A DNA stretch of 64,000 bases from assembly GCA_016779935.1 (NCBI GenBank), contig JADHMQ010000001.1, positions 62,001-126,000 of the forward strand, given 5' to 3'. A model generated the notes under the pieces. The model was not told the origin of the DNA. It was given only the letters and a program-made list of their open reading frames with translations, and did not search any database. Of the stretch, positions 1 to 64,000 are shown one piece after another. Each line of letters starts with the position of its first letter. The first letter of the stretch is position 1. The stretch comes from Flavobacteriales bacterium. Its GTDB lineage: Bacteria > Bacteroidota > Bacteroidia > Flavobacteriales > UBA7312. Both the position numbers and the translations under genes were made by a program.

Positions 1-1
1 A

Positions 2-2188
2 GATTTACTGAAAGTAAAAGTCAGCAGCAATGGCGAAGAACAGATTGTAGAGCTTTTCGGAGATAAAGGTATGGTTAGCAACAAAAATCATTTTCAATTG
101 GGTGGTTTAAACTTCTCGCTGTCTTATGGCTCAATGTATTATCAAACACCGTTTTTTGTTCGTTTAAATGATTTTCAGTTAGAGCGTTACCCTGGCTCTA
201 ATAGTCCTGCATCATTTGCAAGTGAAGTAACTTTGATTGACGGAGAAGAAGAAACGGACCACCGTATTTTTATGAATAATGTTTTGGACTATAAAGGATA
301 TCGCTTTTTTCAAGCCTCCTATGATCAAGATGAATTGGGAACGGTTTTATCAGTAAATCACGATTTTTGGGGAACTTGGATAAGCTATCTTGGATATCTA
401 ATGATGTCAATAGGAATGATTGCTACCATTTTTTCTAAGAAAACTCGCTTTTCCAATCTTAGAAAAAAACTCGATGAACTAAGAACCAAAAGAACTTCTG
501 CCCTGATGGTGTTGCTGTTCTTATCAATGAATTTAACAGCTCAAGACTCTAAAAGTGTTGATTCTCTTATCTTATCTAATCCAATAAGTATAGAACACGC
601 TGATAAATTTGGAATGTTAGTTGTTCAAGATGAGGGTGGACGAATGAAACCATTTGGAACGACTACTTCAGAGATTCTCAGAAAAGTTAGTCGAAAAAGC
701 AACTATAATGGTCTGAATTCTAATCAAGTAGTGCTAGGGATGCTTCAAAACCCTTACTTGTGGCAGTTAGCACCAATGATAAAGGTAAATAATGATGAAT
801 TGAGAGAGAAGTTGGGTTTAGAAGAAAAGTACACTTCTTTCTTATCATTCTTCAGTGATGAAGCTAAATATGTACTTACGAATGACGTGCAAGTAGCATA
901 TGCAAAAAAGCCAGCCGAAAGAAGTAAATATGATAAAGAGGTTATGGCTGTAGATGAAAGAGTCAACATTTCTTACATGGTGTACAATGGTTCATTTTTA
1001 CGCTTCTTTCCAATTCCAGATGACCCTAACAATAAATGGGTTTCACCAGCAATGAGTGAAACTCTATTATTTGGTGACGATTCATTATTTGTGAACTCTA
1101 TTTTACCAATATACTATAGAAGCCTTCAACAAGCTCAAAAGGACGGTGATTATAAAGTAGCAAATAATACCCTTACAGCAATTGGCAACTATCAGAAAAA
1201 GTTTGGAGCAGATGTTTACCCCTCAGACTTGAAATTAAAAACAGAAGTGTTTTACAATAATGCCAAAGTTTTCAATCGCCTGTCTTACTACTATGCCTTA
1301 GTAGGTTTAGTGATGATTTTACTACTTATTCAGCAGATATTAAAAGAGCGTAAATGGAGAAATAGCATTATTCGATTTGCATTGATATTAGTTGGGATTG
1401 GTTTTGCTGCACATACAATTGGTTTAATGGGGCGATGGTTTATTTCTAACCATGCTCCTTGGAGTAATGCGTATGAAAGTGTGATATATATTGCTTGGGC
1501 AACGGTTTTAGCAGGCTTCATATTCGCTAGAAAAAGTTTGATGACCGTAGCAGCAACTGCTATTCTCTCATCGTTACTGTTAATGGTAGCAGCTTTGAAT
1601 TGGCTTGATCCTGAGATCACAAATTTAGTTCCTGTGCTTGATTCATATTGGTTGCTTATTCACGTAGCAATAATTACAGCAAGCTACGGTTTCTTAGCTT
1701 TAGGAGCTTTACTTGGGTTTTTAAACTTGATATTAATGATTATCCAAAATAAGACGAATAAACTAAGAATTAGTAATAGCCTTAAGGAGTTAACATATAT
1801 TAATGAAATGAGTATAACTACTGGTTTGTTTATGCTTTCAATAGGGACATTCTTAGGTGGTGTTTGGGCAAATGAGTCGTGGGGAAGATATTGGGGCTGG
1901 GACCCTAAAGAGACCTGGGCATTAGCTAGTATGCTTATTTATATTTTTGTTTTACACATGCGTTTTGTGCCAAAACTGAAAGGAATGTTCGCCTTTAATT
2001 TTGCATCTATTCTTGCGTACGGCTCTATAATCATGACCTATTTTGGAGTGAACTTCTATTTATCAGGCTTACATTCCTACGCTAAAGGTGACCCAATGCC
2101 CATTCCAACATTTGTTTATTATTCAATAGCTGTAATAGCGATTGTTAGTGTACTAGCACAGTGGAGGCAAAAGCGATTCATAAAATAA
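2..2188 (+). CDS. Fused ResB/CcsA cytochrome c biogenesis protein (5' truncated)
   Basis: System II cytochrome c maturation protein that handles haem and attaches it to apocytochromes on the periplasmic side of the inner membrane. The frame is open to the left window edge, so the start is missing and 728 residues are visible. The first ~145 visible residues look like the end of ResB, closing with a membrane segment (WGTWISYLGYLMM). A periplasmic stretch follows, then a CcsA-type region of several membrane helices. That region has the tryptophan-rich haem motif WGWDPKETWA near visible residue 630 and conserved-looking His residues (SNHAPWSNAYES, LHSYA). ResB/CcsA fusions are common in Bacteroidota. 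The stop codon overlaps the next start by one base (TAATG), so it is probably the first visible gene of an operon with the peroxidase and bshB1. Confidence 0.9.
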   Translation, partial: DLLKVKVSSNGEEQIVELFGDKGMVSNKNHFQLGGLNFSLSYGSMYYQTPFFVRLNDFQLERYPGSNSPASFASEVTLIDGEEETDHRIFMNNVLDYKGYRFFQASYDQDELGTVLSVNHDFWGTWISYLGYLMMSIGMIATIFSKKTRFSNLRKKLDELRTKRTSALMVLLFLSMNLTAQDSKSVDSLILSNPISIEHADKFGMLVVQDEGGRMKPFGTTTSEILRKVSRKSNYNGLNSNQVVLGMLQNPYLWQLAPMIKVNNDELREKLGLEEKYTSFLSFFSDEAKYVLTNDVQVAYAKKPAERSKYDKEVMAVDERVNISYMVYNGSFLRFFPIPDDPNNKWVSPAMSETLLFGDDSLFVNSILPIYYRSLQQAQKDGDYKVANNTLTAIGNYQKKFGADVYPSDLKLKTEVFYNNAKVFNRLSYYYALVGLVMILLLIQQILKERKWRNSIIRFALILVGIGFAAHTIGLMGRWFISNHAPWSNAYESVIYIAWATVLAGFIFARKSLMTVAATAILSSLLLMVAALNWLDPEITNLVPVLDSYWLLIHVAIITASYGFLALGALLGFLNLILMIIQNKTNKLRISNSLKELTYINEMSITTGLFMLSIGTFLGGVWANESWGRYWGWDPKETWALASMLIYIFVLHMRFVPKLKGMFAFNFASILAYGSIIMTYFGVNFYLSGLHSYAKGDPMPIPTFVYYSIAVIAIVSVLAQWRQKRFIK

Positions 2189-2736
2189 TGAAATACTATA
2201 TTGTATTTCTATTTACTTGTTTAACATCTTGTATGAGTAATATTAACAATTCTGATTCATTTTCTATATATGATTTATCAATTAAAACCATTGATGGAAC
2301 GGACTTTGATATGTCTTCATTGAAGGGTAAAAAAGTGATGATAGTAAATGTTGCTTCAATGTGTGGATTAACACCTCAATATGAACAGCTAGAGGAACTG
2401 TATAATGAGTATAAACATCTTAATTTTGAAATTTTAGCTTTTCCCACTTCAAACTTTGCTAATCAAGAATTTAGTGATAATGAACAGATATCTTCCTTTT
2501 GTTCAAGCACTTATTGTGTAAGTTTTACTATTTTTGAAAAAATAACAGTGCTAGGCAAGAATAAACACCCTTTATATCAGTGGCTGACAGAAAAAAGTAA
2601 AAATGGCATGAAAAATATTCCAGTTGTATGGAATTTTCAGAAGTTTACTGTTGATGAAGAAGGGAATTGGGTTGATTACTTTTTGCCTACTACCAGTCCT
2701 AAATCTAAAAAGATAATAAGATGGATAAACAGTTAG
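2188..2736 (+). CDS. Glutathione peroxidase-family thiol peroxidase, predicted lipoprotein
   Basis: Peroxidase of the glutathione peroxidase fold, 182 aa from the ATG that overlaps the upstream stop. A GTG 27 nt further upstream is possible but would sit inside the preceding gene. The N-terminus is a short hydrophobic signal ending in a lipobox-like LTSC, so it is probably membrane-anchored outside the cytoplasm. The peroxidatic Cys is in NVASMCGLTPQYE (C59), a likely resolving Cys is C105, and the Trp-Asn of the active site is in VVWNFQKF (W148, N149). The usual FPCNQF motif reads FPTSNF here, so the catalytic Gln appears to be Asn. With Cys rather than Sec and a second Cys, thioredoxin or a similar thiol is the more likely reductant than glutathione. 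It overlaps bshB1 by 16 nt. Confidence 0.85.
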   Translation: MKYYIVFLFTCLTSCMSNINNSDSFSIYDLSIKTIDGTDFDMSSLKGKKVMIVNVASMCGLTPQYEQLEELYNEYKHLNFEILAFPTSNFANQEFSDNEQISSFCSSTYCVSFTIFEKITVLGKNKHPLYQWLTEKSKNGMKNIPVVWNFQKFTVDEEGNWVDYFLPTTSPKSKKIIRWINS

Positions 2737-3428
2737 ATATTTTAGCTTTTGGTGCACATCCAGACGACGTAGAGTTAAGCTGTAGCGGAACTATTGCCAA
2801 ACACATAGCTCTTGGAAGTAAAGTAGGAATAGTTGACCTGACTAGAGGAGAATTAGGAACTAGAGGTAGTGCCGAAATTCGAGATAAGGAAGCGGCAAAA
2901 GCTGCTCAGTTGCTTGGTGTTGAGATGCGTCACAATATGAACTTTAAAGATGGTTTTTTTCAGAATGATGAAAATCATCAGATGGAGATTATTAAAACTA
3001 TAAGAGAATATCGCCCTCGAATAGTTCTAGCTAATTCTATTAGTGACAGACATCCCGATCATAAAAAAGCTTCTGACTTAGTATCTCATGCTTGTTTTTT
3101 ATCAGGATTACCTAAAATTGAAACCGGTCAGGACGCTTGGCGACCAGAAGTTGTTTATCACTATATTCAATTCGAAGAGCTTGAGCCAGATTTTGTTGTA
3201 GATATAAGTAATTTTATCGACAAAAAAATAGAAGTTGTAAAAGCCTTTAGTTCTCAGTTTTTTGATGCTAAATCTGATGAGCCAGAAACCATTATCTCAT
3301 CCAAAGGGTTTCTTGATAGTGTGCGTTACAGAGCAGCAAATACGGGTCGACTTGCTAGGGTCGATTATGGGGAAGGTTTTACAGTAGAGCGCTTTATTGC
3401 TATTGATAATCTAGACAAGCTAAAGTAA
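2721..3428 (+). CDS. bshB1: Bacillithiol biosynthesis deacetylase BshB1
   Basis: LmbE-like zinc-dependent deacetylase that removes the acetyl group from GlcNAc-malate, the second step of bacillithiol synthesis, in the cytoplasm. The 235-aa length fits the family. The metal-binding motif AHPDD (H13, D15, D16) and the second site HPDH (H111, H114) are intact, as are the BshB1-like segments LTRGELGTRG and VRYRAANTGRLARV. The start overlaps the peroxidase gene by 16 nt, so translation is probably coupled. The bacillithiol ligase gene bshC lies 27 kb away on the same strand; bshA is not in the window. The gene ends 1 nt short of the stop of the convergent secreted-propeller gene, leaving no room for a terminator. 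Confidence 0.93.
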   Translation: MDKQLDILAFGAHPDDVELSCSGTIAKHIALGSKVGIVDLTRGELGTRGSAEIRDKEAAKAAQLLGVEMRHNMNFKDGFFQNDENHQMEIIKTIREYRPRIVLANSISDRHPDHKKASDLVSHACFLSGLPKIETGQDAWRPEVVYHYIQFEELEPDFVVDISNFIDKKIEVVKAFSSQFFDAKSDEPETIISSKGFLDSVRYRAANTGRLARVDYGEGFTVERFIAIDNLDKLK

Positions 3429-3429
3429 A

Positions 3430-6400
3430 TTATTCTTTTACTGTTTTAACATAGAATTGACGGTTAGATTTATCCGTTAATTTCACTACATAAATCCCAT
3501 CTGTCAAATTAGATAAGTCTAATCTTATATTCCCTTGATTCAAAGTGGTTTTTCCGTTATCAATTTGTTGTCCTGCTATTGAATAGAGTGTATAGGAATA
3601 GCTTTGATCTTTTGAGGGTAAGGAGATTTCTAAAATTTCTTGAGTTGGTATAGGAAAGGCTCTAAGTTTTTGAAAATCTGGAGAACTAATTCCAGTAGTG
3701 TTATAGCAAGCTTTAATATCAAATTCTGCAGCTGATGACCATTCATTTCCATTTACCTCTGATAAAGCTACTAATTTTAAATACCTGCCTATTTTTGGAT
3801 TATTAAAAATAAGGGTTTGAGGAGCGCCTGTATTTTCAAATTCAGCTATGGTATCGGCTTCCCCATAATCCAGTGAATTGTCGCTAAAGTAAAGTTCAAA
3901 ATCTTTAATTCTACCATTTTCACCATCTTGCCTAGTCTGATATGTAAATTCATAAATTTTATAGTCTTCACCAAGGTCTATTTCCATTTGATGAGGGTAG
4001 GGGTCAGAGCCTGTACTCCATTTAGTATGCCATATTGTTGAAGGGTCGTTGTCAAAAGCCATAGTAGCATAACCTGGATAATTAACCTCTTCACTATCTA
4101 CGTATTTTAATTCCCAATTTTCTTTTGGTAAAAGTGCAGGGTTATTACAATTACTTACTGAAGGACATTCTTCAGCAAAAATCATATTTTCAATACTCTT
4201 TGAATAGGTTTCACCATTTTTAGTTACGGTTAAGGTAACATCATAACTGCCTATTTCTCCAAGTACTACTTTTGGATTTCTAATATTTTCATATTCAATA
4301 TACACTGGCGATGGTTCAATATTCCATGACCAATTGCAACCTTCATGGTCTATAATCGAATGATCGTTAAGTTGAATAGTATCTAAAAAGCAATTAATGA
4401 CAGGTCTATTTACCCAAGGTTGAATTATAGGTAAAAAGTCAGTGTTGTCTAAGCCGTTTTCCCATATTCCACCTGTTCCTGCTACTCTAATTTTACTATC
4501 TCTGAAAAATGCTAACGCATGATTTATCTTCTTCCCAGCGGGGAAGTCAATTCCATATTGAGACCAATTGTTCTCACCATTTCTTCTTATGTAACAATTA
4601 CCGTCTTGACCACTTAAGCTAGATGTTAAAAGATATACAATATCATTACCTTGCTCATCTGGTTGAACTATCAATGTTTCGCAATAGGGGTTAAGGTTTG
4701 CGGTCCAATCAATCCAACTATCACCACCATCAGTTGATTTGAATACTTTGCCTATATCAGATGACCAAATGCCATTATTTAGACAAGCATATATTGTGTT
4801 AGCGTTGTTTGGAGAGATAGCAAACTGAAGCTTACCTTCCCATGAAGATTGTCCGTTAGATCCATCTGTTAGGCTAGGTTTATGTTGCCAGCTATAGCCA
4901 CCATCTTCTGATTTATATAGCCCTTCATTTACGATGTCTGCATAAATTATATTTGGGTTATTGTAAGATATTTGAAGGTAACGGACTCTTTTTTCAAAGT
5001 CGTGTAATAGCTCAAAGTTTTCTCCCATATCGTTGCTTTTCCAAAAGCCATTTCCTTCACCAAGATAAATAACTTCATAATAATTGGGATGAAATACCAT
5101 ATTGCCTCTTCTACCACCATATTCATCCATATTTGGGTATTTATTAAATGGAAAACGCCCTTCAGGTGAAGATTCAGCAGTTTGTGGTAATATCCATCCA
5201 GCACCTAAATCATTAAATGCTACATGTCTACTTTTCCCTTTTAACACCCAACCTGTTGGCGATTCAGCACCACCCATGTTTATGGATTTTTCTTGATAAA
5301 AGTCAGCTATTGCAGTATTTCCATTGTGGTATCGACCACCTACAACAATATCTTCATTCCAACCTTGGTCGAAGCCCCAAAAGTCAGAGCCTATAAGGTT
5401 ATTGTTTTTTGATTGTGCGTTATTCGTATTAGTGAAATTATCTGATGAAAAAGTTAATCCGCCATCTGTTGCAAGCCAAGCTTTATTATTTTCTAATAGC
5501 ATCATATATTGGGCGTCAGGATGTATGGGGAAGTCTCCTCCGTAACCACCAACTAATGAGAAATTATCGCCTCCATTTGTGGTCTTATATAAGCTTGAGG
5601 TTCCGGCAAACATAATATCTGCATCGTCAGGAGATACTTCAAAAACAAAATCATAAAACCCTTGCCAATTTTCTAGCGGAAAGTCATCGGTCTGTCCAGT
5701 GGCTAGTAATTCCGCGTTTTCTGAGACTAAGTCTATTTTGTATAGAAGGGGAGTTTCTTCACTACTTAGAAGTAGAATAAAAATATTGTCTGGAGAGTCA
5801 TTAGATACTGCTAAAAGTCCACCAGACTCATTTGTAATATTGGGAAAATTTAAAAAAACACTAAAACTTTGTCCTCCATCATTTGATTTCAAGATTTGAA
5901 ATAATCCGTTTTGTGTACTTACGGCATATACTTTTTCTAGTTCATTCGGTTTAAAATGTATGTCATAAGCTTGATATTGCCAAGGGTTTGTCCAATTAAG
6001 TCCGCCATCTAAAGAACGATATATCCCTGATGAACCAGCTGTAATTATATGGTTAGGATTGGAAGTATTTATGATGATTTTATCAGAGTAAAATGAACCG
6101 TCTGAAGGTAGTAAAGGTATCCAGTCTTGTCCTCCATTCGTTGTTTTATGAATTTGTGAATTAGCAGCAACATAGACTATGTTTTCATTTTGAGGATCAA
6201 TGGCTATGGCTGTAATTCCTCCTCCAAAATTATAATTTTGACCTGTTAATGTCCAAGTATTTCCATTGTCAACCGATTTACTGACAAAAGCTGTTTCAGT
6301 ACCACAGTATAAAACAGAATCATTACTTTTAGATACGTCAAAGGAGTAAATGTTAACCTGCCAAGGACAACTTGCCGTAGCTAATTCACTACCACTTTCA

Positions 6401-6804
6401 TTCAGCCAAAAGGTTTCTTTGGGTCCTAAGAAACTCCATTGATTATTTGCTTCTGAATTTTGTTCAATTATTTCGGTGTTGCTATTAGATTGCTTTTTGA
6501 TAAAAATTTCGCCGTTTGGCAATACGTAGGGTAAGGCATTTCTACTCCAAATTTTGTAGTATCTTTCAATAGCTTTGTGTTGGCTTGAGCTTTGTGCCTT
6601 CCATTTCTTGTACTTTTTCTTTACTTCATAGAAATTCAAATTCTCAGTATATAGCATCTTAGCCCAGTCTGGGTAATTTTTATTAAAAGTAGGCTTATAT
6701 GACGGAATGTTCCCTTCAATAAAATCATGTGATTTATACTTTTCTTGTCCAAATAAACAGATGCTAAGTGTTAAAAATATGGAGATTAGAACTTGTTTTT
6801 TCAT
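3430..6804 (-). CDS. Secreted Asp-box propeller protein with discoidin-like domain and T9SS type A sorting domain
   Basis: A 1124-aa exported protein. It has a signal peptide (MKKQVLISIFLTLSICLFGQ) and a long sortilin/BNR-type propeller marked by many Asp-box turns (SVDNGNTWT, TTNGGQDW, SLDGGLNW, SEDGGYSW, STDGGDSW). A PKD-like segment follows near residues 780-870, then an F5/8 type C (discoidin)-like domain near 890-1030 (FDNDPSTIWHTKWS). The last ~75 residues are a T9SS type A sorting domain (FPIPTQEILEISL ... GIYVVKL). It is probably attached to or released from the cell surface, and the discoidin-like part suggests carbohydrate or polymer binding. No catalytic residues are evident. Its start overlaps the copA stop by 4 nt (ATGA), so it is co-transcribed with the copper ATPase. 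Confidence 0.85.
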   Translation of the reverse strand: MKKQVLISIFLTLSICLFGQEKYKSHDFIEGNIPSYKPTFNKNYPDWAKMLYTENLNFYEVKKKYKKWKAQSSSQHKAIERYYKIWSRNALPYVLPNGEIFIKKQSNSNTEIIEQNSEANNQWSFLGPKETFWLNESGSELATASCPWQVNIYSFDVSKSNDSVLYCGTETAFVSKSVDNGNTWTLTGQNYNFGGGITAIAIDPQNENIVYVAANSQIHKTTNGGQDWIPLLPSDGSFYSDKIIINTSNPNHIITAGSSGIYRSLDGGLNWTNPWQYQAYDIHFKPNELEKVYAVSTQNGLFQILKSNDGGQSFSVFLNFPNITNESGGLLAVSNDSPDNIFILLLSSEETPLLYKIDLVSENAELLATGQTDDFPLENWQGFYDFVFEVSPDDADIMFAGTSSLYKTTNGGDNFSLVGGYGGDFPIHPDAQYMMLLENNKAWLATDGGLTFSSDNFTNTNNAQSKNNNLIGSDFWGFDQGWNEDIVVGGRYHNGNTAIADFYQEKSINMGGAESPTGWVLKGKSRHVAFNDLGAGWILPQTAESSPEGRFPFNKYPNMDEYGGRRGNMVFHPNYYEVIYLGEGNGFWKSNDMGENFELLHDFEKRVRYLQISYNNPNIIYADIVNEGLYKSEDGGYSWQHKPSLTDGSNGQSSWEGKLQFAISPNNANTIYACLNNGIWSSDIGKVFKSTDGGDSWIDWTANLNPYCETLIVQPDEQGNDIVYLLTSSLSGQDGNCYIRRNGENNWSQYGIDFPAGKKINHALAFFRDSKIRVAGTGGIWENGLDNTDFLPIIQPWVNRPVINCFLDTIQLNDHSIIDHEGCNWSWNIEPSPVYIEYENIRNPKVVLGEIGSYDVTLTVTKNGETYSKSIENMIFAEECPSVSNCNNPALLPKENWELKYVDSEEVNYPGYATMAFDNDPSTIWHTKWSTGSDPYPHQMEIDLGEDYKIYEFTYQTRQDGENGRIKDFELYFSDNSLDYGEADTIAEFENTGAPQTLIFNNPKIGRYLKLVALSEVNGNEWSSAAEFDIKACYNTTGISSPDFQKLRAFPIPTQEILEISLPSKDQSYSYTLYSIAGQQIDNGKTTLNQGNIRLDLSNLTDGIYVVKLTDKSNRQFYVKTVKE

Positions 6805-8897
6805 TTGAAAATATTTTTTTTCTTAAGTCTCAGTGAGTTTCCAATTACAATAACATCAGAGAATGCCATAAATAATGCTCCCCACATTGGGTTTAAAAAT
6901 CCAAGTGCTGCAATGGGAATGGCTACAATATTGTAAGAGAATGCCCAAAATAGGTTCTGTTTTATGGTTATTAGTGTATGTTGACTAATTCTGTATGCTT
7001 GTTCTATTTGTTTTAAATTAGAGGTGTTTAGCACTACAATTTGTGCCGATTCAATGGCAACTTCAGTACTTCCTCCTAATGATATTCCAACATGTGCTTT
7101 GGCTAGCGCTGGAGCATCATTAATGCCGTCGCCAACCATTGCTGTTAAACCATTTTTATTTAAATACTCAATTTTCTCTAGTTTTTCATGTGGTAGTTGT
7201 TCTCCATAAATGGTGTCAATACCTATAGATTGCCCTAAGTCGATACATTTATGTTTTTTATCTCCACTAAGAATTGTTGTTGTAAGTCCATCATTTTTGA
7301 GGTTTTGTATGGTACTTGAAAGATTTTCCTTTTGTTCATCACTGCATTTAATAGCTGCTAATAATGAGTCATTTTTGAATAAAAACAATTGGTAGTTTTC
7401 ATCGGTATAATTAACGAATTTCCCGCTACCCAATTTATAGTGGTCATTTTTCCATTTGGCTTCAATGCCCATTCCTTTAACTTCTTGTATTTCAGAAATT
7501 TCTAATAGGGAGGCTTCTTTTTCTAATGATTTACTAATGGATTTAGCAATGGGGTGTGAGGAATGTATTTCGAGAGAATAAAGTAGGTTAGTAACAGTGC
7601 TTCTTAGACTTTCTGCACAACTAATTTCATCAATTTTAAATTTTCCATTAGTAAGCGTTCCTGTTTTATCAAAAACAATGTGCTTTATTTTGGCAAATTC
7701 TTCTAGAGTACTACCACCTTTTATAAGTATGCCCATTTTTGCCGCACGACCTAATCCTACCATTACTGCTGTTGGTGTGGCTAATCCCATTGCACAAGGG
7801 CATGAAATAACCAATACAGCTATTGAACGCATAACAGCTTCTGAAATACTAATTTCAAAAACAAAGTGACTAATTGTGAATGTTAAAAGTGAAATAAGAA
7901 GAACTACAGGCACAAAAATACTACTCACTTTATCGCCAAGTCGTTGAATATTTGGCTTATCGTTTTGAGCTTGTTTTACTAGCTTAATAATGTGTGAAAG
8001 GACAGTGTCCTCGCCAACCTTTTGGGCTTTCATTTTGATGTTTCCATCCAAAAGTATAGTGCCACCTATGATATTCTCATTCATACTTTTTAGTATGCTT
8101 TCACTTTCACCAGTAATCATAGATTCATTAAAGTAGCCTTCACCAGAAATGATAATTCCATCTGTTGGGATTTTATCTCCTGAATTAACGAGTAAAATAT
8201 CGTTTGCTTGAATTTCATTAAACGGAATATTCTGTATGGTTCCGTCATTGTTTTCTTTTTTGGCGGTCAGATTTTGTATAGCACTCAACTCTTTAATAGC
8301 TGAGGTAGTCTGTTTAACTGAACGGTGTTCAAGAACATTACCCAACAATACTAGAGTGATAATGGTAGCTGTTGTTTCAAAAAATAGATAGTTATGAGCC
8401 TCAGAAGTTCCATGAAATGCTATTGAACCAACTATGCTGTAAAAAAAAGCTGCAGTTGTTCCCATCATTATAAGCACATCCATATTTGGAACGCCTGTTT
8501 TGATTGAATACCATGCACTTCTTCCGAAGTAATAACATCCAATTAGATAAACGGGTAAGGCAAGAAAGAACTGAATTATTGGGTTTTGAAGGATATGCCC
8601 TTCATTGAGAAACATATGGCTAAATAACGGAATAGTGAGTATTAAGCTTATTGCAAATAGTTTTTCTACTTTGTTATCTGCTTCGCTTTCTCCTTCTTTT
8701 GCTTTGTAGCCAATTGACTCAATTTCATTGATAATTACATTAGTATCATTATGCTCGCTTTCAATAAATCGAGCTTCTGCATTTGGAAAATCAATGATTA
8801 CATCTGTAAAACCTTTACTGTTAAGATGTTTTTCAATACCCTTAGCACAGTTGGCACAAGTCATGCCAGAGATATGTATGTTTTTAGAGTTGCTCAT
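6801..8897 (-). CDS. copA: Copper-translocating P-type ATPase CopA
   Basis: P1B-type ATPase that pumps Cu+ out of the cytoplasm, 698 aa. It has one N-terminal heavy-metal domain with GMTCANC (C14, C17), membrane helices, the actuator loop (MITGESES), the transport-site CPC motif (C366, C368 in SCPCAMGLATPT), the phosphorylated Asp in DKTGTLTNG (D410), the SSHPIAKS motif and GDGINDAPALAKA, all in the usual order. A TTG-N18-TAACTTTG promoter ends 7 nt before the ATG, so the mRNA may be nearly leaderless. The stop overlaps the start of the secreted propeller protein, which is an unusual partner. No copper regulator or chaperone gene is visible nearby. Confidence 0.95.
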   Translation of the reverse strand: MSNSKNIHISGMTCANCAKGIEKHLNSKGFTDVIIDFPNAEARFIESEHNDTNVIINEIESIGYKAKEGESEADNKVEKLFAISLILTIPLFSHMFLNEGHILQNPIIQFFLALPVYLIGCYYFGRSAWYSIKTGVPNMDVLIMMGTTAAFFYSIVGSIAFHGTSEAHNYLFFETTATIITLVLLGNVLEHRSVKQTTSAIKELSAIQNLTAKKENNDGTIQNIPFNEIQANDILLVNSGDKIPTDGIIISGEGYFNESMITGESESILKSMNENIIGGTILLDGNIKMKAQKVGEDTVLSHIIKLVKQAQNDKPNIQRLGDKVSSIFVPVVLLISLLTFTISHFVFEISISEAVMRSIAVLVISCPCAMGLATPTAVMVGLGRAAKMGILIKGGSTLEEFAKIKHIVFDKTGTLTNGKFKIDEISCAESLRSTVTNLLYSLEIHSSHPIAKSISKSLEKEASLLEISEIQEVKGMGIEAKWKNDHYKLGSGKFVNYTDENYQLFLFKNDSLLAAIKCSDEQKENLSSTIQNLKNDGLTTTILSGDKKHKCIDLGQSIGIDTIYGEQLPHEKLEKIEYLNKNGLTAMVGDGINDAPALAKAHVGISLGGSTEVAIESAQIVVLNTSNLKQIEQAYRISQHTLITIKQNLFWAFSYNIVAIPIAALGFLNPMWGALFMAFSDVIVIGNSLRLKKKNIFK

Positions 8898-8904
8898 GGT
8901 TATT

Positions 8905-8933
8905 CAAAGTTAGTTTTTTTGTGTAAAAAACAA
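8905..8933 (-). promoter_or_regulatory. Promoter of copA
   Basis: On the minus strand TTG (8931-8933), an 18-nt spacer and TAACTTTG (8905-8912) match the Bacteroidota -33/-7 consensus. The -7 box ends only 7 nt before the copA ATG, which implies a leader of a few bases at most. Confidence 0.6.
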
Positions 8934-8954
8934 TGCAGTAGTTTACTAAATTTA

Positions 8955-8962
8955 TATATTTG
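8955..8962 (+). promoter_or_regulatory. -7 promoter box of tRNA-His
   Basis: TATATTTG matches the Bacteroidota -7 consensus TAnnTTTG and lies 11 nt before the tRNA body. I see no good TTG at the expected -33 spacing. Confidence 0.5.
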
Positions 8963-8973
8963 CCGTCCCAATG

Positions 8974-9047
8974 GTGGTTGTAGCTCAGTTGGTTAGAGCA
9001 TCGGTTTGTGGTACCGAGGGTCGTGGGTTCGAATCCCATCATCCACC
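8974..9047 (+). tRNA. tRNA-His (anticodon GTG)
   Basis: The cloverleaf folds by eye: D stem GCTC/GAGC, anticodon stem TCGGT/ACCGA around loop TTGTGGT with anticodon GTG, and T arm GTGGG-TTCGAAT-CCCAT. A G at 8973 can supply the extra G-1 typical of tRNA-His, opposite C73 at 9047. The complete CCA end is not encoded (CAT follows). The acceptor stem GTGGTTG/CATCCAC pairs except for a T-T mismatch at the fifth pair, which is unusual. A terminator follows directly. Confidence 0.95.
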
Positions 9048-9050
9048 CAT

Positions 9051-9084
9051 AAAAAAAGGTCTTGTTTTTACAAGACCTTTTTTT
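9051..9084. terminator. Bidirectional terminator between tRNA-His and the thioredoxin-like gene
   Basis: An 8-bp stem AGGTCTTG/CAAGACCT (9057-9064 and 9071-9078) with a 6-nt loop is flanked by A7 on the left and T7 on the right. It can therefore end transcripts from both the tRNA (+) and the convergent operon whose last gene stops at 9102 (-). Confidence 0.85.
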
Positions 9085-9101
9085 GTATCAATACATAATT
9101 C

Positions 9102-9662
9102 TTATTTCTTATTGAAATTCATCAATAGCCTTTTGAATTGAGCAGGCTTTTGAAGTCCAGGAAAGCTTCTAATCTTTTCCAGTTTTGAATCAAGAATAAC
9201 AGTAGTCGGCCAGTAATACCCTCCTTTATATGGTTCTACCAATTCAGCAAAAAGATTGTGTCTCCATGTTGATTTAGGGTCTTCTTCAATTGAAGCATCA
9301 TTAACATATGTTACACCTTTGAACGTAATGGGTTCTTTGGTTTTACCATCTAGTAATACGGCATAATAATTATCGTTAATCATTTTAATCACGTCCGAAT
9401 CTACTAAAGTGGTTTCCTTCATTTCTTTACAGTAAGGACATCCTTTTTTAGTGAATAAGAAAATGACTTTTCGAGGTTCTTTCTGTACTCTTTTCTCAAG
9501 TTCTTCTAAAGAAATCCAGTTAATTGAAGAATAAAGATTATTTGCTTTTATAACTTCTTGAAGGTTGGTCTTTTTCTTTTTTGGTTTGCTTTCGTTTTCG
9601 TTACAAGAAATTACAGCAAATGGCAAGATGATGACCAGTAAAGTGGTAATTATTTGTTTCAT
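9102..9662 (-). CDS. Thioredoxin-fold lipoprotein
   Basis: 186-aa predicted lipoprotein: a hydrophobic signal ends at VISC (C20), followed by a highly charged linker (KPKKKK). The thioredoxin-like domain carries the redox motif KKGCPYCKEM (C75, C78) near residues 65-80, and the chain resembles the DUF255/thioredoxin_7 style of short periplasmic thioredoxins. It probably reduces or transfers disulfides of envelope proteins; the substrate is unknown. Its ATG overlaps the stop of the upstream thioredoxin-like gene by 4 nt (ATGA), so the two are translated together as the end of an operon that begins with the POT transporter. Confidence 0.8.
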   Translation of the reverse strand: MKQIITTLLVIILPFAVISCNENESKPKKKKTNLQEVIKANNLYSSINWISLEELEKRVQKEPRKVIFLFTKKGCPYCKEMKETTLVDSDVIKMINDNYYAVLLDGKTKEPITFKGVTYVNDASIEEDPKSTWRHNLFAELVEPYKGGYYWPTTVILDSKLEKIRSFPGLQKPAQFKRLLMNFNKK

Positions 9663-10129
9663 TTTTTAGTTGTTAACATTTTGTTTGCATTGGCGATCCA
9701 AGGAGTTGGTCCACCTGCGATATAGCCTGTCTTTCCTAGAGCAGTGATTTGAGTTTTCCCGTCAGCAATACCTACTGAGAACATGTGTAGGGTAGGGTAA
9801 CCTCTAACTTTAAAGAATTGTTGAAGTTCTCTATTTTGCTTTTTTATTTCTTCAGACTGTTTAGTTCTTCTAGGGTAATCAAGCTCAAGTAAAACTACAT
9901 TTTCTTTTGCCCACGTTTTAAAAGAAGGCGTATCAAATACTTCACGTTTTAGTTTAATGCACCAGCCACACCAATCGCTTCCAGTAAAGTTAGCTAAAAT
10001 TGGCTTGTTAGTTTTCATAGATAATTCAGCGGCTTCATCAAAGTTAATAAACCACCCATCGTTTTTTTCTTGTGCAGAAATAGAAGTTACGCAGAATAAA
10101 AAACTGCAAATAATAAATATATTTTTCAT
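9659..10129 (-). CDS. Periplasmic thioredoxin-family protein
   Basis: 156-aa protein from the ATG at 10129. This start gives a clean signal peptide (MKNIFIICSFLFCVTSISAQ); an 11-residue upstream extension is charged and would mask it. The thioredoxin-fold motif is NFTGSDWCGWCIKLK (C54, C57), followed by the segment VRGYPTLHMF that contains the usual cis-Pro. This WCGWC type belongs to the thioredoxin_7 / DUF255 group of exported disulfide proteins. It lies 11 nt after the POT transporter gene and overlaps the next thioredoxin-like lipoprotein, so two envelope thiol proteins are co-expressed with peptide import. The redox partner is unknown. Confidence 0.82.
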   Translation of the reverse strand: MKNIFIICSFLFCVTSISAQEKNDGWFINFDEAAELSMKTNKPILANFTGSDWCGWCIKLKREVFDTPSFKTWAKENVVLLELDYPRRTKQSEEIKKQNRELQQFFKVRGYPTLHMFSVGIADGKTQITALGKTGYIAGGPTPWIANANKMLTTKK

Positions 10130-10140
10130 TGTTTTAGTTT

Positions 10141-11760
10141 TTAGTGAACGCCGTGCATCCATTTTTTGAGTATTGGTGATATTATAAACGATAAAATTGC
10201 CATTCCTATTGCCACAACTCCAACTTGAGTGAAAACAGAAGTATAACTTAATAATGACTGAACTCCTTCGATACTAGATTCTGTGAAGCCACCAGAAAAG
10301 CCTGTAACTTTTTCTATCATTGTCGTCATAAACCCAGGTTCTGGAGCAATTCCTGCTTCGTTGCTAGTAGTAAGTTTTGCTATACCACCTGAAATATAGT
10401 GTGCATATGAAGATGAAAGGAAATAAACTCCCATCATAAATGCAGTCATGCTTTTTGGTGAAAGCTCAGTTACTTTTGATAAACCAATTGGTGAAATAAA
10501 TAATTCACCCGTAGTTAATAGCAAATAACCAATCATTAAGAACATAAATGGCGTACGACCATCAGCATCCATATACTGAGCACTCATTGCGAATACAATA
10601 AACCCAAGACCTAATTGTAATATTCCCAAGGCAAACTTTACTGGCGTTATGGGGTTACGTTGTGTTTTTGATAAGTATACCCACATTAAAGAGAATGGAA
10701 TTGCCAAGAAGATTATATATCCAGGGTTGATAGCGTTTGTCTGCGATGCATTAAGAAGAGTAAGATTAACATTTCTTTCAGCAAATAAAGTAATTGCAGT
10801 ACCAGCCAATTCGAAGAATGACCAGAAAACGGTTATAAGTAATGTGAGTACTAATACACTTACTAATCTAAATACTTCCATTCTTGAAAGCTCCATCATT
10901 TTTTTGATGATAATTCCTAAAATAATGACTCCAAGCACTGTTAAAATAGAAGAGTGTAATTGTAGACCTTCTAATACTTCAAGAGCATTGTTCTTTACTA
11001 GGAAAGCTGAAATAGGAACCATTAACAAGGCTACTACATAGAAGAAGTAGTCAGTTCTTAGTCCATACATTTTCTTTTCTTGATATTCTTTTGGTTGTTC
11101 TCCATTATCTCCAAAGACTCCAGCACTCATACCACGCATGAAGACAACAAGTCCAGCTAACATACCTATACCAGCTGCGCCAAAGCCTGCGTGCCATCCG
11201 TATTCGTAACCTAACCAACCACAAGCTAATGGAGCTAGAAAAGCACCAGCATTAATGCCCATATAAAAAATGGTAAAGCCTGAATCTCTTCTAGAATCAC
11301 CTTCAGGGTATAATCGTCCAACCATAGTAGAGATGTTTGGTTTAAAGAATCCATTACCAACAATCAGTAAGGCAAGAGCAGCGTAGAAAAAGAAATTATT
11401 TACACTTGTAACATTCATTCCTAAAACATCTGAATCAAAATAAAATGCCATAAAGAAATGACCTAGTGCCATAAGTATCCCGCCAAGCATTATGGACTTT
11501 TTAAAACCGATAAATTTATCGGCAATCATACCGCCCAATACTGGAGTAGCATAGACTAATGAGCCGTAAGCGGCAAAAATTCCAAAAGAAACTTCTTCTC
11601 TGTAAGCTTCATCGGTAATATATGTGAAAAACTCATTTACCATGTATAGGGTGAGAAGTGCACGCATTCCATAGTATGAGAATCGTTCCCATAGTTCTGC
11701 AAAGAAGAGATAAAATAAACCTCTTGGATGTCCGAAAATTTCTTGATTTTGTTGACTCAT
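10141..11760 (-). CDS. POT-family proton-dependent peptide transporter
   Basis: Inner-membrane proton symporter for di- and tripeptides, 539 aa with many hydrophobic helices. Family signatures are the N-terminal ELWERFSYYGMRA (ExxERFxYYG, proton and peptide coupling) and the PTR2 motif region FTIFYMGINAGAFLAP. The length is normal for bacterial DtpT-like transporters. It is the first gene of a likely operon with two thioredoxin-like proteins, and dipeptidyl peptidase IV lies immediately upstream on the same strand, so together they suggest uptake of dipeptides released outside the cytoplasm. A TATATTCG box (11796-11803), one base off the -7 consensus, may drive it separately. Confidence 0.92.
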   Translation of the reverse strand: MSQQNQEIFGHPRGLFYLFFAELWERFSYYGMRALLTLYMVNEFFTYITDEAYREEVSFGIFAAYGSLVYATPVLGGMIADKFIGFKKSIMLGGILMALGHFFMAFYFDSDVLGMNVTSVNNFFFYAALALLIVGNGFFKPNISTMVGRLYPEGDSRRDSGFTIFYMGINAGAFLAPLACGWLGYEYGWHAGFGAAGIGMLAGLVVFMRGMSAGVFGDNGEQPKEYQEKKMYGLRTDYFFYVVALLMVPISAFLVKNNALEVLEGLQLHSSILTVLGVIILGIIIKKMMELSRMEVFRLVSVLVLTLLITVFWSFFELAGTAITLFAERNVNLTLLNASQTNAINPGYIIFLAIPFSLMWVYLSKTQRNPITPVKFALGILQLGLGFIVFAMSAQYMDADGRTPFMFLMIGYLLLTTGELFISPIGLSKVTELSPKSMTAFMMGVYFLSSSYAHYISGGIAKLTTSNEAGIAPEPGFMTTMIEKVTGFSGGFTESSIEGVQSLLSYTSVFTQVGVVAIGMAILSFIISPILKKWMHGVH

Positions 11761-11814
11761 TATTTATTGGATATTGGTTATTTTAAAATTGACTTCGAAT
11801 ATAGTAATTTATGT

Positions 11815-13971
11815 TTATAAATTATCTTCAATGAAATTCGTCATTTTTTTATAAAGATGCAGTCTTGTATTACCACCATATATTCCATGATTCTTATCGG
11901 GATATATAAATAATTCAAATTGTTTATTGGCTTTTACTAGAGCAGAAACCATTTCATATGTGTTTTGAAAATGCACATTGTCATCAGCTGAACCATGAAT
12001 TAGAAGGTATTCCCCCTTTAGCTTTTCAACATGATTTATCGGCGAGTTTTCATCATAACCTTCAGGGTTTTCCTGTGGTGTTCGCATATATCTTTCTGTG
12101 TATATATTGTCGTAATATCTCCAATTTGTAACTGGAGCAACTGCAATTGCCATTTTAAAATATTCAGCTCCTTTAGTAATAGCTAAAGAAGAAAGATAAC
12201 CGCCATAGCTCCAGCCTTGAATGCCAATTCTCTGTTTATCAACATAATCTAAATTTCCTAAGTATTTGTTTGCTTCAATTTGGTCAATAGTTTCATATTT
12301 ACCTAGTTGCTGGTAGGTGAGTTTTTTAAACTCAGAGCCTCTGCCACCAGTTCCTCTATTATCTACACAAGCTACTATATAGCCTTTTTGAGCTAAATGC
12401 TGATACCAGAAATAGTTAAACCTACCCCACGAATTTAATACTTGTTGAGAGCCAGGTCCACCATATAGAAACATAAAAACAGGGTATTTCTTTGTAGCAT
12501 CAAAATCTGATGGTTTTATCATCCAACCGTTTAGTTCAATATCCTCAGAAGTTTTGAAGGTAAAAAACTCTTTTTTTGATAAATCAAATTCATTCATTGT
12601 ATTTAATAGCGCAGAATTATCCTCTAGAACTCTAATTTCATTTCCATTGTTGTTGTGTAGACTAATATATGGAGGTGTGTCAGCAGTAGAGTAGGTGTTG
12701 GAATAATATTTCATCCCATTACTAAAAGTACTGTTGTGAGTTCCAATTTTAGAGGATAATTTGATTTTATCATTTCCATTAATTCCTATGCTATATAATC
12801 CTCGATTAATAGTTCCATCTTCATTAGAAGTATAAAAAAGTCTACTTTTTTCTGTATCCATTCCATGATACTTTGTAACCTCCCAATCGCCAGTAGTAAT
12901 TTGTTTCCAATTTCCGCTTTCTAAGTTGATGAGATAAATATGGTTGAATCCACTTTTTTCAGATGTCCATATCATGTTTTTTTTATCCTCAGTAAAAGTT
13001 GTGTTGTCGTGAATATCAATATAATATTTATCAGTTTCTGTGAACAATAGTCGACTGCTATTTGATGATGTGTTGAAAAGAATAAAATCCAATTCATTTT
13101 GATGCCTATTCATTGCCGACACAAACAATATATTTTCATTTTTTGTCCAGCCCATTCGAGGTAAATACTCATATTCTTTATCAAATGTTACAGTATTTAT
13201 TTTTTGAGTTTTGAGTTCATATAGGTGAATGCTAACTTTAGAATTTTCCTCACCAGCTTTTGGGTATTTAAATTTATACTGACTGGGGTAGAGTTCGTTT
13301 TTAAACATGTCCATAGAAAACTCCTTTACATTACCCTCGTCAAATTTATAATAGGCCAATTGTTCTCCATTAGGTGACCATTGAAATGCTTTCACTAAGC
13401 CAAACTCTTCTTCATAAACCCAGTCTGATGCACCATTAATAATTTTATTTACTTCTCCGTCAAATGTTATTTGGGTTATCTCTTTAGATTTTAAGTCTTT
13501 TATAAAAAGATTGTTCTGGAATACATAAGCCACTTTATCTCCTTTTGGTGAAAAGGAAGCATACATCACCTTTTCAGATTTTAGAGTATCTACTTTTCTT
13601 GTTATCAAATCATATATAAAGTACTTAGACTTTGAGCTGTAGCGGTAAATACCTTCTGTTTCTGTGGCAAACAACACCTTTTTTTCATCCTCAGAAAAAG
13701 TATAATTGTTAATGCTAAATTCAATACCTCTAGAATCTAGAATCTTGCGGACTTTTTTTCCAGTTCTAAAGCTGTATTTATTAATTTCTGCTATACTGTC
13801 TTTGGTGTCAATCTTACTGTAATAGTCGCCATTATTCATCGACTTAAAACCTTTTACTGATTTTGGATAGAAGTCATAAGTCTTCCATATATTTTCAAGT
13901 GTAATGTCTTTCTTTTGTCCAAATACGCAGAGCGGAAGAACAAAAAGGCTAAGTAGATATATTTTTCTCAT
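11815..13971 (-). CDS. Dipeptidyl peptidase IV (S9B serine peptidase)
   Basis: Exported prolyl dipeptidyl peptidase, 718 aa, which removes X-Pro or X-Ala dipeptides from peptide N-termini. A signal peptide (MRKIYLLSLFVLPLCVFGQ) is followed by a DPP IV-type propeller (residues ~40-480) with the characteristic DWVYEEEF motif. The C-terminal alpha/beta hydrolase carries GWSYGG (Ser about 588), SADDNVHF (Asp about 664) and DKNHGI (His about 695). No lipobox or T9SS domain is present, so a periplasmic location is likely. It sits upstream of the POT transporter on the same strand, consistent with joint peptide use. Confidence 0.93.
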   Translation of the reverse strand: MRKIYLLSLFVLPLCVFGQKKDITLENIWKTYDFYPKSVKGFKSMNNGDYYSKIDTKDSIAEINKYSFRTGKKVRKILDSRGIEFSINNYTFSEDEKKVLFATETEGIYRYSSKSKYFIYDLITRKVDTLKSEKVMYASFSPKGDKVAYVFQNNLFIKDLKSKEITQITFDGEVNKIINGASDWVYEEEFGLVKAFQWSPNGEQLAYYKFDEGNVKEFSMDMFKNELYPSQYKFKYPKAGEENSKVSIHLYELKTQKINTVTFDKEYEYLPRMGWTKNENILFVSAMNRHQNELDFILFNTSSNSSRLLFTETDKYYIDIHDNTTFTEDKKNMIWTSEKSGFNHIYLINLESGNWKQITTGDWEVTKYHGMDTEKSRLFYTSNEDGTINRGLYSIGINGNDKIKLSSKIGTHNSTFSNGMKYYSNTYSTADTPPYISLHNNNGNEIRVLEDNSALLNTMNEFDLSKKEFFTFKTSEDIELNGWMIKPSDFDATKKYPVFMFLYGGPGSQQVLNSWGRFNYFWYQHLAQKGYIVACVDNRGTGGRGSEFKKLTYQQLGKYETIDQIEANKYLGNLDYVDKQRIGIQGWSYGGYLSSLAITKGAEYFKMAIAVAPVTNWRYYDNIYTERYMRTPQENPEGYDENSPINHVEKLKGEYLLIHGSADDNVHFQNTYEMVSALVKANKQFELFIYPDKNHGIYGGNTRLHLYKKMTNFIEDNL

Positions 13972-14004
13972 GAATAACTATTTTAAAAGAATAGCGAATT
14001 TACT

Positions 14005-14012
14005 TATTTTTG
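14005..14012 (+). promoter_or_regulatory. -7 promoter box before the FAD-linked oxidase
   Basis: TATTTTTG fits TAnnTTTG exactly and ends 14 nt before the ATG at 14027. It supports that start over longer upstream extensions. No convincing -33 TTG is seen. Confidence 0.5.
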
Positions 14013-14026
14013 CCAAAACAACTTTG

Positions 14027-15427
14027 ATGAATTTCAACAAGATAACCCCTTCTCATTTAGACTATTTCAAAAGCATTTTAGACGAAAATTCTGTTCATTT
14101 TGATAGTGAAAGCTTAGAACATTATTCTCATGATGAGACTGAAGATTTAGTGTATTTACCTGAGGTAGTTATTAAACCCTCTACAACGGAAGAAGTCTCA
14201 AAGGTTTTGGCTTACTGTAATGCTAATAACATTTCAGTAACTCCTTGTGGAGCTAGAACAGGACTCAGCGGAGGTTCTTTGCCTGTTTGTGGTGGTGTAG
14301 CTTTAAGTATGGAAAGGTTTAATAAGATTATTGATATTGATGAACGGAACCTACAAGCTACTGTTGAGCCTGGAGTGATTAATCAAGTTTTTAAGGATGC
14401 AGTAAAAGAAAAAGGTCTTTTTTACCCACCAGACCCAGCGAGTAAGGGCAGTAGTTTTTTGGGAGGAAATCTTGCTGAAAACTCAGGAGGTCCCAAAGCT
14501 CTTAAATATGGTGTTACAAAGGATTATGTGCTTAACTTAGAAGTTGTGTTATCCTCTGGAGATATTATTTGGACTGGAGCAAATGTTCTTAAAAATTCTA
14601 CTGGATACAACCTCACTCAATTGATGATTGGAAGTGAAGGGACTCTTGGTGTTATTACAAAGATTGTGTTTAAACTTATTCCTCATCCCACTCAGGATTT
14701 AACATTACTAGTGCCATTCCGTTCTGCAGAGAAGGCATGTGAAGCAGTTTCTGCCGTTTTCCGAGCGGGCATTACACCGTCTGCATTGGAATTTATGGAA
14801 AGAGAAGCATTAGACTGGACTTTAAAATTTTCAGATGTAAATATTTCTATTGACGATGATGTAGAGGCTCATTTATTAGTTGAGGTTGATGGAAATGATA
14901 TGGATACATTATTCAAAGATTGTGAACAAATAACAGAGGTTATGGAGCAGTTTGATTGTGGAGAAATACTATTTGCTGACTCATCCTTACAGAAAGAGCA
15001 ACTCTGGAAAATGAGAAGGGCAGTAGGTGAAGCTGTTAAAAGTAATAGCGTTTACAAAGAAGAAGATACGGTAGTGCCAAGAGCCGAATTACCAAAACTT
15101 TTAAAAGGTGTAAAAGAAATTGGTCAAAAACATGGGTTTAACTCGGTTTGTTATGGCCATGCTGGTGATGGTAATTTGCATATAAACATCATCAAAGGTA
15201 ATATGACTGATGAGGCTTGGAATAATGACTTACATATTGGAATAAGAGAGCTGTTTGAACTAACCGTTAAACTCGGAGGAACCATTAGTGGAGAACATGG
15301 TATAGGATTAGTTCAAAAAAGCTATATGGATATTGCTTTTACAGATGAAAACCTTAACCTTCAGAAAGGAATTAAGACCTTATTTGACCCAAAGGGAATT
15401 CTAAATCCTAAGAAAATATTTGTCTAG
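14027..15427 (+). CDS. FAD-linked oxidase, glycolate oxidase GlcD / D-lactate dehydrogenase type
   Basis: Flavoprotein of the FAD-binding type 4 / FAD-oxidase C family, 466 aa, which oxidises 2-hydroxy acids such as glycolate or D-lactate. FAD-binding motifs are CGARTGLSGGSLP and the segment NSTGYNLTQLMIGSEGTLG. The C-terminal substrate domain has YGHAGDGNLHI and GTISGEHGIG, typical of the GlcD/DLD group. I chose the ATG at 14027 because it follows a good -7 box; the frame is open for 41 further upstream codons, but they overlap the divergent dipeptidyl peptidase gene. No glcE/glcF partner is adjacent, so it may act alone as a D-lactate dehydrogenase. It ends 2 nt from the convergent gene. 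Confidence 0.88.
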   Translation: MNFNKITPSHLDYFKSILDENSVHFDSESLEHYSHDETEDLVYLPEVVIKPSTTEEVSKVLAYCNANNISVTPCGARTGLSGGSLPVCGGVALSMERFNKIIDIDERNLQATVEPGVINQVFKDAVKEKGLFYPPDPASKGSSFLGGNLAENSGGPKALKYGVTKDYVLNLEVVLSSGDIIWTGANVLKNSTGYNLTQLMIGSEGTLGVITKIVFKLIPHPTQDLTLLVPFRSAEKACEAVSAVFRAGITPSALEFMEREALDWTLKFSDVNISIDDDVEAHLLVEVDGNDMDTLFKDCEQITEVMEQFDCGEILFADSSLQKEQLWKMRRAVGEAVKSNSVYKEEDTVVPRAELPKLLKGVKEIGQKHGFNSVCYGHAGDGNLHINIIKGNMTDEAWNNDLHIGIRELFELTVKLGGTISGEHGIGLVQKSYMDIAFTDENLNLQKGIKTLFDPKGILNPKKIFV

Positions 15428-15429
15428 CT

Positions 15430-18400
15430 TTACTCAAGTATAACCTTTTTGATACTTCTACCATAAGTTGAGTTTAATTCAACAAGGTAAAGCCCTTTGC
15501 TCAAAGCAGATAAATCAAATTGCTCTACTAAAACCCCATTATCGTAATTCACTTGACGTTGTTCAATTAAACGGCTTTGTAAATCAATGATTCTAATTAG
15601 ATTGATTTCTTCTTTGGACGACTGGTGTTGAAGAATGAACTTACCATCACTTGGATTTGGGAAAAGCTGAGTGTTAAGGAAGAATTCATCAATAGATGTT
15701 TGGCAGTCAATAATTGAAAGTAAAAGAGTATCGACAGAAGAACATCCATTTTCATCAATTCCAACTACCGTGACTTCTTGTTCACCATTCAACAGAAAAA
15801 TTTGTGAATACTCATTACCTAAATTAACATTATTCCAAACCACATTCATATTTTCAAAACTTGATGATACATAGAAATCTGCACTACTACCCCTGCATAT
15901 TACTAGCGAGTCTAGGTCGTATTCAATTTCTATTTGACTTGCGGTTATTGACTCAATAGTAATTTCATCGTATAATTCGCAACCGTTTTCATCTTCAGCA
16001 GTAATAGAGTATGTGCCTGCTGAATTTATAGATATTACACTACTCGTCTCACCGGTACTCCACATGTATGAATCAAGCCCTATAATAGATTGTAAATAAA
16101 TACTTGAACCTTCACAAAGAGCCTCGTTCGATGTTATTTCAAAGGAATTAATTAAAGGAATATCTATGGTGGTAGTGGCTGCACAGCCCAAAGAATCATA
16201 GGCTGTTACTTCATAAGTGCCTTCTTCATATACAGTAATGGTTTGATTTGTCGATGAAATACCCCATTCAAATGAATCAAAATTACCAGAAGCACTTAAT
16301 ATTAGACTGTCGTAAGGGCAATTGTTAATGATGTCAATACTTAAAGGCTCACTGCTGCCAATTTGCACTTCTACTGGAGTTCGTGCACTAGAGCATATTG
16401 TTTTTATTTTCCAGTTATAAAAGTAGTAGTAGTAGTCAGTCAAAAAACTTCCGCCATTTCCATACCAGTAGGATCCATTGACAGATACAATACCATTATA
16501 TGTATATGGGAAGTTTAAATTGTTAGAGCTTGAACGTTTAAGCTGTGGGTTTTCGCCCCCAAAATTAGCGATGCTTACATCATTATCGGTAGTTAATCTG
16601 TAGCTATTTCCAGCACTAATCTGAAAGTTTAATTCAATAGTATGTGCTATATTGTCACTTTCTGGAACATCTTCAGTGTGTTCATGAACGATATTTCCTT
16701 CATTATCAAAAAGTACAATTTTTCTTTCGCCAGCTTGGTTAGTGAACACATCAACAGACTCAAGTATAAAACTTTCATTAGCATCAAATTCTAAAGAGCC
16801 AACACTTGAAGATGAGCCGCTATAATCTGAATTCCCTGAATGAAAAACTTCACCGATTTGTGCAGAATCTGAAATGGATGCTGATTCAATATAAAAAGTG
16901 GTAGTAGAATTTAATTCGTCCGTAGTGAAGCTTTCTCCAATATGAACAAGGTTTCCTCCGAATGGCGCATCGTACCAATTTATCTCGTTTGATGTACCGT
17001 TGTTATTGGCAGTAAGTGTAACACTTGTTGGGGTACAACTCTGAGTTGAAGAAGCGGTTGGAGGCTCTACTAGGTTTATATTTATTTCTTGTGTAATGGT
17101 ATCAGCTCCTAAATTATTTGATACAATTAGTTCAACGGTGTAGTCACCACTTGTAGAATACTGATGAGTAGTGAAGCTTTCCGTTGATACGTTACCATCC
17201 CCAAAATTCCATTCTACATTTACGGAGTTTGAAGAGTTATTGTTAAATGAAACCAATCCAGCACATTCATTTGTAGAGCTATAGTTAAAAGAAGCTACAG
17301 GCGCTGAAGTAGGAGGTAATGACGTTACCCAAACCCCTCTGCCGTATGTTCCAGCAAATAATTTATTTGAGCTGATATGATACTCTAATTCGTTAACAAT
17401 TACATTAGGTAAACCTTGGTTAAAGGTTTGCCAATTAGTCATTGAGGAGTCTTTATAAAAAACACCTATATCAGTTCCTAAAAATAGAGTCTCATTAGGA
17501 CTGTAGAATAGAATAGTGTTTGCAGGTAAGTTTGGGAGATTATCTGAAATATTCAACCAATTATCACCACCATCTGAGGAGTAAAACACTTTATCTCCAT
17601 CAGAGTATCCAGAAAATGTAGTCCATAACGCATTAGAATTGTCAGGGTGTACAGCAATTGAAGTAATAGTTTTACTCGGTAAGCCACCACTTATATTATA
17701 CCAATTATCTCCTCCATCATTAGTTTTGAAAATATCTTCACCTTCAGCTATATAAATTAAATCATCATTAGAAGGTGATAAACATATAACGTCAATGTTT
17801 TCTGATCCGTTGAAGGTTGTAGAAATAGAATCCCAATTTTCCCCATAATCTAAGCTTTCATATACTACATTATAGCCAATGACTATTCTACTTGGGTTAT
17901 TTTGGTCAATTTGGTAGGGAGTAATCCATGCACCGTCAGAGTCAGGTGCAATATTATCCCAATTAGCACCTCCGTTGTTAGATTTAGCAATATCTCCATA
18001 ATATAACTCAGAATACATAATGAGGGGGTTTGTAGGGTCAATAGCACACTCCATGCCATCTCCACCTCTTACGGCATCCCAATCATTTTGTGAATTACAC
18101 CTCAAGGTGCCGTTATCCTGTGCTCCTCCTAATAAAAGACCATAATCAGTTTGAGATATTCCAATTTTATAGAATTGAGTGATTTGAAGGTCATCACTAA
18201 TATCTATCCAGTTTTCACCGTTATTTTCACTTTTATAAAGACCACCGTCATTACCAGCATATAAAATGCCATTTTCTGAATTATACTTCAATATATGTTG
18301 GTCAGCATGGGCATATTCTATACCTCCACCACCATACCAATGAGAGCTAATATTCCAATCTTGACCACCATTTGTAGATTTCCAAATGTTAATCCCACCA

Positions 18401-19590
18401 GTGAATATTATATTTTCATTTGTAGGAGATACTGTTAGCGCCAAGTCGTACCAACCTTGACCACCTTCTCCATCACCGTCAGTTTCCCAGCTTAATATAT
18501 TTGGAGTTTCAGATTGAAGAGTGAAATTATAACCACCATCGACAGACTTGTAGAGACCGCCAAAGCCATCGTCATTAGAACTATACAATACATATACTAC
18601 GTTTGGATTGGCTTCAGTGACACCAATAATACCTCTGTTATTTCCAGAGTTTGGAAGACCAACATCATTGGTCATGTTGTCCCAAGTTAATCCATTATCG
18701 TTTGAACGATAAAACTTACTAGTTCCTGTTGTGACTGCATATACTGTGTTTGGATTGGATACATTATACTCCATTGATATGAAGTTAGGTCCTTGTAAAA
18801 CCATATCCCAATTTTCTCCACCATCAATTGAACGGTAGGTTTCACCATATCCAGACTTTCGAGTCGAAACAAGTAGAATGTTTGTGTTATTAGGATTGAT
18901 TAAAATTCTATTTCCTCTATAGGCATTATTTAAGTTGAATGATAAACCGGTCGTGTTCCAGCTTAATCCGCCATCAACAGATTTCATTAATCCATATGCA
19001 TAAGTATCATCAGCATCTCTATCACCAGTTAAGATGTACATGATATCAGGGTTTGTTGGATCTATTGCAATATCGGAAACACCTAAGTTTGGTAACAAAT
19101 CGGTGTTACTAGTCCAATTATCACCACCATCAATTGATTTCCAAAGTCCACCACTAGGTGAGCCAACCCAAATTATATTAGGGTTAGTTGGGTTGAATTC
19201 TACAATATTAATCCTTCCAACACCTCTTTTTGTGCCATTATTTTGGTATGGCACACTAGTAGGACCAAATGCTTGCCAGTCGGCTTCGATGTCGGTCTGA
19301 TTTAAGTTTTTAGGTTGGTTTTTAAGTTTACTATATTCTTCATACAGCTTTGCATAAGGGAAAATACCATCAGGATATACTCTTGGTGCCATAAAAGCTT
19401 CTCGGCGTTTAAATGGCTTCCAGCCTTTACCTTTGTCAATAGTTTTTCCTTCCCAATAACTTTCAAAACTCTCCTGAACTTCATATAAAGACTTTTCTTC
19501 ATTATGAATATCATTTACCCAGCTTTTTTGACCGTAGGAATAGAAGCTAAGAAGTGTGAAAGAAAATAAACAAACTATATAACAAGGCAT
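15430..19590 (-). CDS. Giant secreted Asp-box propeller protein with PKD and T9SS type A sorting domain
   Basis: 1386 aa with a signal peptide ending near YSYGQ. Residues ~100-770 form a sortilin/BNR-like propeller with many Asp-boxes (SIDGGDNWT, SVDGGLSWN, SNDNGLTWD, STNGGQDWN, SSDGGDNWL). A PKD domain follows (NVEWNFGDGNVSTE), then Ig-like modules near 870-1310 (GCAATTTIDI, LCEGSSIYLQS), and a type A T9SS sorting domain (LFPNPSDGKFIL ... KGLYLVEL). It is probably displayed on or released from the surface. It shares its propeller type and C-terminal sorting plan with the protein at 3430-6804 but differs in the accessory domains. No catalytic residues are recognised. A weak -7-like box (GAAATTTG) lies at 19617-19624. 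Confidence 0.85.
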   Translation of the reverse strand: MPCYIVCLFSFTLLSFYSYGQKSWVNDIHNEEKSLYEVQESFESYWEGKTIDKGKGWKPFKRREAFMAPRVYPDGIFPYAKLYEEYSKLKNQPKNLNQTDIEADWQAFGPTSVPYQNNGTKRGVGRINIVEFNPTNPNIIWVGSPSGGLWKSIDGGDNWTSNTDLLPNLGVSDIAIDPTNPDIMYILTGDRDADDTYAYGLMKSVDGGLSWNTTGLSFNLNNAYRGNRILINPNNTNILLVSTRKSGYGETYRSIDGGENWDMVLQGPNFISMEYNVSNPNTVYAVTTGTSKFYRSNDNGLTWDNMTNDVGLPNSGNNRGIIGVTEANPNVVYVLYSSNDDGFGGLYKSVDGGYNFTLQSETPNILSWETDGDGEGGQGWYDLALTVSPTNENIIFTGGINIWKSTNGGQDWNISSHWYGGGGIEYAHADQHILKYNSENGILYAGNDGGLYKSENNGENWIDISDDLQITQFYKIGISQTDYGLLLGGAQDNGTLRCNSQNDWDAVRGGDGMECAIDPTNPLIMYSELYYGDIAKSNNGGANWDNIAPDSDGAWITPYQIDQNNPSRIVIGYNVVYESLDYGENWDSISTTFNGSENIDVICLSPSNDDLIYIAEGEDIFKTNDGGDNWYNISGGLPSKTITSIAVHPDNSNALWTTFSGYSDGDKVFYSSDGGDNWLNISDNLPNLPANTILFYSPNETLFLGTDIGVFYKDSSMTNWQTFNQGLPNVIVNELEYHISSNKLFAGTYGRGVWVTSLPPTSAPVASFNYSSTNECAGLVSFNNNSSNSVNVEWNFGDGNVSTESFTTHQYSTSGDYTVELIVSNNLGADTITQEININLVEPPTASSTQSCTPTSVTLTANNNGTSNEINWYDAPFGGNLVHIGESFTTDELNSTTTFYIESASISDSAQIGEVFHSGNSDYSGSSSSVGSLEFDANESFILESVDVFTNQAGERKIVLFDNEGNIVHEHTEDVPESDNIAHTIELNFQISAGNSYRLTTDNDVSIANFGGENPQLKRSSSNNLNFPYTYNGIVSVNGSYWYGNGGSFLTDYYYYFYNWKIKTICSSARTPVEVQIGSSEPLSIDIINNCPYDSLILSASGNFDSFEWGISSTNQTITVYEEGTYEVTAYDSLGCAATTTIDIPLINSFEITSNEALCEGSSIYLQSIIGLDSYMWSTGETSSVISINSAGTYSITAEDENGCELYDEITIESITASQIEIEYDLDSLVICRGSSADFYVSSSFENMNVVWNNVNLGNEYSQIFLLNGEQEVTVVGIDENGCSSVDTLLLSIIDCQTSIDEFFLNTQLFPNPSDGKFILQHQSSKEEINLIRIIDLQSRLIEQRQVNYDNGVLVEQFDLSALSKGLYLVELNSTYGRSIKKVILE

Positions 19591-19652
19591 TTATTGGAAG
19601 TTATTAATTATAGGTACAAATTTCGTGAATTTATTCCTTATAAATAAAACGA

Positions 19653-19684
19653 AATAAAAAAAACTTACATAATCTGTAAGGTTT
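19653..19684 (-). terminator. Terminator of the YugP-like peptidase gene
   Basis: On the minus strand a CTTACA/TGTAAG stem (19664-19669 and 19675-19680, extended by a few bases with one bulge) is followed by a T-rich run. It lies just downstream of the gene ending at 19707. Confidence 0.6.
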
Positions 19685-19706
19685 TAAGTGAAGAATTAAA
19701 TTTTGT

Positions 19707-20396
19707 TTAGTCTCTGTTGCCCAAGTAAAGCATGATGTAATAAGCCAATTGGGTTAAAGAGGCTAGAGCAGCTACAACATAAGTTCCAGCGGCCCACTTT
19801 AGTGCATCCATTGCTAAAGGATGATTCTGTTGACTAGTTATATTTTTTTGTTTGAGCCAAATTAGTGCTCTATTACTTGCGTCAAACTCAACGGGCAATG
19901 TTACTAGTGTAAAAAGGGTAATAGCAGATTGGAATACTATAACTACAAGAAGAGCAGTATCAATTCCAAACCATCCAAGAAAGCCTGCACCTAGGAACAT
20001 CATAATAAAAATGAAATTCAACATTTTTGAGCTAAATGAAACCGCAGGAACAAGAGTAGAACGTAATTGTAACCAAGAATAGGCTTGTGCATGTTGCACG
20101 GCGTGTCCGCACTCATGGGCAGCAACAGCAGCAGAAGCAACACTACAACGAGAATATACGTCAGGGCTGAGGTTTACCGTTTTATCAGAAGGATTGTAGT
20201 GGTCTGTCAATCGACCAGGAACAGAAACGACTTTTACATCACGAATTCCATGGTCTACTAGCATTTTTTCAGCTATATCTTTCCCTGTCATACCGTTAGC
20301 TAAAGAAACCTGCGAATATTTTTTGAATTTATTTTTGAGTCGACTGCTGACAATTCCACCAACAATCATGAAAAATATAATAATTAACCAAATCAT
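19707..20396 (-). CDS. YugP-type membrane zinc metallopeptidase
   Basis: 229-aa membrane protein of the neutral zinc metallopeptidase (YugP) family. It starts with one hydrophobic helix (residues 1-18), followed by a soluble part with the zinc site AAHECGHAVQHA (H94, E95, H98), then three further hydrophobic stretches (about 120-165 and 205-225). The order of helix, HExxH domain and helices is typical. Cellular substrates of this family are not established. It is monocistronic by appearance: a promoter lies at 20422-20454 and a terminator at 19653-19684. Confidence 0.88.
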   Translation of the reverse strand: MIWLIIIFFMIVGGIVSSRLKNKFKKYSQVSLANGMTGKDIAEKMLVDHGIRDVKVVSVPGRLTDHYNPSDKTVNLSPDVYSRCSVASAAVAAHECGHAVQHAQAYSWLQLRSTLVPAVSFSSKMLNFIFIMMFLGAGFLGWFGIDTALLVVIVFQSAITLFTLVTLPVEFDASNRALIWLKQKNITSQQNHPLAMDALKWAAGTYVVAALASLTQLAYYIMLYLGNRD

Positions 20397-20421
20397 AAAT
20401 AATATCTATTTTAAGTGAGTA

Positions 20422-20454
20422 CAAAATTAATTAATAATCTATAATAAAAACAAA
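20422..20454 (-). promoter_or_regulatory. Promoter of the YugP-like gene
   Basis: On the minus strand TTTG (20451-20454), a 21-nt spacer and TAATTTTG (20422-20429) fit the Bacteroidota promoter pattern. The -33 part lies in the T-tract of the preceding terminator. Confidence 0.5.
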
Positions 20455-20483
20455 AAAAAAGCGCATCAAATTTGATGCGCTTT
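20451..20483 (-). terminator. Terminator of the small outer-membrane protein gene
   Basis: A perfect inverted repeat (20458-20483, core GCGCATCAAATTTGATGCGC) is followed on the minus strand by a run of T. It is a strong intrinsic terminator 19 nt after the stop at 20502. Confidence 0.88.
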
Positions 20484-20501
20484 AAATGTTTTATCTAAAA
20501 T

Positions 20502-20918
20502 TTAGAATCTGTAAGCTAGACCTAATTTTAATTTACCGTTTCTTTCACCAGCAGCATCCTCTTGTACAGAAAACGTGTAGTTTGGCTCAACATAGAAACT
20601 TCCGTAAGCAGCAAAACTATAACCAGCTCCTAAACGTAAGTTGTCAGAGAAATCTTCAGTTGAAGTATTTGCAGTTAGGTAAATTGACTCATTCCAGTAG
20701 TAACGAGCGAATAATCTGAAATCTTCATCATCACCAGCTGGGATAGTAGCTCCAACTGTCCAAGTGTCATTGATCATGTAACCAAATCCGAAGTCAGTTG
20801 TTTCAGTAATACTGTCAGTACTAAAATCTTCAAGATCTAAGTCAGCAGTAACCATAAATTGTGCAGAAGCGATTAAACTAGTAAAAGCGATTGCAGCTGT
20901 TAAAAGCATTTTTTTCAT
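20502..20918 (-). CDS. Small predicted outer-membrane beta-barrel protein
   Basis: 138 aa with a clear signal peptide (MKKMLLTAAIAFTSLIASAQ). The rest alternates polar and aromatic residues in short strands (WTVGATIP, FRLFARYYW, NLRLGAGYSF, FYVEPNYTF) and ends in LAYRF, a C-terminal Phe as in barrels inserted by the Bam machinery. The acidic segment LDLEDFSTDSITETTDFGFGY precedes the strands. The family is not recognised, and it is short for a barrel (about eight strands at most). A strong terminator and a good promoter suggest it is a well-expressed single gene. Confidence 0.65.
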   Translation of the reverse strand: MKKMLLTAAIAFTSLIASAQFMVTADLDLEDFSTDSITETTDFGFGYMINDTWTVGATIPAGDDEDFRLFARYYWNESIYLTANTSTEDFSDNLRLGAGYSFAAYGSFYVEPNYTFSVQEDAAGERNGKLKLGLAYRF

Positions 20919-20957
20919 AATTCTTTGTTTGTAATAAATAGATTAATTAATTTTTTG

Positions 20958-20987
20958 CAAATATCTGAAAAAGATATAACCTCACAA
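20958..20987 (-). promoter_or_regulatory. Promoter of the small outer-membrane protein gene
   Basis: On the minus strand TTG (20985-20987), exactly 19 nt of spacer and GATATTTG (20958-20965, one base off TAnnTTTG) form a good match, leaving about 35 nt of leader. Confidence 0.55.
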
Positions 20988-21081
20988 TACTTTTTTGTTG
21001 AATTTTTGAAATAATAATAGCAAAACACGAAGATTACTAGATTATTTTTTTAGATATTTGCTTGTCGATAATCGTAAAAAA

Positions 21082-22449
21082 ATGGCTAAAACACCAACAA
21101 TTCCAAAGGGAACAAGGGATTTTTCTCCTTCTGATATGAGAAAAAGGAACTATGTGTTTCAAATTTTAAAACAAGCTTTTGAAAAATATGGCTTCGATCA
21201 GATTGAAACTCCTGCTATGGAAAATCTCGACACCCTTACAGGTAAATATGGTGATGAAGGAGATAAGCTAATTTTTAAGATTCTTAACTCTGGTGACTTT
21301 TTATCTGATACTCAATATAACGCTAACAGTACATATAGATCTATAGTTTCCGATATTTCAAAAAAAGCTTTACGATATGATTTGACGGTTCCATTTGCTC
21401 GATATGTTGTTCAAAATAGAAATGATATAACGTTTCCATTTAGAAGATACCAAATTCAAAACGTTTGGAGAGCAGATAGACCTCAAAAAGGGAGATACAG
21501 AGAGTTTTTTCAGTGTGATGCAGATATTATAGGTACAGAATCACTCATCTCAGAGCTTGAATTAATTCAATTATACGATGATGTTTTTGATACTTTGAAA
21601 TTAAATGACTTTTCAATTAAATTAAACAATAGAAAAGTATTAAGTGGTATTGCTGAAGTCATTGGTGAAAGAGATCGACTTATTGATATTACTATCGCTT
21701 TAGATAAGCTTGATAAAATTGGGCAAGAAAAAGTAAAACAAGAGCTTATGACTAAGGGGCTTTCAGAACAATCTATTAATAAGCTAGATTTACTTTTTAC
21801 TTTGAATGGAACTTCTGATGAAAAACTAAATACATTAAAACAGTTTTTGACTAATTCTGAAATTGGTCTAAAAGGTGTAGATGAGTTGGCGTTTATTATC
21901 AATTCATTCAAAAAAATCAATTTAAAAGCCGCTAAACTTGAGATAGATGTAACGTTAGCACGAGGTCTTGATTATTACACTGGAGCTATAATTGAAGTAG
22001 TTGCCAATCAGGTTAAAATAGGAAGTATTGGAGGTGGAGGAAGATACGATAATCTTACAGGTGTATTTGGACTTGATAATATGTCAGGAGTTGGTGTTTC
22101 ATTTGGTTTTGATAGAATTTGCTTAGTATTAAACGAACTAAACTTGTTCCCAGAGATATCAAAATCAAATACTAGAGTACTATTTGCTAATTTTGGTAGT
22201 GCTGAAGCACTTTACGCCTATAATTTGCTAAATATTTTACGTGACAAAGGTGTAAATTCTGAAATATATCCGTCAAGCGACAAGTTAAAAAAACAAATGC
22301 AATATGCCGATAGGAAAGGCGTTGAATTTGTTGTACTCATTGGTGATAACGAGATAAAAGAGAACATATTAACAGTAAAAAATATGTTTGATGGCTCACA
22401 AAAAAACATGACCTTTGAAGACTTTATTTTAACCCTTAAACCTAATTAA
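21082..22449 (+). CDS. hisS: Histidyl-tRNA synthetase
   Basis: Class II aminoacyl-tRNA synthetase that charges tRNA-His, 455 aa from the ATG at 21082; a TTG 24 nt earlier would sit in a promoter-like box. The N-terminus has KGTRDFSPSDMRKR, motif 2 is QNVWRADRPQKGRYREFFQ, and the histidine-binding loops are ARGLDYYTGAIIEV and GSIGGGGRYDNLTG. Motif 3 is GVSFGFDRI, followed by the anticodon-binding domain. It starts a likely operon with a lipoprotein (2-nt gap) and cinA. The tRNA-His gene lies 12 kb upstream. Confidence 0.97.
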   Translation: MAKTPTIPKGTRDFSPSDMRKRNYVFQILKQAFEKYGFDQIETPAMENLDTLTGKYGDEGDKLIFKILNSGDFLSDTQYNANSTYRSIVSDISKKALRYDLTVPFARYVVQNRNDITFPFRRYQIQNVWRADRPQKGRYREFFQCDADIIGTESLISELELIQLYDDVFDTLKLNDFSIKLNNRKVLSGIAEVIGERDRLIDITIALDKLDKIGQEKVKQELMTKGLSEQSINKLDLLFTLNGTSDEKLNTLKQFLTNSEIGLKGVDELAFIINSFKKINLKAAKLEIDVTLARGLDYYTGAIIEVVANQVKIGSIGGGGRYDNLTGVFGLDNMSGVGVSFGFDRICLVLNELNLFPEISKSNTRVLFANFGSAEALYAYNLLNILRDKGVNSEIYPSSDKLKKQMQYADRKGVEFVVLIGDNEIKENILTVKNMFDGSQKNMTFEDFILTLKPN

Positions 22450-22451
22450 TT

Positions 22452-22853
22452 ATGAAAAATGTATTTAAAATTTTAATTCTATCACTATTATTTGCTGCTT
22501 GTAGTCAAGAAAATGAAGTGCCAACAATCAATTCGTTTACACTAGATAATTCCACTATCCAAAAAGAAGAAGGTGCACTACTTAAATTTAGCTATTCATT
22601 TTCTGATGATAGCGGATTAAATCAATTTAGAGTCTCAGTAATTGATGATTTTGAAGACGCTAGATTATCTTCTGCACCTTGGAATTACGATAAAGATTAT
22701 GATTTATCAGGAACATCTTCGTCAGATTCATTATCTATTGCTTTACCTTACCCTGATTTAGAACCAGGAAGATATAAGCTTACTCTTATTGTACAAGATA
22801 TCGATGGAGAAGAAACGGCAGAAAGCAAAACTTTTTACATTGTCCAGCCATAA
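22452..22853 (+). CDS. DUF4625-like lipoprotein
   Basis: 133 aa with a lipobox (LLFAAC, C17). The mature part looks like a single Ig-like beta-sandwich: it opens with PTINSFTLDNS and closes with PGRYKLTLIVQDIDGEE, resembling the DUF4625 family of Bacteroidota lipoproteins. The function is unknown. It lies between hisS (2-nt gap) and cinA (24-nt gap) on the same strand and is probably co-transcribed with them, with no obvious functional link. Confidence 0.7.
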   Translation: MKNVFKILILSLLFAACSQENEVPTINSFTLDNSTIQKEEGALLKFSYSFSDDSGLNQFRVSVIDDFEDARLSSAPWNYDKDYDLSGTSSSDSLSIALPYPDLEPGRYKLTLIVQDIDGEETAESKTFYIVQP

Positions 22854-22877
22854 TTAAGTTTTGTTTAGTTGATTTAA

Positions 22878-24104
22878 ATGAAGGCAGATATAATAACGAT
22901 AGGTGACGAAATTCTAATTGGTCAGACATTGGACACCAATTCGGCTTGGATTGGTAACGAATTGGAGAGTAACGGAATACACGTTAACCAGATTACTACC
23001 GTATCTGATAATAGTGAACATATTATATCTTGCCTTTCAGAATCTCTTAAAAAAGTAGATTTTGTTTTCATCACTGGTGGATTAGGGCCTACTAAGGATG
23101 ATATTACTAAAAAAACACTCTGTAATTTTTTTGACGATGAATTGATTTTGAGCGAGGATGTTTTGAATCATATAACTCATTATTTTGATAAAAGGAGTAG
23201 AGTAGTCAATGATTACACAAGATTACAAGCTTTAGTTCCATCAAATTGTAAAATAATTCCCAATCACAAAGGAACCGCCCCAGGAATGTGGTTTGATTAT
23301 AAGGGTAAAGTGGTTGTATCCATGCCAGGTGTGCCTCATGAAATGAAAAACATGATGTATAGTGTGATTGACGAACTGAAAGAAAGATATAATCTTTTGG
23401 AAATTGTACACAAGACGGTGTATACAAGAGGTATTATAGAGTCTGCTTTAGCAGAAACTATTTCTGATTGGGAAGAAGCGTTACCTAAAGAGATAAAACT
23501 CGCTTATTTGCCCTCACTTTCATGTCTAATGTTACGCTTCACCGCTAGGGGAAACGACAAGTTATACCTTGAAAATTTAATAAAAGAAAGTATCCAAAGT
23601 TTAAAACCTATCATTTGTAGCTATTATTCTCCAATTCAAAAACGACTCAGTGAAGAAGTTGTTGCTGAGGTTTTATTGGAGAAAAATGCAACAATTTCTA
23701 CAGCTGAAAGCTGTACAGGAGGTAATATTGCTAAAATGCTAACGTCAATAAGTGGCAGTTCAAACTATTTTGTTGGTTCTGTTGTGGCCTATTCTAACAC
23801 AATTAAAGAAGAGGTGTTAAATATAAGACCAGAAGTAATTAAAACTTATGGTGTGGTCAGTGAAGAAGTTGCAAGAGAAATGGCATTGTCATCAAAGAAA
23901 ATTTTTAAAAGCGATTATGCTATAGCAACCACCGGTTTAGCATCTACAGAAGATATAGATGGTGTGACTGGAGGAACAATTTGCTACGCTATAGCTAGTC
24001 CAGAGGGTGTATTTAGTCAAAAAGTGATTTTCAACACTTCAAGGAAGGAAAACATACAAAGAGCATCCAACAAAGCACTTAATTATCTCATTAGTTTATT
24101 CTAA
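22878..24104 (+). CDS. cinA: CinA family nicotinamide-nucleotide amidohydrolase
   Basis: 408 aa with both CinA domains. The N-terminal MoaB/MogA-like (COG1058) domain has GDEILIGQTLDTNSAWIG and GGLGPTKDD. The C-terminal deamidase (PncC) domain, from about residue 255, has TAESCTGGNIAKML and TTGLAS. The C-terminal domain converts NMN to nicotinate mononucleotide to recycle the by-product of DNA ligase. The N-terminal domain in related proteins has ADP-ribose pyrophosphatase activity. Full length for the family. Confidence 0.94.
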   Translation: MKADIITIGDEILIGQTLDTNSAWIGNELESNGIHVNQITTVSDNSEHIISCLSESLKKVDFVFITGGLGPTKDDITKKTLCNFFDDELILSEDVLNHITHYFDKRSRVVNDYTRLQALVPSNCKIIPNHKGTAPGMWFDYKGKVVVSMPGVPHEMKNMMYSVIDELKERYNLLEIVHKTVYTRGIIESALAETISDWEEALPKEIKLAYLPSLSCLMLRFTARGNDKLYLENLIKESIQSLKPIICSYYSPIQKRLSEEVVAEVLLEKNATISTAESCTGGNIAKMLTSISGSSNYFVGSVVAYSNTIKEEVLNIRPEVIKTYGVVSEEVAREMALSSKKIFKSDYAIATTGLASTEDIDGVTGGTICYAIASPEGVFSQKVIFNTSRKENIQRASNKALNYLISLF

Positions 24105-24136
24105 TGATATTGATTAGTTTTTTCAATAAATAAATT

Positions 24137-24144
24137 TATATTTG
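24137..24144 (+). promoter_or_regulatory. -7 promoter box of rpmB
   Basis: TATATTTG, 29 nt before the rpmB ATG. A TTG at 24110-24112 lies 24 nt upstream, a little longer than ideal spacing. Confidence 0.55.
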
Positions 24145-24173
24145 CACCCCTAAAATGTTATAAACAAATCAAG

Positions 24174-24413
24174 ATGGCAAGAATTTGCGATATTACAGGA
24201 AAGAAAGTAATGGTTGGAAACAACGTTTCTCACTCTAACAGAAAAACAAAGAGAAAGTTTTATCCAAATTTACAAACTAAGAAGTTCTTTATCCCTGAGT
24301 CAGGCGAGTGGATTACGTTAAAAGTATCTACAAACGCACTAAGAACAATTGATAAAAAAGGTATAAGTGCTGTATTAAAACAAGCTTTAGAAAACGACAA
24401 TGTATTGATCTAA
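24174..24413 (+). CDS. rpmB: Ribosomal protein L28
   Basis: 79-aa L28 of the large ribosomal subunit. Typical features are the N-terminal [11 protein letters not shown], the basic block [14 protein letters not shown] and the conserved [21 protein letters not shown]. It has its own promoter box and a strong terminator, so it appears monocistronic. It is not next to rpmG (L33), which lies 2.4 kb downstream. Confidence 0.97.
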
Positions 24414-24440
24414 ATACTGTCAAAACTATTATAGATTTAA

Positions 24441-24474
24441 AAAAGTTGTTACATTTGGTAACAACTTTTTTTTT
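24441..24474 (+). terminator. Terminator of rpmB
   Basis: An 8-bp stem GTTGTTAC/GTAACAAC (24445-24452 and 24458-24465) with loop ATTTG is followed by nine T residues. It is preceded by A residues, so it may also work on the minus strand. Confidence 0.88.
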
Positions 24475-24496
24475 AACACTTAACACCTATTGTAAT

Positions 24497-25114
24497 ATGA
24501 AGCTCAATTACAGAACATTTTTAATCTTATTTGCTACGTTTGGTTTTTTAGCAACAGCCTGTAAGAAAGAAGAGGAAGGAAATAATAACAGTGATAATAC
24601 TGACCAAAATGGGGGGGATAATGTTGAGTTGGTTTTTGGTTGTATGGTAGATACTGCTTGTAACTTTAACCCATTGGCTAATCAGGAAAATGAGTCCTGT
24701 GACTATTCGTGTTATGGATGTACTGATGAAAACGCATTCAATTATAATTCTAGCGTTAACATTGATGATGGTAGTTGTGTTTATTCCAGTCAGATTATGA
24801 TTGATACTTGGAATATTGATTCAGAATGTGATGGTTTAGTTTTGGGGGCAATTGTACCATCTGAATTTACTGTTGAAGAAGGGGATAATGAGGGCGATTT
24901 AATTATTGATTTCGGTATATTTGTTTTAAATGCAACTATAAATAGTCAAGGCTTTATAAATATACCATCACAAGATATTTCACTAATGGAATTTTCACTT
25001 GTTACAATTAATGGCAGTGGATTATTACAGGATGAAAATACTGTTGTTGTAAACATAACAGCTTCTGCCTTATTAGTATTAAATGAGAATTGTACATTGA
25101 CTTTGACTTTATAA
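24497..25114 (+). CDS. Lipoprotein with Cys-rich GCTDxxACNYxP-type repeats
   Basis: 205 aa from the ATG at 24497; upstream codons would add a run read from the terminator. The lipobox is FLATAC (C22), followed by an acidic/Asn linker. Two copies of a short Cys-rich repeat come next (GCMVDTACNFNPLANQ and GCTDENAFNYNSSVNIDDGS), then a beta-rich C-terminal domain with two more Cys (ECDGLV, ENCTLTL). The same repeat occurs once in the large surface protein at 35192-38896. The function is unknown. The gene precedes the M1 aminopeptidase by 19 nt. Confidence 0.7.
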   Translation: MKLNYRTFLILFATFGFLATACKKEEEGNNNSDNTDQNGGDNVELVFGCMVDTACNFNPLANQENESCDYSCYGCTDENAFNYNSSVNIDDGSCVYSSQIMIDTWNIDSECDGLVLGAIVPSEFTVEEGDNEGDLIIDFGIFVLNATINSQGFINIPSQDISLMEFSLVTINGSGLLQDENTVVVNITASALLVLNENCTLTLTL

Positions 25115-25133
25115 ACTCATAAAATCTAAGCAC

Positions 25134-26771
25134 ATGAAAAAAACAGTTTTATTTTTATTTTTAATCCAATCCTTAATTGGTTCAGCCCAAGAATTTGGTA
25201 GAGCCGATAGTTTACGAGGTTATTTATCAGAATATAGAAAGTGCTATGATGTTAACTATTACCACCTTAATATCTCTGTAAAACCCTCTGATAAATCTAT
25301 AAGAGGTTATTCGGAAATTCACTTTGATGCACTCACAGACTTTAATACTTTTCAAATAGATCTTTTTGAAAATATGACTATTAGTCAGATTCAATTTGAA
25401 GGAAGGGAGCAGTCATTTTCTAGAGAATTTAATGCAGTTTTTATTTCACTTGATAGAGAAGTATATGAGGGAGAGAATGTATTTGTAAGAGTGTATTATA
25501 GTGGTAATCCCAAAGTGGCAGTATCACCTCCTTGGGATGGCGGCTTTTCTTGGGAAAAAGATGCCAACGGATATGACTGGGTAGGAGTATCATGTCAAGG
25601 CTTAGGAGCTAGCGCTTGGTGGCCAAACAAAGACCATCAATCCGATGAGCCAGACAGTATGCTGATAAGCTGCCAAGTTCCAGCAGCATTACAATGTATC
25701 TCAAATGGGAATTTAAGGTTTCACGATCTAAGGAAATCAACAAAGCATTATAATACCTTTCATTGGTTTGTGTCTTATCCTATAAATAACTACGATGTTT
25801 CAATAAACATTGGAAATTACGCTAACTTCTCGGATAAGCATATTAACGGTAAAGACACTTTAGATTTAGATTACTATGTGTTAACTTACAATGAAGAGAA
25901 AGCAAAAAAGCATTTTGAACAAGTAAAGCCTATGCTTAATTGCTTTGAAAAGTATTTTGGACCATACCCATTTAAAAAGGATGGTTATGCTTTGGTAGAA
26001 ACGCCATATTTAGGAATGGAGCATCAAAGTGCAATTGCTTATGGAAATCAATACAAGCAAGGATACTTAGGCAATACAAGGTACACTGCAGGTTTAAAGT
26101 TCGATTATATTATTATCCACGAAACAGGTCATGAGTGGTGGGGTAATAGTATTACAGCAAATGATATTGCTGACATGTGGATACAAGAAACATTTTGCAC
26201 CTATTCTGAAGTTCTGTTTGTTGAATGTATGTATGGCTATGACGCTATGATTAAATATGTAGAAAATCAAATGTCAATGACGCAGAATAGACGTCCAATT
26301 GTGGGTATTCCTGATGTGCACTATAAAGGAAGTACAGATATGTATGCAAAAGGAAGTGCAATGCTTCACACCCTTAGAAGTCTTATTGAAAATGACAGCA
26401 TATGGTTTGATATCATCAAGTCAATGACTTTAGAATTCGAGCATCAAACCGTTGACGGGAGAGATGTTTTAGATTTTATAAACGACAAAAGTGGGTATGA
26501 TTTTAATAATTTTTTCGAGCAGTATCTTTATCATTCTAAATTGCCAGTACTAGAGTATGAACTAGTAGGCTGGGGCAAAAGGAAAACATTAAAATACCGA
26601 TGGAATGCAATTGATGAGTTTGATATGCCAATTAAAGTTACTACCTCTAAAAACACCTATGAATGGATATACCCAAGTGGTGAATGGAAAGAGCTTGACT
26701 TTAATATTTGGCGAAAGGATTTTAAAATAGCTAGACATTTATTTTTGGTAGATGTGAAAAACCTTAAATAG
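25134..26771 (+). CDS. M1 family metallo-aminopeptidase, exported
   Basis: 545 aa with a signal peptide (LFLIQSLIGSAQ). The zinc site is HETGH (H329, H333) followed 19 residues later by E352 (WIQETFCTYSE), the M1 spacing. The exopeptidase motif normally reading GxMEN is GMEH (294-297). It removes N-terminal amino acids from peptides, probably in the periplasm since neither a T9SS nor a lipid signal is visible. The short length, without the large C-terminal helical domain, is common among Bacteroidota M1 enzymes. It follows the Cys-rich lipoprotein by 19 nt. Confidence 0.92.
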   Translation: MKKTVLFLFLIQSLIGSAQEFGRADSLRGYLSEYRKCYDVNYYHLNISVKPSDKSIRGYSEIHFDALTDFNTFQIDLFENMTISQIQFEGREQSFSREFNAVFISLDREVYEGENVFVRVYYSGNPKVAVSPPWDGGFSWEKDANGYDWVGVSCQGLGASAWWPNKDHQSDEPDSMLISCQVPAALQCISNGNLRFHDLRKSTKHYNTFHWFVSYPINNYDVSINIGNYANFSDKHINGKDTLDLDYYVLTYNEEKAKKHFEQVKPMLNCFEKYFGPYPFKKDGYALVETPYLGMEHQSAIAYGNQYKQGYLGNTRYTAGLKFDYIIIHETGHEWWGNSITANDIADMWIQETFCTYSEVLFVECMYGYDAMIKYVENQMSMTQNRRPIVGIPDVHYKGSTDMYAKGSAMLHTLRSLIENDSIWFDIIKSMTLEFEHQTVDGRDVLDFINDKSGYDFNNFFEQYLYHSKLPVLEYELVGWGKRKTLKYRWNAIDEFDMPIKVTTSKNTYEWIYPSGEWKELDFNIWRKDFKIARHLFLVDVKNLK

Positions 26772-26773
26772 TA

Positions 26774-26804
26774 TTTGTAGATAAGATAACTTTAATTAAA
26801 TTTG
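26774..26804 (+). promoter_or_regulatory. Promoter of the rpmG-DUF4295-ftsY-rimO operon
   Basis: TTTG (26774-26777), exactly 19 nt, then TAAATTTG (26797-26804): the best match to the Bacteroidota promoter consensus in the window. It lies 23 nt before the rpmG start. Confidence 0.75.
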
Positions 26805-26827
26805 CAACCCAATAATTTTAAGCGAAC

Positions 26828-27010
26828 ATGGCTAAGAAAGGAAATAGAGTTCAAGTAATTTTAGAGTGTACAGAGCATAAATCATCTGGAATGCCAGGTA
26901 CATCACGTTATGTAACTACTAAGAACAAAAAAAATACACCGGACAGAATGGAGTTGAAAAAATTCAATCCTATTCTTAAGAAAATGACGGTTCATAAAGA
27001 AATTAAGTAA
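26828..27010 (+). CDS. rpmG: Ribosomal protein L33
   Basis: 60-aa L33 of the large ribosomal subunit ([44 protein letters not shown]). It is the type with few Cys: the four zinc-binding cysteines are absent (only one Cys), so this is the zinc-independent form. It heads an operon with the DUF4295 protein (20-nt gap), ftsY and rimO. Confidence 0.96.
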
Positions 27011-27030
27011 GAAACTAAAGCTAATATACT

Positions 27031-27186
27031 ATGGCAAAGAAGGCAGTAGCATCTTTACAAAAAAGAGGAGCAAAAGATTTTACAAAAGTAATAAAGATGA
27101 CTAAGTCTGAGAAGACTGGTTCTTATTCATTTAAATCTGAAATCGTACCAAAAGATAAGGTAAACGATTATTTAGCAAAAAAATAA
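27031..27186 (+). CDS. DUF4295 family small basic protein
   Basis: 51-aa protein, very rich in Lys (MAKKAVASLQKRGAKDFTKV ... SFKSEIVPKDKVNDYLAKK). It matches the DUF4295 family, a small protein of unknown function that in Bacteroidota sits between rpmG and ftsY, as it does here (20 nt after rpmG, 73 nt before ftsY). The size, charge and company suggest association with the ribosome or the SRP receptor; that is inference. A 14-nt perfect palindrome starts right after its stop codon. Confidence 0.85.
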   Translation: MAKKAVASLQKRGAKDFTKVIKMTKSEKTGSYSFKSEIVPKDKVNDYLAKK

Positions 27187-27200
27187 TTCCAATATTGGAA
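27187..27200. other. 14-nt perfect palindrome after the DUF4295 gene
   Basis: TTCCAATATTGGAA begins at the base after the stop codon and reads the same on both strands. It could be an operator-like site or part of an mRNA hairpin ahead of ftsY. Confidence 0.6.
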
Positions 27201-27213
27201 ATCACATGGGTTT

Positions 27214-27238
27214 AAGCTTCTTGAAAAAGAGGCTTTTT
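27214..27238 (+). terminator. Possible attenuator or weak terminator before ftsY
   Basis: A 7-bp stem AAGCTTC/GAGGCTT (one G-T pair) with an 8-nt loop is followed by a short T-run. It sits between the DUF4295 gene and ftsY, so it may reduce read-through from the ribosomal-protein genes rather than end the operon. Confidence 0.45.
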
Positions 27239-27259
27239 CTGTTCTAAACATTATCAGTT

Positions 27260-28210
27260 ATGGGGATATTCGGTTTTTTTTCAAAAGACAAAAAAGAAAA
27301 GCTTGACAAAGGTTTAGAGAAAACAAAAGAAAGTGTTTTTGAAAAGCTTTCCAGAGCTGTAGGAGGTAAATCAAAGGTTGATGAAGCTTCATTAGACGAC
27401 ATAGAAGAAGCACTAATCACTTCTGATATAGGTGTTGAAACATCCCTGAAAATTATTGAGCGTTTAGAAGAAAGAGTAGCAAAAGATAAATATGTTGACG
27501 CTAACGAATTAAACACTATTCTGAAAGATGAAATTAGCCGTTTGCTTGAAGAAAGTCACAATACCAACGAAACAGACTTTGTAGTTCCAGAAAAACAAGT
27601 GCCACATGTCATAATGGTTGTTGGTGTGAACGGAGTAGGTAAAACAACAACTATTGGAAAATTAGCCTATCAATTAAAAAAGGCTGGCAAATCAGTGGTT
27701 TTAGGAGCTGCAGACACCTTTAGAGCAGCTGCTGTTGATCAATTAGTGATTTGGTCCGAACGAGTAGGTGTAGAGATAGTAAAGCAAGATATGGGTTCTG
27801 ATCCGGCATCAGTTGCATTTGACACCTTACAGTCTGCCAAAGCTAAAAACGCCGATGTTGTAATTATAGACACCGCAGGTCGTTTACACAACAAGGTTAA
27901 TCTTATGAATGAGCTAACAAAAATTAGAAACGTGATGGCAAAGGTAATTCCTGATGCACCCCACGATGTAATGCTTGTTTTAGATGCTTCAACAGGTCAA
28001 AATGCTATTGAACAAGCCAAACAATTCACTCTAGCTACTAAGGTCGATTCTTTAGCTCTTTCTAAACTAGACGGAACTGCCAAAGGCGGCGTTGTAATCG
28101 GTATTTCTGACCAATTTAAAATACCAGTAAGATATATAGGTGTGGGTGAAGGAATGGAAGATTTGCAAGTGTTTAACACCAAAGAGTTTGTGGACTCATT
28201 ATTTAATTAA
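27260..28210 (+). CDS. ftsY: Signal recognition particle receptor FtsY
   Basis: 316-aa SRP GTPase that receives ribosome-SRP complexes at the inner membrane for co-translational insertion. A short basic N-terminal region replaces the long acidic A domain of E. coli. The NG domain follows, with the P-loop VGVNGVGKTTT (~121-131), DTFRAAAVDQL, DTAGRLHNK, SKLDGTAKGG and the C-terminal GVGEGMEDLQVF. Its partner ffh is also in this window (47451-48797). It precedes rimO by 2 nt. Confidence 0.97.
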   Translation: MGIFGFFSKDKKEKLDKGLEKTKESVFEKLSRAVGGKSKVDEASLDDIEEALITSDIGVETSLKIIERLEERVAKDKYVDANELNTILKDEISRLLEESHNTNETDFVVPEKQVPHVIMVVGVNGVGKTTTIGKLAYQLKKAGKSVVLGAADTFRAAAVDQLVIWSERVGVEIVKQDMGSDPASVAFDTLQSAKAKNADVVIIDTAGRLHNKVNLMNELTKIRNVMAKVIPDAPHDVMLVLDASTGQNAIEQAKQFTLATKVDSLALSKLDGTAKGGVVIGISDQFKIPVRYIGVGEGMEDLQVFNTKEFVDSLFN

Positions 28211-28212
28211 AT

Positions 28213-29523
28213 ATGAGAACAAAATCACTCAAAAAGAATAAAATCAACGTCATTACATTAGGATGTTCTAAGAACATATATGATTCTGAGGTGCTAATGG
28301 GTCAGTTGAAGGCTAATGATATGGAAGTTGAGCATGAATCTACTAATGATGACGCCAATATTGTAGTTGTAAATACATGTGGTTTTATAGATAATGCTAA
28401 AGAAGAATCAGTAAATACCATACTCGAGCAAGCAAATCGAAAAGCAAATGGACAAATCGAAAAGCTATTCGTTACAGGATGTCTTTCTGAGAGGTATAAA
28501 CCAGATTTAGAAAAAGAAATTACCGATGTTGACCAATTCTTTGGCACAACAGATTTGCCTAAATTATTACAAGCTCTAGGTGCCGACTATAAGCATGAAC
28601 TTATTGGAGATAGGTTAACCACTACACCAAAACATTATGCTTTTCTAAAAATAGCAGAAGGATGTGACAGACCATGTTCCTTTTGTGCTATTCCCTTGAT
28701 GCGTGGTAAACATAAATCTAAACCCATTGAAGATTTAGTAGTTGAAGCTGAAAACTTGGCTAAAAACGGTGTTAAAGAACTTATTTTAATTGCTCAAGAT
28801 TTGACCTACTACGGTTTAGACTTGTATAAATCAAGAAGGTTAGCCGATTTATTAACTGCCTTATCACAAGTGGATGGGGTAGAGTGGATTCGTTTGCACT
28901 ATGCCTTCCCTACAGGCTTTCCGGAAGATGTTTTGCAGGTAATACGAGAAAACGACAAAGTCTGTAATTACATAGATATTCCTTTGCAGCACATCAGTGA
29001 TTCAGTATTGAAGTCTATGCGAAGAGGAACTACACATGAAAAAACGGATGCATTATTAGAAAAATTTAGAAAAGAAGTGCCGGGAATGACAATTAGGACT
29101 TCTTTAATCGTTGGCTATCCAGGAGAAACAGAAGAGGATTTCCAAGAGCTTAAAGACTGGGTTAGCAATACAAAGTTCGATAGGTTAGGTGTATTTACCT
29201 ATTCACATGAAGAAAATACACATGCTTTTTTGCTAGAAGATGATGTTCCAGAAGGAGTTAAGCATCAAAGAGCAGAGGAGATAATGGAAATACAAAGTGA
29301 TATTTCATATCAACTAAATCAAGAGAAAGTAGGTAAAACCCTTAAGGTCTTATTTGATAGGAAAGAAGGAGAGTATTTTATTGGTAGAACTGAGTTTGAT
29401 TCTCCTGATGTAGACAATGAAGTTTTAGTAAAAGCCAAAGACACATATGTAAGAATGGGTGATTTTGCAAATGTCAAAATTACCAATGCCGATTATTATG
29501 ATTTGTATGGCGAATTAGCCTAA
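28213..29523 (+). CDS. rimO: Ribosomal protein S12 methylthiotransferase RimO
   Basis: 436-aa radical SAM enzyme that adds a methylthio group to an Asp of ribosomal protein S12. The N-terminal MTTase domain holds three cluster cysteines (C18 in LGCSKN, C56 in NTCGF, C90 in TGCLS). The radical SAM site is EGCDRPCSFCAIP (C151, C155, C158), and the C-terminal TRAM domain begins near residue 370. LGCSKN and FTYSHEENT fit RimO rather than MiaB. It ends the rpmG operon, and its last 4 nt overlap the stop of the convergent lipoprotein gene. Confidence 0.95.
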   Translation: MRTKSLKKNKINVITLGCSKNIYDSEVLMGQLKANDMEVEHESTNDDANIVVVNTCGFIDNAKEESVNTILEQANRKANGQIEKLFVTGCLSERYKPDLEKEITDVDQFFGTTDLPKLLQALGADYKHELIGDRLTTTPKHYAFLKIAEGCDRPCSFCAIPLMRGKHKSKPIEDLVVEAENLAKNGVKELILIAQDLTYYGLDLYKSRRLADLLTALSQVDGVEWIRLHYAFPTGFPEDVLQVIRENDKVCNYIDIPLQHISDSVLKSMRRGTTHEKTDALLEKFRKEVPGMTIRTSLIVGYPGETEEDFQELKDWVSNTKFDRLGVFTYSHEENTHAFLLEDDVPEGVKHQRAEEIMEIQSDISYQLNQEKVGKTLKVLFDRKEGEYFIGRTEFDSPDVDNEVLVKAKDTYVRMGDFANVKITNADYYDLYGELA

Positions 29524-29933
29524 TTTTCTTCCTTCAAAAATGTTTTTGGAGTAGGACTGACTTCGTTTATTACTCTAATCTCTGAGCCACTAATTTTTGC
29601 GTAGTAAATCAAGCTAATTTCTTTATCTTTATTTGTGAATTCAAGGTTGTAGTAGCTATTATATTTAATATAATCTGATAATTCTAAATCGTTTGCTTTA
29701 CAAGAGTCAATATAGCTTAGGCTAGTTTTTCCTGTACTTTTAAAACGTTCTAAAATAATATCGTCTTCAGAAACAATCATTTTTTCCGTAACACCAGTAG
29801 AATCGGAATAGAGCCAACTGCCAAATAGCCATTCAGGAGGCGTCATGCTAGGTTCGGGTTTTACGACTTCTTTGTCTGGTTTGCAGGAAAAAAGAAAGAA
29901 AAATAGTGTTAGTAATGGAAAAAATATTTTCAT
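29520..29933 (-). CDS. Small lipoprotein of unknown function
   Basis: 137 aa with a lipobox (FFLFSC, C17). The mature part has WLFGSWLYSDSTGVTEKMIV, a start often seen in lipocalin-like Bacteroidota lipoproteins, and a run of predicted beta strands ending in VNEVSPTPKTFLKEEN. A lipocalin-type fold is a guess. It overlaps rimO tail-to-tail by 4 nt and may be co-transcribed with the exported protein upstream at 29968-30525 (34-nt gap). Confidence 0.65.
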   Translation of the reverse strand: MKIFFPLLTLFFFLFSCKPDKEVVKPEPSMTPPEWLFGSWLYSDSTGVTEKMIVSEDDIILERFKSTGKTSLSYIDSCKANDLELSDYIKYNSYYNLEFTNKDKEISLIYYAKISGSEIRVINEVSPTPKTFLKEEN

Positions 29934-29967
29934 GGTTAAAATGATTTAAGACTGCTAAGGTATTAAA

Positions 29968-30525
29968 TTATTCAATTTTAACAAGATTAATTTTCCCTTG
30001 TTTATCAAATACAAAGTGACCTTTGCAAAATATTTTATTCTTCATCTTTCTATTAAACTCTGCTCTAAGTTTTGGCGGCACTTTGAATTCCATTTTATTA
30101 TGGTAGCTATATTGTCCTGTTTTTATTTTTGAAATAGATTCCCCCACAGGTTCAGAAAGATAGAATTCATTGATGAGAATCATTTCAAATTTCTCTAGAG
30201 ATGGTTTCTGTAAAATCACTTCAAGAAGCTCAAACTCCCTATCAGAAACATCCTGTGGTGGGTAAGCAAAAATTGTTTCTTTAACTTTCAGTTGGTAACG
30301 ATTACCCCATTCAAAATCAAAACCCTTAACATAATCCACATATGGGTTATCGGAAACAAGAGTTAAATCCATAAAAAAAGCACCATTAGATAATTTCATA
30401 TAGGGTTCAATTATTATGATTTGTTCACTTACTTTATCTTCTTTGTTTTGAGAAAAATTCTCTATTTCTTGAGTGAATGCTGAAAGAGAAATGAGAATCA
30501 ATAATAAGGTAATGCTCTTTTTCAT
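29968..30525 (-). CDS. Exported protein with DUF4377-like domain
   Basis: 185 aa with a signal peptide (LLLILISLSAFTQ). The segment VKGFDFEWGNRYQLKVKET followed by PPQDVSDREFELLEVI resembles the DUF4377 domain found in many bacterial envelope proteins. The C-terminal half (FNRKMKNKIFCKGHFVFDKQ) is not recognised. The function is unknown. It is divergent from bshC, sharing a 74-nt intergenic region with it. Confidence 0.6.
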   Translation of the reverse strand: MKKSITLLLILISLSAFTQEIENFSQNKEDKVSEQIIIIEPYMKLSNGAFFMDLTLVSDNPYVDYVKGFDFEWGNRYQLKVKETIFAYPPQDVSDREFELLEVILQKPSLEKFEMILINEFYLSEPVGESISKIKTGQYSYHNKMEFKVPPKLRAEFNRKMKNKIFCKGHFVFDKQGKINLVKIE

Positions 30526-30585
30526 GATTTAATAACGTTATGTAGTCTAATCTTATTTGAATGTAAATATAAAACTCATTTTATG

Positions 30586-30593
30586 TACTTTTG
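30586..30593 (+). promoter_or_regulatory. -7 promoter box of bshC
   Basis: TACTTTTG fits TAnnTTTG and ends 6 nt before the GTG start. The nearest TTTG upstream (30556-30559) is 26 nt away, longer than usual. If active, this promoter makes a leaderless bshC mRNA. Confidence 0.5.
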
Positions 30594-30599
30594 CCTCAA

Positions 30600-32129
30600 G
30601 TGAGTTCAGATAACATACCATATACCAAAATTAGTATCTTTAGTAAGCTTGTGCAAGACTATTTAGTTCAAAATGAGAGTCTATCTCCATTTTATAATAG
30701 AAATAGTAGTATTGAAAATTTCCTTCCTCAAATACTAGAGAAAGAAAAGGAACTAATTAACAGAGACATATTGGTAGAAGTTTTAAATGATCAATATAAA
30801 GGGGTAGAGTTATCAGAAAATACGAAGGATAATATTTCATCCCTTTCTAATAACAAAACTTTTACGATTACTACAGGACATCAATTATGTTTGTTTTCAG
30901 GACCACTTTATTGTATCTACAAGATAATATCGGCAATAAACCTATCTCAGCAATTAAAAGAAAAGTATCCTTCCTATCATTTTGTGCCTGTATTTTGGAT
31001 GGCATCAGAAGACCATGATTTAGAAGAGGTGAATCATATTCATTTATTTGGAAAAAAAATACTGTGGAACACTCCTCAGACTGGTGCGGTAGGACGAATG
31101 AAACTTTCAGGAATAGATGCTGTTATTGAAGAATTGATTCTGCTAATGGGTAAAGGAGAAAATGCTGAAGCTATGAGTAGTATGCTTACAACAGCGTATT
31201 CTGCTGAGAATAACCTAGCGCAGGCAAGTCGAATTTTTATAAATACTCTATTTAAAGAAGATGGGCTTGTTATCATTGATGGCGATGATGCTAGATTAAA
31301 AAAGCAAATAACACCCTTGATAAAAAAGGATGTTATTGAAAAGAAGTTTTATCCGCTTTTACAAGAGCAATCCAATAAATTAGGAAAGGATTATAAAGTT
31401 CAAGCATTTGTAAGAGAAATAAACTTTTTTGAATTAAACAAATCTAATAGGCAACGGATAGAAGTGCCAGTAGAAATATCTATTATTGATAAATACCCTG
31501 AGAGATTCAGTCCAAATGTATTGATGAGGCCTTTGTATCAAGAGAGCATCCTGCCAAATATTGCATATGTAGGTGGTGGAGCAGAAATAGCATATTGGAT
31601 GCAGCTCAAAAGTATTTTTGAATCTGAGCGTATACCTTTTCCTATACTGGTTTTACGAAATTCGGCAATAGTGATTTCAGATAAGCATAATGAAAAATTA
31701 AAAAGTCTTGGATTTTCTTCAAATGACTTATTTAGTTCTGAACATGAGCTGCATAGTCAATACATTTCCAGACAAAGTGATGCTAAATCTATTGATGAAG
31801 TGGTGGAGCAACTAGAAGATGCTTTTGAAAGGATAAAATCTACCTATTCAGATGCTGCATATCAACAAATTATTGAAGCAGAGCAACAACGCCATAGAAA
31901 GTCAATAGATGCAATGCGTAAAAAGCTAAATAAGGTAGAAAAGCAAAAGCATAAAAGTGCATTGGATCAACTATCCAAGATTAAAGCACAGTATTTTCCA
32001 AATAATGGATTACAAGAAAGGCATGAAAATATCATTGCTTTTTATTTAAATTATGGTGATAACTTTATCAAAAAAATGAAGGTAGAGCTCAATCCACTAG
32101 ATTCAAATTTTGTAGTTTTAGCCCTTTAA
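30600..32129 (+). CDS. bshC: Bacillithiol biosynthesis cysteine-adding enzyme BshC
   Basis: 509-aa enzyme proposed to add cysteine to GlcN-malate in the last step of bacillithiol synthesis. Family motifs are TITTGHQLCLFSGPLYCIYK, PVFWMASEDHDLEEVNHIH and YVGGGAEIAYWMQL, with a coiled-coil region near 400-460 (EQQRHRKSIDAMRKKLNK). No ATG fits: the GTG at 30600 gives the family-typical N-terminus, while an in-frame TTG at 30591 falls inside the promoter box. guaA follows after 12 nt. bshB1 is at 2721-3428. Confidence 0.93.
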   Translation: MSSDNIPYTKISIFSKLVQDYLVQNESLSPFYNRNSSIENFLPQILEKEKELINRDILVEVLNDQYKGVELSENTKDNISSLSNNKTFTITTGHQLCLFSGPLYCIYKIISAINLSQQLKEKYPSYHFVPVFWMASEDHDLEEVNHIHLFGKKILWNTPQTGAVGRMKLSGIDAVIEELILLMGKGENAEAMSSMLTTAYSAENNLAQASRIFINTLFKEDGLVIIDGDDARLKKQITPLIKKDVIEKKFYPLLQEQSNKLGKDYKVQAFVREINFFELNKSNRQRIEVPVEISIIDKYPERFSPNVLMRPLYQESILPNIAYVGGGAEIAYWMQLKSIFESERIPFPILVLRNSAIVISDKHNEKLKSLGFSSNDLFSSEHELHSQYISRQSDAKSIDEVVEQLEDAFERIKSTYSDAAYQQIIEAEQQRHRKSIDAMRKKLNKVEKQKHKSALDQLSKIKAQYFPNNGLQERHENIIAFYLNYGDNFIKKMKVELNPLDSNFVVLAL

Positions 32130-32141
32130 TAAATGCACTAG

Positions 32142-33677
32142 ATGGCTCAAGAAAAGATACTAATTTTAGATTTCGGTTCTCAATATACTCAACTCATTGC
32201 TCGAAGAGTTAGGGAGTTAAATATTTACTCAGAAATACATCCATTTAACAACCCACCAGAAATTACCGCTGATTTTAAGGGTGTTATCCTTTCAGGGAGT
32301 CCTTTTTCTGTTCGTGATGAGAACGCGCCCATACCAAATCTTGAAGGCATTAAAGGTGTCTTGCCGCTTTTAGGTGTGTGTTATGGTGCTCAACATTTAG
32401 CTAAGATAAATGGGGGTGAAGTCTTACCCTCAAAGATTCGAGAATACGGAAGAGCAAACCTTTCATATGTAAATAATTCAAACCCTTTATTTGCTAATAT
32501 TTCTGAAGGGTCTCAAGTATGGATGAGCCATGGTGATACCATAACTTCATTACCAGAATCATTTGAAATAATAGCTTCAACTAAAGATGTTAAAGTAGCT
32601 GGTTATCAATGTGTTAATGAAGATACTTTTGCCATTCAGTTTCACCCTGAAGTATATCATTCTACGGATGGTAAAACCTTACTATCAAACTTTTTGCTGA
32701 ATATCTGTAAGTGTTCACAAGACTGGACGCCAGACTCTTTTGTTCAACGTACAGTTGATGATTTAAAAGCCAAATTAGGTAATGATAAAGTGGTGCTTGG
32801 TTTATCGGGTGGAGTAGATTCAACAGTGGCTGGTGTGTTACTAAATAAGGCCATAGGAAAAAACCTTTATTGCATTTTTGTCGATAATGGATTACTTAGA
32901 AAAGGTGAGTTTGAAAGCGTTTTAGAACAGTATAAGGGAATGGGCTTAAATGTTAAAGGGGTTGATGCTAAAAGCCGTTTCTATGAAGTTCTTGATGGCA
33001 TCAGTGATCCTGAAGCTAAACGAAAAGCTATTGGAAATAAATTTATAGATGTCTTTGATGATGAAGCCCATTTAATAAAAGACGTAAAGTGGTTAGCACA
33101 AGGAACCATTTATCCGGATGTTATTGAATCCCTTTCTGCTACTGGAGGACCATCTGCGACTATTAAATCACATCACAATGTCGGTGGTTTACCTGATTAC
33201 ATGAAACTAAAGGTTGTAGAACCATTAAACACATTATTCAAAGATGAGGTCAGGAGAATTGGTCGCTCTATGGATATTGATGATGAACTTTTGGGAAGAC
33301 ATCCATTTCCAGGTCCCGGTCTTGCCATTAGGATTTTAGGTGATATTACAGCAGAAAAAGTGAGGATTTTACAAGAGGTTGATCACATTTTTATATCTAA
33401 TCTAATATCAGATGGTTTATATGATGATGTGTGGCAAGCAGGAGCTATATTCCTTCCTGTTCAATCTGTTGGAGTGATGGGCGATGAACGTACCTATGAA
33501 AACGCAGTTGCACTAAGGGCTGTTGCCTCCACTGATGGGATGACTGCAGATTGGGTTCATTTGCCGTATGAGTTTTTAGCAAAGGTTTCCAATGAAATAA
33601 TCAATAAAGTAAAAGGTATAAATAGGGTGGTATATGATATAAGCTCAAAACCACCAGCTACTATCGAGTGGGAATAA
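32142..33677 (+). CDS. guaA: GMP synthase (glutamine-hydrolysing)
   Basis: 511-aa enzyme that converts XMP to GMP using glutamine and ATP. The N-terminal class I amidotransferase domain has the nucleophile in [10 protein letters not shown] (C80) and the partner HPE in [10 protein letters not shown]. The ATP pyrophosphatase domain starts with the loop [11 protein letters not shown] (~217-227). The C-terminal dimerisation part ends in the usual [11 protein letters not shown]. Length and order are standard. It is probably co-transcribed with bshC, 12 nt upstream. Confidence 0.98.
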
Positions 33678-33706
33678 TATTTATTCAATAAGTTAGTTAC
33701 TGAACT

Positions 33707-35110
33707 ATGGGAGTGTTTAGGGTGATTTTAGTTTTTTCTTTTCTCTGTTTGAGTATATTTTCAAATGCACAGACTAAAGATACAATTATTGATGGAAATC
33801 CATTTATGATTCACACTGTGGAACCTAGAGAAACACTATATGGAATTTCAAGGCTATACAATGCGGAGTTAAATGATTTAGTTATTTCTAATCCAGTAGT
33901 TATTCAAGGCCTTCAAATAGGATACAGATTGTTAGTTCCTGTTAGGAAACCAATATCACAAAAAAAGGAATCCGAATTAGTACCTCCGATAAATGAAGAT
34001 ACGTTCGGAATAAAAAGACCTATCAAAGATTTTTTTGTGACAGATACGCTAATTCACGATAGTAATGCTATTTACATCAGTCCATATATAGATACATCAT
34101 TAATGAGAGTAGCTGTAATTTTGCCCTTTTATCTTGATTTAAACGATTCTCTAAAATCCAACAACGGAAAGCAAATGATTTACCCCAAGTCTGAAACAGC
34201 ACTTGATTTTTACTTTGGGTTTAAACTAGCCATAGATTCTCTAGAAAAGTTAGGCTATAACATTGACTTAAAAACATACGATGCTCCAAACGATTCTGTT
34301 TTTGAATCTATATTAAATCAAAATTTACTCTACGATAGAGAATATATTTTTGGTCCAATTTACATTAGGCAATTTGAAGAATTGGCAAAATATTACGGTT
34401 ATGATGCCAATAAAAAGTTAATATCTCCATTGTCTTACAAAAGTGTGCAAGGAAATTATATTAATGTTTTTCAAACTGTGCCATTGTCAGAAGTTCAATT
34501 GGATACCTTGATTGAAAATCTATTGTTCAAATACAGGAATGACCAAATAATCATTCTAGGTAATAGCAATGAAGAAAAATTATACTCCTACTCAAAAAAT
34601 AAACTCAGTAGTTATATATTACAAAAAAGGTGTGAGTCTTATATGTTTAGTGAAGACCAATTAGAAAATCGTGACTTTCTAAAAGATAAATTAAAAGAAG
34701 ATCGTAACGTTATACTGATACCATCTAACAGCCGTTCTTTTGTAAGTAGAATACTACCAATGCTTGCAAGTATGCAGGATACTTCCTTTACGGTTTTTGG
34801 GCTTGATTCGTGGAATAGGTTTAACAACTTAGATTATGACGATTTAGAAAAGCTAAATGTTCATATCCCTAGAAACTTCTCTTATCAAAATAGCGATTTG
34901 TATTCGTCTTTTACCAGAAAATTCTACGATTGGTATTTTTCTTACCCCAATAAATATGCATTTTCAGCCTATCAGCAAGCACTTTATTTTTTATCAAATG
35001 ACTTTCAAAAACTGATGTTCTTCAGTTCATTCAAAAATTCTAATTTGAAATCCAATTTTAGATTTGATATCACCCAATTCCAAAATTACGAGCAAATTTC
35101 ATCCAATTAG
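33707..35110 (+). CDS. LysM and periplasmic-binding-protein-like exported protein
   Basis: 467 aa with a signal peptide (LVFSFLCLSIFSNAQ). A LysM motif follows (HTVEPRETLYGISRLYN ... GYRLLVPV, about 36-85), suggesting peptidoglycan binding. From about residue 135 a type 1 periplasmic-binding fold seems present (MRVAVILPFYLDLND, YFGFKLAIDSLEKLGYNIDL, REYIFGPIY). This LysM plus ligand-binding arrangement occurs in Bacteroidota; its ligand is unknown. It lies 29 nt after guaA. Confidence 0.75.
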   Translation: MGVFRVILVFSFLCLSIFSNAQTKDTIIDGNPFMIHTVEPRETLYGISRLYNAELNDLVISNPVVIQGLQIGYRLLVPVRKPISQKKESELVPPINEDTFGIKRPIKDFFVTDTLIHDSNAIYISPYIDTSLMRVAVILPFYLDLNDSLKSNNGKQMIYPKSETALDFYFGFKLAIDSLEKLGYNIDLKTYDAPNDSVFESILNQNLLYDREYIFGPIYIRQFEELAKYYGYDANKKLISPLSYKSVQGNYINVFQTVPLSEVQLDTLIENLLFKYRNDQIIILGNSNEEKLYSYSKNKLSSYILQKRCESYMFSEDQLENRDFLKDKLKEDRNVILIPSNSRSFVSRILPMLASMQDTSFTVFGLDSWNRFNNLDYDDLEKLNVHIPRNFSYQNSDLYSSFTRKFYDWYFSYPNKYAFSAYQQALYFLSNDFQKLMFFSSFKNSNLKSNFRFDITQFQNYEQISSN

Positions 35111-35156
35111 TAGTTGATTTCGCGTCTAACTAACTTAGTAAAAGCTAATAATTGAG

Positions 35157-35164
35157 TATATTTG
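35157..35164 (+). promoter_or_regulatory. -7 promoter box of the surface-protein locus
   Basis: TATATTTG, 27 nt before the TTG start at 35192. At the 19-nt spacing upstream the sequence is TTA (35135-35137), a near match to TTG. Confidence 0.5.
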
Positions 35165-35191
35165 TACACGACCATAAGTTAACCTTAACAG

Positions 35192-38100
35192 TTGAACATT
35201 TTCAAATACATAACTATTGCAATGTTTTTTACATTGTCATTTGATGTAAAATCTCAGGTTTTCAGTTCAAGTGAAGTTAGTACTATTCCATATTTAAACT
35301 TCACCTATTCTGAAATTGAGGTTACTGGAATTTCTACTGTTAATTGTGATTTTACGGTTTGTATAGATGTTAGCCACGATAGAATTTCAGACGTCGAAGT
35401 TGCTTTGATTGCTCCTAGTGGCACTTATGTATATTTAGCCTTCGATAATGGAGGTTTAGGCGATGATTATATTAACACATGTTTTAGCATGGGTGCGTCT
35501 GTAAATATAACTGATGGTACTCCTCCGTTTACAGGGGATTATATTCCACAAGAAGACATGTCGGTTTTCAATAATGAATCTGCTGTTGGAACATGGCAGC
35601 TAGCTGTTTTAGATAATCAGTCAGGCGTTACAGGTACTCTAGATGGGTGGTCAATTGATTTTAGTTGTGTGACATCAGATTGTGAAGTGGGTGAAGAAGA
35701 ATTTGTGTTAAATCTATTCGATTCTTGGGGTGACGGTTGGGATCATGGCTCAGGTCATTTAGTTACAATCAATGGTGTTGATTATGGAGGTCTAGAGTTT
35801 GTTACTGGAAATAACTTTACTTATGATATTTGCCTTGATACGGCTGAGTGCTATGAAATTTCATTTACTGATGGAGGGCTTTGGGAATATGAGTGTTCGT
35901 TTAACATTCAGTCAGCAGATGGAAGTATACTTTATTCTGGAGATTACACTATAGAAGATGAAATCTTTGGAGAAGGTTGTGGGTGTACTGATCCTGCAGC
36001 TTGTAATTATGACCCTAATGCCTTGCAAGATGATGGTAGTTGTGTCGTTTCTCCACTTGATGTTTCCTCTTGTGAAGAGCTTTTTTGCGGTTCTCAAGTT
36101 GGCGAGCAGGTTGCAAGTCAATACATAGGAACAAATATTAATTACTTAACTATTGAAATTGACGAAGAAGGGGTGTTAAATGAACTTTTCTACGATGTTA
36201 ATTGGCATAGCCATGGGTGGGGTAGTATTAATTTTAATGTTAATAATGCAACGATTGATTTATTTGATGATAACGGAGTATTTATAGAAAACCTAGCGGT
36301 TATTGGAAATAATGTTGCAACCACTGCTTATCAAAATTTCACTTCAACAATATCTACTGCTATTGATGTTTTACCTGGCTATACAATTCAAGTGTTTATA
36401 AACAGTCCTAATTGGGGTTTAGGAACATGGGATTCATACGTTAATCAAGCAATTATTTCATTTACAATAGAAACTGAAGAACTTATCAACTTCGGAACAA
36501 CCTCTGTTGAGATTTGCTCTAATGATGGATTGGTAAACCTGTATGATAACATCCCGGTACCAATGCAGAATACTGGTAGTTGGTCTCCAACATTAGCAAA
36601 TGGCTCGTTAGGAACATTTAACCCCTTAGTGGATACGGAACAAACATATACCTATGAAGTAGTATCTTCTTGTATAACACAAACAATTGATATTGATGTA
36701 TCAGTCATTCCATATTTGTTGGCAGGGACTAGTACCGTACTAGAAATCTGTCCAAATGATGAAGAAGTAGATTTATTCGATTTAGTAGGCAGCGATGCCA
36801 GTCAATTAGGAAGTTGGTCGCCTGCTTTGTCTAATGGATATCAAGGGACATTCAACCCTGAAACAGATGCAGAAACTCAGTACACATATACTGTAGAAAG
36901 CCAATGCGGTGTTTCATCAGCTGATATAGATGTACAATTTTTCGACCTAGCTTTCCCAGATGCTGTTGAAATAGCATTATGTAATGAAAATACTCCAACG
37001 GCTTTATTCAATCAAATTTCAACTGTAACTACAACAGGTAGTTGGTCAGGACCCTCTTCCTTATTTGATGCGTCTTCACCACAACATTTTGGATTTTTTA
37101 ACCCTACTATTCATACAGAAGGCACATATATATATACTGTTGAAAACGTTTTTGGTTGTGAGGAAGACTTTCCGGTAAATGTGTCTATAATCAATGAAGA
37201 ATTAAACGCAGGAACAGATACCTCAGTCCAAATTTGTTCTAACGGAGAAAGTATTGATTTGTTCGACCTTATCAACGATGCAGATGTAACAGGTATTTGG
37301 CAGCCAAATTTAGATAATGGTCATATTGGCACTTATAATCCAGCAACAGATGCCCCTGGAAGTTTCATTTACACTATAACAGGGGAGTGCTCTAGTGTGA
37401 ATGCTGAAGTTTTTGTTAATCAGATACAAATTGACGCCCCAGAAATTAACTTTGATGAAGTAGGAGATAGTGATAACGTTTGTTTTGGGTCTACTTCTGA
37501 GATTTATTCTACACCTAATTCGCCTAACTCAAATTATCTATGGACGGTTTCTGGCGGTGGTATTATTGTTGGAGATGCTAACTCTTCAACAGTGGAAGTA
37601 GATTGGTCTAATTCAACTGTAGGAAGTATTTCAGACGCGATTACGCTTACAGAGTCTTACGATGGCTGTTCGTATTCATCAAGTATTGATGTTGAAATTA
37701 TAGCAAACCCAATTCCTGATTTGAGTATTGACGATAACGAAATATGTATTGGTGAAAGCATTCAGTTTTCAACATCTGCCGGATATGTAGATTACGATTG
37801 GTCGAATAATACTCAAAACGTAAATTCGTTTACATACACGCCCTTATCCTTAGCCGACAATCAATTTTCAGTGACTGTGACAGGCGATGCATCATGTACT
37901 ACCACCTCTACAGTTTCAATAACCATTAATGATTTACCGTTTATTGACATTTCAATATCAGACGACGAAATATGCTCAGGAGAGAGTCTTGAAGTAACAG
38001 CAACACCAGCGGCTTATGTAAGCTATGATTGGTTGCCTAATGATATCAATAACACAGGAGGAACATATTTTCCAGATGATAATCAAAATAGCTATTCAGT

Positions 38101-38896
38101 AACTGTTACTGATATCAATGGATGTGTAAATTCAACTTCTGAAAACATTGTGATTTTTCCTATTGCTGAAATCGGACTTGGTGTTGACCAAGATGAAATA
38201 TGTATAGGAGATGATATACAGTTATCGGCTAATTTTGGGTTTGATAATTACGATTGGTCAAACACTACTCAAAATACTAATACATTTACATATACACCAA
38301 GTTCCTTAATCGATAATCAATTTTATATAACTACAACCGGAATAGGTGGGTGTACTTCAAGCGATTCAATTTTTATTACTATTAATGATTTGCCTGTCGT
38401 AGACCTAAGTCTTTCTGAAACTGAAATTTGTTTAGGAGAAAGTATAGAAGTAACATCTACGCCTTCTTTGGCTACATATACTTGGATTCCGGCTTCATTA
38501 ACTGGCTCTGGAGGAACATTTACCCCTGAACTAAGTCAAACCTTCTATAGTGTAGTTGCTACTGATAATAATGGCTGTATTAACACTAATTCAGCATCTT
38601 TAACCATTAATCAGATTGACGAGGTTGATATTTTAGTAAATGGAAGTCCAACACGAACTATTTGTATCGGTGAAGAAATTCAGCTTTCAGCTACACAAGG
38701 CTTTACGTCATATTCATGGTTCCCTAATAGTGTGAGTTCAGCATGGACTACCGATTTTGAAGGAACATATGTGCCGCTTAGCTTAACAGATAATCAGTTT
38801 ACACTGACAGTCACTAATGAGTTTGGATGTCAAAACACATCAAATTTAATTATAACCATAAAAGAAATACCCACTCCAGGAGCTATAGGCTTCTAA
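35192..38896 (+). CDS. Large exported surface protein with P-domain and two tandem repeat arrays, lacking a sorting domain
   Basis: 1234 aa starting at TTG, the only start giving a full signal peptide (NIFKYITIAMFFTLSFDVKSQ). Domains in order: a proprotein-convertase P-domain (~25-160; FTVCIDVSHDRISDVEVALI, GTWQLAVLDNQSG); a module with NLFDSWGDGWDHGSGH (~170-260); one Cys-rich repeat (GCTDPAACNYDPNALQDDGS); a jelly-roll-like segment; four repeats with ICSND / GSWSP / GTFNP motifs; then five 76-78-residue Ig-like repeats marked by EICIGES and YDWSN. It ends in TPGAIGF with no T9SS sorting domain. Only 11 nt separate it from a gene that has one, so the two may work as a pair. Confidence 0.8.
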   Translation: MNIFKYITIAMFFTLSFDVKSQVFSSSEVSTIPYLNFTYSEIEVTGISTVNCDFTVCIDVSHDRISDVEVALIAPSGTYVYLAFDNGGLGDDYINTCFSMGASVNITDGTPPFTGDYIPQEDMSVFNNESAVGTWQLAVLDNQSGVTGTLDGWSIDFSCVTSDCEVGEEEFVLNLFDSWGDGWDHGSGHLVTINGVDYGGLEFVTGNNFTYDICLDTAECYEISFTDGGLWEYECSFNIQSADGSILYSGDYTIEDEIFGEGCGCTDPAACNYDPNALQDDGSCVVSPLDVSSCEELFCGSQVGEQVASQYIGTNINYLTIEIDEEGVLNELFYDVNWHSHGWGSINFNVNNATIDLFDDNGVFIENLAVIGNNVATTAYQNFTSTISTAIDVLPGYTIQVFINSPNWGLGTWDSYVNQAIISFTIETEELINFGTTSVEICSNDGLVNLYDNIPVPMQNTGSWSPTLANGSLGTFNPLVDTEQTYTYEVVSSCITQTIDIDVSVIPYLLAGTSTVLEICPNDEEVDLFDLVGSDASQLGSWSPALSNGYQGTFNPETDAETQYTYTVESQCGVSSADIDVQFFDLAFPDAVEIALCNENTPTALFNQISTVTTTGSWSGPSSLFDASSPQHFGFFNPTIHTEGTYIYTVENVFGCEEDFPVNVSIINEELNAGTDTSVQICSNGESIDLFDLINDADVTGIWQPNLDNGHIGTYNPATDAPGSFIYTITGECSSVNAEVFVNQIQIDAPEINFDEVGDSDNVCFGSTSEIYSTPNSPNSNYLWTVSGGGIIVGDANSSTVEVDWSNSTVGSISDAITLTESYDGCSYSSSIDVEIIANPIPDLSIDDNEICIGESIQFSTSAGYVDYDWSNNTQNVNSFTYTPLSLADNQFSVTVTGDASCTTTSTVSITINDLPFIDISISDDEICSGESLEVTATPAAYVSYDWLPNDINNTGGTYFPDDNQNSYSVTVTDINGCVNSTSENIVIFPIAEIGLGVDQDEICIGDDIQLSANFGFDNYDWSNTTQNTNTFTYTPSSLIDNQFYITTTGIGGCTSSDSIFITINDLPVVDLSLSETEICLGESIEVTSTPSLATYTWIPASLTGSGGTFTPELSQTFYSVVATDNNGCINTNSASLTINQIDEVDILVNGSPTRTICIGEEIQLSATQGFTSYSWFPNSVSSAWTTDFEGTYVPLSLTDNQFTLTVTNEFGCQNTSNLIITIKEIPTPGAIGF
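36509..37410 (+). repeat. First tandem repeat array in the surface protein (four units)
   Basis: Four diverged units of about 77-85 residues, each with an ICSND-like opening and then GSWSP...GTFNP...YTYTV. The openings lie at 36509, 36743, 36974 and 37229, i.e. spacings of 234, 231 and 255 nt. Confidence 0.75.
37739..38880 (+). repeat. Second tandem repeat array in the surface protein (five units)
   Basis: Five Ig-like units opening with EICIGES or similar, at 37739, 37967, 38195, 38423 and 38657. The first three intervals are exactly 228 nt and the last is 234 nt. Protein similarity is clear; the DNA copies have diverged. Confidence 0.85.
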
Positions 38897-38907
38897 AACA
38901 AAAACAG

Positions 38908-39972
38908 ATGATTAAAAGAATTGTATTCATAGTATTATTAGCATTTAGCTTACCGATTTTCGGTCAGCAGGCATACTTCTGTGAAGGCGATTCAATCATT
39001 GTTTTCAAAGCTTCTCCAAGCGATTCTCAGAACCTTGTAGAATGGGAATTTATTTTGGATAATGGAGCAGAGGTAGTCGGTCTCGTCAATGAGGATAGTT
39101 TGATGGTAAAGTTTAGTAATCCAGGGGATTATATACTGCAGTTTAGAGAATATGGTTCTCCAACATGTTTTACTGCAGTTGAGAAAACAATAAAAGTATT
39201 TGAAAACCCAACAGCTGATTTCACTTCTGAAGAAGTATGTATTGATGATACAGTTAATTTCATAAATACGTCATCGTATCCTGCTGGATTACAAAATTCT
39301 GTATGGAGAATTGGTAATCAAACTTTTGATTCCTTTAATTTTGATTATAGATTTTATGAGTTAGGCGACTATCTTATAGAACTTTCAATTATTGACAATA
39401 ATGGTTGTTCAGATAGACAATCGTTAACTTATAGCCTACTTGAGCCACCAAGAGTTGACTTTTATTTTTCTCCTGAACATCCAACAACTCTAGATCCTGA
39501 CGTTTCCTTTGTAAATATATCTTCATCAGGTAATGCTGTATGGACTATTGATGGCGATACTTTATTGACCGATTGGCAGCCAAGCTTTACCTTTGATACT
39601 GCCGGTTGGCATACTGTTGATCTTGTAGTTGTAGATGAGCAAGGGTGTATAGATTCAATTTCAAAAAATGTCCTTGTTGAGTCAGAAATTATATTCTTTC
39701 TACCAAATACATTCTCTCCTGATGGTGATGGGCTTAACGATACTTATGGCGCAAAAATATTTAATATAGAGCGTTACCAATCCTTTCAGTTTGAAGTGTA
39801 CAACCGTTGGGGTGAAATCGTATTTTACTCGAATAGTCCTGAAATAGAGTGGGATGGTAAAACTACAAATGGTACTGATGCCATTATGGACAAATACAGT
39901 TGGTCTCTGAAGCTAACCGATGAGTTAGGCAAAGAAGTCAGAAGTTTTGGTACTGTAAATTTATTAAGGTAA
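38908..39972 (+). CDS. PKD-containing exported protein with type B T9SS sorting domain (CHU_C)
   Basis: 354 aa from the ATG at 38908; the 27 in-frame codons before it are read from the end of the upstream gene. Its own signal peptide is IVFIVLLAFSLPIFGQQ. Ig/PKD-like domains follow (FENPTADFTSEEVCIDDTVN, then FDTAGWHTVDLVVVDEQG). The C-terminus is a gliding-motility-associated type B sorting domain: LPNTFSPDGDGLNDTYG, FEVYNRWGEIVF, EWDGKTTNG. It lies 11 nt after the repeat protein, suggesting translational coupling and a joint role at the surface. Its stop directly abuts the convergent lolA stop. Confidence 0.85.
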   Translation: MIKRIVFIVLLAFSLPIFGQQAYFCEGDSIIVFKASPSDSQNLVEWEFILDNGAEVVGLVNEDSLMVKFSNPGDYILQFREYGSPTCFTAVEKTIKVFENPTADFTSEEVCIDDTVNFINTSSYPAGLQNSVWRIGNQTFDSFNFDYRFYELGDYLIELSIIDNNGCSDRQSLTYSLLEPPRVDFYFSPEHPTTLDPDVSFVNISSSGNAVWTIDGDTLLTDWQPSFTFDTAGWHTVDLVVVDEQGCIDSISKNVLVESEIIFFLPNTFSPDGDGLNDTYGAKIFNIERYQSFQFEVYNRWGEIVFYSNSPEIEWDGKTTNGTDAIMDKYSWSLKLTDELGKEVRSFGTVNLLR

Positions 39973-40590
39973 TTACCTTAAATCAATCACGTCAACATCT
40001 GGATATTTAGCTAAATCAAATTGAAAAAAGTTAGAGCTAAACGTTTTATTTGGTATGAAAGAGTTTATGATATAAGAATACAAACTTCCTTGCTTATCAA
40101 CCATAACAAAAGAACTAATTTGCATTTTAGCTTTATCTATAAATAGCTCTACTCTAGAAAAAGCACCGCTTTCTTCTGGGAATAAATTGATTTGATAATT
40201 TTTAGAATCTTCTTTTATAAATTGGTATTTGTACCCTTCCTCGTAGATAGTGAAAATTTTGGACGGACTAATTTCATTTTCTTCTTCATCCTCTTCGGTG
40301 ATGTTTACCTCTTCTTCGTCTTTGAGGTATATCCAATTGGTTTCACCATCAGAAATAATAGTCTGAGCGTCTAGTTCAAGTTTAAAGGCATCACCTTGTA
40401 GGTAAATAATTCCGCTTTGTGATTCGTTAATATCGGCTACAGTACTCGAAAAATTATTGGTGAAATGAGCCTCAATTGAAGAATATGCGCTTGTTTTTTC
40501 ACTTAGCTTGTCAAGAATAGACTTTGCTCTTTGGTCTTGTCCTAAGGATATTATTGGTAAAAGGATTGAAAATAATAGTAGCTTTTTCAT
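39973..40590 (-). CDS. lolA: Outer-membrane lipoprotein carrier LolA
   Basis: 205-aa periplasmic chaperone that takes lipoproteins released by LolCDE across the periplasm. It has a signal peptide (LLLFSILLPIISLGQ) and a LolA fold (YSSIEAHFTNNFSST, DAFKLELDAQTIISDGETNW, SFVMVDKQGSLYSYIINSF). An acidic insert EEVNITEEDEEENE lies near residues 93-106. The ATG overlaps the ftsK stop by 4 nt (ATGA), a pairing seen in many Bacteroidota. Many predicted lipoproteins in this window would depend on it. Confidence 0.9.
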   Translation of the reverse strand: MKKLLLFSILLPIISLGQDQRAKSILDKLSEKTSAYSSIEAHFTNNFSSTVADINESQSGIIYLQGDAFKLELDAQTIISDGETNWIYLKDEEEVNITEEDEEENEISPSKIFTIYEEGYKYQFIKEDSKNYQINLFPEESGAFSRVELFIDKAKMQISSFVMVDKQGSLYSYIINSFIPNKTFSSNFFQFDLAKYPDVDVIDLR

Positions 40591-42929
40591 AAGTTGGGGT
40601 TGTTTATATTTCTTAATACTTCTTCTAACGCCATTTCATCACGAATTAGTACTTGGCGTGCCTTGCTTCCTTCAAAAGGACCTACAATTCTTGCAGCTTC
40701 CAGTTGATCAATGATACGGCCAGCACGATTATAACCCAGTTTTAATTTTCGTTGAATGAGTGAAGTAGAACCAGACTGATGCTGTACAATTACTCTAGCA
40801 GCTTCCTCAAACATAGAATCTCTATCATCAAGGTCAGCACCTGAAGTTCCACCTTCAGCATCACCCACATATTCAGGAAGTAAAAATGCATTTGGATACG
40901 CCCTCTGATTTCCAATATAATCTGTTATTTTTTCTACTTCTGGAGTATCTATAAACGCACATTGCAAACGTATAAGGTCACTACCCAATGAAATAAGCAT
41001 ATCACCACGACCAATAAGTTGATCGGCACCACCAGCATCTAAAATAGTTCGAGAGTCAATTTTAGAAGTTACTCTAAACGCTACTCGAGCAGGGAAGTTA
41101 GCCTTAATAATACCTGTAATAACATTTACAGACGGTCTTTGGGTAGCAACAATCAAATGAATTCCAATTGCTCTAGCCAACTGTGCCAAACGGGCAATGG
41201 GTGTTTCTACCTCTTTACCAGCTGTCATAATTAAATCTGCAAACTCATCAATTACCAATACAATGTATGGTAGATATTTGTGTCCGTCATTTGGATTTAG
41301 TTTTCTAGCAATGAACTTTTTATTGTACTCAACGATATTTCTACATTGGGCATTTTGAAGTAAATCGTAACGCTGATCCATTTCAATACACAATGAGTTT
41401 AGGGTATTAATTACCTTTTTGGTGTCAGTAATTATAGCTTCTTCAGAATCTGGTAGCTTTGCTAAAAAGTGTCGCTCAATTTTATTAAACAAAGTCAACT
41501 CAACTTTTTTAGGGTCAACCAAAACAAATTTTACTTCAGCAGGGTGTTTGGTGTAGAGCAGAGAGGCTAAAATGGCATTGAGCCCTACGGATTTACCCTG
41601 TCCAGTTGCACCCGCCATAAGGAGGTGAGGCATCTTAGCTAAATCAGCTACAAATGTTTCGTTTGAAATGGTTTTACCAAATGCAACAGGTAACTCCATT
41701 GATGTCTTTTGAAATTTATCAGATGAAATAACAGCTTTCATAGAAACAGTTGCTGGATTCTGATTAGGTACTTCGATACCAATTGTTCCTTTACCTGGAA
41801 TAGGAGCAATAATTCTAATTCCCAAAGCAGATAGTGACAGTGCAATGTCGTCTTCTAGATTTTTGATTTTTGAAATTCGCACACCAGCTTCAGGAACAAT
41901 TTCATAAAGTGTAATAGTTGGACCTATAGTAGCACTAATTGAAGAAATACCAATCTTATAGTTCCCTAGGGTTTCTACAATTCTGTTTTTGTTGACCTCT
42001 AATTCACTTTTATCAATTTCAATTTTACCACTTCCATACTCCTCAAGAAGATTGATTTTAGGTATCTTATAATTGGATAAATCAAGTTTAGGGTCGTATT
42101 CACCAAGTTCTTCTAATTTATTTGAGATTTCCTTTTGGCTAAGCGTTTCTTCTTCATTAACATGAACTTCTATGTCTAAGTCGTCAGTTTCAGCGTCTTT
42201 ATTTTCAGTTTTTGGAGTAGCTATAATAGTATCAGTATCAGTTTTCAATTCTATTTTCTCTTCGCTTTGTATTGTAATAGCCTCTTCTTGAGCTTCAGTT
42301 ATAACTACTGATTCACTCCCATCCTCCAAGTCTATGTTGTTATCAGTATCATTATCTGAATAGGTATTATCTTCAACTTCAATATTGCTTTTGAACTTCG
42401 GATTAAAACGTAGAATAACGAAAGAAAGTAATGATAGAAAAATTACAAATCCTGTTCCAATCTTTCCGATTAGAAGTTCAAGGTAGCTGTTCATTTCACT
42501 TCCAAAAATGCCTCCTAGTATAGATGGAGAAGTGAAAAATCCAAAAATTAATGAAATCCATGCTATTGAAAGTATGCCAAGGCTGAAGCTCTTAGCTATG
42601 CCCATTATCTTTTTATCAAATACTAAAAATACTCCCCAATTGAATAGAAGAAATGGAAATATAAATGATGAAATACCAAACCAATTGTATAAAAATAGAT
42701 TTGATATTCTATGACCAAAAACACCTCCAAAATTACTAATATCATCAGAGAATTTTCCTAATTTATCTTGGTCAATATTTCCATTGATTAGAAAGGATAT
42801 AAAAACAACTACTAGGTAAAGTGAAAAGAAAACAAGCAGAAAGCCAATAATCTTTTTAAATCGTTCATCTTCAATTATAAATTTTGAGCCAATGCGTTTA
42901 AAAATATTTTCCTTCTTTTTTTTCTTCAT
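40587..42929 (-). CDS. ftsK: DNA translocase FtsK
   Basis: 780-aa septal DNA pump that moves chromosome ends and activates dimer resolution. The N-terminus has about four or five membrane helices (residues 25-175), then an acidic, low-complexity linker (185-280). The motor follows, with Walker A GATGQGKS (440-447) and Walker B-like YIVLVIDEFADLI. The C-terminal gamma winged helix recognises polar DNA sites (GSTSLIQRKLKLGYNRAGRI). The linker is short compared with E. coli. It is flanked by an enoyl-CoA hydratase (7-nt gap) and lolA (4-nt overlap), probably as one operon. Confidence 0.96.
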   Translation of the reverse strand: MKKKKKENIFKRIGSKFIIEDERFKKIIGFLLVFFSLYLVVVFISFLINGNIDQDKLGKFSDDISNFGGVFGHRISNLFLYNWFGISSFIFPFLLFNWGVFLVFDKKIMGIAKSFSLGILSIAWISLIFGFFTSPSILGGIFGSEMNSYLELLIGKIGTGFVIFLSLLSFVILRFNPKFKSNIEVEDNTYSDNDTDNNIDLEDGSESVVITEAQEEAITIQSEEKIELKTDTDTIIATPKTENKDAETDDLDIEVHVNEEETLSQKEISNKLEELGEYDPKLDLSNYKIPKINLLEEYGSGKIEIDKSELEVNKNRIVETLGNYKIGISSISATIGPTITLYEIVPEAGVRISKIKNLEDDIALSLSALGIRIIAPIPGKGTIGIEVPNQNPATVSMKAVISSDKFQKTSMELPVAFGKTISNETFVADLAKMPHLLMAGATGQGKSVGLNAILASLLYTKHPAEVKFVLVDPKKVELTLFNKIERHFLAKLPDSEEAIITDTKKVINTLNSLCIEMDQRYDLLQNAQCRNIVEYNKKFIARKLNPNDGHKYLPYIVLVIDEFADLIMTAGKEVETPIARLAQLARAIGIHLIVATQRPSVNVITGIIKANFPARVAFRVTSKIDSRTILDAGGADQLIGRGDMLISLGSDLIRLQCAFIDTPEVEKITDYIGNQRAYPNAFLLPEYVGDAEGGTSGADLDDRDSMFEEAARVIVQHQSGSTSLIQRKLKLGYNRAGRIIDQLEAARIVGPFEGSKARQVLIRDEMALEEVLRNINNPNL

Positions 42930-42936
42930 CTGCGTT

Positions 42937-43716
42937 TTACCAATTTAAATTTTCTTTGTTCAAAAAAGCATTAATACCCTTTTTACAATCCACACTTTCT
43001 CTAGCTAATGCGTTTTTTTTCACAGCTAAATCTAAGCCATCATCAAGTGAAAGATCTTGGATCTCAGCTAACATTAATTTTGTTGAGCGTAATGAATCTG
43101 CAGAGGCAGTCGAACATAGTTTTTGAGCTAAATGAATAACGCTTTGTTCTAGGTTTTCTTTTGCAACACAGCTATTTATTAATCCAATATCAGTAGCTTC
43201 TTGTGCTGAAATTGTTTTTCCAGTAAGTAGAAGTTCTTTAGTTTTTCCTTCGCCAATTTTTCTCAGTAAAAATACACTGACAATCGCAGGAATAAAACCA
43301 ATTTTCACTTCCGAATAGCCAAATTTTGCTGAATCAGAAGCAATAGACAAATCACAAACACTTGCTAATCCACAACCACCTGCAATAGCATGCCCTTGTA
43401 CACTAGCAATAACGACCTTTTTTAAATGGTAAATTTGTTTAAACAAGCCCATTAGATGGTTTGAATCAGCTATATTTTCATCCCTAGAAAAAGATTGTAA
43501 GGATTGAAGATACTCCAAATCCGCACCAGCACTAAAAACGTCACCTTTGGCTTGTAAAACGATTACTTTACAGCTATCGTCCTTTTCTGCCAGTTCGAAA
43601 AGCACTTTTAATTCACTAATCAACTGACTGTTCAAAGCATTTCTTTTCTCAGCTCGGTCTAAGGTAATAAAACCTATTCTGTCCTTTACTGAATATGTAA
43701 CAAATTGGTTGTCCAC
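42937..43716 (-). CDS. Enoyl-CoA hydratase/isomerase family protein
   Basis: 259-aa crotonase-fold enzyme acting on acyl-CoA thioesters. The start has IGFITLDRAEKRNALN. Oxyanion-hole segments are DVFSAGADLEYL and VQGHAIAGGCGLA, and the active-site loop region is GYSEVKIGFIPAIVSVFLL. The expected Glu aligned near KIGF is replaced by hydrophobic residues at the second Glu position, so hydratase versus isomerase or another crotonase activity cannot be told by eye. It is first in a likely operon with ftsK and lolA. Confidence 0.88.
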   Translation of the reverse strand: MDNQFVTYSVKDRIGFITLDRAEKRNALNSQLISELKVLFELAEKDDSCKVIVLQAKGDVFSAGADLEYLQSLQSFSRDENIADSNHLMGLFKQIYHLKKVVIASVQGHAIAGGCGLASVCDLSIASDSAKFGYSEVKIGFIPAIVSVFLLRKIGEGKTKELLLTGKTISAQEATDIGLINSCVAKENLEQSVIHLAQKLCSTASADSLRSTKLMLAEIQDLSLDDGLDLAVKKNALARESVDCKKGINAFLNKENLNW

Positions 43717-43804
43717 GTCTTTATTTTATACCTTCCAAATATATTCAAATTTATGGGTGTAAATAATAACCCTATTAAGATTTTATTAAACCCTAAACTA
43801 TAAT

Positions 43805-43812
43805 TAAATTTG
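43805..43812 (+). promoter_or_regulatory. -7 promoter box of the arginine/argS/ffh operon
   Basis: TAAATTTG, 17 nt before the ATG at 43830. No clear TTG lies at the expected -33 position. It is the only promoter-like box seen ahead of the seven closely spaced genes that run to 52219. Confidence 0.55.
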
Positions 43813-43829
43813 CCATTCAATTATTATTG

Positions 43830-44744
43830 ATGTTAGAAATAAATGTACATAATGAAACCTCAAAACTTGAAGCAGTAGTTTTGGGTTTGCCAGATGATTT
43901 TGGAGGTACACCAAAACTTGAAGACTGCTATGACCCAAAGTCAAGAGAATATGTTGCAAAAGGTTTGTTTCCAACACAAGAAAGCATTACCAATGAAATG
44001 AATGCCGTTCTAGAGGTGTTCAATAAATATGCAGTGAAAGTATATCGCCCAGAAAATATAGCTGACTTAAATCAGATTTTTTCTAGAGATATAGGTTTTG
44101 TTATTGAAGATAAATTCATTGTGCCAAATATTATCTCTGATAGGTTAAAAGAAATTGACGCTTTAAACTATTTACACCGTCAGATTGGAGAAGAAGGTAT
44201 AGTTAGAATGCCCCAAAATACTAGAGTAGAAGGTGGGGATGTTATGCTTTGCAATGAATATGTATTTGTAGGCTATTCAGAGGCTGAAGATTTTGAAAAA
44301 TACCAGGTAGCAAGAACCAATAAAGCCTCTATAGACTTTCTACAAGCTACTTTCCCAAATAAACAACTTAAAGGTTTTGAGCTCAAAAAATCTGATATTA
44401 ATCCAAAAGAGAATGCCTTACACCTTGATTGCTGCTTTCAGCCTATTGGTCGTCATTCAGCAATAGTTTACAAAGGAGGTTTTAAAAATACATCAGACGT
44501 TGATTTTTTAATCAATTATTTTGGTGAGGATAATATCATCTTCATTTCACAAGATGAAATGTATCAAATGAATTCAAATGTATTTTCCATTTCACCTGAA
44601 GTTATCGTTTCTGAAAAGGGATTTAGCCGATTAAATAACGAGCTTAGAAAAAGGGGCTTCACCGTTGAAGAGGTGCCCTATGTTGAAATATCTAAAATGG
44701 AAGGACTACTGCGTTGTTCCACATTACCATTACGAAGAAAATGA
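43830..44744 (+). CDS. Arginine deiminase / dimethylargininase-like hydrolase
   Basis: 304-aa protein of the guanidine-modifying (amidinotransferase/deiminase) superfamily. The ATG at 43830 is preferred over a TTG one codon earlier. Catalytic landmarks are the Glu in RVEGGDVML, the His in NALHLDCCFQP and the C-terminal nucleophile in LLRCSTLPLRR (C296). RDIGFVIEDKFIVP is the other conserved block. It may release citrulline from arginine or methylarginine; the substrate cannot be fixed by sequence reading. The stop overlaps the ATG of ctlX by 4 nt (ATGA). Confidence 0.85.
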   Translation: MLEINVHNETSKLEAVVLGLPDDFGGTPKLEDCYDPKSREYVAKGLFPTQESITNEMNAVLEVFNKYAVKVYRPENIADLNQIFSRDIGFVIEDKFIVPNIISDRLKEIDALNYLHRQIGEEGIVRMPQNTRVEGGDVMLCNEYVFVGYSEAEDFEKYQVARTNKASIDFLQATFPNKQLKGFELKKSDINPKENALHLDCCFQPIGRHSAIVYKGGFKNTSDVDFLINYFGEDNIIFISQDEMYQMNSNVFSISPEVIVSEKGFSRLNNELRKRGFTVEEVPYVEISKMEGLLRCSTLPLRRK

Positions 44745-45676
44745 GTCAAATTACCAAACATATAATGATGATTGAGCCTGTTGGTTTTCGTTTTAACGAA
44801 GAAACAGCTGAAAATAATTATTATCAGAAAGTCATAGACGGTTTAACACCGCAAGGAACTCAAGAAAAAGCATTGTCTGAGTTTACTGACTTTGTTGATA
44901 AACTACGCTCGCACGGTGTAAACGTTATTGTTATAAAAGACACAGAATCGCCAGATACACCTGATTCCATATTCCCTAATAATTGGGTATCCTTTCACAA
45001 TGATGGTAAAATAGGACTTTACCCAATGTGTGCTAAAAATAGACGAGTAGAACGCCGCGAAGATATTTTTGACATACTAGTAGACGATTATGGATTTCAC
45101 ATTGATGAAATTAAAGATTTTACAGAGTTTGAAGAACACGACAAATTTCTAGAAGGCACTGGCAGTATGATTCTCGACAGAGAGAATAAGATTTGCTATG
45201 CTGCTATTTCTATACGTACTGACGAGCAAGCCGTTTTACAGTTCTGCGATGAGTTCGACTATACGCCAGTTTGCTTTAATGCCTACCAAAATGTTGGAGA
45301 AGAGCGCTTGCCTATTTACCATACCAATGTGATGATGTGTGTTGCTAACGATTTTGTAGTAATTTGTTTAGATACCATTGATCAAATTGAAGAGCGTACT
45401 CATGTAATTGAAAGTCTAGAACGTACCAATAAAGAAATCATAGAAATCTCCGAAGAGCAAAAAGAACATTTTGCAGGCAATATGTTGCAAGTAATGGGGG
45501 ATAAACCTTACCTTGTCATGTCAAAATCGGCATATAAAAGTTTGGATAAAAATCAGATAGAAAAAATAGAAAAGCATTGCTCTATAATTCACAGTTCTTT
45601 AGATACTATTGAGGCTTGTGGTGGTGGAAGTGCACGATGCATGATGGCGGAAATATTTTTACCTCAAACAAAATGA
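44741..45676 (+). CDS. ctlX: Citrulline utilization hydrolase CtlX-like protein
   Basis: 311 aa from the ATG overlapping the previous stop. CtlX is a deiminase-fold hydrolase named for citrulline use. Typical segments are MIEPVGFRFNEETAENNYYQ at the start, FPNNWVSFHNDGKIGLYPM, LEGTGSMILDRENKICYAA and the C-terminal nucleophile in CGGGSARCMMAEIFLP (C300). The preceding gene encodes another deiminase-fold enzyme, and the argS ATG overlaps this stop by 4 nt, so three arginine-related genes are translationally coupled. Confidence 0.88.
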   Translation: MSQITKHIMMIEPVGFRFNEETAENNYYQKVIDGLTPQGTQEKALSEFTDFVDKLRSHGVNVIVIKDTESPDTPDSIFPNNWVSFHNDGKIGLYPMCAKNRRVERREDIFDILVDDYGFHIDEIKDFTEFEEHDKFLEGTGSMILDRENKICYAAISIRTDEQAVLQFCDEFDYTPVCFNAYQNVGEERLPIYHTNVMMCVANDFVVICLDTIDQIEERTHVIESLERTNKEIIEISEEQKEHFAGNMLQVMGDKPYLVMSKSAYKSLDKNQIEKIEKHCSIIHSSLDTIEACGGGSARCMMAEIFLPQTK

Positions 45677-47445
45677 TAGAGCAAAAGCTACATACCGTTG
45701 TTGAACAAGCAATCAAAGAACTGTTTCAGGCAGAAAATCAAACTATACAGTTTCAAAAGACCAGAAAAGAGTTTGAGGGAGACATTACACTTGTAGTATT
45801 TCCACTATTGAGAGCATCTAAAAAGTCACCCGAACAAACCGCTGATATTATCGGAGCTTATTTAAAAGAAAATGTTTCACTAGTATCAGATTTTAATTCA
45901 GTCAAAGGCTTTTTAAATCTTAGTGTAGATAATTCCTATTGGTTGTCTCAATTTGAGTCCGCTTACAAGCAATCAAATTATGGTGTCGTAGATATCTCTT
46001 CAGATGCTCCAAATCATCTAGTAGAATTTTCATCGCCAAACACTAATAAACCTCTTCATTTAGGACATATTAGAAATATTCTTTTAGGTAATTCGGTGGC
46101 AGAAATTTTACAAGCTTCAGGTAAGAATGTTAAAAAAGTTCAAATCATCAATGATAGAGGAATACACATCTGTAAATCTATGATTGCTTGGTTGGAGTTT
46201 GGTAATAATGAAACGCCAGAAAGTACTGGAATGAAAGGCGATCATTTTGTAGGGAAGTACTACGTGATTTTTGATAAGCATTACAGAGCTGAGCAAGAAA
46301 AGCTAGTAGCTCAAGGCATGAGTAAAGAAGAAGCCGAAAAAGAAGCGTCTTTGTTCAAGAAAGCCCAAGATTTATTACGAAAATGGGAAGCTAAGGATGA
46401 AGAGGTTATTGCCCTATGGGAAAAAATGAATTCTTGGGTATACAATGGATTTTCACAAACCTACAAGAGAATGGGTGTTGAATTTGATAAAAACTATTAC
46501 GAAAGTGATACATACCTCTTAGGAAAAAAAGTAATAGAAGATGGCTTAGAAAAAGAAACATTTTACAAGAAAGTCGATGGTTCGGTTTGGATAGACCTCA
46601 CCGATGAAGGTTTGGATGAAAAGATATTACTTCGTTCAGACGGTACAGCTGTATACATGACTCAAGATATAGGAACTGCCATACAACGACATGATGACTT
46701 TGCCTTTTCCCATATGGCATATACAGTAGGCAATGAGCAAGATTATCATTTTAAAGTCTTATTTCTAATACTTGAAAAGCTTGGGTACGATTGGGCAAAA
46801 AACTGTTACCATTTATCCTATGGTATGGTGGACTTACCCTCTGGAAAAATGAAATCAAGAGAAGGTACAGTTGTAGATGCAGATGACCTTATGAAGGAAA
46901 TGGTCGATTCTGCAAAAGAAATTGCTCAAGAGTTAGGTAAATTAGATGGGATGGAAACCGAAGAAGCTAACATCTTATATGAAAATATTGGTATGGGGGC
47001 TTTAAAGTACTTCATGCTTAAGGTAGACCCTAAAAAACGTATGCTTTTTGATCCACAAGAATCTATAGATTTTAATGGGAATACGGGACCGTTTATACAG
47101 TATACCCATGCACGTATACAAACCATCCTAAAAAAGTATAATAAGGAAGTTATATTTACAACAGAAAATCTTGAATTGTTAGATAAAGAAAAGCAAATCA
47201 TCAAGATTTTAAATGACTTTCCTGTAACTATTCAAGAAGCAGCAAATTCGTACAGCCCAGCACTCATTGCCAATTACATTTACGATTTGGTAAAGGAGTT
47301 TAATGGCTTTTATCAAAACGTGTCTATTTTGATAGGTGAAGACCAAAATCAGATGGCATTTAGAATTGCCTTGTGTGAGTTAGTAGGTCGAGTAAGTAAA
47401 ACAGGAATGAAATTATTAGGGGTGAATGTTCCCGATAGAATGTAA
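45673..47445 (+). CDS. argS: Arginyl-tRNA synthetase
   Basis: 590-aa class I aminoacyl-tRNA synthetase that charges tRNA-Arg. The ATG overlapping the ctlX stop gives the normal start; a longer in-frame opening would lie inside ctlX. The N-terminal ArgRS-specific domain has FEGDITLVVFPLLRASKKSP. The HIGH motif reads PLHLGH (H129-H132), followed by RGIHICKSM. The KMSKS loop is KMKSREGTVVDADDL, a usual variant, and the C-terminal helical domain recognises the anticodon. ffh follows after 5 nt. Confidence 0.97.
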   Translation: MIEQKLHTVVEQAIKELFQAENQTIQFQKTRKEFEGDITLVVFPLLRASKKSPEQTADIIGAYLKENVSLVSDFNSVKGFLNLSVDNSYWLSQFESAYKQSNYGVVDISSDAPNHLVEFSSPNTNKPLHLGHIRNILLGNSVAEILQASGKNVKKVQIINDRGIHICKSMIAWLEFGNNETPESTGMKGDHFVGKYYVIFDKHYRAEQEKLVAQGMSKEEAEKEASLFKKAQDLLRKWEAKDEEVIALWEKMNSWVYNGFSQTYKRMGVEFDKNYYESDTYLLGKKVIEDGLEKETFYKKVDGSVWIDLTDEGLDEKILLRSDGTAVYMTQDIGTAIQRHDDFAFSHMAYTVGNEQDYHFKVLFLILEKLGYDWAKNCYHLSYGMVDLPSGKMKSREGTVVDADDLMKEMVDSAKEIAQELGKLDGMETEEANILYENIGMGALKYFMLKVDPKKRMLFDPQESIDFNGNTGPFIQYTHARIQTILKKYNKEVIFTTENLELLDKEKQIIKILNDFPVTIQEAANSYSPALIANYIYDLVKEFNGFYQNVSILIGEDQNQMAFRIALCELVGRVSKTGMKLLGVNVPDRM

Positions 47446-47450
47446 AAGAT

Positions 47451-48797
47451 ATGTTTGAAAATTTATCAGAAAAATTAGAAAAAGCCTTTAAGGTTCTTAA
47501 AGGTCAAGGAAGTATTTCGGAAATCAACGTTGCTCAGACGATGAAAGAAATCAGAAAAGCCCTATTAACGGCAGATGTTGATTTCAAAACTGCCAAAAAC
47601 TTCACCAACAACGTTAAGGAAAAGGCATTAGGTCAGAAGGTATTAACAGCCGTGGAGCCTGGTCAGTTGCTAACAAAAATCATGAAGGATGAATTGACCG
47701 AATTAATGGGAAGTTCACATTCAGAGATAAACATTCAAAGCAACCTATCTGTAATTCTTGTTGCCGGATTACAAGGTTCTGGTAAAACCACCTTTTCAGG
47801 AAAACTAGCCTTACACCTAAAGGGAAAACACAATAAGAAACCCCTTTTAGTAGCCTGTGATGTCTACAGACCAGCTGCCATTGACCAATTAGGAGTATTA
47901 GCAGAGCAAGTAGGTGTAGAAGTTTACAAAGAAGTAGAAAATAAAAACCCAGTAGAAATAGCCCAGAACGCCATTAAGTTTGCCAAGTCAAACAACAACA
48001 ATGTGGTAATTGTTGATACTGCAGGTCGTTTAGCAATAGATGAGCAAATGATGGAGGAGATAGCCGCTGTAAAATCAGCTATTAAGCCTAGTGAGATTTT
48101 ATTTGTTGTAGATTCAATGACTGGTCAAGATGCAGTAAACACTGCCAAAGCCTTTAATGAAAAGCTAAATTTTGACGGTGTAGTACTAACCAAACTAGAT
48201 GGTGATACAAGAGGTGGAGCAGCACTTACAATCCGTTCAGTTGTAGACAAACCCATTAAATTCATTGGAACCAGCGAGAAGATGGATGGCCTTGATGTTT
48301 TTCACCCAGAACGAATGGCAAGTCGTATTTTGGGAATGGGAGATGTCATCTCACTTGTTGAAAGAGCTCAGCAGCAATTTGATGAAGAAGAAGCTCGAAA
48401 GGTGCAAAAGAAAATTGCGAAAAACCAATTCGGTTTTGATGATTTCCTTAAGCAAATTCAGCAAATCAAAAAGATGGGTAATATGAAGGATTTGATGGGG
48501 ATGATTCCCGGTATGGGCAAAGCACTCAAAGGAGTAGATGTTGATGACGATGCATTTAAGGGGATAGAAGCTATGATTAAATCCATGACACTTGAAGAAA
48601 GAAGCAATCCAAAACTATTGAACGGAAGCCGAAGAAAGCGAATTGCTAATGGAAGCGGAACCTCAATTCAGGAAGTCAATCAGCTAATCAAACAATTTGG
48701 TCAGATGGGTAAAATGATGAAGATGATGCAAGGCGGTGGTGCAAAACAAATGATGCAGATGATGAAAAATAATGGCAGTGGAACGCCAAGAATGTAA
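47451..48797 (+). CDS. ffh: Signal recognition particle protein Ffh
   Basis: 448-aa SRP54 GTPase that binds signal sequences at the ribosome and delivers them to FtsY. NG domain motifs are [15 protein letters not shown] (~106-120), [37 protein letters not shown] and [14 protein letters not shown]. The M domain starts near [13 protein letters not shown] and is very rich in Met toward the end ([19 protein letters not shown]), which forms the signal-sequence groove. No 4.5S RNA gene was recognised in the window. Confidence 0.97.
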
Positions 48798-48814
48798 TAG
48801 AAGGCTTAACAAGT

Positions 48815-49693
48815 ATGCAAATATTAGACGGTAAACAAACTTCACTTGATATTCAGCAAGAAATTGCTGTAGAAGTAGAAGGTATGCTTCGACAAGGAAA
48901 GAAGAAACCCCATTTGGCAGCAATACTAGTGGGAAATGATGGTGCTAGTGAAACCTATGTAGGTGCAAAAGTACGTGCCTGTGAAAAAGTAGGTTTTGAT
49001 TCTACACTTATTCGTCTAGACGACACCATATCCCAAGAGCAGTTAATTGCTGAGGTAGACAAAATCAACCAAAATAATGACATTGACGGACTAATTGTAC
49101 AGTTACCATTGCCTTCACACATCGATGAGTTAGCCGTTACAAAAGCCATTTATCCTTCCAAAGACGTTGATGGTTTTCATCCTGAAAATGTTGGTAAAAT
49201 GACTTTAAATATCCCAACATTTTTACCTGCAACACCAGCGGGAATCATTGAACTTATCAAACGCTACAACATTGAAACAGAAGGAAAGCACTGCGTGGTT
49301 ATCGGAAGAAGCAATATTGTTGGTTTGCCAATGAGTATACTGATGGCTAGAAATTCCTATCCAGGTAATTGTACAGTAACCCTCACACACAGCAGAACAA
49401 AAAACCTTAAGGAAATTTGCCAATCGGCTGATATTCTCATTGTTGCACTTGGTCGTCCAGAATACGTTACTGAAGATATGGTGAAGGAAGGAGCTACCGT
49501 TATTGATGTAGGCATTACTCGTGTAAAATCAGATAAAACAAAGAGCGGATGGAAGCTCAAAGGCGACGTTGACTATACAGCGGTAGCCGATAAAACGAGC
49601 TTTATAACACCCGTCCCTGGTGGAGTAGGTCCAATGACCATTGCTATGCTATTAAAAAATACGCTCAGTGCAGTTAATGGCTTTGATGTATGA
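48815..49693 (+). CDS. folD: Bifunctional methylenetetrahydrofolate dehydrogenase/cyclohydrolase FolD
   Basis: 292-aa cytoplasmic enzyme that oxidises 5,10-methylene-THF to the methenyl and formyl forms with NADP. Conserved segments are [62 protein letters not shown] (nucleotide site) and [15 protein letters not shown]. The stop overlaps the queE start by 4 nt, linking one-carbon metabolism with queuosine precursor synthesis by translation. Confidence 0.97.
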
Positions 49694-50322
49694 ATAAAGA
49701 ACAACAAACATTAGTTGATAAAGGACTGATGCTTCCACTTATGGAAGCCTTTTATACCGTTCAAGGCGAAGGGCATTATTCAGGTACTCCTGCCTTTTTC
49801 TTGAGAATTGGTGGTTGTGATGTTGGTTGCCACTGGTGCGATGTAAAAGAAAGTTGGGATGCTAATTTGCACCCACCCACCCACATTAACGATATGTTGA
49901 TTAATATACAATCTACACCTGCTAAAACAGTCGTTGTTACAGGAGGAGAACCCCTGATGTGGGATATGGGGCCACTGACAGAATTACTTAAAGAGAATGG
50001 TATAAATGTACATATAGAAACATCTGGAGCTTACCCACTCTCAGGAACTTTCGATTGGATTTGCCTTTCTCCCAAAAAAAATAGTCCCCCACAAAAAGCA
50101 ATAATTCCTTTAGCCAATGAGTTAAAGGTAATAGTACACAACTTAAATGACTTTAAATGGGCAGAGGAGTTTTCTGTGCAGTGTCACGATAGCTGTAAAT
50201 TATTTCTTCAGCCTGAGTGGAGCAAAGAAAAAGAAATGATGCCAAAAATCATTGATTACGTTATGAATACCCCTGAATGGAATATATCTTTGCAAACGCA
50301 CAAATACATGGGCATCCCTTAA
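49690..50322 (+). CDS. queE: 7-carboxy-7-deazaguanine synthase QueE
   Basis: 210-aa radical SAM enzyme that rearranges carboxytetrahydropterin to 7-carboxy-7-deazaguanine for queuosine. The substrate/cluster region is [19 protein letters not shown] and [11 protein letters not shown] (C43, C47, C50; CX3CX2C), followed by [10 protein letters not shown] and the lower motif VHIETSGA. It begins with ATGA overlapping folD. The other queuosine genes (queC, queD, queF) are not in the window. Confidence 0.95.
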
Positions 50323-50338
50323 AGCTTGAATCGACATT

Positions 50339-52219
50339 ATGAAATATATTTTTCTTTTACTTTTCACTCCTTTTATACTCTTTGGACAAAACAACACTAA
50401 ATCCAAAAAAGCCTATGCCAAGTCCATTGAATTTTTTCAAGAAAATAACGATAAGAAAGCCACAGAATTCGTTCTGTCGGCTATAAGACAAGACCCTGAC
50501 TTTTTACCCCCATACCTTTTACTCGGTCAAATTAAAGAAGAGGCTGGCAAAACAGAGGAAGCTATTGAGCATTATCTCAAAGGACTTTCTGATAACAACC
50601 CAGAAAATGCTTGGGGCTATTGGAAAGTGGGGATACTGTATATGCAAATTCCTAATTATGTAGAAGCAAAACGTGCATTTACCCATTTTTTAGGTTTTAA
50701 AAATCAAAGCAGCAAAAAAGTTAATTCAGCCAAACACCAACTCAAAAATTGTGAATTTGCTCTAGAAGCCATCACTAATCCTGTTGACTTCGACTTTAAG
50801 AATATGGGTGAAGGTATAAACAGTGAATGGGAAGAGTATTTACCCAGTATTTCGGCAGACGGACAATTGTTTGTTGTTACCAGAAGAGGACCGCATCAAA
50901 ATAATGTTGTTTCAGAAGATTTTTATCAAAGTACTTTGAAAGATGGCAAATGGTCATTAGCTCAAAATATGGGAACGGTTAATACCTTTGGGAATGAAGG
51001 GGCACAATGCCTAGCTCCAAACGGTAAGGTGCTTTTCTTTACCGCTTGCGATAGAGAAGACGGTATGGGCAGATGTGATATTTACATCAGTTTCAAACGC
51101 GATGGTAAATGGTCAGAAGCTAGAAATATAGGGCCTAGTATAAACAGTAAACATTGGGATTCTCAGCCTACTATTTCTCCAGATGGGAGAGAGTTATTTT
51201 TTGTCAGCAACCGACCAGGAGGTTATGGCAATATGGATATTTGGAAGAGTGTGCTTACCGAAAATGGCACTTTCTCAAAACCAGTGAATTTAGGGGCTAC
51301 TGTAAATACAGAGTTTGATGAGATGTCACCATTTATACATACAGATAACCAAACTTTATATTTTGCTTCTAACGGACATCCAGGAATGGGCGATTTTGAT
51401 TTGTTCATGAGTCGAAGAAATTACCCCTCAGCACCTTGGCAACGTCCTATTAATTTAGGTTACCCTATAAACACGCATGGAGTAGAAAACAGTTTAATAG
51501 TAGCTTCAGATGGTAAGACGGCTTATTTTGCTTCTGATAAATCGGGTTATGGTCAAGAAGATATTTTTTGGTTTCAATTGTCTCAAGATTTCCAAGCACA
51601 ACAAGTGGCTTATGTAAACGCTAAAGTTTATGATGCCAAAAGTGAAACACCTCTCAAAGCAAATATTGAAATTGTTGACCTTACTACTGGTGAAGTAATG
51701 ATTTCCTCTTTTACATACACCAAAACGGGCGAATTGTTTACCTGCTTGCCTGCCAATACTAACTATGCTGTTAATGTTTCTAGAGAGGATTATTTATTCC
51801 ATTCTGAGAACTTTGAGTTAAATGACCAAAGTGCTTTGCAAGCTTTAAGGTTAGATATACCTCTACAACGTTTGGATAGAGGTAATGCCGTAGTTTTGAA
51901 AAACATCTTCTTTGATACGGATGCTTATAGCCTAAAAAAGGAATCCGAAGTAGAGCTCAATACGCTCTTTGAATTTATGCAAAACAACATAGATTTAAGT
52001 ATAGAGATTGAAGGGCATACCGATAATGTAGGGTCTCAAGAGCATAACCTTACACTTTCAGAAAATAGAGCCAAAGAAGTATTTAGTTTCCTAGTTGATA
52101 AAGGCATTGATGCCAATCGAATGACTTACAAAGGTTTTGGAGATTCCAAACCTATCGCTTCCAACGATAATGAAGAGGGTAGAGCCGAAAACAGACGTAC
52201 TGCTTTTAGGATTAAATAG
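50339..52219 (+). CDS. PorE-like OmpA-family protein (TPR, propeller, CRD, OmpA)
   Basis: 626 aa with a signal peptide (FLLLFTPFILFGQ) and no lipobox. Domains in order: TPR-like helices (~20-130; EEAIEHYLKGLSDNNPENAW), a PD40/WD40-like propeller (~150-420; ISPDGRELFFVSNRPGGYGN), a carboxypeptidase-regulatory-like domain (~430-500; KAKVYDA... KANIEIVDLTTGEV is the region), and an OmpA peptidoglycan-binding domain (~510-626; EIEGHTDNVGSQEHNLTLSE). This is the order described for PorE, the T9SS component that anchors to peptidoglycan. Paralogs with this order are common, so the name is tentative. It ends the operon starting at 43830. Confidence 0.85.
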   Translation: MKYIFLLLFTPFILFGQNNTKSKKAYAKSIEFFQENNDKKATEFVLSAIRQDPDFLPPYLLLGQIKEEAGKTEEAIEHYLKGLSDNNPENAWGYWKVGILYMQIPNYVEAKRAFTHFLGFKNQSSKKVNSAKHQLKNCEFALEAITNPVDFDFKNMGEGINSEWEEYLPSISADGQLFVVTRRGPHQNNVVSEDFYQSTLKDGKWSLAQNMGTVNTFGNEGAQCLAPNGKVLFFTACDREDGMGRCDIYISFKRDGKWSEARNIGPSINSKHWDSQPTISPDGRELFFVSNRPGGYGNMDIWKSVLTENGTFSKPVNLGATVNTEFDEMSPFIHTDNQTLYFASNGHPGMGDFDLFMSRRNYPSAPWQRPINLGYPINTHGVENSLIVASDGKTAYFASDKSGYGQEDIFWFQLSQDFQAQQVAYVNAKVYDAKSETPLKANIEIVDLTTGEVMISSFTYTKTGELFTCLPANTNYAVNVSREDYLFHSENFELNDQSALQALRLDIPLQRLDRGNAVVLKNIFFDTDAYSLKKESEVELNTLFEFMQNNIDLSIEIEGHTDNVGSQEHNLTLSENRAKEVFSFLVDKGIDANRMTYKGFGDSKPIASNDNEEGRAENRRTAFRIK

Positions 52220-52706
52220 AGTTTTCTTCTACAAGATCTTTCACGACTACAGTTTCATTCTCATTTACAAAAAACACGCTAAAGCCTAGCTTTTTGACTA
52301 AGCTTAAAGCCCTTTTGTTGTCCGGCAGTGTCTTTCCAATGATACGATTGATATCAAAATCTTTCTTTGCTTGATTAATGAGTTCTTGAAAGGTGGTAAT
52401 CATAATCCCTTTTCCCCAATATTCTGATAAAAGAGTACCACCAATTTCAATCGACTTAGTAATGTTATCATAGTGATGTAGTGAACAAATCCCTAAAAAT
52501 TGGTTTGAATCATCATCTTTAATGATTTTCCACGTCCAACATCCTTCGGTAGTAATTTGTTGAATAAAATCATCTATCTGCTGAGGCTTTGGCAAGAGGC
52601 TTTCTGAATAGGATTGAAGTACTTTTTCATTGGTAAACAGTTGAAGTAATTCTTTGCTATCGTTTTCATTAAGGGGTTGTAGTTTTATTTCAAAGTCCAC
52701 TGTCAA
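52212..52706 (-). CDS. GNAT-family N-acetyltransferase
   Basis: 164 aa resembling RimJ/RimL-like GNAT enzymes that transfer acetyl from acetyl-CoA to an amine. Motif A is the segment EIGGTLLSEYWGKGIMITTF, followed by DINRIIGKTLPDNKRALSLV and LGFSVFF. No ATG starts it: the frame begins with TTG directly after the upstream TAA, or GTG 6 nt later. It follows the cytochrome c gene without a gap and overlaps the PorE-like gene tail-to-tail by 8 nt. Confidence 0.82.
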   Translation of the reverse strand: MTVDFEIKLQPLNENDSKELLQLFTNEKVLQSYSESLLPKPQQIDDFIQQITTEGCWTWKIIKDDDSNQFLGICSLHHYDNITKSIEIGGTLLSEYWGKGIMITTFQELINQAKKDFDINRIIGKTLPDNKRALSLVKKLGFSVFFVNENETVVVKDLVEENSI

Positions 52707-53261
52707 TTATTGAGGAGGTATAGGGTTAGGTACTAGGTTATCAATTGGTTCTAAAGACTGTAAATAGTCGAAAATGTTCTCTATTTCATCATTCGTTAAA
52801 CTGGCATAGCATACCCATGGCATTGGAGGTAATAACATGCGTCCATTGTCTAAGCCTTTGCTTTTGCCTTCCTTCATGGCTTTGGTGAATTGATTTAAAG
52901 ACCAATCCCCTAGACCTGTTTCATGAGGCGTAAGGTTAGAAGCGAAAGACGTACCCCAAGGACCTATAGCTGCTGTGCCACTACCGCTAAATAATATCCA
53001 AGCACCAGAATTGGGTATACATGGGTCGTATTCCGATAATGGCATACTTTGAGGGTGACCCGATAGCAGTAAGTCTTCATCTGGAACAGGACCAAATTCG
53101 GTCATCTTCTTTGGAGAATGGCAGTCGTTACACCCAAGTGCAGTCACGAGCCGTTTACCTTCTTCAATGTTTGATGTTTTTTCATTTGCATCCATTTTTA
53201 AAGATGCATTATCACATGCCATAAAAGAGGCAATTGTACAGATTAGAATGAGATTTTTCAT
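52707..53261 (-). CDS. Monohaem cytochrome c lipoprotein
   Basis: 184 aa with a lipobox (ASFMAC, C16). The haem site is GCNDCHSP (C44, C47, H48). A likely axial Met lies in LLPPMPWVCYASLTNDEIEN, near the C-terminal helix IFDYLQSLEPID. It is a class I type cytochrome c for electron transfer on the outer face of a membrane; the partner is unknown. Haem attachment would use the System II protein encoded at the left edge of the window. The next gene (GNAT) starts immediately after its stop. Confidence 0.87.
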   Translation of the reverse strand: MKNLILICTIASFMACDNASLKMDANEKTSNIEEGKRLVTALGCNDCHSPKKMTEFGPVPDEDLLLSGHPQSMPLSEYDPCIPNSGAWILFSGSGTAAIGPWGTSFASNLTPHETGLGDWSLNQFTKAMKEGKSKGLDNGRMLLPPMPWVCYASLTNDEIENIFDYLQSLEPIDNLVPNPIPPQ

Positions 53262-53313
53262 GGGTTTAGTTTTATTTTTTAATCATTTACATATTGTAAT
53301 AAAGCATTGAAAT

Positions 53314-53454
53314 TCAAAAAAAGCTGTAATCAAAGGAAACGGATACAATTTCATAACCTTGTCTCGCCTTTTCATTAATTAAGCTTTCTGCTTCCTTTCT
53401 AAGCTGGTCACTAGACCACCAAGAGCTTAGTTTTATTACGGTATAATCTTTCAT
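53314..53454 (-). CDS. Small DUF4177-like protein
   Basis: 46 aa: MKDYTVIKLSSWWSSDQLRK, then KARQGYEIVSVSFDYSFF at the end. The pattern of a short strand, a helix with LINEKARQGYE and a final strand EIVSV matches the small DUF4177 family, whose function is unknown. It fills most of the only sizeable gap between annotated genes (53262-53558). An inverted repeat sits at 53468-53489 just ahead of it. Its reality rests on the family-like pattern and the well-placed ATG. Confidence 0.6.
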   Translation of the reverse strand: MKDYTVIKLSSWWSSDQLRKEAESLINEKARQGYEIVSVSFDYSFF

Positions 53455-53467
53455 TTTTACAATACAA

Positions 53468-53489
53468 TTGTTATCAGATTATCTGACAA
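53468..53489. other. Inverted repeat between kdsA and the DUF4177-like gene
   Basis: TTGT-TAT-CAGA-TTA-TCTG-ACAA forms an 8-bp stem with one 3-nt bulge. It lacks a T-tract, so a regulatory site or a weak transcript end after kdsA are both possible. The rest of the gap 53262-53558 holds only the 46-aa gene. Confidence 0.4.
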
Positions 53490-53558
53490 GTTAATTACAT
53501 CATAAATGAAATGGAAAAGGTGAGTGGCAATAAGTTTAGAAGTTCAAAATTACAAAAA

Positions 53559-54350
53559 TTAAAGGGCCTTTTTCAGTCGTACTAATTTTTTCAATAAGTC
53601 TTCCAATTGGTCGAGAGGTAGCATATTTGCTCCATCCGATTTAGCTTGGCTAGGGTTGGGGTGAGTTTCTAAAAAGATACCATCTACACCAGAAGCAATA
53701 GCGGCTTTGGCTATGGTTTCTATAAGTTGAGGTTGACCACCCGTTACACCACTGCTTTGGTTAGGTTGTTGCAGAGAGTGAGTAACATCCATTATCACAG
53801 GGGCATACTCTTTCATGATTGGTATGCCTTTAAAGTCTACTACCAATTCGTGGTAACCAAATTGGCTACCTCTTTCGGTAAGCATTACGCAGTTGTTTCC
53901 ACTGTCTTTAACTTTTTGTACGGCAAACTGCATAGCTTGAGGGGATAAAAATTGTCCCTTCTTAATATTTACGGTTTTGCCTGTTTTGGCAGCTGCTACC
54001 AACAAATCGGTTTGTCGGCAGAGGAATGCAGGTATTTGTAGTATATCTACGCTCTTAGCGGCTAATTTGGCTTCCTCTACAGAATGTATATCGGTGGTAG
54101 TGGGAACGTCTAGTTCTTTTCTAATCTTTTTGAGAATGGCTAGTGCTTTCTCATCGCCAATACCGGTAAATGAATCCAGACGCGATCGGTTAGCTTTTCT
54201 GTAAGAGCCTTTGAACACAAAAGGAATACCCAATTCTTCGCAAAGGGATTTTATGTGTGTGGCAATTTCAAAAGCCATTTCTTCGCCTTCTATGGCACAG
54301 GGTCCGGCTATGAGAAAAAAGGAGTCTTTAAAATTCAGTTTACTTATCAC
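53559..54350 (-). CDS. kdsA: 3-deoxy-8-phosphooctulonate synthase KdsA
   Basis: 263-aa cytoplasmic enzyme that joins phosphoenolpyruvate and arabinose 5-phosphate to make KDO 8-phosphate for lipopolysaccharide. Family segments are FFLIAGPCAIEGEE, FKGSYRKANRSRLDSFTGIG, TDIHSVEEAKLAAKSVDILQ, IPAFLCRQTDLL, TERGSQFGYHELVVDF, MDVTHSLQQPNQSSGVTGGQ and FLETHPNPSQAKSDG. It is the last gene of a likely operon with an outer-membrane protein and a large lipoprotein, 9 nt after the former. Confidence 0.97.
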   Translation of the reverse strand: MISKLNFKDSFFLIAGPCAIEGEEMAFEIATHIKSLCEELGIPFVFKGSYRKANRSRLDSFTGIGDEKALAILKKIRKELDVPTTTDIHSVEEAKLAAKSVDILQIPAFLCRQTDLLVAAAKTGKTVNIKKGQFLSPQAMQFAVQKVKDSGNNCVMLTERGSQFGYHELVVDFKGIPIMKEYAPVIMDVTHSLQQPNQSSGVTGGQPQLIETIAKAAIASGVDGIFLETHPNPSQAKSDGANMLPLDQLEDLLKKLVRLKKAL

Positions 54351-54359
54351 TTTCTGTGT

Positions 54360-55529
54360 TTATTTGCTTGTCGAAAATACTCTTTTTATGCCAAAACCAA
54401 GATGAACACCATAGTTTTGAGAAGGTATGAGGGCGTTGGCTTGTTTTGTAAATAGTTTAAACTGGGTCTTTTTTCCAGTGAAATTGTAAGCAAACTGAAA
54501 ACCCGATTTTTCATAACCGCCTAGATGGTATCCTAAGCTAAAGCCATGCTTTCTAAAGCTTTTGTGAAGGTCAAGGGCAAATCTTGGGGTAGTATAAAAC
54601 CTTGGTTTATAAACAACAGAAAAGGTATAGGCATCTATGAACCCTGAACGGCTTAACTTAAATAGATTTAAGTCGAACGTTATGGGCAATCTCCAATTGT
54701 AACTTTCCTCATTATATATTTGAAAAATGTCTTGAATACTATCAAAATAATTTTCCAATATACTGTCGTTGAACTCTATGAAATCGTCAATATTTACACC
54801 TTCAAAACGCCATTCGCTATCAATGAGTACATTGGTTGTTTTTTCATTCCATCTAATCATTCCCAAATCCTTGAGGCTTATGTCAATATGACCATTTCTA
54901 ATTGAATCAGAATATTGAATGTTCAATGCCGCTCCCTTGCCGTTTAGAGCAAAGAGATTGTTCATTAAATCAGTGGTGTCGCTAAAATGCCCTTCAAAAG
55001 CTATATCATACTCAAAGAAGTCGCTAAACTCATCGGTGTAAAAGGTCGCTTTGTTGACGTCCAATTCAGCAAATTGATGTCCTGCTAAGAGAGAAATAGA
55101 GGTGTTAAACTTAGAGTTCCATTGATAAGCAATCTCAAACTTCGAGTAGTGGTAAGCGGAGAAATCTAAAGGTTCTAAATCCAGTTCCTCACCTCTAAAT
55201 GGAGAGTTTCCCAGCAAGCAAAGTTTTACAATATCATCAGAATAAGCACCATAGGCTGCCAAGTGGTTTCCAAAAGCAATACTCCATCCTTTTTTATTCT
55301 GATATTTTAGTTCATTATCAATTTCTCCTTGAAAGTAATTATTAGGGGCTAAAGCTGAAATAATATTATCCTTTTCCTTATTGTCTAAAAAGCCGTAGGA
55401 ATTTGACAGTAAAGGCTCATTGATGTGGGTATTCATTAAACCCATATGGGTATTCATTTCTAAACTACTTTCTTGAGCTTGTGTCAGCAAAGTAAAAAGT
55501 AAAAATACTGTGGCTAGAGCAATTCTCAT
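54360..55529 (-). CDS. Predicted outer-membrane protein, DUF5723-like
   Basis: 389 aa with a signal peptide (ALATVFLLFTLLTQAQ). The rest reads as many short amphipathic strands (WSIAFGNHLAAYGAYSDD, YHYSKFEIAYQWNSKFN, YTFSVVYKPRFYTTPRF, FSLGYHLGGYEKSGFQFAY) and resembles the DUF5723 group of Bacteroidota outer-membrane barrels. The substrate is unknown. It overlaps the lipoprotein gene upstream by one base (TAATG), so the two are translated together and may form a complex. Confidence 0.7.
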   Translation of the reverse strand: MRIALATVFLLFTLLTQAQESSLEMNTHMGLMNTHINEPLLSNSYGFLDNKEKDNIISALAPNNYFQGEIDNELKYQNKKGWSIAFGNHLAAYGAYSDDIVKLCLLGNSPFRGEELDLEPLDFSAYHYSKFEIAYQWNSKFNTSISLLAGHQFAELDVNKATFYTDEFSDFFEYDIAFEGHFSDTTDLMNNLFALNGKGAALNIQYSDSIRNGHIDISLKDLGMIRWNEKTTNVLIDSEWRFEGVNIDDFIEFNDSILENYFDSIQDIFQIYNEESYNWRLPITFDLNLFKLSRSGFIDAYTFSVVYKPRFYTTPRFALDLHKSFRKHGFSLGYHLGGYEKSGFQFAYNFTGKKTQFKLFTKQANALIPSQNYGVHLGFGIKRVFSTSK

Positions 55530-57568
55530 TAGTCTATGGTGTAGTTAAAGTTAGCAATGAGTTTGAGATCAATGTAATAGTCACTGTATAGGGTTACAAA
55601 CTGTTCGTCTGCTCTTGTATTCAGCTTTACTTCGAAAGCTATCTTTTCGGCAGCATTCAGACTTTGGCTAATGGATTCAAAAAGAAAAGTCAGTTCGCTT
55701 GATTTAGCGGCTATACTTTTTCCATTAATATCAACTTCACTGGCTTGAACAATTTGTTCGGAGTCCAAAGATTCCAAAATTGTTCCATTACCATCTAGTA
55801 AATTGATAATCACTTCAGCGTCTAGGGGATATTTGTTTTTAGCCAAAAGTGTAAAAGTTCCTTCATTTATATCATCGACATTACTAATATTCACATCCAA
55901 AGTGTCTTTAATTACTATTTCGGATGCTTTTATAGATAATGGTATGCCAATTTCAAGATTAGTTTTTAAGCCAAAATCGCTGTACAAAAAGCCTTCAGAA
56001 TTATCTTGATTAGGATTTGTAATCAGCTCAAAGGAGAAGTCCATTGTTTCAGGTTTACTCTCTATAAGTTCATCAATATTAGAGTTCATTTCATCAAAGG
56101 AAATACTGCTGCTAGATGGTGTAATAGGTTGGCTAGTCGAATTATTTTCAACTGCCGATGCAATGGTAAAAGGGCTAGAGAGTAGTGGGCTTGTTAGACT
56201 TACTGTTCCTTGACTATTTTCTCCACTTAGGTTTTTAATCCAGACATTGGCATTTGCTCCCAAGTAATTCTCAGTATTTAATACGACATCTATTTGTGAT
56301 AAATCAATTTCGCCCTGAAAATTAGAAAAGTCGCTAAAATCAATATTCTGATTTTCAGAAAAGGTGTCAGTGCCCAATATTCCCCACGCTTTTTCGGGAA
56401 CTATTTCGTTAATAGTAATGGTATTGAATACGCTATCTTCTAGAGAGATGTTAGTGATGACGCCAGAGGAGTCTATAAATCCTGTAGACTGGGTATAAAT
56501 GGTATTAATGGTGTCGCCAAATTTGCCAGTCATATCAATTTCATAGCCAGAAAAATCAAAAAACTTAGTTACGGTAATGGATTCCCCTTCAGGAGCAGGA
56601 GGGAGGTTAAAATTAAACTCAAAAGGCTGACCATTTAAAGTAGTTCCAGGAATTTTATACTGAATTTTTATAGTGTCTTGAATGGTACTTACACCTACAA
56701 CACTTACACCACCCTCGCTAACTAATACTCTATTGAGCTTAATATCATCAAGTTGGAAGGAAACCACTGTATCTTCATCAAATATCTGTTGCGTTGGGAA
56801 TATGGCAATGCCTTCGTACAGTTCAATATCCCTTATTTTTATTTCTGAAATTAAAGCATCAGAATAGTCTATGTTAACGGCATTTGGTGCTGTGCCTACA
56901 ATATCAGCACTGATGATTTCCACCTCTAAATTACCTAATAAAGTTTGACCTGCTAGGGATTCACTTGCTATTTCTGTAGCTCCACTTTGCAGTAGTGGAA
57001 TGTTCATGCTAATTATATTAGTACTCGAATTCTCATTTCTCAATTCTAATACCACATTACTGAGATCTGAGGGTAAATTATTGACTATTTTGAGGTCAAT
57101 ATAGCCTTCTGTAAAGGTCATTTCTTCAAAATATTCGTTCGCATCGATTGGAAAGGTATCGTTCAGTAAATCTGAATATGCTGGAATAACTGCATTGCTT
57201 CCATTGGGTAATAAAAGGGTTCCAAAACTGATTGATGAGATGAGTTCTCCTAGAGTAATTTCATTAGTAACTACCGTATTTGAAAAGTTAATGGATTTAA
57301 GCTTTACATTTTTGGTAGTGCTTATTTCTTCTAAACTAATCAAGCTATCTGGTTGGTAGTTTATAAGCTCTTTAAGAAAGACAAATTTTAGACTGTTGTC
57401 GCCAAGGGTATCAAATTGAATGGTGCTATCGTTTGCCAAATTCAATAAACTCAATTGAGTGTAGGCTAGGGGGGTGCTGAAATCGGCATTCCATACGGGT
57501 TTCTCAAAATCATGTTTGCACGATGACAGAAATACAAAGAGAATTAAAATCTTAAGGATGGACTTCAT
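55529..57568 (-). CDS. Large beta-rich lipoprotein of unknown function
   Basis: 679 aa with a lipobox (VFLSSC, C17). The mature protein is almost entirely short beta-strand-like segments with many Ser/Asn/Thr (LPSDLSNVVLELRNENSS, DAEVIINLLDGNGTILES), as in elongated surface lipoproteins. No named domain is recognised. It is followed directly by a DUF5723-like barrel (1-nt overlap), suggesting a barrel/lipoprotein pair such as those used for surface exposure or capture; this is inference from order. A -7 box (57586-57593) lies 17 nt upstream of the start. Confidence 0.7.
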   Translation of the reverse strand: MKSILKILILFVFLSSCKHDFEKPVWNADFSTPLAYTQLSLLNLANDSTIQFDTLGDNSLKFVFLKELINYQPDSLISLEEISTTKNVKLKSINFSNTVVTNEITLGELISSISFGTLLLPNGSNAVIPAYSDLLNDTFPIDANEYFEEMTFTEGYIDLKIVNNLPSDLSNVVLELRNENSSTNIISMNIPLLQSGATEIASESLAGQTLLGNLEVEIISADIVGTAPNAVNIDYSDALISEIKIRDIELYEGIAIFPTQQIFDEDTVVSFQLDDIKLNRVLVSEGGVSVVGVSTIQDTIKIQYKIPGTTLNGQPFEFNFNLPPAPEGESITVTKFFDFSGYEIDMTGKFGDTINTIYTQSTGFIDSSGVITNISLEDSVFNTITINEIVPEKAWGILGTDTFSENQNIDFSDFSNFQGEIDLSQIDVVLNTENYLGANANVWIKNLSGENSQGTVSLTSPLLSSPFTIASAVENNSTSQPITPSSSSISFDEMNSNIDELIESKPETMDFSFELITNPNQDNSEGFLYSDFGLKTNLEIGIPLSIKASEIVIKDTLDVNISNVDDINEGTFTLLAKNKYPLDAEVIINLLDGNGTILESLDSEQIVQASEVDINGKSIAAKSSELTFLFESISQSLNAAEKIAFEVKLNTRADEQFVTLYSDYYIDLKLIANFNYTID

Positions 57569-57585
57569 CTTAGAGTAAATTTTTA

Positions 57586-57593
57586 CAAATGTA
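57586..57593 (-). promoter_or_regulatory. -7 promoter box of the lipoprotein-DUF5723-kdsA operon
   Basis: On the minus strand TACATTTG fits TAnnTTTG, 17 nt before the ATG. No good TTG at the right spacing is seen in the adjacent end of rarA. Confidence 0.45.
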
Positions 57594-57600
57594 TTAAATA

Positions 57601-58878
57601 TCAGTAGTTGTATTTATCATTCCAACGGCTATTTAAGAATTTTCGTATTTGTTTTTCTCTCTCATTGTCTCCAGGATTGTAGAATACTTCACCTTTTATT
57701 TCATCTGGAAGAAATTCTTGTTCTATAAAATTATTGACATAATTGTGAGCGTAGGCGTATTCTTTACCGTAATCCAAGTCTTTCATTAGCTTAGTGGGGG
57801 CATTTCTTAACTCTAGTGGTACAGACAGGGCGCCTTTTGTTCTTACCATTTCCTGAGCTTCGTTAATTGCCATGTAAGATGAATTACTTTTTGGTGAGCT
57901 AGCTAGATAAATGGCGGTATGGGAGAGTATGATTCTTGCTTCTGGCATTCCAATAACATTTACCGATTGAAAACAATTATTAGCCATTATCAGTGCCGTA
58001 GGATTGGCATTGCCAATATCTTCGGACGCTAATATAATTAGCCTTCGGGCAATAAACTTAATGTCTTCTCCACCTTCTAGCATACGTGCTAGCCAATATA
58101 CTGCTGCATTGGGGTCACTGCCTCTTATGGATTTTATAAAAGCTGAAATAATATCGTAATGTTGCTCGCCTGATTTATCGTACAAAGCAATATTTTCTTG
58201 TGCCGATTCCATAACCAAATCGTTAGTTATGGTAATGTCATTGGTGGTTTGGGTATTGACTACAAGTTCAAAGACATTTAATAATTTTCTACCATCTCCT
58301 CCAGAGAGTCGTAATAAGGCATCACTTTCTTTAATAGTTATTTTTTTTTGGCTTAAAATTTCGTCTTTCTGAACAGCTAGTTCAAGCAATTGAAGAAGAT
58401 GTATTTTTTCAAAGCTTTCTAAAATGTATACTTGACAGCGTGATAAAAGAGCCGAGATCACTTCAAATGAAGGGTTTTCAGTCGTTGCACCAATGAGGGT
58501 TACTATGCCTTTTTCTACAGCATTTAAAAGAGAGTCTTGTTGCGATTTGCTAAAACGGTGAATCTCATCAATGAATAGGATAGGAACATTTTTGCCAAAT
58601 AGCCCTAAAGAGCCAGCTTTTGTAATAACTTCACGTACGTCCTTTACTCCAGAGTTAATGGCACTAAGGGTATAAAATGGTCTGTCGAGCTGATTGGCTA
58701 TAATATTCGCCAAGGTTGTTTTTCCTACGCCTGGAGGTCCCCAAAAAATGATGGATGGAATGATGTTGTTTTTTAAGGTTTTGAGAAGTACACCATTTTT
58801 TCCAATGAGGTGTTCTTGTCCTATAAAATCATCTAGTGATTTGGGTCTTAATCGTTCGGCTAAAGGGGTAGTGTTCAA
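57601..58878 (-). CDS. rarA: Replication-associated recombination protein A (RarA/MgsA)
   Basis: 425-aa AAA+ ATPase acting at stalled replication forks, related to clamp-loader subunits. The start has PLAERLRPKSLDDFIGQEHL. Walker A is WGPPGVGKTTL (46-56), Walker B is LFIDEIHRFSKSQQD (101-115), the sensor region is LIGATTENPSFEV, and ALLSRCQVYIL contains the arginine finger. The C-terminal tetramerisation domain follows (YDLGKEYAY-like, ALSVPLELRNAPTKLMKDL). It begins 4 nt after a T9SS-exported protein gene, an odd neighbour for a DNA repair ATPase. Confidence 0.95.
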   Translation of the reverse strand: MNTTPLAERLRPKSLDDFIGQEHLIGKNGVLLKTLKNNIIPSIIFWGPPGVGKTTLANIIANQLDRPFYTLSAINSGVKDVREVITKAGSLGLFGKNVPILFIDEIHRFSKSQQDSLLNAVEKGIVTLIGATTENPSFEVISALLSRCQVYILESFEKIHLLQLLELAVQKDEILSQKKITIKESDALLRLSGGDGRKLLNVFELVVNTQTTNDITITNDLVMESAQENIALYDKSGEQHYDIISAFIKSIRGSDPNAAVYWLARMLEGGEDIKFIARRLIILASEDIGNANPTALIMANNCFQSVNVIGMPEARIILSHTAIYLASSPKSNSSYMAINEAQEMVRTKGALSVPLELRNAPTKLMKDLDYGKEYAYAHNYVNNFIEQEFLPDEIKGEVFYNPGDNEREKQIRKFLNSRWNDKYNY

Positions 58879-58882
58879 GCGA

Positions 58883-60004
58883 TTAGTGAATTAGAATTCT
58901 TTCTTGTTTGTCGTTTGTCTTTAACAAATAAAACCCTTTTTTGACTAATGGAAGTTCTAATGGTTGGTTTTTAATAACCTTATCTCTAAGAATCATCTGC
59001 CCTTGAAAATTGTATATTTCTATTTCTGAATCTTCGAATTTCCAAATGATACTTCCACCACTATGGATTGGGTTAGGGTAGAATAAATGATCTTCTGTGT
59101 TAAATTCCTCTACCGTAATGGTTTGGCAATCGGCTTCACAGTCTTCTAATGTGGAATACTCTCCGGTGTTGTCAGACAGTTCCATGCAGCCCATTAGTCC
59201 ACATGTAAAGCTTGTTACATCACCAAAGTCTTCAAAAATGACTGTATTGTTTCCAGAGTTTGGAATGGCTAGTATATCTGTATCTCTATTGAAATAGATA
59301 TCAGCAGGTGAACTCATATTAGCTACAACAACGGTAGAGCCACCACTAAAGTCACTATTAAATTTGTTAATGGAATTGTTGCTCCATGCAGAAACATAAA
59401 AGTCTCCATTATTATCCATAGCAATACCGTCACAAGAACCTAATGTTGTAGAGGTTGCTGTGGAATAGGTAGAGTCACTCATATCAATTTCGTAGATGGG
59501 TGCATTGCTTCCCCAACACACTACCAGAAGTCTGTCTTCTATATCATCGTAGAAAATTCCATTTGGTGTTTTCGGTAGGTTTTCAATGTACATATTGAAA
59601 GTGCCACTTGGGATATTGTATCTGTAAATGTCTTTACCAATAAAGTCAGTAACAAATACGTCATTACCCTTATGCGTGATGCCGTTGGCAAAAGTAGCTC
59701 CTAAATTGATGTTAACGGTTTCTTCTCCGCTTTGTAAGTCATAAGCTTTTAAGGAGCTACCACTACAGGCATAGACTTCATTGCCAATAACTTCTAATCC
59801 GTGAGGTCCAGCACCAACCCCTGAAACAAATGACTCAAGTACATCATTTTCTAAATCATAAGAAAGTATTTTCCCATCAGAAGAATTGGAAATCAGGTAG
59901 CGGTCTCCCTCGCTATCGTAATCTACACTTTCAGGGCCGTTATATTGTTGTCCAAAAGCACTCAAACTTATGAGCAGAACACTTACAAGAGTTAAATACT
60001 TCAT
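58883..60004 (-). CDS. Secreted SMP-30/lactonase-like propeller with T9SS type A sorting domain
   Basis: 373 aa with a signal peptide (LVSVLLISLSAFGQQ). A propeller spans ~20-265 with repeats like GPHGLEVIGNEVYAC, FANGITHKGNDVFVTD, TPNGIFYDDIEDRLLVV and CDGIAMDNNGDFYVS, resembling SMP-30/gluconolactonase and NHL propellers. A Cys-rich mini-domain follows (CGLMGCMELSDNTGEYST then EDCEADC, ~266-295), then a type A T9SS sorting domain (FYPNPIHSGGSI ... KGFYLLK). Lactonase activity is inferred from the fold and from the neighbour, an aldose-dehydrogenase-like protein with the same mini-domain. The start overlaps the neighbour's stop by one base. Confidence 0.8.
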   Translation of the reverse strand: MKYLTLVSVLLISLSAFGQQYNGPESVDYDSEGDRYLISNSSDGKILSYDLENDVLESFVSGVGAGPHGLEVIGNEVYACSGSSLKAYDLQSGEETVNINLGATFANGITHKGNDVFVTDFIGKDIYRYNIPSGTFNMYIENLPKTPNGIFYDDIEDRLLVVCWGSNAPIYEIDMSDSTYSTATSTTLGSCDGIAMDNNGDFYVSAWSNNSINKFNSDFSGGSTVVVANMSSPADIYFNRDTDILAIPNSGNNTVIFEDFGDVTSFTCGLMGCMELSDNTGEYSTLEDCEADCQTITVEEFNTEDHLFYPNPIHSGGSIIWKFEDSEIEIYNFQGQMILRDKVIKNQPLELPLVKKGFYLLKTNDKQERILIH

Positions 60005-61539
60005 TAGTTTATGATTAGTTTTCCGTTGTGGGTGTTGGCTTTTATAAAGTACACACCGTTTTCAATTAATCCGTTAAGGTTTAGGCGTTTGTTTTCTACT
60101 TTTTGTTCGTGTACCAATTGCCCTTGAATGTTCATGATTTGAAGGTGAAATGGATCGGCATCGATATTGAAAAGCAGTTGCCCTTCAGTTGAGTTTGGGT
60201 TAGGGTAAAAGCTAAACGCTTTAGCAGAATTATCATCTATGCCAGTGGGGCTTGTACAAGCATTGGTACAATCGTCAATAGTACTGTATTCACCCAAGCC
60301 ATCGTTTACTTCAACACAACCATCAACAGTACAGTTGAAAGTTGCTGCATAAATGTAATCGTCATTCCAAAGCTCAATAATCTCATTAGGTCCTTGGCTT
60401 GGCCATGAATTACCGTTAGTAGCTAAGTAAATCTTTCCATTAGGAGCAACACATATATCTCTTAAGCGTCCCCATTCGTATTGAAAAAAGTCAGTTTCAG
60501 ACTCTATTAAATCTCCGGCTTCGTTGAATGTAAAGCGAACCAGCTTCTTTGCTTTTAGAACCGTCATCAATAATGAGTTCTGAAATTCTGGTATAGAAGG
60601 GTGGTCGTACCAAATGATATCTGAAGGAGCAATAGTTGAAGAAGAGCCACTACTCCATAAAGGCTCTACAATATTGTTTTCTTCACAATAATCGTTTTCG
60701 GAAAAGGAACTACTTAAATCATCGGCATAATACATATCTGCAAAGTCATCGCAAAAACCTTGAACATTAGGCCATCCGTAGTTTAGATTCGATTCAATAA
60801 TATTTAACTCATCATCGTTATTAGGACCGTGCTCTGAACTATAAACAATACCGTTTGGAGCTACAGCTAGCCCTTGTGCATTTCTATGACCAATACTGTA
60901 TACATAGCTGTTTGGATTTGGATTATCTGATTTAGGATTACCGAAGTCATCACTATCCTTATTGATATTAACTCTAAGGGTTTTACCAGTAAGTGCATCA
61001 CTATCCTGAGAAGCGTTCCAGTCTTGAGCATCTCCAGTAGTAATTAAAAGGGTAGTGTTGTCAATGGCTAGCAATCGACATCCAATGTGGGTACTGTTAC
61101 CGTCAATACCATCAACAATAACCGTTTCGTTAATTAGGGCATCTTCTTCAGCATCGTATTCGTAATACACTATTTTCTCACTAGCGTTAGCTGAAAAACC
61201 ATAGGTGTAAGCCAGAAACACATAAGGAGCACCGTTATTAAATTCTGGATGAATTTCCATTCCAAGTAATCCTGATTCACCTGAGTCGTACAATTGAGCT
61301 TCTAAATTCAGAATAGGGTATTTTTCTCCTGTTTCAACATTCACACGGCTAATTTGTCCCGACCGCTCAGTTACCCATATGTGGTTGTCTGGACCCCATT
61401 TTATCTCCCAGGGAACATCCAAACCATTAACGACTTCCCTTTCCATTAATACCGTTCCTTCATCTAGTGGATGAGTTTGTGATAAAGTTTGGTTTAAAAA
61501 AAATAGGCATAAAATTACAGTGAATATATACTTGCTCAT
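60004..61539 (-). CDS. PQQ-dependent aldose dehydrogenase-like protein with T9SS type A sorting domain
   Basis: 511 aa with a signal peptide (FTVILCLFFLNQTLSQ). Glucose/sorbosone dehydrogenase propeller (~25-390): LDVPWEIKWGPDNHIWVTER, SGLLGMEIHPEFN, GNSTHIGCRLL, LTGKTLRVNIN, YSIGHRNAQGLAV, EHGPNNDDELNI, NYGWPNVQGF. His and Asp residues of the family's catalytic site appear kept (GHRNAQG, EHGPNNDDE). A Cys-rich mini-domain (CTVDGCVEVNDGLGEYST, DDCTNAC) and a type A sorting domain (FYPNPNSTEGQLLF ... NGVYFIKA) follow. It is likely surface-exposed and would oxidise aldoses with PQQ. It heads an operon with the lactonase-like gene and rarA. Confidence 0.87.
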   Translation of the reverse strand: MSKYIFTVILCLFFLNQTLSQTHPLDEGTVLMEREVVNGLDVPWEIKWGPDNHIWVTERSGQISRVNVETGEKYPILNLEAQLYDSGESGLLGMEIHPEFNNGAPYVFLAYTYGFSANASEKIVYYEYDAEEDALINETVIVDGIDGNSTHIGCRLLAIDNTTLLITTGDAQDWNASQDSDALTGKTLRVNINKDSDDFGNPKSDNPNPNSYVYSIGHRNAQGLAVAPNGIVYSSEHGPNNDDELNIIESNLNYGWPNVQGFCDDFADMYYADDLSSSFSENDYCEENNIVEPLWSSGSSSTIAPSDIIWYDHPSIPEFQNSLLMTVLKAKKLVRFTFNEAGDLIESETDFFQYEWGRLRDICVAPNGKIYLATNGNSWPSQGPNEIIELWNDDYIYAATFNCTVDGCVEVNDGLGEYSTIDDCTNACTSPTGIDDNSAKAFSFYPNPNSTEGQLLFNIDADPFHLQIMNIQGQLVHEQKVENKRLNLNGLIENGVYFIKANTHNGKLIIN

Positions 61540-61569
61540 AGTTCTTGTTTAGGTTAATTTTTTGATACA

Positions 61570-61600
61570 CAAATATAGTTAAAAAATACGTTTTTGGCAA
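61570..61600 (-). promoter_or_regulatory. Promoter of the aldose dehydrogenase-lactonase-rarA operon
   Basis: On the minus strand TTG (61598-61600), a 20-nt spacer and TATATTTG (61570-61577) fit the Bacteroidota promoter, 30 nt upstream of the ATG. Confidence 0.6.
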
Positions 61601-61684
61601 TTTGAATATTTTTCATTTTTCATTTAAAATATATTTAGTAAAAAAAAGTTTATTTTTATACGCAGAATAATTAAAAACAAGATT

Positions 61685-62257
61685 ATGAATTTAAAAGTAA
61701 GTTTTCCATTCGCAATAGCATTAGCAATAACAATTGTCTCATGCAATTCTAACAAAGGATTAAGTGTTGAAGATCAGGGTGAGGTATTGATTGAGCAGTA
61801 TTGCTCTGGCGATAAATACTTTTCTGATAAAAATACATTCAGAGGAAATGCTGTTGGTGAGAGTTTAGACCAAATGACTGCTAAGAAAAAAGCACGTTCA
61901 AATACTCAAGCTGAAATAGCAAAAACAATCAGTTCAACGATGAAGATTGTTGGTGATAATTATGTAAGTTCTTCTGAGTTTAACAACAAGGAAGAAGTGA
62001 CAGAAACCTTTAATGAGATGTCTAGAACTATTGTAGACGAGGAGTTAAAAGGTGTTGTTACTATTTGTGAGAAAATGACAAAGACAGCAGAAGGCAAGTA
62101 CAAATGCTATATGGCTATGGAAATTGCGGCTGAAAAATTAGCATCTAAGTATCACGAAAGACTTTCTAAAGATGAAAAGATAAGAGCTGATTACAATTAC
62201 GAAAAGTTCAAAGAAACATTTGAAAAGGAAATGGAACGCATGTCAAAAGGCTACTAA
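61685..62257 (+). CDS. LPP20-like lipoprotein
   Basis: 190 aa with a lipobox (AITIVSC, C20). The segment NAVGESLDQMTAKKKARSNT followed by AEIAKTIS, and then VVTICEKMTK with KYKCYMAMEIA, matches the pattern of LPP20-family lipoproteins (a G-x-G/S start, a helix of repeated Ala/Arg/Gln, then a strand such as YKCYMAMEI). The C-terminal ~40 residues are a charged helix. The function is unknown in non-flagellated Bacteroidota. A terminator follows, and a second LPP20-like gene lies convergently at 62307. Confidence 0.7.
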   Translation: MNLKVSFPFAIALAITIVSCNSNKGLSVEDQGEVLIEQYCSGDKYFSDKNTFRGNAVGESLDQMTAKKKARSNTQAEIAKTISSTMKIVGDNYVSSSEFNNKEEVTETFNEMSRTIVDEELKGVVTICEKMTKTAEGKYKCYMAMEIAAEKLASKYHERLSKDEKIRADYNYEKFKETFEKEMERMSKGY

Positions 62258-62280
62258 TTTCTTTCTCACTATTTTAAATT

Positions 62281-62308
62281 AAAACTCGCCTAGTGCGGGT
62301 TTTTTTTT
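62281..62308 (+). terminator. Terminator of the LPP20-like gene
   Basis: A 7-bp stem AACTCGC/GCGGGTT (one G-T pair; 62283-62289 and 62295-62301) with loop CTAGT is followed by seven T. The A-run on the left is short, so it serves the plus strand mainly. The convergent stop is at 62307. Confidence 0.75.
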
Positions 62309-63668
62309 AGTCTTTTGTGAAACTATCTACAAAATCAGCAATAACACTATTGCTGATTTCATCCTTTGCAAGCTGATAGGCGTTTAAGTCAGCCTGATTA
62401 AAGTCTAGCTGAATGCCTTTTAGTTTATTGATGTTATCGCTGAAAACTATACGTCCTTGCAAATCCTTCACTTGTATAGACATATTTAGGAAAGCTGTAA
62501 ACATCTTTTGGTTTTTGACTTCTCTGCCTTTTTGAGTGTCGGCACTAATGCTCATTATAAGTTGAGCGTCGTTTTTATTGCCAACGGGGGTAAAGCCCAT
62601 TTTTGTTAAAGCACTTTCAGCAGCAAATCGAAGTTCCGATTCTTTTTTATCGACATTGAAATGCTTTTCCTCAGAACTAACAAATACAGTAGGGGTATAG
62701 ACGTAAATAGGAATATTTATTTGATGTGTTTTTATGCTTTTAAAAAGCTTTTGTATGAATTCACTTTTTGTACCTTCATCTAGCCATTCTTGAAAATTTA
62801 TACCGGCTTCTATTTTTTGTACTGCTTGTGTGCTTTTTATTTTTGGCACCGAAGTGGTAAAAACTCCGTTTTCATTAGTCGTTTTACTAAAGTCTTTTAA
62901 TTCCAAATCAGCAGATACTGCCATTACAGGAATGTTCGATAGTCTATTGCCTTCGTATTCTACAGCAATGTCAATTTTAGAAACGGTATTGCCAATCATT
63001 GCACTAATCTTTTTGCTAAGGCAAAAGAGTTGATAATCGTCAACATAAGAGCGAAAACGGGCGATAATTTCACTTCCTAGATATACATTTTCTCTATCGA
63101 ATTCAGTCAGTAGTGGCTCACTCAAATACGGCTCTAGCTTTGCCAGTGCTTGTACGTAATAAATGTATTTGTCTTTGTAAGGCGTGGAGAATAATACCGC
63201 TTTGTCTAGAAAGTATTTAGACTCTTCTATGGCTTCTTGAATTCTAGCATTTCTTGTTTCGTGATACTTTTGTTTACTCAGTTGGTAGTATACCCAATAT
63301 TCATTAGTTTGAGTATATGTACTTACCAGTTCATAACCTTCTAAAATTTCTTTGGCTTTGACTTCAATATTTGATTTAAAATCTTCCTCATAACCATTTT
63401 CTCTTTCCATTTGCAAGAATACCGATTGAGACGATATGGTTACTTTAATCTGTGACATTAGATTTTGCAAAGCGTTTTGCTGAGCAATTTTAATGTAGTC
63501 TAAAGGGTGTGTGCTTTTATCGGCAATTCCAATGCCGGTATAATGCGTTTCAGAAATAGGGTATTCCTTTACCCATTCTGGTATGCCATCCAAACTTTCA
63601 GTCAGTTTTTGTGGACTATTGCAAGAGAAGAATAATAAAAATGCAATGGGAAATAGAAGTTTATTCAT
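62307..63668 (-). CDS. LPP20-family lipoprotein, two-part
   Basis: 453 aa from the ATG at 63668, which gives a lipobox (FLLFFSC, C16); an upstream ATG adds 15 residues that mask it. The N-terminal part is LPP20-like: IPEWVKEYPISETHYTGIGI, IAQQNALQNLMSQIKVTISS, YVYYQLSKQKYHETRN-type segment. A middle part has an Ig-like piece (VEYEGNRLSNIPVMAVSADL), and the C-terminal ~120 residues (RFAAESALTKMGFTPVGNKN) resemble LptE/DUF4136-type lipoprotein folds. Its start overlaps the end of the gene at the right edge by 8 nt. Confidence 0.75.
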   Translation of the reverse strand: MNKLLFPIAFLLFFSCNSPQKLTESLDGIPEWVKEYPISETHYTGIGIADKSTHPLDYIKIAQQNALQNLMSQIKVTISSQSVFLQMERENGYEEDFKSNIEVKAKEILEGYELVSTYTQTNEYWVYYQLSKQKYHETRNARIQEAIEESKYFLDKAVLFSTPYKDKYIYYVQALAKLEPYLSEPLLTEFDRENVYLGSEIIARFRSYVDDYQLFCLSKKISAMIGNTVSKIDIAVEYEGNRLSNIPVMAVSADLELKDFSKTTNENGVFTTSVPKIKSTQAVQKIEAGINFQEWLDEGTKSEFIQKLFKSIKTHQINIPIYVYTPTVFVSSEEKHFNVDKKESELRFAAESALTKMGFTPVGNKNDAQLIMSISADTQKGREVKNQKMFTAFLNMSIQVKDLQGRIVFSDNINKLKGIQLDFNQADLNAYQLAKDEISNSVIADFVDSFTKD

Positions 63669-64000
63669 TTTCAGGGTTGTAGTTATTAATCTTTTCACTG
63701 ACATCTTTGGCAATTTCAGAGTAAATGGCGTTTGATAAATCGGTGATAGACATTAAGGTTTTTTTGTTTCTGAACAACTGCTTTAAGGCACGCTTATCGC
63801 TAAAAGAGTTTTTAATTACATCGTTTGGACTCTCTTTATTTTCCCATCTCCAACTGCCCGGAACTATGTTTCTGAAGTCATGATTTGATTCTGCAAAATG
63901 TAGCTCATCATTTTTGTTAATATTTATCAGTTTAGTCAGAAGGATTTCACCACTTTCAGTAGACAATAACTGAAATTGAAAGCCAACTTGTACGCTAGCA
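63661..64000 (-). CDS. C-terminal part of an envelope protein, possibly CsgG-like (truncated by window edge)
   Basis: The frame is open to the right window edge, so only the last ~112 residues are seen and the start lies outside. The visible part begins ASVQVGFQFQLLSTESGEIL, which looks like the end of CsgG/TolB-type domains (strand, then D/STxTGEIL), followed by a polar region with GSWRWENKESPNDV and a C-terminal helix (LSNAIYSEIAKDVSEKINNY). The identification is weak. It is co-directional and overlaps the LPP20-family gene by 8 nt, so both belong to one operon. Confidence 0.5.
   Translation of the reverse strand, partial: ASVQVGFQFQLLSTESGEILLTKLININKNDELHFAESNHDFRNIVPGSWRWENKESPNDVIKNSFSDKRALKQLFRNKKTLMSITDLSNAIYSEIAKDVSEKINNYNPENE

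Follow-up and report, generated by a model that had tools for sequence, protein, structure and literature searches.

Overlapping genes for two T9SS-tailed propeller proteins in a Flavobacteriales genome and the four-cysteine mini-domain carried by both

Gene layout and features of the locus

The window analyzed here is a stretch of 64,000 nucleotides from a genome of the Flavobacteriales, one of a set of bacteria that are probably marine, judging from their sample codes. Two minus-strand genes meet in it with a one-base overlap inside a TAATG, at position 60004, as the initial annotation had described, with the gene for the dehydrogenase P0002 leading and that for the second propeller, P0001, following (Table 1). 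The T9SS sorting tails proposed for both proteins were confirmed, since Por_Secre_tail scores above its Pfam cut-off of 27 bits on P0002 and P0001 (36.4 and 32 bits, respectively), and both proteins are probably exported and displayed at the cell surface. By their tails, which pass the cut-offs for T9SS type A cargo (TIGR04183 and PF18962), they resemble other proteins of this kind, from which they differ by an extra mini-domain immediately ahead of the tail.

Each protein has one mini-domain copy, with the spacing C-x4-C-x15-C-x3-C and an identical GEYST string just ahead of the tail. The pattern given initially, C-x3-C ... GEYST ... DC-x3-C, was correct in the shared GEYST and in its place before the tail but not in its first spacing, which is C-x4-C in both copies. 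A search of the organism's own genome with the 31-residue copy of P0001 alone recovered the copy of P0002 (48% identity, E = 4.8e-6), and the likeness of the two is therefore beyond chance. The profile used elsewhere in this work, A2, contains both window copies, making their own E values against it circular.

Table 1. Features of the propeller gene pair, with positions counted from the first nucleotide of the window
Feature	Position	Strand	Basis
P0002, GSDH-family dehydrogenase (ASD-type, PQQ), 511 aa, probably exported; carries mini-domain and T9SS tail	60004..61539	-	PF07995, 1.8e-67; 3a9g, 3.2e-40; sGDH 1c9u, 9.3e-38
Probable signal peptide of P0002	61480..61539	-	By eye
Four-Cys mini-domain of P0002	60247..60345	-	Modeled alone with AlphaFold2 (pLDDT 86.9)
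T9SS type A sorting tail of P0002	60007..60207	-	Profile match
P0001, six-bladed propeller of the SMP-30/NHL type (Cj1041c-like), 373 aa, probably exported; candidate Ca-dependent lactonase; carries mini-domain and T9SS tail	58883..60004	-	Model, fold matches, E/N/N/D residues
Probable signal peptide of P0001	59951..60004	-	By eye
Four-Cys mini-domain of P0001	59117..59215	-	Sequence, own-genome search
T9SS type A sorting tail of P0001	58898..59080	-	Profile match

The two propellers and the conservation of their pairing

The GSDH domain of P0002 scores 228.4 bits against a Pfam cut-off of 25 (PF07995, E = 1.8e-67), and alignment to 1c9u and 3a9g places H151, R219, N220, K329, R358, and R360 at the PQQ-contact positions of sGDH. 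These positions are retained in P0002 and 11 close homologues, the K position being an X in L037. P0002 shares both its propeller family and its H, R-N, K, and R-x-R positions with the soluble PQQ aldose sugar dehydrogenases (sGDH 1c9u along with 3a9g and 2g8s); where sGDH has Q, P0002 has E, as does 3a9g. It differs from them in its added T9SS tail and mini-domain and in missing the cut-off of the TIGR03606 subfamily (209.9 versus 434.55 bits).

The check on PQQ synthesis that the initial annotation had called for came out negative, as the PqqE profile had no match in this genome, although the search had no true positive control. Across 60 genomes, this one included, 18 had PqqE matches below the cut-off and none reached it; the matches in the 14 control genomes, all below the cut-off too, are probably other radical SAM proteins. 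PqqA and PqqC were likewise without a match in this genome, and because no control genome matched either, these blanks prove nothing. Given that PqqE was not found, PQQ would be scavenged, and P0002 may be loaded with cofactor obtained in this way. One report describes PQQ uptake by Bacteroidota that have no genes for making it (PMC12124388). A sugar-oxidizing unit that has to borrow its cofactor would bear on sugar use by small-genome aquatic bacteria.

The second protein had been called lactonase-like, and this stands in part. Both the predicted model of P0001 and its matches to six-bladed propellers point to a propeller of six blades. The lactonase assignment is weak by sequence, with an SGL match below the Pfam cut-off (23 versus 26.3 bits); in the fused homologue of G004, SGL reaches 30.2 bits over the stretch 324-593, which starts inside its GSDH part. 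Among solved structures, P0001 is matched best, by sequence and by fold, to Cj1041c, NHL, and designed Pizza propellers, and the fold ranking puts Cj1041c and Pizza/NHL over the lactonases (Z of 31.8 versus 29.2 and 29.0). Compared to four references among SMP-30/gluconolactonase and Ca six-bladed propellers (PF08450; DrSOD, 9m59; Cj1041c, 22gu; RPA3624, 8djf), P0001 has the same six blades (Z of 29 to 32 over about 240 residues) but only 16 to 25% identity in the fold alignment, the subthreshold SGL score, and a T9SS tail of its own. Residues E25, N107, N148, and D192 are invariant in P0001 and the 10 homologues compared (11 of 11). They come in the same order as the Ca ligands Glu200, Asn290, Asn339, and Asp381 of the DrSOD propeller (PMC12362111), with similar distances between them, and may correspond to these ligands. 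According to that paper, the DrSOD propeller, which has a Ca site of the kind proposed here, is without efficient gluconolactonase activity.

We found the pairing itself to be conserved. In all nine family-f1 genomes that hold the second propeller, it lies beside a GSDH-family propeller or, once, is fused to it, and in all seven f1 genomes with an ASD-type enzyme (this one and six others) it directly follows that enzyme. The GSDH partner belongs to another subfamily in two of the nine, adjoining the second propeller in G002 and fused to it in G004. Both swapped partners lack the K and R-x-R positions, and this propeller is therefore not paired with a PQQ dehydrogenase in every case. Family f7 also has the second propeller and an ASD-type enzyme, unlinked within the stretches fetched. 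The two-step sugar oxidation unit proposed initially is favored by the pairing, the fusion, and the retained PQQ positions but weakened by the swapped partners and by the f7 arrangement. Since adjacency is conserved and one natural fusion occurs, genomic context supports a functional coupling of aldose dehydrogenase-type and lactonase-like propellers.

Pattern, predicted fold, and distribution of the mini-domain

The mini-domain packs four cysteines into about 33 residues, and conservation within it falls mostly on Cys, Gly, and one aromatic. All 133 bacterial copies that could be scored (duplicate locus L178 left out) have an aromatic residue ahead of the first Cys, a count to be read knowing that the selecting profile favors an aromatic there. 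As the AlphaFold2 model of whole P0001 has low confidence over mini-domain and tail, the mini-domain was modeled alone, and the P0002 copy was predicted to form a beta-beta-alpha unit. Four cysteines on such a unit might be read as zinc-finger-like, yet disulfides seem likelier because the protein is presumably exported.

No family in the curated profile libraries searched, Pfam included, gives a name to the single mini-domain copies tried. A Kunitz relationship was suggested by the sequence searches and the fold searches alike. The mini-domain model gave five VIA rows, all of them Kunitz-type chains (31 to 35 residues, 1.6 to 2.5 A, Z of 2.5 to 3.2, with only seven chains compared), and boophilin (E = 0.028) and anntoxin (E = 0.094) matched weakly by sequence, on the CxxxC helix; NKG2-D, vicilin, and TRIM2 also matched weakly. 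In the model, the mini-domain weakly resembles the C-terminal half, a beta-hairpin plus helix, of the Kunitz/BPTI fold as represented by 2uuy, 1toc, 5nx3, and 9ijw. It differs in having four rather than six cysteines, in lacking the N-terminal inhibitory (reactive-site) loop, and in its nonsignificant E values, and five single copies had no match to Kunitz in Pfam, where most hits with E above about 0.1 are lost to the filters of HMMER. We therefore do not claim Kunitz membership, and the likeness is likely one of resemblance. DUF1482 matched one single copy at chance level (E = 0.11). The eight-copy array of L118 reached the whole-protein cut-off for LDL-receptor class A (36.8 bits, E = 4.7e-9), with no stretch significant alone, and the 13-copy L123 did not reach it; we take the L118 score to have accumulated across nearly identical Cys repeats and reject this identity. 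Two NCBIfam models of T9SS proteins extend from the P0001 tail back into the mini-domain, both far below their cut-offs. No description of the mini-domain was found in the literature, by titles and abstract beginnings among the matches listed. It is an uncatalogued and easily recognized module, the naming of which would improve annotation, and, being small and expressible, it lends itself to tests of how such repeats function.

The mini-domain is not confined to this pair. It has eight copies in this genome (among the matches listed) and is found on many unrelated surface proteins, in several families of uncultured bacteria, as well as in viral proteins. Within the order, 69 of 395 genomes contain it, and a phylum scan found it in 1 of 394 genomes, namely, this one. 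We scanned 72 carrier frames (loci L007, L034-L045, and L092-L146), hand-picked rather than random among the matches listed and several of them cut by contig ends, with profile hits of E >= 0.01 excluded here and from the viral scan. They hold 135 copies in 27 clusters, with up to 13 copies per frame and varying numbers among homologues (3, 2, 1, 4, and 1 in one cluster, two frames of which are cut by contig ends). Mostly the mini-domain sits immediately ahead of the sorting tail. The last copy lies within 100 aa of the frame end in 62 of 72 carriers, compared to 16.7 expected for random placement. Where a PNP motif was found, the mini-domain lies 11 to 13 residues before it in 37 of 43 frames, and exactly 12 in 26. 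Seven carriers have it well inside the frame, and three that look by eye like lipoproteins have it near the lipobox.

Role of the mini-domain

The account that we favor, which as a whole we rate slightly better than an even bet, is a linked extracellular two-propeller sugar pair with a mini-domain that is a spacer or sticky element and not responsible for the pairing. Two codirectional, probably cotranslated T9SS cargo proteins would work in successive steps outside the cell, the ASD-type GSDH propeller oxidizing aldoses with scavenged PQQ and the six-bladed, putatively Ca-binding propeller most likely acting on the product (lactone) or a related ester. We consider a lactonase function of P0001 plausible, and its residues suggest that it may bind Ca and hydrolyze lactones. 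It could instead be a nonenzymatic binding propeller of the NHL type, the pair being a sugar-binding or sensing unit; we regard this as possible but less likely, since the Cj1041c, NHL, and Pizza matches and the SGL shortfall that suggest it are set against the invariant E/N/N/D set, arranged and spaced like a Ca-lactonase site (PMC12362111), and against the coupling with dehydrogenase-family propellers. The mini-domain would be a disulfide-stabilized module, common on extracellular proteins of small-genome Flavobacteriales, and our best reading is that it serves, at the end by which surface proteins are anchored, as a movable, compact, and repeatable spacer or adhesion element.

Enzyme pairing and mini-domain appear to be two separate matters, joined in the initial proposal that the mini-domain docks the two proteins. 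Both window proteins do carry it, and their tail blocks are closer to each other than to those of the compared nonpair carriers, the blocks of the two pair families grouping together in 13 of 14 rows (97/91; carriers whose last copy ends <66 or >=100 residues from the frame end were excluded and X letters removed). One local duplication would explain this likeness of neighbors. Furthermore, the pair persists with the mini-domain on neither protein (G005 and G002) or on the second partner only (G006), and its spread over unrelated proteins, named beforehand as grounds for refuting docking, is what we found; we consider docking highly improbable. A role in T9SS export, tail cleavage, or anchoring fits the tight distance to the PNP motif and is still quite unlikely, given that among the matches listed only 6 of the 61 above-cut-off T9SS tails in this genome bear the mini-domain, that lipoprotein-like and internal placements occur, and that the viral frames showed no PNP-type tail. 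Tandem arrays, diverse carriers, virion-associated copies, and the aromatic ahead of the first Cys would suit a ligand-binding (e.g., glycan-binding) or adhesive module that fixes surface proteins and virions to a target rather than a passive spacer. We regard this as possible but doubtful, because conservation of Cys, Gly, and an aromatic would be explained by fold alone and because the preferred site is the anchored end.

The viral copies come from 14 IMG/VR contigs, and from that source only, since phage and plasmid collections gave no mini-domain match. Two of these contigs have the mini-domain inside frames matching a virion structural protein. The loci (L170-L183) were picked by a motif derived from the mini-domain, making their profile hits partly circular. 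We speculate, while thinking it unlikely, that viruses and bacteria exchange an undescribed half-Kunitz-like family, which uncultivated viruses would bear on virion proteins and uncultured small-genome Flavobacteriales on surface proteins. For both it would be a repeatable handle on the same extracellular target, for instance a glycan of algae or of the host surface, to which virions and the surface enzymes of the bacteria would then both adhere. As for the bacterial tails, NCBIfam left the short tail unnamed whether it was tried within four mini-domain carriers, by itself, or within the L039 enzyme, and the L041 enzyme, with another tail, scored just over the type A cut-off (24 versus 23 bits).

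The gene pair and its conservation

A GSDH-family dehydrogenase of the ASD type (P0002) is followed on the minus strand by a second, six-bladed propeller, a candidate lactonase (P0001), and the two genes share one base, as the initial annotation had proposed, within the sequence TAATG. Export by T9SS, claimed there for both proteins, is likewise supported by a type A tail above threshold at each C-terminal end. Upstream of its tail, each protein carries one copy of a four-cysteine mini-domain of about 33 residues; the shared mini-domain was thus correctly placed, but its first spacing had been miscounted as C-x3-C, the real pattern being C-x4-C-x15-C-x3-C. The genome is 1.68 Mb and 99.1% complete. 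We regard P0002 and P0001 as an ordinary, comparatively well supported sugar-oxidation pair, putatively exported.

Coordinates of the gene pair and of the same-strand genes beyond it
Feature	Position	Strand	Length (aa)	Match
P0002, GSDH-family propeller	60004-61539	-	511	Pfam, E 1.8e-67
P0001, propeller	58883-60004	-	373	SGL, below threshold
rarA/mgsA-like gene; protein without a name; DUF5723	54360-58878	-	679 (protein without a name)	

Linkage was followed in a sample of 60 relatives. The ASD-type enzyme occurs in seven genomes of family f1 (this genome and six others), and the second propeller directly follows it in all seven. The second propeller itself was detected in 9 of 10 f1 genomes, the tenth being 66% complete. 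In G002 and G004 it is partnered by a GSDH of another subfamily (21 to 24% identity to P0002), which adjoins it in G002 (L165:4027-6418) and is fused to it in one 742-aa frame in G004 (L164:2096-4321), a natural partner swap and fusion, respectively. A GSDH-family partner is thus retained in 9/9. These two partners keep the H, R, and N positions of P0002 and are without the K and R-x-R positions, so their chemistry may differ. Outside f1, within about 10 kb fetched, the ASD-type enzyme lacked the partner in 4/4 f7 genomes and 1/1 f15 genome, and the second propeller lacked a GSDH neighbor in 2/2 f7 genomes, its two flanking frames having been searched with Pfam in G047 and with BLAST only in G028. 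Among 16 named loci with 4-kb flanks the partner was present in four, apparently f1 genomes already counted. Beyond the pair, the 679-aa gene is kept in all six other f1 ASD-type loci fetched and rarA in four; rarA is gone from its position in G008 and G009.

Cofactor and function of the two propellers

The solved relatives of P0002 are 3a9g (3.2e-40), sGDH 1c9u (9.3e-38), and 2g8s (3.4e-24). Residues H151, R219, N220, K329, R358, and R360 align with the PQQ-contacting residues of sGDH, and these six positions are conserved across P0002 and 11 close homologues, except that L037 has an X at one of them. Fourteen of the 16 named loci with P0002 relatives belong to Flavobacteriales or Cryomorphaceae and two (34 to 37% identity) to Saprospiraceae and an unclassified bacterium; their sample codes are presumably marine. 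PQQ synthesis had been named as a check on the initial annotation, and it was not found with PqqE as the marker: PqqE had no match in this genome, and its cut-off was reached in 0/60 genomes, this one included (18 weaker matches, one in f1), nor did any control genome exceed it, which leaves this search with no true positive control. PMC12124388 reports that PqqU, a PQQ importer, occurs in Bacteroidota (n = 206) that have no biosynthesis genes; therefore, the natural reading is that the PQQ of P0002 is putatively scavenged.

The predicted model of P0001 is confident for the propeller and low in confidence for the mini-domain and tail. Its top fold matches are Cj1041c and Pizza/NHL propellers (Z up to 31.8), followed by the DrSOD propeller (30.9), the lactonase RPA3624 (29.2), and a putative SMP-30-family lactonase (29.0); because the former outrank the lactonases, fold leaves the function undecided. 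Residues E25, N107, N148, and D192 occur in 11/11 sequences, including P0001, two f7 homologues, and the G004 fusion, and resemble in order and spacing the Ca ligands Glu200, Asn290, Asn339, and Asp381 of the DrSOD propeller, which PMC12362111 presents as a lactonase for 2-coumaranone and not an efficient gluconolactonase.

A movable mini-domain, mostly near the presumed anchored end

The mini-domain is less ordinary than the pair: it is uncatalogued, movable, and presumably extracellular. Single copies tried were unnamed by Pfam, NCBIfam, and PHROGs except for one chance-level DUF1482 hit; an eight-copy array did reach the cut-off of LDL-receptor class A, which we attribute to the scores of its copies adding up, and that assignment was rejected. 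An AlphaFold2 model from 12 rows gave a hairpin and helix (pLDDT 86.9, pTM 0.54). All five VIA rows were Kunitz-type chains (Z 2.5 to 3.2, from only seven chains compared), Foldseek E-values were 3.4 and worse, and weak profile matches included Kunitz proteins (E 0.028 and 0.094) alongside NKG2-D, vicilin, and TRIM2. With such weak scores, we read this as resemblance to Kunitz domains rather than membership.

Within the order, 69/395 genomes have a match at E of 1e-4 or better (among the matches listed, f11 49, f1 10, f7 7, f15 2, and f8 1), and in a phylum scan only this genome had one (1/394). The f8 genome, G471, is 4.0 Mb, lies outside the small-genome families, and has three matches. Scanned bacterial loci hold 135 copies in 72 frames (up to 13 per frame), which fall into 27 clusters when their sequences outside the module are compared; 117 copies fit C-x4 to 6-C-x15-C-x3-C. 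In 62/72 frames, no more than 100 residues separate the last copy from the end of the frame, versus 16.7 expected under random placement, and the module lies 11 to 13 residues upstream of a PNP-type motif in 37 of the 43 frames where that motif was found. It sits further inside in 10 frames. Three of these are lipoprotein-like, with the module close to the lipobox as judged by eye; four have a type A-like end, and the other three carry a short tail downstream of the module. Among 13 short-ended carriers, 11 have at the type A tail position a motif, K-I-x-D-x-L-G-R-E ... F-Y-I-Y-D-D-G-T-V-E-K-K-I-I (eight by pattern, three by eye), while L127 is truncated at the edge of its contig and L109 has a different end. 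Examples are L133:1031-2011, L117:748-2160, and L142:426-2144, and a dehydrogenase homologue in L039 has it too. NCBIfam names no such motif in the sequences tried; it is possibly a second sorting signal.

The initial annotation had suggested that the mini-domain docks the two proteins. Among the seven ASD-type pairs, it is on both proteins in five, on the second only in G006, and on neither in G005, which argues against such a link. None was listed among the matches or seen in the sequences of the G002 pair, and a single copy is present on the G004 fusion. The spread of the module over unrelated proteins also speaks against docking: Pfam-tested carriers include M43 peptidases, a kelch propeller, CotH, and a plastocyanin-like protein, and the eight copies listed among matches in this genome belong to the pair and to fasciclin, Omp28-like, phospholipase-D-like, and unnamed proteins. 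Of the 61 above-cut-off tails in this genome, 6 have the module directly upstream. In a 52-row tree of tail blocks (the tail with or without the mini-domain), 13 of 14 rows from the pair's two families form one group (support 97/91), with the G005 dehydrogenase row unresolved outside it; one local duplication would explain this likeness between neighbors. Most likely, the mini-domain acts as a spacer or an adhesive element at the anchored end. Beside the G005 pair, a gene on the opposite strand (L042:5439-6776) has four tandem copies.

Viral copies

An f11 tandem-array query found two IMG/VR contigs and the DNA pattern of the module 14 IMG/VR stretches, in total 16 loci (L168-L183) on 14 contigs, with profile hits in 16/16; the most copies, 11, lie in a frame of 3468 aa. 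The mini-domain was not found in phage records or plasmids. The family phrog_14478 (virion structural protein) hits the carrier's own frame in L170 and L182, and the neighboring frame in L168 and L169; three further carriers tested, in L171, L176, and L180, had no match to any PHROG family. CTDP-type repeats (C-x-D-P-x-A-x-N-Y) also occur in a few viral carriers.
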